Shown piece after piece: positions 1 through 35,009 of a stretch of 35,009 bases of DNA. The DNA is from Nitrospira sp. (lineage in GTDB: Bacteria; Nitrospirota; Nitrospiria; Nitrospirales; Nitrospiraceae), in the NCBI GenBank assembly GCA_029865345.1, contig JAOUHD010000013.1, positions 1 through 35,009 on the forward strand. Reading direction: 5' to 3'. The stretch's first letter is position 1. Each line of letters opens with the position of its first letter. A program made the translations under genes and the position numbers. The notes under the pieces were generated by a model. The model was not told the DNA's origin, made no database searches, and was given only the letters and a program-made list of their open reading frames with translations.

Positions 1-216
1 AATGGCGGAAACCGAGAACCCTTGAGTCGCCAGTTCGGCTGCGACAATGATGCGTGTTCTTGTATCCATGTCCAGAGTCTACGCTGGACTGTCGGATTTC
101 TACGGCAACAATGCGCTTCGTTGCAAAGGCATGAGGGTTCACTTACAATGCACGCCATTCATCTGATTGTGCCTAATACGTTGGGTCTTGGCATATTGGC
201 GAGATAAAAGGAAGGT
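1..216. other. Non-coding start of window
   Basis: No convincing gene is seen here. The 61-residue plus-strand ORF in this stretch has no ribosome binding site and no recognisable domain. The last bases carry the AAGGAAGGT ribosome binding site of the gene that starts at 217. The window edge may cut an upstream gene, but no open frame runs in from the left edge far enough to show one. Confidence 0.5.
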
Positions 217-864
217 ATGACTGTTCGCAAACGGATTGCGTCGCTGGTGGGCTTGATCGGAGTCCTTGCGGCAGGGAACAGTGGCGTGTGGGCGATTGAG
301 GTCAATCTATCGCCCGACGAGGCGCACAAAGCGCTGGAGATCGGGCGCATTCCGATGGAAAAGGCTCATTCACCGGAAGACGTAAAGAAAGTCCTTCAGC
401 AAGCGTCCTTAGCGACTCGCGTGGGGGCCGACCCGGAGAAAGAGCCCTGCGGCGCGAGTGCTGTCCTTCGCACCAAGCGGTATCGCCTGGAAGCCTTTGG
501 TCGCCAAGAGGCGGCGGAATCGAAGAAGCGGAAGACAGACGTGCGCATGCCCGAGGAGTTCATCCAGAAAGTGATGGACATGCCCAACATGGAAATGGAA
601 GTACAGCTGTGCGGCGATGATGAGTATTTCGCCGAGGGCGCATTGATTGAGTTGCAGCAAGGATCGAAGCGGATCAAGCCGATCGACATCGGTAAGGCCG
701 AACGGGGGAGAAAAAACGAAACGAACGGCCCAGTCTTCCGATCCCGGTTTACCGCAGTGTTTGCCTATGAACAGTTCGACCCCAACGCCACGTCGGTGTT
801 CGTCGTCAATCTGCAAGACGGACAAGAGATCAGAATTCCCGCCGACTTCTCCAAAGTGAAGTAG
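217..864 (+). CDS. Exported hypothetical protein (215 aa)
   Basis: I do not recognise this family. The N-terminus is a clear Sec signal peptide: two basic residues, a hydrophobic run (about residues 7-24) and a plausible cleavage after VWA near residue 26. The mature part is hydrophilic and rich in Lys and Glu, with no membrane segment and only two or three cysteines, so a periplasmic or secreted soluble protein is likely. AAGGAAGGT lies just before the ATG. The gene stands alone, followed by a short CCTCC-acgc-GGAGG hairpin at 911-924 and then a long non-coding stretch. The minus-strand ORFs inside it are shadows. Existence of the gene is well supported; its function is unknown. Confidence 0.75.
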   Translation: MTVRKRIASLVGLIGVLAAGNSGVWAIEVNLSPDEAHKALEIGRIPMEKAHSPEDVKKVLQQASLATRVGADPEKEPCGASAVLRTKRYRLEAFGRQEAAESKKRKTDVRMPEEFIQKVMDMPNMEMEVQLCGDDEYFAEGALIELQQGSKRIKPIDIGKAERGRKNETNGPVFRSRFTAVFAYEQFDPNATSVFVVNLQDGQEIRIPADFSKVK

Positions 865-1017
865 GCGTCGCAACCTCCTGTCTACTAGACTAGTAACTCT
901 GCCTCATGCGCCTCCACGCGGAGGTAGTCTCTCACGAGGATACCTTGTGCGCTATAGCCAAGTGTTAAGCCGGCTCCAAAGAGATAGCTGTTTGCTAATG
1001 AACAGGCGGTAAGATAT

Positions 1018-1075
1018 CTCAGGCAATCGCAAGCTCCGCGCAGGAGGTCCCCCGTAGCACACCTCGTTGCCTGAG
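1018..1075. other. 9-bp inverted repeat with 40-nt loop
   Basis: CTCAGGCAA at 1018-1026 is perfectly complementary to TTGCCTGAG at 1067-1075. The loop between them contains further complementary G-rich and C-rich segments. No T-tract follows on either strand, so it is not a standard terminator. It could be part of a structured RNA or a degenerate repeat. Confidence 0.45.
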
Positions 1076-1402
1076 CAAAATTTATTTCCGAGTTCGTTCA
1101 CTATTTGACAGCAACTATCGCCCGTTCAGTGATACAGCTCAAGTCAAAATAAAAGGTGGGGCAATTTAAATTTCCTGTACTGATGCATGGAAGTCATAGC
1201 CTCTGCTTTTTAACAATGCCTGGGGGCGTGATCCGGCATGAGCCTCCATCACGAAGAAGATTTCGTCTTATTGCACTTCAGACACTTGGGACGAGCGCTC
1301 GTTTCATCGTTCAGTTCGATGGCGCGATCGCGGGGTCCGCACAACCTATTGTGGAAGTGCTGCTATGCAACTGCGAGGTAGATCTTCCCACATGAATGTT
1401 TA

Positions 1403-1431
1403 CCTGCCCTCGCCTCAAGGAGCAGGGCAGG
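1403..1431. other. Stem-loop with 8-bp perfect stem
   Basis: CCTGCCCT at 1403-1410 pairs with AGGGCAGG at 1424-1431. The loop can add an inner CTC/GAG helix. There is no run of T on either side, so termination is possible but not demonstrated. It lies about 180 bases before the protease gene. Confidence 0.45.
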
Positions 1432-1608
1432 ACCCGTTACTACCACATCGCTGCATCATCCGGGTTCAGGAAGTAGCCGTACATGGTGAGATAGCAGGTC
1501 CACAGCGAGGCGGGGCGAATAAATCGGGCTGGCCATGAAGCCGATTTTATCGTTCTCCTAAATAGGCCCTAACCGGCCACTCCCGATAAACATAAGGAAA
1601 ACAACATT

Positions 1609-3075
1609 ATGAACACCTATTATGTATTCTCTCGCACTCTATGTGCTCTCACGCTCACAGCGTTTGCACTGCAGTCGGCGCCATCAAAGGCGCAGGAGGG
1701 TAGCACCATCACTCAGCCCCTTGTGGCTAGCAAAGACGCAAGATTCTGGACCCAGAACGGCAACGCCATACCCATGTGCTGGCATGAGCTGCTGCAGTTT
1801 CCTAGCACGCAGGCGGCGAATGACGCCAAAGCTTTTGTCATCCGGACGATTCAGGATGGCTGGATTAGCCAGCTGAACCTGCGGATCACGTGGGTAGATT
1901 GCCCCACCTCAGGCGAGGCGCTGCATGTGCGCGTGAAATTGCGCATTGGCGATGGGGGCAACAATGGCACCACGCTGCAATCGGGCATGAACACATTGTC
2001 GACGGCCGCGCAGCGCGTGGTGCAGCCGCCGAACGACCCGCCCGGCCTGCTCATGGGGTTTCGTTCTGACTGGAATACCAGCGATGCGGCGCGCGCGAGC
2101 TTTCGTGGGCTGATCCTGCATGAGTTCGGTCACGTGCTCGGCTTCGATCACGAGCACCAGCGGCCCGACGGTCCGCAGGATATTGGCTGCTATCGCGACA
2201 TACGAACCGATGCGGTGCTCATCGGACCCGCCGATCCCAAGTCGATCATGTCATGGAGCTACTGCAAGGAATCGTCGCTGAACGTCCTAACTCTGAGCGA
2301 CATTCGTGGTGCGCGCAGCGTCTACGGCAGGCAGGACATTTCCATTCGTGGGGTGATACTGGCCGGTAAATTCCGCACGCAGCACGAGCTCAACACCATG
2401 TCCCGCAACGACCAGCGCAACATCCTGATCGTGGAGCTCGCGGGCAGGTCGAAACAATCGGGCGCCTTCTACCAGGCGCTCAACGACGAGCAGTTAGCCG
2501 GTACCGGGTCCGTGCTCGTCTTCCTGCGCGAGGCGAAGATTCGCACCGACCAGGAGCTGAAGACTATGACCGCCGACGATCAGCGCAACACCATGATCGT
2601 CGAGATGGGGGGACAGACGGGCCTCGGATCCGTGCTGCAGGGATTGAGCAACCTCGATCTCGCATTGATCGGGCTCGGCAAGACCGGCCCGGGTGGGCTG
2701 CCTTCGGATCTCGGCAGGGGCTTGTATATCCGCGGTGTGTTGTTAGCCGGGAAGTTTCGCGGCCAGGGTGATCTGAACCGGATGTCATCCGAAGATCAGC
2801 GCAACACGCTGATTGTGGAGCTCGCCGGCAGGACCAACCAGCCGGTAGGGCACTATCAGTCGCTCAACGATGCCACGCTGGTGGGTACGGGCGCCATTCT
2901 CGTGTTCCTGCGCGAGTCCCGCATCCGCAGCGATAAGCAGCTCAAGACGATGAGCGACGACGACATGCGCAACACCATGATCGTCGAGGTGGGGAGGCAG
3001 ACGGGCCTCGACGCGCAGCTGCAGGGGTTGAACAACCTAGAGCTGGTCCATATGGCCTTCGGCATCTTTCCCTAG
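1609..3075 (+). CDS. Exported astacin-like zinc metalloprotease with C-terminal tandem repeat
   Basis: A secreted zinc endopeptidase of the metzincin clan, 488 aa. A signal peptide covers about residues 1-29 (cleavage near SKA). The zinc site HEFGHVLGFDHEHQRPD starts at His171: His171, His175 and His181 as ligands, Glu172 catalytic. The GFxHExxRxD extension is typical of astacins (M12A). The Met-turn is SIMSWSY with Met214. After the catalytic domain come two copies of a roughly 110-residue unit (about 245-357 and 373-488). Each unit splits into two half-repeats carrying an MSxxDQRNxxIVE-type core. I know no name for this repeat; it may bind substrate or surface. AAGGA lies 10 nt before the ATG. 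Long non-coding flanks and higher GC than the flanks hint at an accessory gene. Substrate unknown. Confidence 0.85.
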   Translation: MNTYYVFSRTLCALTLTAFALQSAPSKAQEGSTITQPLVASKDARFWTQNGNAIPMCWHELLQFPSTQAANDAKAFVIRTIQDGWISQLNLRITWVDCPTSGEALHVRVKLRIGDGGNNGTTLQSGMNTLSTAAQRVVQPPNDPPGLLMGFRSDWNTSDAARASFRGLILHEFGHVLGFDHEHQRPDGPQDIGCYRDIRTDAVLIGPADPKSIMSWSYCKESSLNVLTLSDIRGARSVYGRQDISIRGVILAGKFRTQHELNTMSRNDQRNILIVELAGRSKQSGAFYQALNDEQLAGTGSVLVFLREAKIRTDQELKTMTADDQRNTMIVEMGGQTGLGSVLQGLSNLDLALIGLGKTGPGGLPSDLGRGLYIRGVLLAGKFRGQGDLNRMSSEDQRNTLIVELAGRTNQPVGHYQSLNDATLVGTGAILVFLRESRIRSDKQLKTMSDDDMRNTMIVEVGRQTGLDAQLQGLNNLELVHMAFGIFP

Positions 3076-3391
3076 AAGCTCCGTAAAGGATCTTTCGCGC
3101 TTCCAGGTTTCCCGTTGGTAGGGTGAGCGAATGCATGGTCGGTCCCCCGTTGGACGACCATGCAAGACACCGGACTCTACCAGTAACTGTTAGGCCTGAA
3201 GTCGCCATGGACTGTGAACCGTGTGCTAATGGGAAAAGGGGGAGCAGATCTTGCGTCGTGTATATTGGCGTGATCGCCTACGCTTCATGGCATAGCCGGA
3301 CATCGTCGTTGACGACCGAGATCGAACGACCTTGCTGGGCCCCACTTGCCCACATGATCGATCGGTTTGACTGACAGCGCCTTCATTCTCT
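3076..3391. other. Intergenic stretch, no gene seen
   Basis: About 316 bases between the convergent protease and CYTH-CHAD genes. The overlapping 83-residue plus-strand ORF and 88-residue minus-strand ORF have no ribosome binding site or domain. GGTCGGTCCCCCGTTGGACGACC near 3137 can form only a weak imperfect hairpin. Nothing else stands out. Confidence 0.45.
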
Positions 3392-4876
3392 TCATCCCCA
3401 GGCCTTCTTCCCCCGTTTCAGCAACGACTTGAACAGCGGTTTGATCTCCTTGTGAACGTTGCGGCAGCGTTGGCGCTGGCGTTCAACCATGCGTCCTGCG
3501 ACGAATCCGGCGCGGACACTCGTCGAGTATTTGAGGAACTGTCGGACGTGACGTTCGGCTTGGATCGCATCCTGATGAATGCCCAATAGATCTTGGACCG
3601 CTCGTGCGGACTTGATAAGGCGAACAGCAGGCTTGCCAAGCGAGTTGCGGGCGAGATCCACGGCGTAGCGGGCTCGTTTCGCCTTGATGCGGACCTTGTG
3701 CAATGCGGTATCCGATGGGGAAGGGGCGAGTCGGCTGATCGCCTTGCGCAGTTTCTTGAACTCTCGCTTGGCGAGTTGACGGACAGTGAGGGGAGACTCC
3801 ACGATTGAGGGGGCTTGCGCCGCTTGTTGAAGCCGCCGGATAAGTTCCAAGTAGCGAACCCCTGTGAGCTCGCTGACCACCATCTGCTGCACGGCCTCTC
3901 GTTGCGTGCGTAGATGGGAGATGAATTGGGTCAGTAGCTTGCGATCTCGCGCATCCAATGCGGCAGATTCTTCTGTGAAATGGGCAATCTGGACGTCGAG
4001 GTCGCGGGCCGGTCCCAGCAGCTCACTGAGCCACGTGACCTCTTGTTCCAGTGTCGTGACCCATGTGGGAAGGAGGATCGGCCGGGCTGCGCGGAGTACC
4101 GCGCGCAGGCGCCTGGTCGCGACGCGCAGTTGATGCAGGCTCTCAGGCTCGGTGCCGAGTCTCGTGCCGGGATCATGGGCCAGGAGCCATCCGACGTGTT
4201 GCGCGAGAGCCCACTTGAGATGGTCGACGATCGGTGCTTTGGGTTCAGGCTGCGCGGCTGGGGTAGGGGCCGGCAGAGAGAGGGCACGAAACAATTTGGG
4301 CCGCCCGTCATGATCGGATGCCCCGGCCTCGCGCATCTGCCGTTCAAGGGAACGAAGCGAGGCCTCGTCGCCCTGCCGCTGTTCGATTTCGAGTTCGCGA
4401 AAGCGTTGGATGATACGGCCGTTCTTGAGTACCGACACCGTGTCGAGGGCAATCTCCGCGACGGGCACTCGGCCATGATGCACCAGGAAGCCCCTTCGCC
4501 AGACGCGCAGCGTCACGACCGGCACTAGTTTGCGATGGTCAAGATGGAGCATCAGCAGCTGGCGCAAGGAATCTGGTGGATTGGCTTGGGTGCCAGCCAC
4601 TTCTATCTCCTGCCGATCATCGCCCAACGGAATCTTCAGCTGCCAGGCCTTCTTCCCCCGTTCGATTCGATGACGAAGAGTAATCCTCGCATGGGCCAGA
4701 TCGTAGGCCGTCGTATCGTAATAGGTGGAGATCACCAGCTTCCGAGGCAGCGACACCCCGGGCAGCCGAGGCAGGCGGAAATCAGGTGCGACAGTCAGCT
4801 TGAGCTCCCGTTCAGGCTTTGCCGTGATTGGGGAGGAACGATGACGGTGTGCGGAGGCCCTGCTGGTTTGAGCCAT
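3392..4876 (-). CDS. CYTH-CHAD domain protein
   Basis: A two-domain protein of 494 aa. The N-terminal CYTH domain (about residues 20-210) begins with PERELKL, the ExExK-type motif that binds triphosphate in this superfamily. The C-terminal CHAD domain (about 240-490) has the conserved histidine helices LHQLRVATRRLRA and LHKVRIKAKRARYAV. CHAD domains bind inorganic polyphosphate, and CYTH-CHAD proteins are linked to polyphosphate or triphosphate metabolism, so a cytosolic polyphosphate-binding role is inferred. The track starts 26 codons further upstream, but the internal ATG at 4876 has AAGGA 7 nt before it while the upstream ATG has none, so the shorter start is used. No polyphosphate kinase gene lies nearby. 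Confidence 0.88.
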   Translation of the reverse strand: MAQTSRASAHRHRSSPITAKPERELKLTVAPDFRLPRLPGVSLPRKLVISTYYDTTAYDLAHARITLRHRIERGKKAWQLKIPLGDDRQEIEVAGTQANPPDSLRQLLMLHLDHRKLVPVVTLRVWRRGFLVHHGRVPVAEIALDTVSVLKNGRIIQRFRELEIEQRQGDEASLRSLERQMREAGASDHDGRPKLFRALSLPAPTPAAQPEPKAPIVDHLKWALAQHVGWLLAHDPGTRLGTEPESLHQLRVATRRLRAVLRAARPILLPTWVTTLEQEVTWLSELLGPARDLDVQIAHFTEESAALDARDRKLLTQFISHLRTQREAVQQMVVSELTGVRYLELIRRLQQAAQAPSIVESPLTVRQLAKREFKKLRKAISRLAPSPSDTALHKVRIKAKRARYAVDLARNSLGKPAVRLIKSARAVQDLLGIHQDAIQAERHVRQFLKYSTSVRAGFVAGRMVERQRQRCRNVHKEIKPLFKSLLKRGKKAWG

Positions 4877-5014
4877 TGCAGAATCCTTACGGTAGAACTC
4901 GTACCTCTGAGTGTCAGGGGAAAAGGGGAACAAATGCAACTCACGGTGAGTCATTCAACCATATGGATAAGAAGAAGCCTAGGCTAGCGGGGCTGGGAGA
5001 AGATGAGAAGGCGA

Positions 5015-5040
5015 CTGCTGCCTAGTCTCATAGGCAGCAG
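5015..5040 (-). terminator. Terminator-like hairpin after the CBS gene
   Basis: CTGCTGCCTA (5015-5024) pairs perfectly with TAGGCAGCAG (5031-5040) around a 6-nt loop. Read on the minus strand it lies 20 nt past the CBS gene stop and is followed by a pyrimidine-rich stretch. A continuous U-run is lacking, so it is a probable rather than certain intrinsic terminator. Confidence 0.6.
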
Positions 5041-5059
5041 GTTCACGCAGGTATGATCG

Positions 5060-5443
5060 TTAAAATTCGTCGATGGAGACGGGTCGCAGAAAGTCTCGAA
5101 CCGACACCATGCCGATGAGCGACCCCCCTTTGGTGACGCCGAGGTGGAGCGTGCGGTGCTTGTCCATAAGATCGGCGGCTTCCGTCAATGGCCGCCGCTC
5201 TTCGATGCCTGGCACCGGGCTGCTCATGATGTCCTCCACCGCCACGAAGTAGGACACCCTATCGGCCCCCACAAACTTCTTGACGACATCCGATTCCGTC
5301 AGGATGCCGATAATCTTCGCTTGGCGGGCGACGAGTACACTCTCGACGTTGCAGGCCTTCATCAATTTCGCCGCCTCGACGACCGACGTGCCTGCGTCCA
5401 CTGTCACTGGTGCCTTCTGCATTAAGTTGCCGACTGTGACCAT
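5060..5443 (-). CDS. Stand-alone CBS-pair protein
   Basis: A 127-residue cytosolic protein made of two CBS motifs. The first (about residues 4-60) contains the LMQKAPVTVDAGTSVVEAAKLM pattern and GILTESDVV. The second (about 68-125) contains DIMSSPVPGIEE and GMVSVRDFL. Such CBS pairs bind adenine nucleotides or related ligands and usually signal energy state to a partner; the partner is not evident here. The track begins 18 codons upstream, but the ATG at 5443 has GGAGGA 6 nt before it, so that start is preferred. A hairpin follows the stop, suggesting a single-gene transcript. Confidence 0.88.
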   Translation of the reverse strand: MVTVGNLMQKAPVTVDAGTSVVEAAKLMKACNVESVLVARQAKIIGILTESDVVKKFVGADRVSYFVAVEDIMSSPVPGIEERRPLTEAADLMDKHRTLHLGVTKGGSLIGMVSVRDFLRPVSIDEF

Positions 5444-5593
5444 AACTGATCCTCCATTTTTATTATTTGTTATTGCCACCAAGCCTATCGCAGACATATT
5501 GCGTCAGCGTTAGAAGGGCGTTACAAACCGGTAAAATCTGAAGAGGTGAGGGGATTATCTCGACCAGGTTTTAAGGGGCAACCATCACCGCAG

Positions 5594-6232
5594 TTACTCG
5601 AATTCCTCCCATCCGATCAAGCGGCTGCCGAAGACCAGCGTTCGCTTCGTGGTAGAAACAAGAATCAGTCCATTGTCGTTCTCCACCCCCACGATGCGCT
5701 CATGCACGTCCAAGAGTTTCGACGCAAAGCCGCCGAGCAGGGGCGTGAATCCAACCAATCGCTCATTGGTGATGAAGACTGCCCCATAGTCGTTGCTGTG
5801 AAAGCGAGTCACTTTTTCCCGTACACCTAACGCTTCTTCGAGCCATAGGCCGTTGATGCCACGAAATCCGTACAGATGTCGATCCGTTCTGATGAGACTG
5901 AAGCTTGTGAGGATCTTTCGCTCGAGGACCTTTTCATTCACGTCCAGTTCTTTCTTGCTCCAGGTCAGGGCACGGCTTGAAAACCCTAAGAGTCGACGAG
6001 ACGTCACCACGATGCCGTTGATCCCATTCGTGCCGGAACTGATGACCACTTCCTGTGCACCCAAGGGTATTTCCCGCCGTCCACTCAGCTGGCTGGAGGC
6101 GACGGCCACACCTGACTCCAGCCAGAGCGTGACCTCGGTTCCCGTGTCCATAGCAGATGCGATAGCTCCGCAAGATGAACCATTCACGAGAAGCGATGTG
6201 CAAAGGAGCAAGCGTCGAGAAAACAAAGACAT
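5594..6232 (-). CDS. Exported hypothetical protein with internal repeats
   Basis: A 212-residue protein of no family I recognise. The N-terminus is signal-like (SRRLLLCTSLLVNGSSC), ending in a region with a Cys at about residue 21. It could be cleaved near AIASA or possibly lipidated, although the lipobox fit is poor. From about residue 75 the sequence shows four short repeats of roughly 38-45 residues with the pattern hydrophobic-T-x-x-R-x-L-x-GF followed by an L-x-V-x-E-x-V strand: TSRRLLGF, TDRHLYGF, TNERLVGF, TTKRTLVF. This is reminiscent of beta-propeller blades, which is inference only. No strong ribosome binding site precedes the ATG. It is divergent in type from its neighbours. Confidence 0.7.
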   Translation of the reverse strand: MSLFSRRLLLCTSLLVNGSSCGAIASAMDTGTEVTLWLESGVAVASSQLSGRREIPLGAQEVVISSGTNGINGIVVTSRRLLGFSSRALTWSKKELDVNEKVLERKILTSFSLIRTDRHLYGFRGINGLWLEEALGVREKVTRFHSNDYGAVFITNERLVGFTPLLGGFASKLLDVHERIVGVENDNGLILVSTTKRTLVFGSRLIGWEEFE

Positions 6233-6357
6233 GGTACCGTGATTCTACCGTAACTATGCGAACGATTGGGGGCAGCGAGCGAGTCAGAAACGATCTTGGT
6301 CGAGCGGTTATTTAGCTGTGTCTGAGGGGGGTTCTTGTAGCGCGGGAGCAATCGGGA

Positions 6358-8088
6358 TTACGCGGTTGGTTCATTCAAGCGAATGGTATAGAGGTAGTGG
6401 TACAGACCTTTACGCGCGAGAAGCTCTGCGTGAGTGCCCTCCTCGACCAATTTCCCCTTATCCAGGACCAGAATTCGGTCGGCCCGCTGGATGGTTGACA
6501 GTCGGTGGGCAACGACAAAGGTCGTGCGACCTGCCATGAGGCGATGGAGTGCTTCCTGCACCAGCCGTTCCGATTCGGTGTCCAGCGAGGAGGTGGCTTC
6601 GTCCAATAGTAAAATACGAGGATTCTTTATAATAGCCCGAGCGATCGCAATGCGTTGGCGTTGTCCGCCTGACAGGTTGACGCCCTTCTCGCCGACCAGG
6701 GTTTGGTATCCATCGGGCAAGCCAAGGATGAAGTCGTGTGCATGCGCGGCTTTGCTGGCTTCCGATACTGCGGCTTCATCCGCGTCTCTCTTTCCGTAGC
6801 GAATGTTGTCAAGGATGGTTCCTCCAAACAGGATGGTTTCCTGTGGGACCAGTGCAATCTGTTGGTACCAACTTTCAAGGGTCACATCACGCAGATCTTT
6901 GCCGTCGATAGTGAGGCGCCCTTCGATCGGATCGTAGAACCGGTGAAGCAGGTTCATCATCGTGGTTTTCCCGGCGCCGGTTGGACCGACGAAAGCGACC
7001 AATTCTCCAGGCTTGGCTTCAAACGACAGGTCCACTAACACCGGATGTGTAGGGTCGTAACCGAAGCTGACCCTCTCGACTCGGACGTGTCCTTCGACTG
7101 TGGAGAGACTCTGCGCCGTGGGTTGATCCGCAATTTCCGGTTGTGCATCCAGAATCTCAAAGACACGTTGCATGGCTCCCTGTGCCTCTTTGAGTTGCGT
7201 AAAGATGCGAGCTCCTGCGCTAAATGGGCCGATGAGGATGCCAGCAAAGAGGACGAAGGCGAACAGCTCCCCTGGCGTGACAGTCCCGTCGATGACCTGT
7301 AGACCGCCGTACCACAGCACCGCTGCTGCCGCGGAAAAGGTGACCAGGCTGATCACGGGAATGAACACGGCCATGATGCCAGCCCGATGCAGTGTGAGGC
7401 GAAGCATCCCGTTCACCTGGGTGGCGAAGCGGGTCTCTTCCCGCTGTATCTGCACGAATGATTTGACGATTCGAATGCCTGAAATCACTTCTTCGATGAG
7501 GGTGCTGAGCGCGGCTGTGTGGTCTTGAATCGAGGTGGAAAGGGATTTCAGTCTGCGGCCGAATACTTTAGCGACCAGGACCAGCAAGGGGAGCAGGATC
7601 AGGATCAGGAGGCAGAGGCGCCAATTCATCAGCAGCAGAAATGTCATGCCGCCGATGAAGGTCACGAGTTGCTTGACTGTGTCGATCGGGGTTTCTGTGA
7701 CGATGGATTGAATGACCGCGACGTCGTTCATTACTCGCGACAGCAACTCTCCGGTGCGGCGCCGTGCGAAAAAACTGACTGTTAACGTCTGCAGGTGGCC
7801 AAAGAGATGTTGGCGAAAGTCGGCGACAATGTGCTGAGAAACCCACGCCGTCAGGTAGCTGTGGCCCATCGAACAGAGCCCCTGCAGAATCACCAGGCTC
7901 AGGAACAGACCGATCGACTGAGTCATCTGGTCCGCATCGTGCTGAACAGTAATGACATCCCAGAGGCTGCCAGCCAGCCGAACTAAGGCGAGATTGACGA
8001 GCGCAACCCCGCTTACTAAGAGCCCGGCCAGCATCAGCCGTGGTAAGTACGGGCGTACGAACGGCAGGAATCGCTTAAAGATCGACAT
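6358..8088 (-). CDS. ABC exporter, fused permease and ATPase (MsbA-like)
   Basis: A half-size ABC exporter of about 576 aa acting as an inner-membrane homodimer, probably moving lipids or other hydrophobic molecules. The N-terminal part (about 1-310) has six hydrophobic segments typical of type-1 exporter permeases. The ATPase part has Walker A GPTGAGKTT (near residue 370), the signature LSGGQRQRIAIARA, Walker B RILLLDEATSSLD and the switch His in VVAHRLST. The track extends to a GTG at 8112; the ATG at 8088 gives the usual MSIFKRFLPFV start, although neither has a strong ribosome binding site. Substrate cannot be read from sequence: MsbA and multidrug exporters look alike. It follows the small gene at 8176 on the same strand. 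Confidence 0.9.
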   Translation of the reverse strand: MSIFKRFLPFVRPYLPRLMLAGLLVSGVALVNLALVRLAGSLWDVITVQHDADQMTQSIGLFLSLVILQGLCSMGHSYLTAWVSQHIVADFRQHLFGHLQTLTVSFFARRRTGELLSRVMNDVAVIQSIVTETPIDTVKQLVTFIGGMTFLLLMNWRLCLLILILLPLLVLVAKVFGRRLKSLSTSIQDHTAALSTLIEEVISGIRIVKSFVQIQREETRFATQVNGMLRLTLHRAGIMAVFIPVISLVTFSAAAAVLWYGGLQVIDGTVTPGELFAFVLFAGILIGPFSAGARIFTQLKEAQGAMQRVFEILDAQPEIADQPTAQSLSTVEGHVRVERVSFGYDPTHPVLVDLSFEAKPGELVAFVGPTGAGKTTMMNLLHRFYDPIEGRLTIDGKDLRDVTLESWYQQIALVPQETILFGGTILDNIRYGKRDADEAAVSEASKAAHAHDFILGLPDGYQTLVGEKGVNLSGGQRQRIAIARAIIKNPRILLLDEATSSLDTESERLVQEALHRLMAGRTTFVVAHRLSTIQRADRILVLDKGKLVEEGTHAELLARKGLYHYLYTIRLNEPTA

Positions 8089-8175
8089 TGTGGTTGGGTG
8101 GTGTGTCGGCACGAAATCGTGCCCTCGCTCACGGCAACGCTGAACGAGTACGCTGACGAGGGTGAGAGGAAACGA

Positions 8176-8394
8176 CTAGAGTTGAGCGATCGACTCGATT
8201 AGATTCTTATTGATCGCAATGAAATCCGATCGCTCCTTATCGTCGATAACCACGTCGGTCAGGCTGATAAAGAGACGGGCTTCTTCGTTGATCGCATCGG
8301 AGACGCGATGCCGCATCGGAGGGACGAGGAAGTCGCCCACGTAGGTACAATTGACCGTTCGTACGCGGATGCGGACTTTCTTCCCTTCGGCCAC
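8176..8394 (-). CDS. Small conserved hypothetical protein (DUF6812-like)
   Basis: A 72-residue protein, probably cytosolic, with no signal peptide or membrane segment. The core, VRTVNCTYVGDFLVPP followed by RVSDAINEEARLFISLTDV, suggests a small beta-rich fold. From memory it resembles DUF6812 proteins of Nitrospirota and related phyla; no function is known. It starts at GTG 8394 with GGAGG 8 nt upstream. It lies between the bS22-like gene and the ABC exporter on the same strand, and may share the promoter at 8546-8574. Confidence 0.75.
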   Translation of the reverse strand: MAEGKKVRIRVRTVNCTYVGDFLVPPMRHRVSDAINEEARLFISLTDVVIDDKERSDFIAINKNLIESIAQL

Positions 8395-8424
8395 GGTTCC
8401 CTCCTCCGGCCACGCCGGTAGAAC

Positions 8425-8520
8425 TTAGCTTTTTCGGCGAAGAAACTTCTGGCGCTGGCGCAGCTTCTTATACTTGTGCTTGCGCATCTTCTTTCGCCGT
8501 TTCTTCAGGACGCTTGACAT
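8425..8520 (-). CDS. Tiny basic ribosomal-type protein (bS22 / AURKAIP1-COX24 domain)
   Basis: A 31-residue ORF too short for the supplied track. The translation starts MSSVLKKRRKKMRKHKYKKL and ends FLRRKS, with about half the residues Lys or Arg. The SVxKKRRKKMxKHKxxK core is the AURKAIP1/COX24 signature, shared with mycobacterial bS22 and the mitochondrial small-subunit protein mS38, so it is probably a small ribosomal-subunit protein that binds 16S rRNA. AGGAG lies 9 nt before the ATG, inside a small palindrome (CTCCTTAGGAG), and a good promoter is found upstream at 8546-8574. It is followed by the DUF6812-like gene 30 nt downstream. Recognition is from memory of the family. Confidence 0.82.
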   Translation of the reverse strand: MSSVLKKRRKKMRKHKYKKLRQRQKFLRRKS

Positions 8521-8545
8521 GTTCTGTATCTCCTAAGGAGGGGGG

Positions 8546-8574
8546 AGTCTAAAAGCTTTCCGCTGAAAATGCAA
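8546..8574 (-). promoter_or_regulatory. Sigma70-type promoter for the bS22-like gene
   Basis: Read on the minus strand: TTGCAT (8574-8569), 17-bp spacer, TAGACT (8551-8546). The ATG of the bS22-like gene is at 8520, leaving a leader of about 20 nt with the AGGAG site. The strand, spacing and position all fit. Confidence 0.55.
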
Positions 8575-8600
8575 GGTCACGGCGCCTTTTCCCCTTATGC

Positions 8601-8606
8601 TATACT
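8601..8606 (+). promoter_or_regulatory. Candidate -10 element, near-leaderless start
   Basis: TATACT lies 8 nt before the ATG at 8615. If used, the transcript would start at or next to the ATG, giving a leaderless mRNA, which fits the lack of a ribosome binding site. No good -35 is visible 16-18 bp upstream, so this is tentative. Confidence 0.35.
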
Positions 8607-8614
8607 GCGCCACC

Positions 8615-9130
8615 ATGTACCTTGGAAGGATTGGGTTTTTACGGCCTCCAACCATTGTGTGGCTAATCGTGCTTGCTGTCGCGATCGTTGGGTGCCCGTC
8701 GAAGACCATCCGATACCCAGCAGAGCATGAGCGACTCCTCCGTATCGATCAAGCGGTGGAATCCTTGCGGAGTGCCTATCAACGAAAGGATCGGTCCGAG
8801 TTCCATGCCCTGCTGTTGCCGATGGATCAGCTGGACGAACTGAAACGGCAGGTTGAAATGGACTTCATAGCCTTTTCCGCCATCTTCCTCGAGTTCAAGA
8901 TCGAACGGGTCACGCTTGAAAAGGACGATATCAACGTCCTCATCCATTGGCAAGGGACGTGGAAACGAGATGCCACTGACATGGGGGTCCGACAACGAGG
9001 CCTCGCGCGGCTGCAATGGGTCGGTACGCACTCGATTCTCCTGCGCGGTGTGCAAGGAGATGTGCCCTTCGGAATGAAGACAAAACAGCTGTTGGCGGAA
9101 CCTCCCGCATCGCAGACCCTTCCACGATAA
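8615..9130 (+). CDS. Putative lipoprotein, function unknown
   Basis: A 171-residue protein. A hydrophobic N-terminal segment ends in IVGC with Cys27, an acceptable lipobox, so it is probably lipid-anchored in the envelope. The body (about residues 40-150) resembles small alpha-beta NTF2-like folds in layout, but no motif proves it. The ATG at 8615 is preferred to the upstream ATG at 8597 because it gives a conventional signal peptide and lies just after the TATACT element. Its stop is 2 bp before the nadB start, so the two genes are probably cotranscribed. I do not recognise the family. Confidence 0.72.
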   Translation: MYLGRIGFLRPPTIVWLIVLAVAIVGCPSKTIRYPAEHERLLRIDQAVESLRSAYQRKDRSEFHALLLPMDQLDELKRQVEMDFIAFSAIFLEFKIERVTLEKDDINVLIHWQGTWKRDATDMGVRQRGLARLQWVGTHSILLRGVQGDVPFGMKTKQLLAEPPASQTLPR

Positions 9131-9132
9131 CG

Positions 9133-10767
9133 ATGCCGCGAAGCGCACTGGAAGCAGATTTTCTCGTTATCGGCAGCGGAGTCGCTGGGCTTCGCGCCGC
9201 CCTGGACCTCTGTCGAATCGGTCGAGTGATCGTGCTCACCAAGGGCCATCCCTTACAAAGCAATTCCATCTTTGCGCAAGGCGGGGTGGCCGTGGCCTTG
9301 AGTGAAGAGGATGATGTCGCCATCCATTTGACCGATACCGTGAAGGCTGGACATGGCCTGTGTCGTCGTGAAGCGGTGCGTGTTTTGGTGGAGGAGGGAC
9401 CGGATCGGATTCAAGAGCTCATCCGCTGGGGCGCGAAATTCGACAAAACGGGTGGGAAGTTTGCCTTTGCACGTGAAGCGGCCCACAGCCGCAGCCGAAT
9501 CCTCCGTGCGAGAGGCGATGCGACAGGGAACGAAATGGTGCGGGTGTTGATAGCGCAGGCTATGCGACAGAAGCGGATCGTCCGGCTGGATTACCATTTC
9601 ACCGTTGATCTCGTGGTTGAGGAAGGCCGATGTTGCGGAGCGGTGGTGCTTGATGAGCATTCAGGGGAACACTTCATTATTCCTGCAAAAGCCGTCGTCC
9701 TGTCGACAGGGGGGGCGGGACAGATTTTTGCTCGCACCACCAATCCGCCGAATGCGACCGGCGACGGCATGGCCATGGCATTTCGTGCAGGAGCGCAACT
9801 CCAGGACATGGAATTCGTCCAGTTTCACCCGACCTCGCTGTATCTGCCCTCAAGCCCGCCTTTTTTGTTGTCAGAAGCCATGCGAGGAGAGGGCGGTCAG
9901 CTGCGCAGCAATAAGGGAGAGACCTTCATGTCACGGTATCACCCGCTCGGCGCCTTGGCCCCGAGGGATATCGTTGCACGGGCGATCTGGGCGGAAATGG
10001 CGGCGACGCGTGCGCGGCATGTCTACCTTGATGTGACTCACTTGGGGGCGAGTTTTGTCAAACGGCGCTTTCCGACGATCTATGCGACCTGTCTCCGTCA
10101 CGATATCGATATCACGGAAGAATGGATCCCGGTCTCCCCGAGCGCCCATTACATGATGGGGGGGGTAGCGACCGACCTCAACGGAGCCACGACATTGCCG
10201 GGTCTTTTTGCGGCGGGCGAGGTTGCCTGTAGCGGTGTGCACGGCGCCAATAGGCTGGCCAGCAATTCCTTGCTGGAGGGATTGGTGTTTGGGATGCGGG
10301 CCGGCGTGGCCGCTGTCGCCTGGGCCTCACACCGTTCGATGCCTGATGTGACTCACCATGTAGAGGGTCTGAGGAGTGGTCGGTTGGAACGATTGGAGGA
10401 TGCCGAAAAAGTGCGCAGTTCGCTTCGGCGGATCATGTGGGGGCAAGTGGGGCTTATACGTTCTCGGGAGTCGCTCGTTCGTGTCACGGCCCAGCTTGCG
10501 CGGTGGGGACAGATGGTGTCCCGATCCTTTATGGGGAGGGCCGATCTGGAGGTCAAGAATATGGTGCAAGTGGCGCATTGCGTGGCCGAAGCCGCGCTCT
10601 GGAGAGAAAATAGTGTGGGCGCCCATTACCGATCCGATTTTCCAGGATCCAAACGACCGGGCTGGAAACAGCATAGTCAAGTATATTGGGGGGGCCGAAC
10701 TACTGGCCGGACTGAATCGAAGACACGGGGGCGGGTTGTGGCATTGCGTACTCCGAAGAGGGGATGA
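9133..10767 (+). CDS. nadB: L-aspartate oxidase
   Basis: A flavoenzyme of 544 aa, the usual NadB length, that oxidises L-aspartate to iminoaspartate, the first step of de novo NAD synthesis; NadA then makes quinolinate. Visible features are the FAD-binding GSGVAGLRAAL (Gly14 onward), SIFAQGGVAVAL, the substrate-side HSRSRILRARGDATGNE, EFVQFHPTSLYLP, the active-site stretch PSAHYMMGGVATD and the FAD motif GLFAAGEVACSGVHGANRLASN. The track begins 39 codons earlier inside the lipoprotein gene; the ATG at 9133 gives the normal N-terminus. The C-terminal tail is basic and low in conservation, and its last 68 bases overlap the convergent transglycosylase gene. nadA and nadC are not in the window. 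Confidence 0.95.
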   Translation: MPRSALEADFLVIGSGVAGLRAALDLCRIGRVIVLTKGHPLQSNSIFAQGGVAVALSEEDDVAIHLTDTVKAGHGLCRREAVRVLVEEGPDRIQELIRWGAKFDKTGGKFAFAREAAHSRSRILRARGDATGNEMVRVLIAQAMRQKRIVRLDYHFTVDLVVEEGRCCGAVVLDEHSGEHFIIPAKAVVLSTGGAGQIFARTTNPPNATGDGMAMAFRAGAQLQDMEFVQFHPTSLYLPSSPPFLLSEAMRGEGGQLRSNKGETFMSRYHPLGALAPRDIVARAIWAEMAATRARHVYLDVTHLGASFVKRRFPTIYATCLRHDIDITEEWIPVSPSAHYMMGGVATDLNGATTLPGLFAAGEVACSGVHGANRLASNSLLEGLVFGMRAGVAAVAWASHRSMPDVTHHVEGLRSGRLERLEDAEKVRSSLRRIMWGQVGLIRSRESLVRVTAQLARWGQMVSRSFMGRADLEVKNMVQVAHCVAEAALWRENSVGAHYRSDFPGSKRPGWKQHSQVYWGGRTTGRTESKTRGRVVALRTPKRG

Positions 10768-11404
10768 CGTGTCCGGTCACGGCAAGGTCACGGGCGAGGA
10801 AGAGTCGATAGTATCGCAAGACCTTGCGGACATAGAGGCGGGTTTCAGTAATTGGCGGAAGAGCTCGGTAACGATCGACGACATGCTCCCCGGCGTTATA
10901 GGCAGCAAGCGCCAGTGGAAGGTTGCCACGGAATCGGTCGAGCAATTGGCGTAAGTACTTCGTCCCTCCTCCAATATTGTCTTCGGGATCATAGAGGTCA
11001 CGGACCTCTAATCTCACTGCCGTTTGCGGCATCAATTGCATCAATCCGATGGCTCCGGCTCGTGAGACCGCACGAGGGTCGAAATCCGATTCAGCCTTAA
11101 TGATAGCGCGGATAAGCGCAGGGTGTAGTTGATGCTGCTGTGAGAATCGGCGGATCACCGGTTCCAATTCCGCCTCTGAGAGAACGGAATGGAGCCGATT
11201 TGGGTGGAGGTCGATCCGGCGGTATCGAGTGTCGGAGGGAACGTTGGTGAGCGATATTGTCCCCTTGGCATCGACATATTGGTACATCTCTGCACGACTA
11301 TCACTTGGAACAGCCAGCAGAATGCTGCCGCTCAATGCGACGAGAATAGTCATGACAGGCCGGTACGTTGCGGAGTGATGATGTAGTGTGTTTGGTTTTG
11401 GCAT
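10700..11404 (-). CDS. Lytic transglycosylase with DUF4124 and SLT domains
   Basis: An exported murein-cleaving enzyme of about 234 aa. After a signal-type segment (TILVALSGSILLAVPSDSRA) comes a short DUF4124 module (MYQYVDAKGTISLTNVP), then the SLT catalytic domain with IIKAESDFDPRAVSRAGAIG; the Glu of KAESD is the general acid, and GLMQLMP and LALAAYNAGE complete the family pattern. Several starts are possible: GTG 11428, ATG 11404 and ATG 11353. A TTGACA-16-TATCGT element sits just upstream of 11404, which favours 11404 or 11353. The 3' end overlaps nadB by 68 bp, tail to tail. It cleaves peptidoglycan in the periplasm, releasing 1,6-anhydro products. Confidence 0.9.
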   Translation of the reverse strand: MPKPNTLHHHSATYRPVMTILVALSGSILLAVPSDSRAEMYQYVDAKGTISLTNVPSDTRYRRIDLHPNRLHSVLSEAELEPVIRRFSQQHQLHPALIRAIIKAESDFDPRAVSRAGAIGLMQLMPQTAVRLEVRDLYDPEDNIGGGTKYLRQLLDRFRGNLPLALAAYNAGEHVVDRYRALPPITETRLYVRKVLRYYRLFLARDLAVTGHVIPSSEYAMPQPAPVSSIQSGQ

Positions 11405-11500
11405 GGTCAAACGATAGCAGTCTGTCACTGTCTGTCAAGGAAATGCAGATCTTGTGTTTGGGGGCAGAAGAATGATGAGGGAAAACAGGAAGATGAGGGC

Positions 11501-12388
11501 TTATCGAGTATGAAGCATATTCCCGTATCGGCCTCGCATCGCTGGGAATTGCTCCCTTAGCTTCAGGGTCAGTGGACCTGGTTTTCCGTCGCCGACAGCT
11601 CGACGGTCGACGGAAGTCACCGGCATGATTTCCATGCTGGTGTTCGTGAGGAAGCATTCGTCGGCCTTGAACAAGTCGTCAACGGTATAGCGACCTTCGT
11701 CGGTGCGGATGGCGAGCTCTCTGGCCAACTGAATCACGATCATTCTGGTGATGCCATCGAGCAAGCCGCATTCCAGAGCTGGCGTTCGCAATGTGCGGTC
11801 CAGGACAAGGAACACATTGCTGATGGTGCATTCAGTCAGATGCTGCTCCCAATTAAGCAGGATACTGTCGAATGCGCCTGCTGCGATGGCTTCACGTTTA
11901 GCCTGAATGTTGTTCAGAAAGTTTGTGGATTTGATCTGCGGCGACAACGCGCTTGGCAAATTCCGTTTCGTGGACGCCACGATCAGCTTAACGCCCGTTT
12001 CATAGAGATGGGACGCTGGGGGCACGAGAGGCTTGGCCATCACGACAACGGTCGGTGACGAACAGAGTGCCGGGTCCAATCCGATGTCTCCCGCTCCTCG
12101 CGAAACGGTGATTCTTAGATAGGCATCCCGCTGATCGGTTCCAACCTCGTTGCGGATCATGGCTTCCTGCAGAATGTCCGCCAAGCTCTTCATGGAAATC
12201 GGGATCGTCAGCCCGATTGCTTCTGCGGAACGGAATAACCGTGACAGATGCTGGTCTTGCATAAAGACATGAGGGCCATAGGAGCGCAGCGTTTCATACA
12301 CTCCATCTCCGTAGAGAAACCCATGGTCGAAGACGGAGATCACGGCGTCTTCGTCTTTGACGAACTTGTTATTCAAGTAAATCCACAT
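11501..12388 (-). CDS. pabC: Class IV aminotransferase, probable aminodeoxychorismate lyase
   Basis: A PLP enzyme of fold type IV, 295 aa. Beside pabB it most likely converts 4-amino-4-deoxychorismate to 4-aminobenzoate and pyruvate for folate synthesis. Seen: FDHGFLYGDGVYETLR near the N-terminus, the catalytic Lys region QIKSTNFLNNIQAKREA, and the cofactor-binding TECTISNVFLV and GLLDGITRMIV. The Lys region resembles branched-chain or D-amino-acid aminotransferases as much as E. coli PabC, so an aminotransferase role cannot be excluded. The start MWIYLNNKFV at 12388 lies 4 bp past the pabB stop, showing an operon; the track's 28 extra codons run back into pabB. Confidence 0.85.
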   Translation of the reverse strand: MWIYLNNKFVKDEDAVISVFDHGFLYGDGVYETLRSYGPHVFMQDQHLSRLFRSAEAIGLTIPISMKSLADILQEAMIRNEVGTDQRDAYLRITVSRGAGDIGLDPALCSSPTVVVMAKPLVPPASHLYETGVKLIVASTKRNLPSALSPQIKSTNFLNNIQAKREAIAAGAFDSILLNWEQHLTECTISNVFLVLDRTLRTPALECGLLDGITRMIVIQLARELAIRTDEGRYTVDDLFKADECFLTNTSMEIMPVTSVDRRAVGDGKPGPLTLKLREQFPAMRGRYGNMLHTR

Positions 12389-12392
12389 GGGG

Positions 12393-13871
12393 CTATGAAA
12401 AGGCGCTGAAGAAAGCCTGGGCTTTATGGATGGTTTCTTCATATTCACGTGTGGGGTCGGAATCGGCCACAATTCCTGCTCCGACCTGGAGATAGCCCTG
12501 GCCGTTTTTCATGACAAGCGTACGTATTAGAATATTGAAATCGAGGTCGCCACTCCAGCTGAGGTAACCCATCGAACCGGTATAAGGACCGCGGCGTACC
12601 GGCTCCAACTCCTCAATGATCTCCATGCAGCGGATCTTGGGTACCCCGGTAATCGTCCCACCAGGAAACATGGCTTTCAACAGATCAAAACCAGTCGCGT
12701 GATTTTTGAGGGTGCCGGCCACATGGGAGACCAGATGGGTGACATGGGAATATTGCTCCAAGGTCATCAATTCATCCACCTGGACGCTCCCAAAATGACA
12801 GACTCGCCCGAGGTCATTCCGCTCAAGGTCAACCAGCATGACATGTTCCGCGCATTCCTTTTCATTGACCCGCAACTCATGGATCAGTCGCTGATCGTCG
12901 TCGGTGTTTTTCCCACGAGGCCTCGTTCCCGCGATCGGCCTCGTATCGGCTCGATGCCCTTCCAGCCGAACGAGCCGTTCCGGTGAGGAGCTGATGAGGC
13001 GAATTGCGTCAAACCGGAGTATTCCCGAGAAGGGGGACGGGTTCAACGTGCGTAAGCGACTATAGGCAGACAGATCGGTTTGAAGGTCCCCGAGAGAGGA
13101 GAATGCCGAACCGGTCACGTTGAACCGATGGGAGAGGTTGGCTTGATAGATGTCACCGGCTGTGATGTATTCCTGGCAACGGCGTACGTTTCGACTATAG
13201 ATCGCCTGCTCCTGCTCTGGTGTAAATGTCAGGCGACCGAGATGACTCCCGTGCGAGTCTGCCATATCAGGCCCGGTCAGTCGAGCTTCAAACTCGGCCA
13301 GTCGATCCCTTCCCTCGCGAAATAGCTTTTCACGGGGCTCACCCAAAAATCGGTCAAGAGGAGGACAGAACATGAGCACCAGCTGGTTCAGCTCATGATC
13401 GATTGCCCCAACAAGATCGAAAAATGCGAACTCTAGCTCAGGGCAGGCAAGGTCATCTAACGCTAGAGACGGCAACCTCTCGAACTGGCGTACGAGATCA
13501 TAACTCAAATAGCCGACCGCGCCGCCGAAAAATGGCGGAGCCTCGGGAGGACGAACGATCCGTTGACGGTTTAGGAGGTGCGTCACATATTGAAACGGAG
13601 ATGTGTCTGGATTCATGCAGCCTTGAATCGATCGGCATACGCAGGTATCTCCCTTCCCAGACAGTGTTTGATAGGGATCAACGCCAAAGTATGAATACCG
13701 TCCCATGGTGCCTTCACCGGTACCGCTCTCAAAGAGAAACGAAGGGCATCGAGCTGATGCGATCTTCGAGTACAGTTCAAGCGGGTTTGCCGAGGGAGCA
13801 GGGCGTATCAGAATAAGAGGGGAAGGGGAACTGTGCAGGAATGGGATCGATGAGGGTAAGATTGTGGGCAT
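12393..13871 (-). CDS. pabB: Aminodeoxychorismate synthase component I (chorismate-binding enzyme)
   Basis: A 492-residue member of the TrpE/PabB family that aminates chorismate with a glutaminase partner. The N-terminal lobe has FLFESGTGEGTMGRYSYFG; the catalytic lobe has ISSSPERLVRLEG, TRPIAGTRPRGK, ERNDLGRVC, FPGGTITGVPKIR and YTGSMGYLS. The context with pabC points to PabB. However, the motif is PIAGT, as in anthranilate synthase, not the PIKGT whose Lys forms an adduct in E. coli PabB. So the assignment rests on context and TrpE remains possible. No glutaminase (PabA) gene is nearby. No ribosome binding site is evident at the ATG. Confidence 0.82.
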   Translation of the reverse strand: MPTILPSSIPFLHSSPSPLILIRPAPSANPLELYSKIASARCPSFLFESGTGEGTMGRYSYFGVDPYQTLSGKGDTCVCRSIQGCMNPDTSPFQYVTHLLNRQRIVRPPEAPPFFGGAVGYLSYDLVRQFERLPSLALDDLACPELEFAFFDLVGAIDHELNQLVLMFCPPLDRFLGEPREKLFREGRDRLAEFEARLTGPDMADSHGSHLGRLTFTPEQEQAIYSRNVRRCQEYITAGDIYQANLSHRFNVTGSAFSSLGDLQTDLSAYSRLRTLNPSPFSGILRFDAIRLISSSPERLVRLEGHRADTRPIAGTRPRGKNTDDDQRLIHELRVNEKECAEHVMLVDLERNDLGRVCHFGSVQVDELMTLEQYSHVTHLVSHVAGTLKNHATGFDLLKAMFPGGTITGVPKIRCMEIIEELEPVRRGPYTGSMGYLSWSGDLDFNILIRTLVMKNGQGYLQVGAGIVADSDPTREYEETIHKAQAFFSAFS

Positions 13872-13954
13872 AGGCGATGTATTCTCAGCACGAACGGGAG
13901 ATCACTATACCGTATATACCGAAGCAATTTCTGCGCGCATAGGCTTCTAACCGC

Positions 13955-13985
13955 TTGACATTCCAAGCACGGTTTTGCTTAAATT
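13955..13985 (+). promoter_or_regulatory. Promoter for the F0 ATP synthase genes
   Basis: A perfect TTGACA at 13955-13960 is followed after 18-19 bp by TTAAAT/TAAATT at 13979-13985. A transcript starting near 13992 would exclude the TTG start offered by the ORF track at 13975 and supports the ATG at 14044 for atpZ. Confidence 0.6.
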
Positions 13986-14043
13986 ACGAACGCTATCAGG
14001 GGCAGAGTTCTGCTCACGTGCTCTCGCCTTCCGTGGATTTGGG

Positions 14044-14286
14044 ATGCCCCCTCCACAAGATCAGTTTTACGCGGGGCTCGGCCAGGCCGTTCGTATTGGA
14101 ACGGAACTGCTGGCTTCGCTGATCGTCGGAGGTGGACTTGGATGGGTTGTCGATGCCTATCTCTTGGGATCAACCCCATGGGGGCTTGTCGTTGGGCTGA
14201 TACTGGGGGTAGCGGCAGGGGTCAGAAACGCCTATCGGGCCGCGCAGCGATGGCAGAATTCACCGGATAAACCGGGTCAACGATAA
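14044..14286 (+). CDS. atpZ: AtpZ/AtpI-type ATP synthase assembly protein
   Basis: A small membrane protein of 80 aa that opens the ATP synthase block. It has two hydrophobic hairpin segments (ELLASLIVGGGLGWVVDAYL and WGLVVGLILGVAAGVRNAY), the AtpZ/AtpI pattern; these proteins help assemble the c-ring and have been linked to Mg or Ca uptake. The start at 14044 is chosen because the promoter lies at 13955-13985; the track's TTG start would fall inside it. The ribosome binding site is weak. The gene is 9 bp upstream of atpB on the same strand. Confidence 0.82.
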   Translation: MPPPQDQFYAGLGQAVRIGTELLASLIVGGGLGWVVDAYLLGSTPWGLVVGLILGVAAGVRNAYRAAQRWQNSPDKPGQR

Positions 14287-14295
14287 GGATCATTC

Positions 14296-15045
14296 ATGGA
14301 AGAAAGTCCGCTCCATCCATTTGAACTCCACAACTATTTCCCGATCAATTTGGGCGGTCTGGATATTTCCATCAACAAAGCCGTGCTGATTATGTGGGTC
14401 GTCGTGGCACTCGTCGCGGTGTTGATGGTGAGGGCGGGGTCCGCGCGAAAGCTGGTTCCGGGCAAGCTTCAAATTCTGGCGGAAATGCTCGTGGAATTTA
14501 TTCGTGGGATCATTCTAGACACGATGGGCGAAGGGGGGATGAAGTTTTTTCCTCTCATTGCGACACTGTTCCTCTTCATCCTGTTCTGCAATCTGATCGG
14601 ACTGATTCCCGGCTCCTACACCGTCACTAGCCAAATCGTCGTCACGGCGGTTTTTGCGACGGTGGTCTACGGACTCAGTCTTGTGATGGGTTTTGTTTTG
14701 CACGGGGTGAAGTTCCTGGGAATTTTGGTGCCGCCCGGAACACCCGGCTGGCTCCTGCCTCTCATGGTGCCCATCGAATTGATCAGCCAACTGGCTCGTC
14801 CGATCTCCCTGGCGGTCCGGTTGTTTGCGAATATGACCGCGGGGCACGTGATTCTCGGAGTATTGTTCGGACTGGCGATCAGCGGCGGGCTCGTGATCGG
14901 ATGGCTGCCCTTTGCCTTTACGATCGCCATGAACGGGCTGGAAGTCGGCATCGCATTTATTCAGGCCTATATTTTTACCGTGCTGACATGCGTCTATTTG
15001 GGCGACGCATTTCACCTGCACGGCCATGACGAGCACGCGCACTGA
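14296..15045 (+). CDS. atpB: ATP synthase F0 subunit a
   Basis: The stator channel subunit of the F-type ATP synthase, 249 aa, with about five transmembrane helices. The key helix LARPISLAVRLFANMTAGHV carries the essential Arg (the AVRLFAN Arg, equivalent to E. coli Arg210) that works against the c-ring carboxylate. The C-terminal helix has EVGIAFIQAYIFTVLT, also typical. AAGGA lies 6 nt before the ATG. The C-terminus is His-rich (HLHGHDEHAH). The gene sits in order between atpZ and atpE. The minus-strand ORFs across this stretch are shadows. Confidence 0.96.
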   Translation: MEESPLHPFELHNYFPINLGGLDISINKAVLIMWVVVALVAVLMVRAGSARKLVPGKLQILAEMLVEFIRGIILDTMGEGGMKFFPLIATLFLFILFCNLIGLIPGSYTVTSQIVVTAVFATVVYGLSLVMGFVLHGVKFLGILVPPGTPGWLLPLMVPIELISQLARPISLAVRLFANMTAGHVILGVLFGLAISGGLVIGWLPFAFTIAMNGLEVGIAFIQAYIFTVLTCVYLGDAFHLHGHDEHAH

Positions 15046-15081
15046 CGTGTGCCGGAACAGACAAGGGAGGAGCGAGGTACA

Positions 15082-15312
15082 ATGGACTCAGCAGCAGCAG
15101 CATTGTTGGGCATGGGGTTGGCGGCAGCGGGATTTGCCGGAGCCGGCGTCGGGATCGGCTACATTTTTGGTAAGATGATCGAAGCGGTGGCGCGACAGCC
15201 AGAAGCCGAGGGCCGGGTCGGCAAGTACATGTGGATCGGGTTCGCGCTGGTCGAAGCCATTGCGCTATATGGCTTGGTCATAGCCTTCATCATCATGGGC
15301 CTCAGGAAGTAA
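15082..15312 (+). CDS. atpE: ATP synthase F0 subunit c
   Basis: The c-ring proteolipid, 76 aa, two transmembrane helices. Helix 1 is rich in Gly and Ala (AAAGFAGAGVGIGYIFG); the polar loop has ARQPEAEG (the conserved RQP); helix 2 has the ion-carrying Glu58 in FALVEAIALYG. The residue after this Glu is Ala, not Ser or Thr, and the Na-binding Gln/Ser pattern is not evident, so proton coupling is inferred. The track's GTG at 15049 is replaced by ATG 15082, which has GGGAGG and GAGG sites upstream and gives a normal-length subunit. A long hairpin separates it from atpF. Confidence 0.95.
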   Translation: MDSAAAALLGMGLAAAGFAGAGVGIGYIFGKMIEAVARQPEAEGRVGKYMWIGFALVEAIALYGLVIAFIIMGLRK

Positions 15313-15319
15313 ACAAGTT

Positions 15320-15378
15320 ACAGGGGTAATGGGACAATTGGGATAGCGGGCGAAGCGAATACCCCCATATCCCCCTGT
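15320..15378 (+). promoter_or_regulatory. Long intercistronic hairpin between atpE and atpF
   Basis: ACAGGGG (15320-15326) pairs with CCCCTGT (15372-15378), and the helix continues after a small bulge through TA/TA and TGGG/CCCA (to 15333 and 15364), about 13 bp in all. The right arm can instead pair as CCCCT with AGGGG at 15381-15385, which is part of the atpF ribosome binding site GGGGAG. The two folds exclude each other. A role in protecting the atpE message or tuning subunit b synthesis is inferred. Confidence 0.5.
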
Positions 15379-15392
15379 CCAGGGGAGTTGCT

Positions 15393-15899
15393 ATGCCGCA
15401 GTTTGAATCTCATTTTTTTTCCTCTCTGATTTTCTGGGAGATCGTATCCTTCGCGATCCTGTTTTTTGTGCTTTACAAGTACGCCTTCCCGGGCATCTTG
15501 GGCATTCTCGAGGAACGGGAAAAAAAGATTAAGGACAGTTTGGATCAAGCCGAGCGTCATCGGTCCGAGGCGGAACGCCGACTCAAGGAATATGAAGCAA
15601 AACTCAGCGCGGTGGGAAAGGAAGCGGAAGGCATCCTCCTGGCGGCGAAAGAACGCGCGCAGCGGCTGATGGAAGAAAACGAGCAGCGCTTGACTTCGGA
15701 AGCCGAGCGTATCAAAGGTGATGCGACGCGTCAGATCGAGCAAGAGCGCCGTAAGGCGTTGCAAGACATCCGAGCCCAGACGACAGAACTCGCCTTGATG
15801 GTAGCGGAAAAAGTGGTTCAGCGGAGCTTAGTAGAGGCTGATCACAAAAAATATGCAGACGAGGCGCTTGAGGCGCTTTCGAAATCACAGCCCCGTTAA
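15393..15899 (+). CDS. atpF: ATP synthase F0 subunit b
   Basis: The peripheral stalk subunit, 168 aa. One N-terminal transmembrane helix (FWEIVSFAILFFVLYKYAFP) is followed by a long charged coiled coil (about residues 45-165) rich in Glu, Lys, Arg and Ala, such as LEEREKKIKDSLDQAERHR. GGGGAG lies 5 nt before the ATG. Only one b-type subunit is present. It is the last gene of this block: no atpH, A, G, D or C follows, and the next gene (larE) faces it. The F1 genes must lie elsewhere in the genome. It ends close to a strong hairpin shared with larE. Confidence 0.94.
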   Translation: MPQFESHFFSSLIFWEIVSFAILFFVLYKYAFPGILGILEEREKKIKDSLDQAERHRSEAERRLKEYEAKLSAVGKEAEGILLAAKERAQRLMEENEQRLTSEAERIKGDATRQIEQERRKALQDIRAQTTELALMVAEKVVQRSLVEADHKKYADEALEALSKSQPR

Positions 15900-15914
15900 G
15901 TTGCCGTGATCTGC

Positions 15915-15944
15915 GGGTGGAGTCAGCTTAGGGTGACTCCACCC
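15915..15944. terminator. Bidirectional hairpin between atpF and larE
   Basis: GGGTGGAGTCA (15915-15925) pairs perfectly over 11 bp with TGACTCCACCC (15934-15944) around an 8-nt loop. It sits 15 bp after the atpF stop and covers the last codons and the stop of larE. No U-run follows on either strand, so it is an atypical terminator or a 3'-end protecting structure for both convergent transcripts. Confidence 0.6.
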
Positions 15945-16732
15945 GGCCGGTAGCCTTCCAGATCGACCGTTACGAATTTAAACCCCAGCTCTTTCAGTCT
16001 GGCACTAATTTCCGTACAGCGATTTGATTCCATGAGCCGGGGGAGTTCGTCCTGTGCCAATTCAATCCGCGCAATCTCACCGTGATTTCGCACTCGAAAA
16101 TGACGGAATCCTTCATGATGGAGCACAGCTTCCGCTCCTTCGACGCGGCTTAATTGTTCGCTGGTGATTACGATTCCACGCGGGATTCTTGATGAAAGGC
16201 AGGCAGCGGCCGGCTTGTCCCAATTTGAAAGTCCCAGCTCTTTGGCAAGGATGCGGATATCAGCTTTCGACAGTTCAGCCTCAACGAGCGGGCTTCGCAC
16301 GCCCCATTCCCGAGCCGCTTTGATGCCGGGACGGTCATCACCCAGATCGTCCAGGTTGGTTCCATCGACGACATACGCGGCCGCCCGTGATTGCCGCACA
16401 TTCCCAAGAAGTTGATACAGGTCGGTCTTGCAGTGAAAACAGCGATTCGCGTCGTTTCTCACGAAGTCATCAATGGCCAGCTGATCCGTCTGCACGGTTT
16501 CATGGCGGGCACCGATCTCCTGAGCGATCCGCTCGGCGGCTTCCAACTCGATAGATGGAAACGTCGGTGAGATAGCCGTAATGCCGACCGCCTTCTCGTG
16601 AAGTTGGTCGTGCGCGACTTTCAGAACGAAGGTGCTGTCGATTCCACCGGAATAGGCCACTACGACCGAGCCCATCTCTGTTAGGAGGGTTCGGAGTTGA
16701 TCGAACTTTTGTTGCAAAGTGGGCGATTGCAT
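15923..16732 (-). CDS. larE: LarE-type ATP-dependent sacrificial sulfur transferase
   Basis: A PP-loop ATPase of 269 aa. In the lactate racemase system LarE adenylates pyridinium dicarboxylate mononucleotide and donates sulfur to it for the nickel-pincer cofactor. The PP-loop SGGIDST is at residues 28-34. CFHCK is at 98-102 and DGTNLDDLGDDRPG near 123-136. Cys178 in KPAAACLSSRIP matches the sacrificial cysteine (Cys176 of the Lactobacillus enzyme). larB, larC and larA are not in the window, so the final client is unknown. The gene lies 20 bp downstream of the M16 peptidase pair and is probably cotranscribed. No clear ribosome binding site precedes the ATG. Its stop lies in the 15915-15944 hairpin. 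Confidence 0.85.
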   Translation of the reverse strand: MQSPTLQQKFDQLRTLLTEMGSVVVAYSGGIDSTFVLKVAHDQLHEKAVGITAISPTFPSIELEAAERIAQEIGARHETVQTDQLAIDDFVRNDANRCFHCKTDLYQLLGNVRQSRAAAYVVDGTNLDDLGDDRPGIKAAREWGVRSPLVEAELSKADIRILAKELGLSNWDKPAAACLSSRIPRGIVITSEQLSRVEGAEAVLHHEGFRHFRVRNHGEIARIELAQDELPRLMESNRCTEISARLKELGFKFVTVDLEGYRPGGVTLS

Positions 16733-16752
16733 AAGGTGTGCTGTACTCGAGC

Positions 16753-18150
16753 CTAGTGGCGAACTTTTGCCTTCGCGATATTGCCAACCACGACGAGGGC
16801 GTAGTGCTGAGGGTCCAGGTACTGTTTGGCCACGCGCTGCACGTCCTCTTTCGTCACTCGCTCAATCCATTTTGGGTACTGACTAAAATAGTCGAACCCC
16901 AATCCAAAAAAATCTACTTGCGCCAAGACTTGCGCCAGCTTCGACGTAGAATCCAGCCGTAAGGGGAAGCTGCCCATCAAAAATGCTTTGGCATCCGCCA
17001 ATTCCTGATCGCTGACCGGGGCCTCCCGAATCGCCTTCATTTCGATCAAGACGCCGCTGATGGCCTGATTGGTGGTTTCTGTCCGAGTCTGCAGGTTGAT
17101 CCAGAACGAGCCCGGCATCACCCGCGCATCGTAATGACTCATAATCCCGTATGCCAGCCCCTGTTTATCCCTGATGGAATCCATAAGGCGAGACGAAAAT
17201 CCTCCAGCACCCAGGATATGATTCATGACGGTCACGGCGTAAAAATCAGGATTGGTTCGACTGATTCCAGGGTGACCGATCACAATGGTGGATTGTGTGA
17301 GATCTTTCTCGATGAGCTGCACGGTCTTCTTGTCGATGGCCGTCGGCTTCTTAACCGCTCTGTACGGCACAGCCCCTTTCTTCCACGATCCGAAATGCGT
17401 CTGTACTAGCGTCGTCGCTTGCTCCGCCGTGACGTCACCGACAATGGTCAGGATCACTTGGTTGGGTAGATACTCCTTGGTATAGAAGCTTTGAACCTCA
17501 GCCAAGGTGATCTTACTCAGTGTCTCTTCTGTGCCATTCACTGGCCAACGATAGGGATGGTTCTGGAAGACCAACTGATTGAAGGCCTTCATGGCGACAT
17601 GTCCGGGATCGTCATTGTCGCTAGAAATTTCCCCAAGGATCTGAGATCGGACCCGCTCAAATTCTTGCTTGGGGAAAGCCGGGTGCTGAAGAATATCAGC
17701 CAACAGGGTGAACCCGAGATCGATATCTTTTTTGAGTGTGCGTGCAGATGCGGTTGTATAGTCTTCGCCTGCATGGACCGCCAGCGAGCCACCGACAAAG
17801 TCAATCTGTTCCGCCAGTTGCCTCGAGGATCTGGTTGTTGTCCCTTCATCTAAGAGGCTGGCCACCAAATTTGCCACACCCGCTTTTTCTGGAGGATCCT
17901 GCGCAGCGCCGGCCTTGATCAGGGCATGGATTTCAACGATGGGAAGGAAATGTTGTTCCAGGACGAGTACCGTCATACCGTTGGGAGCGATGAATCTCGT
18001 CGGTGCGATGTCGGCGGCAAGCCCTGTCGTCGTGATACACAGCACGAGTACGGCACATTGGACGAGTCCCATCAAGTAAGGCACTGATCTTTGTTGGATG
18101 GATCGTGGGTCAGCCCCCTGGCCTCTCTTGTTTCTGGATTCCTTACCCAT
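16753..18150 (-). CDS. M16 peptidase-family protein, non-catalytic partner
   Basis: A 465-residue exported member of the M16 (insulinase/processing peptidase) family. The position equivalent to the zinc motif reads KAGVANLVASLLDEGTTTR, so the HxxEH ligands and catalytic Glu are absent. The rest of the fold is intact: two M16 lobes, with the second containing the arginine-tyrosine region (LGAGGFSSRLMDSIRDKQGLAYG). Non-catalytic M16 subunits pair with an active one, as in mitochondrial and some bacterial M16B heterodimers. The active gene is 8 bp upstream, supporting this. The N-terminus has a basic stretch before a hydrophobic segment (about 27-46). GAGG precedes the ATG at 18150. Confidence 0.9.
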   Translation of the reverse strand: MGKESRNKRGQGADPRSIQQRSVPYLMGLVQCAVLVLCITTTGLAADIAPTRFIAPNGMTVLVLEQHFLPIVEIHALIKAGAAQDPPEKAGVANLVASLLDEGTTTRSSRQLAEQIDFVGGSLAVHAGEDYTTASARTLKKDIDLGFTLLADILQHPAFPKQEFERVRSQILGEISSDNDDPGHVAMKAFNQLVFQNHPYRWPVNGTEETLSKITLAEVQSFYTKEYLPNQVILTIVGDVTAEQATTLVQTHFGSWKKGAVPYRAVKKPTAIDKKTVQLIEKDLTQSTIVIGHPGISRTNPDFYAVTVMNHILGAGGFSSRLMDSIRDKQGLAYGIMSHYDARVMPGSFWINLQTRTETTNQAISGVLIEMKAIREAPVSDQELADAKAFLMGSFPLRLDSTSKLAQVLAQVDFFGLGFDYFSQYPKWIERVTKEDVQRVAKQYLDPQHYALVVVGNIAKAKVRH

Positions 18151-18158
18151 GATTGCCT

Positions 18159-19538
18159 CTATGACTTTCCTTCTTGAGCTGTTGCGGGGCTTGATTCTGG
18201 GGGCTTCGGGGGTAAAGGAATAAGAATGCCGATGGTCCGATTGTCTTGGGTCAGATACTGTTTAGCGACGCGTTGGATATCTTTCGCCGTGACTGCGCGG
18301 ATCCGTTCTATGTATTGATCGAGTCGTCGCCAGCCGGCACCGACCGATTCCAATTGTCCCAACAGCATGGCATGACGAAAATTCGAATCCTGCTCAAAGA
18401 CGCGTGAGGCTTCTACCTGATTCTTGGCCCGCTGAAGCTCCTGCTCGGACGGCGGCTCATTCTGAAGCCGGTGAATCTCGCGGTGTAGAGCCTCCTCGAC
18501 CGCTTCTACCTTCGCGGTGGGATTGACCAGTGAGTAGAAATAAAAGAGACCGGGATCCGTCTGGATCAGACTGTACTCTGCCCCCACCGACAAAGAATTC
18601 TTCTGCTCATAGACCAAGTTTTGGTAGAGCCGAGAACTTTTCCCGTGCGAGAGGACCGATTCGAGGATGTCGAGCGCATAGGAGTCCTCGCTCGAATAGT
18701 TGGGTACGCGAAACCCCATCATGACAAACGGCACTTGTGCCTCGCGTTTCAAAAGAAAACGGCGTTCACCTCGCTGTTCCGGTTCCGGCGCCAGGGTTTG
18801 TTTTGGGGAGGGACCTCTGGGAATCGGTTCAAACAGACGCTTGATCGTCGGCAGGAGAACGTCGGACTTGATATCGCCCACAACCACGAGGGTTGCATTG
18901 TTGGGAGAATAAAACGTGTCGTAGTGGCGTTGCAAGTCTTCGAGAGACATCGCATCGAGATCCGCAAACCATCCGATGACCGGCCAATGGTAGGGATGGC
19001 TGAGAAAGGCTTGGGCAAACAGCGCTTCAACCAGCGCACCCTGCGGGTCATCTTCGGATCTGAGGCGGCGTTCTTCTTTCACGACGTCGCGCTCGGTCTG
19101 AAATTCGCTGTGATCGAGAAGGAGGCCCTGCATTCGATCGGCCTCCAGCTCAAGAGCCAGTCCGACACGATCCGCTGCCACGTTCTCAAAATAGGCGGTA
19201 AAGTCTTGTCCGGTAAACGCGTTGTCGATGCCGCCGTTCTTTCTCACGATTTTAGAAAATGAACCTTTCGGATACCGTGCCGTGCCCTTGAACATCATGT
19301 GCTCAAGCATGTGTGAGAGTCCGGCCCTCCCCATCACCTCGTTTCGAGAACCGACTTTGTACCACACCTGCACTGTGGCTACCGGAGCCTTGGGAACTTC
19401 AACCAGCAGCACTTTCATGCCGTTCGAGAGGATGTATTCACTCGGTTCTGCTCCGAGCGAGACCGAGATCGAGCCGAAGACAAGCAGCGCCGTTAAGAGG
19501 TGGATGCGCCAATGATAGTGGATAGTCTGCATGATCAT
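18159..19538 (-). CDS. M16 zinc peptidase, catalytic subunit
   Basis: An exported zinc peptidase of 459 aa. After a signal peptide (about residues 1-30, hydrophobic LLTALLVFGSISVSLG) comes the M16 lobe with the inverted zinc motif HMLEH: His76, Glu79 and His80, with the third ligand in the downstream helix (ERDVVKEERR region). The second lobe has LSHGKSSRLYQNLVYE. It is expected to cleave oligopeptides or small proteins in the periplasm as a heterodimer with the product of the next gene. Two ATGs (19538 and 19532) are possible and no ribosome binding site decides. It is followed by the inactive partner and larE. Confidence 0.92.
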   Translation of the reverse strand: MIMQTIHYHWRIHLLTALLVFGSISVSLGAEPSEYILSNGMKVLLVEVPKAPVATVQVWYKVGSRNEVMGRAGLSHMLEHMMFKGTARYPKGSFSKIVRKNGGIDNAFTGQDFTAYFENVAADRVGLALELEADRMQGLLLDHSEFQTERDVVKEERRLRSEDDPQGALVEALFAQAFLSHPYHWPVIGWFADLDAMSLEDLQRHYDTFYSPNNATLVVVGDIKSDVLLPTIKRLFEPIPRGPSPKQTLAPEPEQRGERRFLLKREAQVPFVMMGFRVPNYSSEDSYALDILESVLSHGKSSRLYQNLVYEQKNSLSVGAEYSLIQTDPGLFYFYSLVNPTAKVEAVEEALHREIHRLQNEPPSEQELQRAKNQVEASRVFEQDSNFRHAMLLGQLESVGAGWRRLDQYIERIRAVTAKDIQRVAKQYLTQDNRTIGILIPLPPKPPESSPATAQEGKS

Positions 19539-19559
19539 GATGAGGTAGAAATTGCCATG

Positions 19560-20660
19560 CTAGCAACGAGTTTCAATAGGTGTCAAGGTAAGGGAGGGTC
19601 GGTTGCTGGGGAGCTCTCCAAGTTGTCCGCAGGCGCCGAGAACGTCCCGTCCTCGGCTCTTTCGAACAAATGCATCGAGGCCGGCATCGCGGAGGATGGA
19701 TTGAAAACGAAGAACCGCCTGTTCGGACGGGCGACGAAAAGGGCTGCCTGGAAATTCATTGAACGGAATCAAGTTGACCTTGCATCGCATGGCTCTGAGC
19801 AATTGAATCAGTCGGCGGGCATCAGCTGCATGATCGTTGACGTCGGCGAGCAGCACATATTCGAAGGTCAGCCGTTGGCGAGGGGCGAGCGGATAGCGGC
19901 GACAGGCAGCCAGGAGTGATTTCAGTGAAGCGATCTCGCTGGCGGCAGGCATCAGCGCTCGTCGCTGTTCTTCAGTGGTGGCATTGAGCGAGATGGCGAG
20001 GTTCACGCCGAGCGCTGCGACCTCCGGAAGGCGAGATGCCAACCCCGCTGTGGACACCGTCAGGCGTCTACGCGACCACCCAAGACCCCACGGTTTGTTG
20101 GTCAACGCAGTCACGGCCGCCTTAAGACTCTCCACATTGGCCAGAGGTTCTCCCATTCCCATGAACACGAGATTTGTAATGTGTTCATCGGAGCTTAGCA
20201 GGTCTTGCGCGGTCAGGATCTGATCGATGATTTCATGAAGCTTGAGGTTGCGTTTCAGTCCCATTCTCCCAGTCAGGCAGAATCCACAATCCAACATGCA
20301 CCCGACCTGAGTTGACACGCAGAGCGTCAGCCGATCCTCATCCGGAATCAGGACGGCCTCGATCGTCAGGCCATCGTCGAGCATCAAGAGCAATTTGCGG
20401 GTTCCGTCCTGGGAGGATAAGATCGTGGTCTGTGCCGAGCGCCCGACCTTAGTGGATGGAGAGAGCGCCATGCGATCATGCATGGGGAGATCTGTCATGT
20501 CGGTGAGCGCCCGCGCGCGCCGTTGATAGAGCCATCGCAAGATTTGCTGTGCGCGATAGTCCGGCCAGTCTTGCGCGCGGACAAACCTGACCATCTGGGG
20601 TTCGGTGAGACCCAAGAGCGTTGTCACGGTACCGGAAGCGATTATCGGGGAGTCGGCCAT
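19560..20660 (-). CDS. rlmN: 23S rRNA (adenine2503-C2)/tRNA methyltransferase RlmN
   Basis: A radical SAM enzyme of 366 aa that methylates C2 of A2503 in 23S rRNA and A37 of some tRNAs. The cluster motif CMLDCGFC (CxxxCxxC) follows CVSTQVG. FMGMGEP, LAISLNATTEEQR, the conserved NLIPFNEFPG and the catalytic C-terminal Cys in GACGQL are present; the other catalytic Cys is in the first motif region. Length is normal. GAGG lies 5 nt before the ATG. It is divergent from the Slt gene (137 bp apart), and its stop is 21 bp upstream of the M16 gene start on the same strand. Confidence 0.95.
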   Translation of the reverse strand: MADSPIIASGTVTTLLGLTEPQMVRFVRAQDWPDYRAQQILRWLYQRRARALTDMTDLPMHDRMALSPSTKVGRSAQTTILSSQDGTRKLLLMLDDGLTIEAVLIPDEDRLTLCVSTQVGCMLDCGFCLTGRMGLKRNLKLHEIIDQILTAQDLLSSDEHITNLVFMGMGEPLANVESLKAAVTALTNKPWGLGWSRRRLTVSTAGLASRLPEVAALGVNLAISLNATTEEQRRALMPAASEIASLKSLLAACRRYPLAPRQRLTFEYVLLADVNDHAADARRLIQLLRAMRCKVNLIPFNEFPGSPFRRPSEQAVLRFQSILRDAGLDAFVRKSRGRDVLGACGQLGELPSNRPSLTLTPIETRC

Positions 20661-20739
20661 ATCATCCTCAACGCTAGGAGCCTACCATAGCGGAAGTCAT
20701 GCCGCATACGGCCATGCCCATCATTGGGTCCGGAAACTT

Positions 20740-20768
20740 CTTTCATTGCCGACAGCTCTGTATATAAT
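20740..20768 (+). promoter_or_regulatory. Promoter for the Slt transglycosylase gene
   Basis: A perfect TATAAT at 20763-20768 with a weak -35 (CTTTCA at 20740-20745, 17-bp spacer). A transcript would start near 20775. This rules out the upstream ATG candidates that the ORF track allows and points to ATG 20797 or 20800. Confidence 0.55.
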
Positions 20769-20796
20769 GAACTCGGATGAGTGTCATCAGGTCATC

Positions 20797-23103
20797 ATGA
20801 TGAAGATTTCTACCAAGTATCGTTCTATCCATGGCTGCGGTCCGGTGGTCGCGTCCATCCTGATGCTCGCCCTCGGAGGGGTTTTCTCATACGACGGGTA
20901 TGCGGCACAGGTTGAGGCCTCCGAACAATCGGCGGTCACTGGCTGTACGACAGCGGAGGAGTGTTTTGTGGCGGCGGCCTGGCCGAAAGAGCGACTCGGT
21001 CAGGCGTTGACGAAAGATCAAGTGGTGGCGCTCAAGCTGGAACGTCTCCGAAAGGTGATGGAAGGATTTCCCGGGACGCAGTGGGCCAAGCGTGCCGGGT
21101 TGCTGTCCGGTGTGATATTGATCGATCGAAATCCCGCTGCCAGTCTGCCATACCTTCGGGCAGCCCAGCGGGATTTTCTCGTGCTCGACGATTACATTCG
21201 ATTCTGGATCGGAGAGGCCTTGCTGCGTCTTGGGGAGGCGAAGGAGGCGGCCAGTATGTTTGAGGGGGTGCCACAAGCGGTCCCCGATTCTAATCTTCTC
21301 AATCAGGTCGCACTCCGTGCCGGGGAAGCGTGGTATCAGGCGTCCAGCTGTCCCGAGGCCGTGTCTTGGTTCGCTAAGGCCCTCAATGTCAATGACAAGG
21401 ACCCTCAGGTCGCTCAGGCTTGGTTACGGTCGGCGTCTTGTTCGCTCCGAGAGAATAAATTGGCGGAAGGACAAGAAACGCTGAAACAGCTGTGGATGAA
21501 GTTTCCGCACACGAAAGAGGCCAAGGAAGCCGAGACTTTGCTTGGGGGCAATATTGGCGGGGTACCGTGGACTGCGGCGCCCGACACATATTATGAGCGC
21601 GCTCAGGCTTTTCTAGGGCAGTCGCTCCACGCAGAGGCCATCGAGGAGCTGAAAAAGTTCCTGGCGCGAGATCCGACCTCCTCTCACCGTGGGGAGGCCA
21701 GGCTGAAATTGGGCATCGCCCAAGTTCGTTTAAAGCTGTACGACCAGGCACGCGAGACCTTTCATGCGTTGACGGCTGAGCGAGAGCCTCGCGCGGATGA
21801 GGCCACTGTCTGGCTGGCGAGGGTCTATCTCAGGCAGGGACTTGGGGGGAAACTCTTGGATCTTTGCCGGACACTCCCGAAGCGAACGGTCACTCCAGAG
21901 CAGAAAGGGCAGATCAATCTATTTGCCGGGATCTGGCTGGAAGATGAGGCACGGTTCGATGAGGCAATCGCGAGGTATCGGCAGGTGGCCAAGTTGGGAG
22001 AACCGGCTTCTCAACGAACTGAAGCACAATGGCGGGAAGGGTGGGTGCTTTACCGAACGGCTCGTTATCAGGAGGCGATCAGCGTGTGGCAGCAGATCGT
22101 CGATCAGAAGGATAGCGATCTAGAGCCACAAGCCCTCTATTGGATTGCACGTTCCTACGGGCATGTGGAAAGTGTGAAGTCAAAGGAGATATTTGCGCTG
22201 CTCTGTCAGCGGTTTCCGCACACCTACTACTGCCAGGTGGCGCACGAACAGAGTGACCTGTCGGTTCCAGGGCAGACGAAACAGGAAGGCTCAGTCGTCG
22301 CGGTCTCGTCCACTCCATCTGCTGCTGAAGTCACGCAGGCTCCGGTCCAGGACAGTCAAGCCAGTAGCCGGATGCAGATTGAGCTCCACCCGGCGTACCG
22401 GCGGGCGGTAGAACTCAGAACGCTCGGTCTTGAGCATGATGCCGCGAGAGAGCTCAGCGCGTTGACGGATCGATATAGCCGTGACTCCGAGGTGTTGGCG
22501 GCATTATCCATCATGTTGAATGAGGTCGGCGCCTACCATCATGCCTTGCGTCTGGTGCGGTCTCGATTCCGTGAAAAGTTAGAGCGAACCGGTGGAGTGG
22601 TCGCAGATGGATTGTGGAGCGTGGCCTATCCCACGGGATTGATTCCTACGATCAAAATGTCGGGAGCGAACGGGGTTGATCCGTTTCTTGTTGCGGCCAT
22701 CATTCGGGAAGAAAGTCAATATGATCGGAGAGCCGTCTCTCGCGTCGGAGCGATCGGATTGATGCAGGTCATGCCTGCCACCGCCAATGCCGTGGCTCAA
22801 CAGCACCGTCTTCCAAGCCTCTCCCGAGAAGATTTGTTTGATCAAGAGACAAATATCCGGATCGGGGCTCGGTATGTCGAGCAACTGTTTACGCAGTTTT
22901 CCGGCAATGTCGTGCAGACGATCGCTGCATACAATGCCGGCCCGATCGTGGTGGGAACTTGGGCGGCAACCTATCGGGGGCGGAGTGAGGATGAATTTGT
23001 CGAGCTGATCCATTATCAGGAGACCAGGCAATACGTCAAACGGGTGTTGCGGAGCTATAAGGAATATCTGCGTCTGGCTGGGATCCAAAAAGCCGTTTCT
23101 TGA
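20797..23103 (+). CDS. slt: Soluble lytic murein transglycosylase, Slt70-like
   Basis: A periplasmic muramidase of about 768 aa. The signal segment is ASILMLALGGVFSYDGYAA. The long middle part (about 60-580) is alpha-helical with tetratricopeptide-like repeats such as ARQGLGGKLLDLCRTLP and AIARYRQVAKLGEP, forming the superhelical ring seen in Slt70. The C-terminal SLT domain contains REESQYDRRAVSRVGAIGLM with catalytic Glu639, then TIAAYNAGP and the RQYVKRVLRSY helix. The track begins 64 codons too early; the start at 20797 fits the TATAAT promoter at 20763, with AGGT just before. Exact start is ambiguous between adjacent ATGs. The stop overlaps the promoter of the next gene. Confidence 0.93.
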   Translation: MMKISTKYRSIHGCGPVVASILMLALGGVFSYDGYAAQVEASEQSAVTGCTTAEECFVAAAWPKERLGQALTKDQVVALKLERLRKVMEGFPGTQWAKRAGLLSGVILIDRNPAASLPYLRAAQRDFLVLDDYIRFWIGEALLRLGEAKEAASMFEGVPQAVPDSNLLNQVALRAGEAWYQASSCPEAVSWFAKALNVNDKDPQVAQAWLRSASCSLRENKLAEGQETLKQLWMKFPHTKEAKEAETLLGGNIGGVPWTAAPDTYYERAQAFLGQSLHAEAIEELKKFLARDPTSSHRGEARLKLGIAQVRLKLYDQARETFHALTAEREPRADEATVWLARVYLRQGLGGKLLDLCRTLPKRTVTPEQKGQINLFAGIWLEDEARFDEAIARYRQVAKLGEPASQRTEAQWREGWVLYRTARYQEAISVWQQIVDQKDSDLEPQALYWIARSYGHVESVKSKEIFALLCQRFPHTYYCQVAHEQSDLSVPGQTKQEGSVVAVSSTPSAAEVTQAPVQDSQASSRMQIELHPAYRRAVELRTLGLEHDAARELSALTDRYSRDSEVLAALSIMLNEVGAYHHALRLVRSRFREKLERTGGVVADGLWSVAYPTGLIPTIKMSGANGVDPFLVAAIIREESQYDRRAVSRVGAIGLMQVMPATANAVAQQHRLPSLSREDLFDQETNIRIGARYVEQLFTQFSGNVVQTIAAYNAGPIVVGTWAATYRGRSEDEFVELIHYQETRQYVKRVLRSYKEYLRLAGIQKAVS

Positions 23104-23128
23104 CAAGATCTTGTGAAGTTTTTATAGT
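23100..23128 (+). promoter_or_regulatory. Strong promoter for zapB-zapA, overlapping the slt stop
   Basis: TTGACA at 23100-23105, 17-bp spacer and TATAGT at 23123-23128 give a near-consensus promoter. The -35 hexamer contains the TGA stop codon of slt. The spacer holds the palindrome ACAAGATCTTGT, a possible operator or the stem of a short terminator followed by five T. Confidence 0.75.
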
Positions 23129-23169
23129 GCGCCACAATCCGTAGGGGCAATAACGAAGAGGGGCTGATT

Positions 23170-23424
23170 ATGTCGTTGGATCGACTTGATGCATTGGAAA
23201 CCAGAATTCGTGACCTGGTGAAGCTTGTCCAAGAATATAAGCGAAAGAATGCGCTCTTAGAGGAAGAGCTCAAGGCGGCTCGCCAGCGGTTGACTTCGCA
23301 GGATGATACGAATCGCCAATGGGAAAAGGAACGGCTAGATATCAAGGCGCGGATCGAAAAAGTCATGAATGAGATGGAGTTGCTTGAAGGTGTCGAAGAT
23401 CCTAAGGAGGTGGCCATTGACTAA
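23170..23424 (+). CDS. zapB: ZapB-like coiled-coil cell division protein
   Basis: A short coiled-coil protein of 84 aa. Nearly the whole length is one heptad-rich helix (LDALETRIRDLVKLVQEYKR, then LLEEELKAARQRL). This is the ZapB layout: a Z-ring stabiliser that bridges ZapA to the division site. Function is inferred from composition, size and its direct overlap with zapA, since coiled coils carry little sequence signal. AGAGGGG lies near the ATG. Its last codons contain AAGGAGG, the ribosome binding site of zapA, and its stop lies inside the zapA start region, so the two are translationally coupled. Confidence 0.8.
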   Translation: MSLDRLDALETRIRDLVKLVQEYKRKNALLEEELKAARQRLTSQDDTNRQWEKERLDIKARIEKVMNEMELLEGVEDPKEVAID

Positions 23425-23713
23425 GACCATTGATGTTGAAATTTATGGTCAACGGTACGCGATCACGGGAGATGGCGATGATGCCTATGTCCGGCGGCTG
23501 GCCAATTTTGTCGACGATCATATGAAACATCTGGCGGAAGGGATGAAGACGACGACCCCATCGAAGTTAGCGGTGCTGACGGCGATCAACCTGGCTCATC
23601 AGCTGTTTGAGTCCGAGAAAAAGCGGGTCCAAGGGGAAGCTGATGTCGAACGGCGGATGGTGACGTTGATGGAATCGATCGATGAGCAGATGCCGACATC
23701 GCTCTTTCGATAG
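23417..23713 (+). CDS. zapA: Cell division protein ZapA
   Basis: A 98-residue ZapA that bundles FtsZ filaments. Seen: the N-terminal beta motif TKTIDVEIYGQRYAITGDGD, the helix YVRRLANFVDDHM and the long C-terminal coiled coil with LAVLTAINLAHQLFESEK. The start is TTG at 23417: AGGAGG lies 6 nt upstream, inside the zapB-like gene, and the frame gives the standard ZapA N-terminus. The track instead starts 16 codons earlier. The zapB-like gene stops at 23424, an 8-bp overlap. In gammaproteobacteria zapA is followed by the 6S RNA gene; here a structured non-coding segment follows. Confidence 0.93.
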   Translation: MTKTIDVEIYGQRYAITGDGDDAYVRRLANFVDDHMKHLAEGMKTTTPSKLAVLTAINLAHQLFESEKKRVQGEADVERRMVTLMESIDEQMPTSLFR

Positions 23714-23730
23714 CGGAGATTCGCCTTGCT

Positions 23731-23759
23731 TTCAAAGAGTCCCTTTGTTAACGTATAGA
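23731..23759 (+). promoter_or_regulatory. Candidate promoter for the structured RNA
   Basis: TTCAAA at 23731-23736, 17-bp spacer, TATAGA at 23754-23759. It lies just after the zapA stop and would start transcription near 23767, about 15 nt before the first arm of the long-range helix. Both hexamers match 4 of 6 or more. Confidence 0.45.
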
Positions 23760-23780
23760 TAGGTGAGTGTGCGGATGAGT

Positions 23781-24152
23781 AGGGAAGAGTGATATCGCCG
23801 ATTGTTGATCGCCTGGAAACGAGTGCTAAGAAAACCACAAGAGAACGTTTATTTGATGGGATACGAAGTGTTCATTCGGTGGATGCTCATGGTATGGGTC
23901 GTGCGCGGGCGGCGTCACGTGGGCGCCCAGCGGCCAGTTTCTGAAATTGAAGCGATCCGGCGAATACCTGCCGGATGGAACGAGTATCTACCCTCCATGC
24001 CTGTTTCGATCGCTAACTCTTTCCAATGGCTGATGTCTGGAAATAGACGCCTGAGGAAGGGCAGAGAGAGAAACTTCCCGAGTATGGCATCGTATCCTGA
24101 CAATCTCTTGCGGTTCCAGGCGGGACGACTCGCGGTCTCCTAAGACTCTTCC
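23781..24152 (+). ncRNA. Candidate structured RNA between zapA and rny (6S-like position)
   Basis: No supported gene lies here; the 113-aa ORF has no domain or ribosome binding site. Four helices nest in order: GGAAGAGT (23783-23790) with ACTCTTCC (24145-24152); CGCCTGGAA (23810-23818) with TTCCAGGCG (24114-24122); CCACAAGAGA (23835-23844) with TCTCTTGCGG (24104-24113), 9 of 10; GGATACGA (23859-23866) with TCGTATCC (24090-24097). Helices two and three abut on the 3' side, leaving a 16-nt bulge on the 5' side. Inside are local hairpins such as ATCCGGC/GCCGGAT (23955-23976) and TTTCCA/TGGAAA (24020-24043). Position matches 6S RNA, but about 370 nt is roughly twice its usual size. RNase P RNA and tmRNA core motifs are absent. 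Strand and ends are inferred. Confidence 0.55.
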
Positions 24153-24187
24153 ATCTCTTCACCTTACATCGTGTTCGCGTTCATTCC

Positions 24188-24224
24188 GCTCAGTCTGAGG
24201 CGGGGGCTCCGCATCAGGTTGAGC
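24188..24224 (+). promoter_or_regulatory. Long imperfect hairpin just upstream of rny
   Basis: GCTCA (24188-24192) pairs with TGAGC (24220-24224), CTGA with TCAG, and GCGG with CCGC, with only two small mismatched steps, giving a 37-nt hairpin about 40 nt before the rny start. No T-run follows, so it is not a standard terminator. It could be a leader structure, perhaps a processing site in the RNase Y message itself; that role is inference. Confidence 0.45.
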
Positions 24225-24264
24225 CTAATTGGATCTGATTGTTTTCAAGAAGGGGGTGACTCCC

Positions 24265-25836
24265 ATTTCTACATCAACTGTCGTGTACATAATCCTTTCA
24301 GTGATCTTCGGGGCTGTGGTTGGTGCTGGACTATTTGATTTCCTGCGACGGCGGATGACGGGCGCCAAGCAGGCTGAGGCAGAAGACTTGGCTAAGCAGG
24401 TTGTGCAGAACGCACAACGAGAGGCCGAGAATGTTGTCAAAGAAGCCAGGTTTGAAGCCAAGGATCTGGTCTTCAAGGCAAAGTCCGAATTCGAGCAAGA
24501 GCAGAAAACCAAACTTGCTGAACTCTCGACGGTGGAGAAGCGTCTGATCCAACGAGAGGGAGGACTTGACGGAAAAGTTGCCGCCTTGGAAAAGAGAGAA
24601 ACCGAGTCACGCAAGCGCGAGGCAGATTTTGCGAAAAGAGAAGAGGGGCTGGCGGTCAAAGAGTCTGCCTGCGCCAAGGTTGAACGCGAACATCGAGACG
24701 CGCTAGAACGAGTCGCCGGGATGACGGCCGATGAAGCCAAGAAACAATTGATCCTCGAAATGGAATCGCAAGCGAAGCTCGAGGCTGTAGGCCTTGCCAA
24801 GCGCACGATCGAAGAGGCTCGTGAGAACGCCGAGCGTGAGGCGCGGGAAATCATTACTAGCTCGATTCAACGCGTCGTTCGTGACTATGTCGCGGAATCC
24901 ACGATCTCGGTGGTTCCCATTGCAAACGATGCCATGAAAGGTCGAATCATCGGTCGGGAAGGGCGCAATATCCGTGCGCTTGAAGCGGCGACGGGCATTG
25001 ATCTGATCATCGACGAAACTCCTGAAGCCGTGATTATCTCTGGATTCGATCCGTTGCGGCGCGAAATTGCCAAAGTGTCGCTGGAGCGTCTGATGCACGA
25101 CGGGCGCATCCATCCCACGCGCATCGAGGAGATCGTCGAAAAGGTCAAGGTCGACATCGACAAGCTAATGTATGAAGAAGCAGAGAAAATTATTTTCGAA
25201 CTGGGGCTTTCGGACTTTCATCCTGAGTTGATCAAGGTCTTGGGGCGTCTCAAGTATCGCACGAGCTACGGGCAAAATAACCTCTATCATGCCCGCGAGG
25301 CGTCGTACATTTGTGGCATCATGGCGTCGGAATTGGGTCTCGATGTCCGACTGGCTCGGCGCGGCGCCTTGCTGCATGATATCGGCAAGGCGGTCAGCCA
25401 TGAAGAAGAGGGACCGCATGCCATGCTTGGGGCCGAGATCGCGAAGAAGTACGGCGAATCTCCGAAGATCGTCAACGCGATCGCCGCGCATCACGAGCAG
25501 GTGGAGCCGATTTGTCCGGAGAGCGTGTTGGTGGCGGCGGCTGAGGCATTATCGGCGGCGCGTCCGGGTGCGCGGCGGGAAGCGCTGGAGTCTTACGTGA
25601 AGCGGTTGGAAAAGCTGGAATCGCTCGCGACCGGGCATAAGGGCGTGCAGAAAGCCTACGCGATCCAAGCGGGCCGTGAAATTCGCGTCATTGTGAGGCA
25701 AGAGGACATCACCGATGCCGAGTCGTTTGAACTGTCTCGTGAATTGGCGAAGAAGATCGAGCAGGAGTTGACCTATCCGGGACAGATCAAGGTCACTGTC
25801 ATTCGAGAAAGCCGCTACGTGGAATACGCCAAATGA
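24265..25836 (+). CDS. rny: Ribonuclease Y, with apparent ATT start
   Basis: A membrane-anchored endoribonuclease of about 523 aa that starts mRNA decay. Order of parts: one N-terminal transmembrane helix (VVYIILSVIFGAVVGAGLF), a long charged coiled coil (about 30-200), a KH RNA-binding domain (MKGRIIGREGRNIRALE) and the HD domain with metal motif LLHDIGKAV. The start is unusual. AAGGGGGTGA (24250-24259) matches the ideal AAGGAGGTGA in 9 of 10 bases, and the in-frame codon at 8-nt spacing is ATT (24265). The alternatives are GTG 24256, overlapping that site, and TTG 24229, which the track uses. The gene overlaps ymdB by 4 bp (ATGA). The start is uncertain; the family call is secure. Confidence 0.93.
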   Translation: MSTSTVVYIILSVIFGAVVGAGLFDFLRRRMTGAKQAEAEDLAKQVVQNAQREAENVVKEARFEAKDLVFKAKSEFEQEQKTKLAELSTVEKRLIQREGGLDGKVAALEKRETESRKREADFAKREEGLAVKESACAKVEREHRDALERVAGMTADEAKKQLILEMESQAKLEAVGLAKRTIEEARENAEREAREIITSSIQRVVRDYVAESTISVVPIANDAMKGRIIGREGRNIRALEAATGIDLIIDETPEAVIISGFDPLRREIAKVSLERLMHDGRIHPTRIEEIVEKVKVDIDKLMYEEAEKIIFELGLSDFHPELIKVLGRLKYRTSYGQNNLYHAREASYICGIMASELGLDVRLARRGALLHDIGKAVSHEEEGPHAMLGAEIAKKYGESPKIVNAIAAHHEQVEPICPESVLVAAAEALSAARPGARREALESYVKRLEKLESLATGHKGVQKAYAIQAGREIRVIVRQEDITDAESFELSRELAKKIEQELTYPGQIKVTVIRESRYVEYAK

Positions 25837-26612
25837 AAGTCCTCTGTCTCGGAGACATCATGGGGGAGCCGGGTCGCCGGGCTGTCGCTCGGGCCGTGCC
25901 TCGGCTGGTCGCGCAGCATCATATCGATGCGGTCATCGCCAATGGAGAAAATCTGGCAGGAGGCTTCGGGGTGACGCCGGAGTTGGCCGAGGAATTGTTC
26001 GACACCGGCATCTCGGTGATCACCACAGGAAATCATGCCTGGGATAAGAAAGAGGCGCTCGATTACTTTGCTCGTGAGCCCCGCTTGTTGCGGCCGGCGA
26101 ATTATCCGGCGGGCGTCCCTGGAAATGGGAGTGTCGTCTTCGAGACCGCAGGCGGTGAGCGGCTGGCCATCTTACAGTTGATGGGCCGGGTGTATATGCC
26201 GACGATCGATTGCCCGTTTCAGACGGCTAAACGTGAGTTATCACGGTTGAAGCGCGAGACGTCCGCGATCATCGTTGAGATGCATGCGGAAGCCACGTCT
26301 GAAAAGATGGCTATGGGGCATTTTCTTGATGGAGAGGTGGTCGCTGTCGTTGGAACGCATACGCACGTGCAGACTGCCGATGAACAAATCCTGCCGAAGG
26401 GCACTGCGTACATCACGGATATCGGCATGACGGGACCGCTCCATTCGGTGATCGGAGTCAAGAAGGAATTGGCGATCGAAAAGTTTTTGACCGCGATGCC
26501 GAGGCGGTTTGAAGTCGCATCAGGACCGTCCGTATTTTGTGCGGTTCTGCTTGAGCTCGATCCCCGCCTGGGCAAGGTGATCACGTTTGAACGCATTCGC
26601 AGCATCGATTAG
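25833..26612 (+). CDS. ymdB: YmdB-family metallophosphoesterase (TIGR00282)
   Basis: A 259-residue calcineurin-like phosphoesterase. Metal-binding motifs are LGDIMGEPGRRAV at the N-terminus, IANGENLAGGFG, TTGNHAWDKKE, VEMHAEATSEKMAMGHFLDG and GTHTHVQTAD. Bacillus YmdB hydrolyses cyclic nucleotides in vitro and is coupled to RNase Y. The ATG overlaps the rny stop (ATGA), so the two are translationally coupled, as in many bacteria. Its TAG stop is formed by the first bases of the inverted-repeat element at 26611-26737, so the C-terminus may have been set by that insertion. Confidence 0.93.
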   Translation: MKVLCLGDIMGEPGRRAVARAVPRLVAQHHIDAVIANGENLAGGFGVTPELAEELFDTGISVITTGNHAWDKKEALDYFAREPRLLRPANYPAGVPGNGSVVFETAGGERLAILQLMGRVYMPTIDCPFQTAKRELSRLKRETSAIIVEMHAEATSEKMAMGHFLDGEVVAVVGTHTHVQTADEQILPKGTAYITDIGMTGPLHSVIGVKKELAIEKFLTAMPRRFEVASGPSVFCAVLLELDPRLGKVITFERIRSID

Positions 26613-26737
26613 CAGGCTGTGAAAAAAGTCCGCCAGCGGCGTTCTCGCACCGCTCAAGGCCTCAACGTACCAACCGCGAACGCGTCGGTCTTTCGCTTGC
26701 TGCGGCCTTGCTGGACAGACTTTGTGAACAGCCTGCT
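26611..26737 (+). repeat. 127-bp inverted-repeat (REP/MITE-like) element
   Basis: The left arm (26611-26636) begins AGCAGGCTGT; the right arm (26710-26737) ends ACAGCCTGCT, and complementarity continues into the arms as AAAGTC/GACTTT and CAGC/GCTG. Middle bases include GCGTTCTCGC and CTTGCTGCGGCC. Ends like these are frequent intergenic repeats in Nitrospira genomes, from memory. It sits exactly between ymdB (its AG completes the TAG stop) and xseA, and its right end is 11 bp from the xseA ribosome binding site. It contains no ORF of its own. If transcribed it would form a long hairpin in the operon message. Confidence 0.8.
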
Positions 26738-26761
26738 GGCGAGCTTCAAAGGAGAGGACTC

Positions 26762-28144
26762 ACGACTACGTACTCTCGCCCGCCCCTTTTCGCGTCCGAG
26801 TTGACATCGAGACATGTCCTCACCGTCTCGGAACTGACTGGCATGGTTCGGGCTTCCCTCGAAACGGACTTTGCCGAGGTGTGGCTTGAAGGGGAAATTT
26901 CGAACCTGCGCGCACCAGGGTCCGGGCATCTCTACTGTACTCTCAAGGACCAGACGAGTCAGATTCGGGCGGTGATCTTCCGTTCGGCGGCCGTTCGGTT
27001 GCGGTTCGGCCTGGAGGAGGGGCTTCAAGTCGTTGCGAAAGGGCGACTCTCCGTCTACGAGCCTCGTGGAGAGTACCAGGTCATACTCGATCATCTTGAA
27101 CCCAAGGGGCGAGGCGCTCTCCAGTTGGCGTTTGAGCAACTCAAGCGTCGCCTGGAGGCCGAAGGACTCTTCGATGTGGAAGGCAAACAATCGCTACCCG
27201 CATTCCCTCGGACGGTCGGAATCGTGACCTCGCCGACCGGGGTGGCTGTTCGAGATCTGATCACTGTGTTGCACCGTCGCTGTCCTATCTTGAGCATCAT
27301 CATCGCGCCCGTACCGGTGCAGGGGGCGGGATCGGCTGAACAGATTGCAGCCGCCATTCAGGCATTGAACCGGCTCGGAGTTGTCGACGTCATCATTGTC
27401 GGGCGAGGTGGTGGCTCATCGGAAGATCTGTGGAGTTTCAACGAAGAAACCGTCGTGCGGGCCATCGCCGCGTCACGGGTGCCCATTGTATCTGCCGTTG
27501 GGCATGAGACGGATGTGACACTGGCCGACTTTGCGGCTGACGTACGGGCTGCAACTCCGTCCGCTGCCGCCGAACTGGTTGCCCCGGTGTTAACGGAGAT
27601 CGTTGAGCGGCTGGGCATGCTCACTGCCCGCTGTCAGCAAGCCATGACCTCACAATGCCTGGAACAGCATCAGCGACTTGATCTTCTGCTTGCCCATATG
27701 GGCAACATCCGGTTTAGAATTCTCAAAGAAGCTCAGCGGGTGGATGGCGCGGTGGCAGGCATGCGAGAAGCAGTCCGCGCCCATCTTAAACAAGCGATGG
27801 TGAATGCGCAAACATGGACGCATGCGCTACGATCGAAGAGTCCGGTGCTCCACGTGCGTCAGGATTTGCTGATCGTTCCACAGTTACGATCGCGTGTAAT
27901 CGCTGCCATGAACCATAGTCTCAAACGGAAGACCCAGCACACCCATGCGTATCTGGGTCGATTGAAAGGGCTGAGCCCGCTCGCGATTCTGGATCGGGGA
28001 TACGGGATTCTCGAGACGATGCCTGGTGGCCAGATCATTCGCGATGCCGGACAGGTTTCCGTCGGAGAGGAGATCCTGGCACGTTTGGCCAGGGGTCAGA
28101 TCCGATGTACGGTAGAGGAGGTCAGGTTGGATCCGTCAGTTTAA
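26762..28144 (+). CDS. xseA: Exodeoxyribonuclease VII large subunit
   Basis: The catalytic subunit of a single-strand-specific exonuclease, about 460 aa. An N-terminal OB-fold (VLTVSELTGMVRASLE, then EVWLEGEISNLRAPGSGHLY) precedes the catalytic core with GIVTSPTGVAVRDLI, IIVGRGGGSSEDLWSFN, AVGHETDVTLADFAADVRA and TPSAAAE. A coiled C-terminal region and GYGILE end the protein. The start is unclear. AAGGAG at 26749-26754 has the optimum 7-nt spacing to ACG (26762); no ATG, GTG or TTG is there. Alternatives are TTG 26801, which lacks a ribosome binding site, and TTG 26708, which lies inside the repeat element. Either ACG is used or an original ATG has mutated. Confidence 0.92.
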   Translation, partial: TTTYSRPPLFASELTSRHVLTVSELTGMVRASLETDFAEVWLEGEISNLRAPGSGHLYCTLKDQTSQIRAVIFRSAAVRLRFGLEEGLQVVAKGRLSVYEPRGEYQVILDHLEPKGRGALQLAFEQLKRRLEAEGLFDVEGKQSLPAFPRTVGIVTSPTGVAVRDLITVLHRRCPILSIIIAPVPVQGAGSAEQIAAAIQALNRLGVVDVIIVGRGGGSSEDLWSFNEETVVRAIAASRVPIVSAVGHETDVTLADFAADVRAATPSAAAELVAPVLTEIVERLGMLTARCQQAMTSQCLEQHQRLDLLLAHMGNIRFRILKEAQRVDGAVAGMREAVRAHLKQAMVNAQTWTHALRSKSPVLHVRQDLLIVPQLRSRVIAAMNHSLKRKTQHTHAYLGRLKGLSPLAILDRGYGILETMPGGQIIRDAGQVSVGEEILARLARGQIRCTVEEVRLDPSV

Positions 28145-28169
28145 AAGCTGGCTGGGACTTCGTTATAAT
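28141..28169 (+). promoter_or_regulatory. Promoter for xseB
   Basis: TTAAAA at 28141-28146 overlaps the xseA stop, followed by a 17-bp spacer and a perfect TATAAT at 28164-28169. This gives xseB its own start in addition to read-through from xseA. Confidence 0.6.
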
Positions 28170-28201
28170 AGGCTGCGGGTTGGCGTGAAAGGAGAATGGT
28201 T

Positions 28202-28459
28202 GTGGCTGGGGTGAAGTTTGAACAAGCGATGGCCAGATTGGAAGCCATTGTGGGTGAATTAGAGAATGGAGATCTGCCCCTGGATGAATCGTTGAAGATT
28301 TTCGAGGAGGGCATTCGGCTGTCGAGGAATTGCTTAAAGGTATTGGAAGACGCTGAACGGAAAGTCGAGGTGCTCGTCCAGGATACGAATGGGAAAAAAC
28401 AACTACGCGCCTTCACCTCCGATGACATTGATGTCCAGGGTTCCGCTGAAGATTCATAA
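28202..28459 (+). CDS. xseB: Exodeoxyribonuclease VII small subunit
   Basis: The small helical subunit of exonuclease VII, 85 aa, several copies of which wrap around the XseA coiled coil. Visible family pattern: FEQAMARLEAIVGELENGDL, PLDESLKIFEEGIRLSRNC and LEDAERKVEVL. The GTG at 28202 is chosen because GGAG lies 7 nt upstream; the ATG at 28196 used by the track is directly against the ribosome binding site. It follows xseA by 57 bp and has its own TATAAT promoter. The ispA and dxs genes that often follow xseB are absent here; tlyA comes next. Confidence 0.92.
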   Translation: MAGVKFEQAMARLEAIVGELENGDLPLDESLKIFEEGIRLSRNCLKVLEDAERKVEVLVQDTNGKKQLRAFTSDDIDVQGSAEDS

Positions 28460-28515
28460 CAGGTTGTTCTTCTGCGTATCATCCCTTTTCACATCTTTCC
28501 CCCGTTGCGATTCTC

Positions 28516-29286
28516 ATGGCTATGAACAGACAACGCGATAGGGATCGTTGTGACCAGGTGTTGGCGGCTCGGGGATTGGTGCAGAGTCGAGACGCCGCGG
28601 TCCGGATGATTCTTGCGGGAAAGGTCCGAAGTAACGGAGCGATCGTCGACAAACCCTCCAGAGTGATTCCCGTCGATGCGGTCATCGAGATGATCGGCGA
28701 GACCCAGCCGTTCGTCAGCCGAGGGGGCGAAAAACTGGAGGCAGCGCTGGACGCCTATTCGATCGCCCCGCAAGGATTGATTTGTCTCGACGTGGGGTGC
28801 TCGACTGGAGGGTTCACCGACTGTTTGCTCAAACGAGGGGCTGCAAAGGTCTATGCGGTTGACGTGGGCTACGGGCAATTCGATTGGCGGCTCCGACAAG
28901 ACCCACGCGTCGTGCTGAATGAGCGGACCAACATTCGCTATCTCCCTCCTTCTGCCATCCCGGATCCGGTTGATTTGGTCGTCATCGATGTATCGTTTAT
29001 TTCATTGACGAAGGTGCTTCCACCCATCCTGCCGTTCCTCCGTGCTCCAGCCCGCGTCATTGCCTTGATCAAACCGCAGTTTGAAGTCGGCAAGGGCCAA
29101 GTTGGTCGGGGTGGCATCGTGCGTGATGACGCACAGCGAGCAGAGGTTGTTCAGAGAATCGTCCAATTTGCGGCGGACAAGGGGCTGAAGACCATGGGGA
29201 CCGTCGCGTCTCCGATCAAAGGGAAAAAAGGCAACCAGGAAATATTAGCAATCTTTGAGTACGAGACCACGTTTCATGGTATGTAA
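28516..29286 (+). CDS. tlyA: TlyA-family rRNA 2'-O-methyltransferase
   Basis: A 256-residue protein with an N-terminal S4 RNA-binding domain (about 10-70, CDQVLAARGLVQSRDAA) and an FtsJ-like methyltransferase domain (about 75-250). The SAM motif is CLDVGCSTGGFTDCLLKRGA, then VDVGYGQFDWRLR, DLVVIDVSFISL and the catalytic-type Lys in LIKPQFE. Mycobacterial TlyA methylates 16S C1409 and 23S C1920; hemolysin annotations of this family are historical. Two starts (28516 and 28522) are possible and no ribosome binding site is evident. It lies in the xseA-xseB cluster, as in many bacteria. Confidence 0.92.
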   Translation: MAMNRQRDRDRCDQVLAARGLVQSRDAAVRMILAGKVRSNGAIVDKPSRVIPVDAVIEMIGETQPFVSRGGEKLEAALDAYSIAPQGLICLDVGCSTGGFTDCLLKRGAAKVYAVDVGYGQFDWRLRQDPRVVLNERTNIRYLPPSAIPDPVDLVVIDVSFISLTKVLPPILPFLRAPARVIALIKPQFEVGKGQVGRGGIVRDDAQRAEVVQRIVQFAADKGLKTMGTVASPIKGKKGNQEILAIFEYETTFHGM

Positions 29287-29325
29287 AGTCTGTCGTAATT
29301 GCTGAGCGTTCATTCAGGAGGGCCA

Positions 29326-30249
29326 ATGAAAGTACTCGTCACGGGCGGTGCAGGGTTTATCGGGTCTCATGTGGTGGACCGACTCGTTGAAGAGGGGCAT
29401 CAAGTTGTCATCGTCGACAATCTGGCCACCGGCAAGCGGAAGAATGTCAATCGTGCGGCGAGTCTCTACAAGACTGACATTACCAGCTGGCGTCTTGAAC
29501 GGGTGTTTCGCAATGAACGGCCTAATATTGTCCTCCACCTTGCGGCTCAGATCAATGTCCCTCGTTCGATAGCCGATCCGGTGTTCGATGCGCAGGTCAA
29601 TGTTTTGGGTACCATGAACGTGTTGCAGCAAGCGGTTCGGTATGGGTGCCGAAAGGTTGTGTTTTCCTCATCCGGTGGAGCGATCTATGGTGAACAGGAG
29701 ACGCTTCTGGCGACTGAATCTCATGCAGCCAACCCCCTCTCACCCTATGGCATCAGTAAACTGTGCGGCGAACATTACTTGTCCTATTTCCAACGGGTGA
29801 GCGGGATTCCAGTTGTCAGCCTCCGGTATGCCAACGTCTATGGGCCGAGGCAGGATCCCGATGGAGAAGCCGGAGTCATTGCCATCTTCATTCAAAAGAT
29901 GTTGAACAACGAGCAGCCCATCATTCATGGAAACGGCCGTCAAACACGTGATTTCGTATTCGTCGATGACGTGGCCGAAGCAAACTTGGTCGCCATGGGG
30001 CAGGATGCGCATGGAGTGTATAACGTCGGAACCGGGGCTGAGACATCCGTCAATGAGTTGTTCCGGATGCTTGCCGGGCTGACAGCTTCGAGCGTCAAGG
30101 AATTGCATGGCCCAGCCAAAGCCGGCGAGCAGATTCGCAGTGTGGTTGACCCGTCACGGATCAAACAAGAACTTGGGTGGGAGGTCAAGGTGGACCTCGC
30201 CGAGGGACTGAAGCAGACGGTGGAATTTTTCCAAGGGAAGAGCCGCTAG
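29326..30249 (+). CDS. NAD-dependent epimerase/dehydratase (GalE-like)
   Basis: An extended short-chain dehydrogenase, 307 aa. The Rossmann motif GGAGFIG (residues 7-13), the acidic VDNLATG loop, HLAAQINVPRS, the catalytic Ser stretch SSSGGAIYGE and YGISK (Tyr and Lys of the triad) are seen, followed by RYANVYGPRQDP and RDFVFVDDVAEA. It is probably a UDP-glucose or UDP-glucuronate 4-epimerase supplying cell-surface sugars; substrate is not readable from the motifs. The ATG at 29326 has AGGAGG close upstream; the track starts 9 codons earlier without one. No glycan gene cluster surrounds it. A hairpin-like segment after the stop lacks a U-run. Confidence 0.9.
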   Translation: MKVLVTGGAGFIGSHVVDRLVEEGHQVVIVDNLATGKRKNVNRAASLYKTDITSWRLERVFRNERPNIVLHLAAQINVPRSIADPVFDAQVNVLGTMNVLQQAVRYGCRKVVFSSSGGAIYGEQETLLATESHAANPLSPYGISKLCGEHYLSYFQRVSGIPVVSLRYANVYGPRQDPDGEAGVIAIFIQKMLNNEQPIIHGNGRQTRDFVFVDDVAEANLVAMGQDAHGVYNVGTGAETSVNELFRMLAGLTASSVKELHGPAKAGEQIRSVVDPSRIKQELGWEVKVDLAEGLKQTVEFFQGKSR

Positions 30250-30356
30250 CCTGCCGGTCTACAGGCTGATGGGCAGGATGAATTAGGTGCCGACCGTTTC
30301 GATCTCAGACGAACCTGCCGACTCGCGACTGCTACTGTCTTAAAGCGCTTATCCGA

Positions 30357-30677
30357 TCAGTATCGAGGGACGCTCCCGTCAACCTGGATTGACCAGGCAT
30401 CGATGCCACCGATCAAATTCTTCACGTTCGAGAATCCCTGCTGGAGGAGAAAGCCTGTGGCATCTCCGCTTCGCATCCCGTGATGGCAGTAGGCGATAAT
30501 TTCGGTGTTTTTGTCCAACTGGGACAGTGAATTGGGTAAGGTGCCAAGTGGAATGAGGAGAGAGTTGTCCAGCTTGGCGAGCTGATTCTCCCAAGGCTCC
30601 CGCACATCCAACAGCACCAGTTTATCCCCTTTATCGAGTCTCGACTTCAATTCTTTCGGTGTGATGACAAAGCTCAT
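30357..30677 (-). CDS. Rhodanese-like sulfurtransferase
   Basis: A single-domain rhodanese of 106 aa, cytosolic. The N-terminal ITPKELKSRL, LLDVREPWE and the active-site loop AYCHHGMRS with Cys64 are typical, as is GGIDAWS near the C-terminus. The Cys carries the persulfide; a six-residue loop (CHHGMRS) suggests small sulfur donors, while the physiological partner is unknown. GAGGAGG lies close before the ATG. It faces the epimerase gene, and lies about 110 bp from the aat gene, which is on the same strand upstream of it. Confidence 0.92.
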   Translation of the reverse strand: MSFVITPKELKSRLDKGDKLVLLDVREPWENQLAKLDNSLLIPLGTLPNSLSQLDKNTEIIAYCHHGMRSGDATGFLLQQGFSNVKNLIGGIDAWSIQVDGSVPRY

Positions 30678-30786
30678 GTGGTCTCCTCCTCGTACATGAA
30701 GACAAGATCATAAGCGACGGGGGAAAAATCTGTCAAATGCAGTTGCTCTTGTACGTGAAGGCGAGCCAGCTCGTTACTTCAGACGC

Positions 30787-31476
30787 TCACACTGTTTCGA
30801 ATGCCCATCGTCCCCGCCGGTCGGGAAGGGTGAGTGCCTGGTGTAGATGTGTGATGAAGGTTGATCGTGGAATCTCTTCCGCGCCGAACCGACTGACATG
30901 GGGAGAGAACTGTTGGCAATCGATGAGGCGAAAGTTCCAGGCCTGAAGCTGCGTGACGAGCTTCACAAACGCCACCTTGGATGCGTCATCGACTCGCGTA
31001 AACATCGATTCGGCAAAGAAGGCACCTCCAATCGCCACGCCATACAGTCCTCCGACCAAGCGATCATCCTGCCATGTCTCGACCGAATGGGCATAGCCGA
31101 GTTCGTGCAAGCGGGTATAGGCGTTCAGCATGTCACCGGTAATCCAAGTGCCTCCCTCGGGATACTGCGGGCGCGGTCCCGCGCACTGTTCCATGACATG
31201 CCGAAAGGTGGTATCGAGCGTGACGGAGAATAAGCGTGAGCGAAGGCTCCTCTTGAGGCTGCGCGAGACATGAAGTTTGTCGGGGAACAACACGGCGCGA
31301 GGATCAGGTGACCACCACAAGATAGGTTGGTCATCGTTGTACCAAGGGAAGATCCCGTGACGGTAGGCCTCGAGTAACCGCTCCGGACAGAGGTCGCCTC
31401 CTACGGCGAGAAGCCCTTCTGGCGATGCCCGATCAACTGAGGGGAAACGAAGATCGTGCTGATTCAAGCGAAACAT
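30787..31476 (-). CDS. aat: Leucyl/phenylalanyl-tRNA-protein transferase
   Basis: A 229-residue enzyme that adds Leu or Phe to the N-terminus of proteins with Arg or Lys ends, feeding the N-degron/ClpAP pathway. The order FPSVDRASPEGLLAVGGDL, RHGIFPWYNDDQPILWWSPDPRAVL (in two parts), the central WITGDMLNAYTRLHELGYAHSVE and GLYGVAIGGAFFAESMF, and IDCQQFSPHVSRFGAEEIPR, is the Aat family signature throughout. Length is normal. No strong ribosome binding site was picked out. clpS and clpA are not in the window. Confidence 0.94.
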   Translation of the reverse strand: MFRLNQHDLRFPSVDRASPEGLLAVGGDLCPERLLEAYRHGIFPWYNDDQPILWWSPDPRAVLFPDKLHVSRSLKRSLRSRLFSVTLDTTFRHVMEQCAGPRPQYPEGGTWITGDMLNAYTRLHELGYAHSVETWQDDRLVGGLYGVAIGGAFFAESMFTRVDDASKVAFVKLVTQLQAWNFRLIDCQQFSPHVSRFGAEEIPRSTFITHLHQALTLPDRRGRWAFETV

Positions 31477-31510
31477 CGCTACGTACGATACGTGAAGCGG
31501 CGCAAAAAGA

Positions 31511-31701
31511 CTACGCCGGGAGAAAGGTGAAAGAGGAGTAGTCGCTCAGACTCAATATTCCATGATCGAGTGAGAACTCCCGTTCGGCCGACAATTCTTG
31601 ACTGTCCTGATAGCGGAGGGTGTAGGCGAGACATCACCCACACGTTGGAGGATCATATCCTGGTGAGAAAATGCCCCATCCCTGACGGATATTGCGGCCA
31701 T
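31511..31701 (-). pseudogene. Probable frameshifted small gene (about 63 codons)
   Basis: AAGGA lies 8 nt before an ATG at 31701. That frame reads MAAISVRDGAFSHQDMILQR and then loses sense; after a one-base shift near 31632 the other frame reads LAYTLRYQDSQELSAEREFS and ends at 31511. One missing base would join them into a 63-residue protein. A second upstream ATG (31798, with AGGAG 8 nt before it) opens the downstream frame but meets TGA at 31634-31636. The family is not recognised. Decay or a sequencing deletion are equally possible. The same-strand lipoprotein gene lies upstream. Confidence 0.4.
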
Positions 31702-31834
31702 GGAAGTCTTCCTTGAAAGGGGCGGCTGGTACTACATCACGCTTTGTGCGACAGAACTCTGAAGAGAACACATTTCTGCCACTGGATAGCGCGGCCATCA
31801 GCGATTCTCCTGAACGATCAAGCCATTGTCGCCC

Positions 31835-32095
31835 TCACTGATAGACCATCCAATACGAGCGCATTCCGTCACGCTCAGCAAGCGTCTGGCAGTGAACCTC
31901 AGTCTGGCATGGCCGCTCGCGTGAACCCTGGGCGGTCAGATCGTTACCGCGCGTATAATCCACAACGTATTCCTTGCGGGACGTGGAGCAGCCACTCAGC
32001 GACAGGGTCAGCCACAGCAACGCGCCGAGTGCGAGAGCACCTTTGCACCCATTGTGAAGCCCATGACCCTCTTGGGATTGCACGAATGTGAACAT
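31835..32095 (-). CDS. Small lipoprotein (86 aa)
   Basis: A short exported lipoprotein with a hydrophobic segment GALALGALLWLTLSLSGC. The LSGC lipobox puts the lipidated Cys at residue 36, so the signal part is long and slightly irregular. The mature part is about 50 hydrophilic residues with two further Cys and no known domain. AGGAGG lies 5 nt before the ATG, which makes this a real gene despite its size. It is followed on the same strand by the frameshifted remnant at 31511-31701. Function unknown. Confidence 0.72.
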   Translation of the reverse strand: MFTFVQSQEGHGLHNGCKGALALGALLWLTLSLSGCSTSRKEYVVDYTRGNDLTAQGSRERPCQTEVHCQTLAERDGMRSYWMVYQ

Positions 32096-32284
32096 CGTCG
32101 CCTCCTTTCCGTGCGAGTGAATAAGAACAGGATCGTGACCAATGAGCCAGTGCGTCAGACTTCCATCCTGCCCTAATCTTCACGAGATCCAAACCCGCAT
32201 TTGGAGTGGCTCTACCCCCCTTCTAGTGAGTGCGGTGAGTCGCGCCGACCGGCGACACTTCTCCAGATTGCCCGTTGACCATTG

Positions 32285-32310
32285 CTGAGCCGCTCCAGCA
32301 AGCGGCTCAG
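32285..32310 (-). terminator. Hairpin after a minus-strand gene remnant
   Basis: CTGAGCCGCT (32285-32294) pairs perfectly with AGCGGCTCAG (32301-32310) around a 6-nt loop. On the minus strand the stem starts at the TGA stop of the remnant at 32307. No T-run follows, so the terminator call rests on stem strength and position. Confidence 0.45.
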
Positions 32311-32525
32311 ATGACTTCCTCCCTTGGTGGAGGTGGTAGCTCCATTGCCTGCTCGGCGAGTTGCTGCGTCATCTGCTCCCGCGTCCGCTCAAGAATCGAT
32401 GCAGTGCGTACGAAAAACGAGTCCTATTCCGTCGATAAGAGGCCGGTTCTGTCTTGTACGATCCAGGCACGTCCCAGGGAGACTGGCAGGCGTGTGCAGC
32501 GAGATAGGGATGTGGGCCTGCTCAA
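32307..32525 (-). pseudogene. Possible degraded gene with in-frame TAG
   Basis: The minus-strand frame from TTG 32525 is open except for one TAG at 32424-32426. After that stop it reads DSFFVRTASILERTREQMTQ and then a Gln/Glu-rich, proline-containing tail before TGA at 32307, immediately followed by the strong hairpin. This looks like the 3' end of a real gene whose 5' part is damaged or lost beside the repeat at 32538. No family is recognised. It could also be chance open frame. Confidence 0.3.
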
Positions 32526-32537
32526 ATAAAGGGGGGG

Positions 32538-32557
32538 CTTATGCCGATCCGCATAAG
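32538..32557 (+). repeat. Palindromic repeat, copy 1
   Basis: CTTATGCCGATCCGCATAAG, a 20-base imperfect palindrome, is identical to 34932-34951. Similarity extends on both sides for about 25 bases upstream (CTGCT...GGG) and about 45 bases downstream (CCGTGA, ACAT, ACTCATTG), so each copy is part of a longer related segment. Confidence 0.75.
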
Positions 32558-32665
32558 AATCCGTGACACATGGTTGCCCAGTCGCAACTCATTGAAACGG
32601 CAGCAGCTATGGCGTATTGTTCGCGAACGGCAGCGGCTTATTAGACAGACAGAAGCTGGCAGATC

Positions 32666-32683
32666 CGGTTCTTGTGCGGATCG
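32666..32683 (-). repeat. Palindromic repeat, inverted partial copy
   Basis: On the minus strand CGATCCGCACAAGAACCG matches copy 2 (CGATCCGCATAAGAACCG) in 17 of 18 bases. With copy 1 it forms an inverted pair enclosing about 110 bases, which would fit a small non-autonomous element or its remains. Confidence 0.55.
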
Positions 32684-32782
32684 ATCTAAACATAGTTAGG
32701 CGTTGCTGCACGCCCACTTGATGATGCCGACCAAACCTTCACACGTATTGAACTTTCACCCTGAACCCAGGAGAACAACAAT

Positions 32783-33181
32783 ATGAACCAAGCAGAAAAG
32801 AATGCAGAAATCATTCGGCGCGGTTATGCGGCCTTCAACGCGGCTGACATGAAAACACTCACAACTCTGTTTGACGAGCATGCCGTGTGGCATACGCCGG
32901 GCCAAAGCTCCATCGCCGGCGACCACAAGGGACGCGAGTCGGTCTTCGCCCAATTCAGCCGGTATGGGAGCCTGACGGGCGGGACTTTCAAGGCGAAGTT
33001 GCTGCATGTGCTCAAGGATGACGACGGTGTGGTGGTGGGTGTTCATCACAACAGCGCCGAACGGAACGGGAAGCGCCTGGAGGTTGATTGCTGCATCGTC
33101 TTCCAATTCAAAAACGGCCTGGTTATTGACGCTCGGGAGCATTATTACGACCTCCACGCTTGGGACGCGTTCTGGGCGTAG
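32783..33181 (+). CDS. SnoaL/NTF2-like (ketosteroid isomerase-type) protein
   Basis: A 132-residue small alpha-beta cone protein, cytosolic. It opens with the helix NAEIIRRGYAAFNAADMKTL, followed by LFDEHAVWHTPG and SIAGDHKGRESVFAQF, the typical SnoaL-like pattern, and ends with strand-rich LVIDAREHYYDLHAWDAFWA. Family members act as isomerases, hydrolases or ligand-binding proteins, so a specific reaction cannot be given. AGGAG lies 9 nt before the ATG. It stands alone in an accessory-like stretch between repeats. Confidence 0.88.
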   Translation: MNQAEKNAEIIRRGYAAFNAADMKTLTTLFDEHAVWHTPGQSSIAGDHKGRESVFAQFSRYGSLTGGTFKAKLLHVLKDDDGVVVGVHHNSAERNGKRLEVDCCIVFQFKNGLVIDAREHYYDLHAWDAFWA

Positions 33182-33328
33182 TCTGCTCGTGGGGTGTGAC
33201 TGACGTGAGAATACAAATCCACCAATGGCGGCGGCTGTCAAGGCAGATGGTGTGTCCGAAGTCGTCCATCTTTACTTTACCGCGAGAAGGGCATCGGTCC
33301 TTTGTGAATTGACAAGGAAAGACCGGTA

Positions 33329-33354
33329 CCGGAGCCGTTTGGACACGGCTCCGG
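33329..33354 (-). terminator. Strong hairpin downstream of the 42-aa gene
   Basis: CCGGAGCCGT (33329-33338) pairs perfectly with ACGGCTCCGG (33345-33354), 6-nt loop. On the minus strand it lies about 40 nt after the stop of the 42-residue gene and is followed by a T-rich stretch (GGTCTTTCC), so it probably ends that transcript. It may also serve the SnoaL-like gene from the other side. Confidence 0.6.
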
Positions 33355-33393
33355 CCACGCTTCCTGTCCTGGCGGCAATTTGCTACTAACGGC

Positions 33394-33522
33394 TCATCCC
33401 ATGAAACCGCCGAAATAGAATGCAAATGCAACGATCCCGATAAGAATCACCGCATACAGATACACCCATGGTGGCTCATGCGTTAAGTCGTCCTTTATGT
33501 CCTTTAAGTGTAGATCACTCAT
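33394..33522 (-). CDS. Small single-pass membrane protein (42 aa)
   Basis: Too short for the ORF track. The translation MSDLHLKDIKDDLTHEPPWV is followed by one transmembrane helix (YLYAVILIGIVAFAFYFGGF) and ends MG. The AAGGAGGTG ribosome binding site a few bases before the ATG is excellent, and a terminator-like hairpin follows, so this is a complete single-gene unit. No family is recognised; an N-in, C-out small membrane protein, perhaps an accessory subunit or stress protein, is inferred. Confidence 0.72.
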   Translation of the reverse strand: MSDLHLKDIKDDLTHEPPWVYLYAVILIGIVAFAFYFGGFMG

Positions 33523-34041
33523 AGAACACCTCCTTGTGTGAAACCTCCTATGTTCCGTAGAAGAGTGTTTGGACCGTCCTCTATGTTTGCTACATGTTAA
33601 TAAGCGGAACGTTCCTTCGCTATCGCCCAGGAGATTGAATTTACAGCTACACCGAATGGGTGAGGGGACTGCTACGCACAGGACGGATCAATGGGACTTG
33701 AGGTATGTCAGAATCACCTCCACGCGACTCATATCGGTCGATCACGAATTGAGAAGCGGCCGTTCAACGTCTGCGTTCTGATGGTAGGAGGTCGAGGTTA
33801 TGACCAGAGTAGTGCTCTGCTGCTGCACGCATCTCCCTGTCGCTGGCTTGTCTTAGCTCTGCGTGCATTCTCCTGCCCCTGACAATCAACCAGACCTGTA
33901 TACCGAGAGGACTTCGACCATGTTACGGCCTATGCTGAATTGGGGATGTAGGAAAGACCTCCGACTCATTCGCGAGCCGACCTCACGACTTACTCAGCCT
34001 TGGAAGCGGTCAAAACATGGTTCAGAAACATCTGTTTTGAA
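33523..34041. other. Intergenic stretch with only micro-ORFs
   Basis: No gene over 60 codons is supported. One 18-codon frame (from the ATG near 33801) has AGGAGG upstream, and a 48-codon frame starts at 33920; both are uncertain. The remaining ORFs of 60-70 aa lack ribosome binding sites. The region looks like decayed coding sequence. Confidence 0.4.
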
Positions 34042-34066
34042 TCATTGTGTCGCATCTGATGCCTGA
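33920..34066 (+). CDS. Uncertain 48-aa ORF, possibly a decayed gene start
   Basis: ATG at 33920 with GAGAGG 9 nt upstream reads MLRPMLNWGCRKDLRLIREP and then becomes low in pattern, ending at TGA 34064-34066. The first 25 residues loosely recall the N-terminus of Hsp20-family proteins (LNW...LRLIRE), but the alpha-crystallin domain is missing. Its end overlaps the cupin gene on the other strand by 25 bp. It may be a truncated remnant or no gene. Confidence 0.25.
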   Translation: MLRPMLNWGCRKDLRLIREPTSRLTQPWKRSKHGSETSVLNHCVASDA

Positions 34067-34491
34067 TGTTGTTCTGGGCGGATAAGATTTGGCTTTCCCT
34101 CTTCACCGACGAAGACAACCAATAATCTCAACGGGACCTCGCCTAAATTCTTTGCGCTATGCACGGTGTTCACAACCTCCAGAAACCCACTCCCAGCCTT
34201 AAATGTCTGTCGAGCGCCATCCTCAAATTCCACCGTCATGGTTCCCTCAAGGACGTGAACGTAGGTGGGCACGGCATGCATGTGGCGACCGTTCTCCTTC
34301 CCCGGTTGGATTTCGACCAGGACCGAGGCCATTTCCGCCTTGTCGGTTTTGGGATATTCGATCTTCTGGCCACTGATCGTCGTTGAACCTTTCATCACCG
34401 CTGTCACTGTGAAATCTTGTGGTTCTGCACGCACTGAGACGGTCGTCTGGACCAAGACCAGAATCAAGAGGACTGAGAAAAGTATTCTCAT
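34042..34491 (-). CDS. Exported cupin-domain protein
   Basis: A periplasmic cupin of 149 aa. The signal peptide (RILFSVLLILVLVQTTVSVRA) ends near residue 22. The single cupin domain has GRHMHAVPTYVHVLEGTMTV, with His70 and His72 as likely metal ligands and a later His in VVNTVHSAKN; PGKENGRHMH is the first cupin motif. Substrate is unknown; such proteins include small oxygenases and sugar-binding or quercetinase-like enzymes. The start at 34491 (GGGGGT upstream) is preferred to the track's start 27 codons earlier because it gives a normal signal peptide. Confidence 0.85.
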   Translation of the reverse strand: MRILFSVLLILVLVQTTVSVRAEPQDFTVTAVMKGSTTISGQKIEYPKTDKAEMASVLVEIQPGKENGRHMHAVPTYVHVLEGTMTVEFEDGARQTFKAGSGFLEVVNTVHSAKNLGEVPLRLLVVFVGEEGKPNLIRPEQHQASDATQ

Positions 34492-35009
34492 CGTCGTACC
34501 CCCATGAGCATGTGTTGTTGAACCGAAGAAAGCGCATGCCCCGCGACCTTGAAAGCGACAGTAAGACATCACGCACCATCACCATCCCATTGAGGCGGGC
34601 ATCCCCTTCAACAACGGGGATGGTACCACAGTGACAGTTCGTCATTTTTATCACGAGCAGCCGGACCGGAGCGGGCTCTATCTGTCCTCTTGGCCGTCAA
34701 GGTGTGCCGAGGCGGCTGGCCAGGGGTTTTGGGCACGGATCGCCACCGAGAACAAGAGGCCACACCATCACTCACGGATGTGGAACGGAGTAAGCCAGCA
34801 CTCCTCTTCGCAGCGCGTGGTGGTCCGCTTTGCGGAACGTGTTTGAAGGGCATGCGAACGTCTCAAGGTGGCCGATGGCAGTCCTCGACCCTTAGCCGAC
34901 GTCCACGAGCGACTGCTATCAGAAGGAGGGTCTTATGCCGATCCGCATAAGAACCGTGATACATAGTCGATGGGCTGGCACTCATTGCACCACCGTCGAT
35001 GATGGGATA
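34492..35009. other. End of window: hairpin, no intact gene
   Basis: A 7-bp hairpin CATCCCC/GGGGATG lies at 34600-34622, upstream of the cupin gene. A plus-strand frame without a start reads RLKVADGSPRPLADVHERLL and runs through the repeat at 34932 to a TAG at about 34966, which may be the 3' end of a lost gene. ORFs of 71-86 aa here lack ribosome binding sites. Confidence 0.4.
34932..34951 (+). repeat. Palindromic repeat, copy 2
   Basis: Identical over 20 bases to 32538-32557, with related flanks on both sides. In one frame both copies encode the same short peptide (YADPHKN) shortly before a stop codon, so the repeat may be the conserved 3' end of a gene family or mobile element rather than a pure DNA signal. 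Confidence 0.75.

Follow-up and report, generated by a model that had tools for sequence, protein, structure and literature searches.

In the genomes of Nitrospira, nitrifying bacteria of global importance, the cell division gene zapA and the ribonuclease Y gene rny are separated by a long gap, and what this gap encodes is the question that we address here. The window analyzed is a stretch of 35,009 nt of Nitrospira sp. (contig JAOUHD010000013.1), where an inspection of the letters without database searches, the sequence-only reading, had proposed an undescribed large structured RNA. A scan of the zapA-rny interval against Rfam, at gathering as well as relaxed thresholds, matched no family, in line with the word “undescribed”, and no description of Nitrospira non-coding RNAs was found in the open literature searched. 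The genes for RNase P, tmRNA and SRP RNA were all located at other sites of the same genome, so the candidate was rejected as the sole copy of any of the three. The element is very probably a selected, rod-shaped non-coding RNA of the plus strand, hereafter the rod. Its position, promoter, non-coding status, long hairpin shape and the selection acting on its plus-strand fold are supported by computation, and we infer its transcription and mode of action.

The zapA-rny interval and its promoter

The gene order zapA-rny is retained in about 108 loci, and the length of the gap stays constant (505-690 nt) among these loci from about 100 Nitrospira-type genomes. Downstream of the promoter described below, identity between clades falls to about 40%, and the sequence of the gap drifts at a rate similar to that of synonymous sites. 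The rny gene of the window (Table 1) shares 97-98% identity with those of its closest named relatives, which are Nitrospira MAGs, and its true start is probably a GTG near position 24256, preceded by AAGAAGGGGG. Directly 3′ of rny lies a gene for a YmdB-type phosphodiesterase (25833-26612), and immediately 5′ of zapA a coiled-coil gene of the zapB type, an arrangement that can be compared with the zapB-zapA-ssrS clusters of Proteobacteria.

Table 1. Features of the zapA-rny region, in positions of the window
Feature	Position	Strand	Evidence
zapB-like gene	23170-23424	+	Pfam ZapB, E 3e-6, slightly below the curated cut-off
zapA	23417-23713	+	Pfam ZapA, E 2e-18; presumed TTG start codon
Promoter	23726-23754	+	TTGCTT (23726-23731), 17 nt, TAACGT (23749-23754); conserved arrangement
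Rod-shaped ncRNA candidate, single long imperfect hairpin	23762-24192	+	Predicted fold, shuffles, controls, sister-pair test
Helix 1, 8 bp	GGAAGAGT 23783-23790 / ACTCTTCC 24145-24152	+	73% of cells paired, 44 homologues
Helix 2, 9 bp	CGCCTGGAA 23810-23818 / TTCCAGGCG 24114-24122	+	82% of cells paired, 44 homologues
Helix 3, 9 of 10 bp	CCACAAGAGA 23835-23844 / TCTCTTGCGG 24104-24113	+	68% of cells paired, 44 homologues
Helix 4, 8 bp	GGATACGA 23859-23866 / TCGTATCC 24090-24097	+	92% of cells paired, 44 homologues
Open frame, 113 codons, not a gene	23802-24143	+	Even codon-position changes; no Pfam or NCBIfam match
rny, ribonuclease Y	24229-25836 (longest frame)	+	TIGR03319, E 1e-204

The only strongly conserved block of the gap is a promoter next to zapA. 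An extended -10 promoter was found directly 3′ of zapA in 122 of 129 zapA-rny intervals, with the consensus TTGC(T/A)(T/A), 17 nt, TTTGnTAnnnT and a spacer of exactly 17 nt in 114 of the 122, whereas the same pattern occurs in none of the 129 intervals within the 160 nt upstream of rny. In the window, the extended -10 TG occupies positions 23746-23747 (TGt-TAACGT, 23746-23754), and transcription is predicted to start near 23761-23762. The promoter is present in genera of the family f1, in the family f2 and in part of f3; both promoter and rod are absent from the family f4 and from part of f3. A simple scan of the interval reported neither an intrinsic terminator nor a consensus sigma-70 site, and the promoter call is based on conservation and not on such a scan. 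The idea that the putative RNA would be preceded by a promoter of its own gains support from this conservation, although the conserved element is TTGCTT-17-TAACGT and not the TTCAAA-17-TATAGA originally pointed out.

The gap could instead be filled by a short protein gene that evolves quickly (about 95-120 codons), since most clades have an open forward frame of 95-130 codons here, and dN/dS is slightly lower in this frame than out of it. Parsimony changes are, however, spread almost evenly over the three codon positions of the frame (435/396/493 in the largest clade; also 156/146/164), and the third-position excess seen in zapA of the same genomes (53/21/396) is missing. Moreover, neither a start codon nor a ribosome site is conserved in the frame, which matches no Pfam or NCBIfam family, is disrupted in part of clade 8 and is missing from clade 5. 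A protein-coding gene in the gap was therefore rejected as very improbable, as the sequence-only reading had anticipated when it saw no credible gene.

A long hairpin with a drifting sequence

The predicted fold of the interval is a rod of about 430 nt, with an outermost pair at 23764-24192, that fills nearly the entire gap and ends about 60 nt upstream of the rny ribosome site. The sequence-only reading had described four nested helices, and all of them were located and are included in the minimum free energy structure (z -2.45 over the interval proposed at the time), with helix 3 abutting helix 2 on its 3′ side. Chance nesting had been judged unlikely, and indeed a comparable long-range nested chain, of at least three such helices, arose in 1 of 400 dinucleotide shuffles, that is, in at most 1/400. 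The structured interval stood, and its extent had been underestimated, with the rod running beyond position 24152. Conservation of the helices is uneven among the 44 closest homologues: only helices 2 and 4 are well kept, largely as invariant sequence (helix 4 with no more than two misses in 43 of the 44), whereas helices 1 and 3 are kept less well.

The architecture as a whole is far more general than these helices. A rod fold was predicted in 120 of the 122 promoter-bearing loci. Pairing between the two ends was counted in 47 divergent loci: on average, 36.6 pairs join the initial 60 nt to the final 160 nt, whereas dinucleotide-shuffled sequences give 10.7. Control windows in rny and in the upstream and downstream genes reach 5-10 pairs and a nesting depth of 49-65, and canonical 6S loci 0-8 pairs and a depth of 40-74 by the same measures. 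The mean folding z is -1.9 for the rod versus -0.07 for rny. As far as predicted folds can tell, the large structured RNA that had been proposed is supported by the comparison with shuffles and controls.

Part of this shape has a simpler source. The 5′ half of the rod is G-rich and its 3′ half more C-rich (GC skew of +0.29 and -0.08 over the 47 loci), and this strand asymmetry accounts for roughly one third of the pairs formed at long range. An ordinary spacer could owe its hairpin look to strand composition, without any selected RNA. Shuffles preserving local composition give 19.8 pairs instead of 36.6 and a nesting depth of 80 versus 108, so the rod shape is due to asymmetry in part but not as a whole.

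Evidence against an ordinary spacer also comes from substitutions between sister sequences 83-96% identical, where real changes were compared with random changes of the same kind placed within 20 nt. The real substitutions spare the rod fold (mean z -1.58, s.e.m. 0.17), with negative values in 63 of 68 comparisons, which are 34 pairs taken in two directions and not all independent, and they raise nesting depth by 16.5 relative to the random ones; in three control regions, the z values range from -0.16 to -0.43 and the depth effect is about zero. The effect is stronger on the plus strand (z -1.79) than on the minus strand (-0.97), and the plus-strand minimum free energy is below that of the minus strand in 34 of 34 pairs. 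The plus-strand RNA is under purifying selection for its fold, which contradicts the spacer explanation unless selection is mimicked by some local mutational bias of an unknown kind, and we regard that explanation as improbable.

The lack of significant covariation speaks for the spacer explanation and against a selected RNA. Compensatory changes in the four helices had been suggested as a check, and they did not appear: neither a scan for covariation at the level of helices nor an R-scape-like G-test with a phylogenetic null gave a significant result in the homologous intervals, and changes on both sides of pairs in a 9-sequence alignment were no more frequent than in shuffles. Structures predicted separately for three subclades have pairs in common between two of the three only, and the structure of one sequence or subclade, when tested in others, shows weak and mixed enrichment. 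A column-permutation RNAalifold test gave z values of -4 to -8 (-3.7 to -6.3 with 30-nt windows) versus -1.8 to +0.7 in coding controls, figures not to be relied on alone because clustered conserved columns in non-coding DNA may inflate them. Selection on the fold is visible only in tests that are independent of fixed base pairs, and the shape of the rod seems to be conserved while its pairing register drifts. An RNA selected only for its shape escapes Rfam-style searches and covariation tests alike, and similar ones may be overlooked elsewhere.

Relation to 6S RNA

The place of the rod, directly 3′ of zapA and 5′ of rny, is that of 6S RNA (SsrS, RF00013) in other Nitrospirota. In other orders and classes of this phylum, canonical 6S RNA is flanked by zapA and rny (hits with E about 1e-20), and one of these genes is its neighbor in most of the loci checked where either fell inside the fetched flank. 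Loci of this kind, with 6S between both genes or adjoining one of them, are L194-L199, L201, L207, L208 and L218. A TTG(C/A)nn-17-TnTGnTAnnnT-like promoter was found upstream of 17 of 28 such 6S genes, and the order zapA-6S-rny looks ancestral for Nitrospirota. Because 6S RNA fills the zapA-rny gap in other Nitrospirota, in many cases with the same type of promoter in front, we consider it highly likely that the Nitrospirales rod sits at the ancestral 6S locus, and the link to 6S that had been drawn from the neighborhood of zapA was well founded.

A second suggestion of the sequence-only reading, that the RNA could be Nitrospira’s own 6S RNA in a divergent and oversized form, fared differently. 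Locus and promoter speak for it, and 6S RNA and the rod share an elongated hairpin shape. However, the genome of the window encodes a 6S RNA elsewhere (G000:C190:13948-14029, locus L127), detected with a model of Nitrospirota 6S (E 1e-15) and recognized by its conserved, diagnostic GGUGUGCA...GGGAAGCCUAAA apex, and in a relative the 6S RNA, also outside the zapA locus, is a 162-nt rod with a 12-bp closing stem. With about 430 nt, the rod of the zapA-rny gap falls outside the 160-200 nt or so of 6S members (typically about 180 nt). With RF00013, no hit fell into the interval, be it at the gathering score or at E ≤10 in the window and ≤3 in relatives, in a search that did detect a true 6S locus. 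The apical motif (GGUGUGCA...GGGAAGCCUAAA, or GGUGUGCA...AAGCCU) was not found in the rod by motif search, and R1, a model of the apical domain that recovers L113 and L127 as well as L198, an unused positive control, returned no credible hit from 49 zapA-rny loci (the best had E 3.4). We regard an oversized 6S RNA as very improbable.

A less direct kinship deserves more weight. The rod could be a stand-alone 6S-like or Ms1-like RNA, that is, a derived 6S paralogue that never left the original site and has expanded to about 430 nt, with RNA polymerase still as its target, the canonical copy having relocated. The locus and promoter type shared with canonical 6S of other Nitrospirota fit this paralogue, and so does the rod architecture; one or two 6S copies are found outside the zapA locus in many genomes of the family f1, so duplications have occurred. 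Yet the rod lacks the 6S motif and any model match, is more than twice as long as 6S RNA and drifts in sequence at about the synonymous rate, whereas the 6S apical motif is conserved. We judge such a paralogue possible but rather unlikely. Although no 6S RNA by membership, the rod has probably either replaced 6S at the ancestral locus or descended from it beyond recognition.

A precedent for unrecognizable relatives of 6S is Ms1 of Actinobacteria, a longer 6S-like RNA (about 220-300 nt) that was found through its conserved gene neighborhood, a HAD hydrolase and an oxidoreductase, its sequence being unrecognizable, and whose binding to RNA polymerase has been demonstrated (PMC9130861). The rod belongs to another phylum and has zapA and rny as neighbors instead of the HAD hydrolase and oxidoreductase genes of Actinobacteria, so it was rejected as an Ms1.

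The 6S RNAs of Nitrospiraceae (L127, L111-L120, L224-L235) lie outside the zapA locus, often in two copies per genome. They have probably been missed in annotations because they match RF00013 in the apex only, and mostly below the gathering score. Searches for 6S in the family f2 and in most of f3 gave no hit, so the rod might be the sole successor of 6S there; the loci behind this family-level pattern of 6S and promoter are L178 and L179 (f2), L180, L183 and L184 (f3), and L185-L188 (f3, f4). The zapA-rny gap may offer a concrete case in which 6S RNA moved away, its promoter remained and another RNA took its place.

A possible leader of the ribonuclease Y message

A general reading of these data is that Nitrospirales possess an order-wide class of giant rod RNAs, keeping shape and length but not sequence, which would have taken over the locus and promoter of 6S after its move and would act either as a second RNA directed at RNA polymerase or as a control element of RNase Y; we put this only a little above even chances. 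With somewhat more confidence, we consider it probable that the gap harbors the gene of a non-coding RNA of about 430 nt whose promoter was inherited from the ancestral 6S gene, and we prefer for it a mechanism as a leader of rny, itself still tentative.

In the leader mechanism, the rod would be transcribed from the promoter left just 3′ of zapA by the ancestral 6S gene, and would make up the 5′-terminal portion of the rny mRNA, because neither a conserved promoter nor a terminator separates the two. Co-transcription of zapA-6S with a downstream gene is known in Proteobacteria (PMC7641849). The rod may be recognized through its double-stranded shape and not through its sequence, and we infer RNase III, perhaps together with RNase Y, as the simplest agent. 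Cleavage would release the rny message from the rod, and RNase Y levels could thereby be coupled to the RNA-processing capacity of the cell. This predicted association of a long double-stranded RNA with the RNase Y gene is directly testable in cultured strains.

A long 5′ hairpin and no promoter between it and the gene would mark an RNase III-processed leader of a nuclease gene, an arrangement that the rod shares, with rny presumably read from the promoter on the zapA side. In E. coli, the leaders of pnp and rnc form hairpins that RNase III cleaves, and autoregulation has been demonstrated for them. Like these leaders, the rod is a predicted hairpin 5′ of an RNA-decay gene without an intervening promoter; it differs from them in that cleavage and autoregulation are postulated and in its size, the E. 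coli leaders being much shorter.
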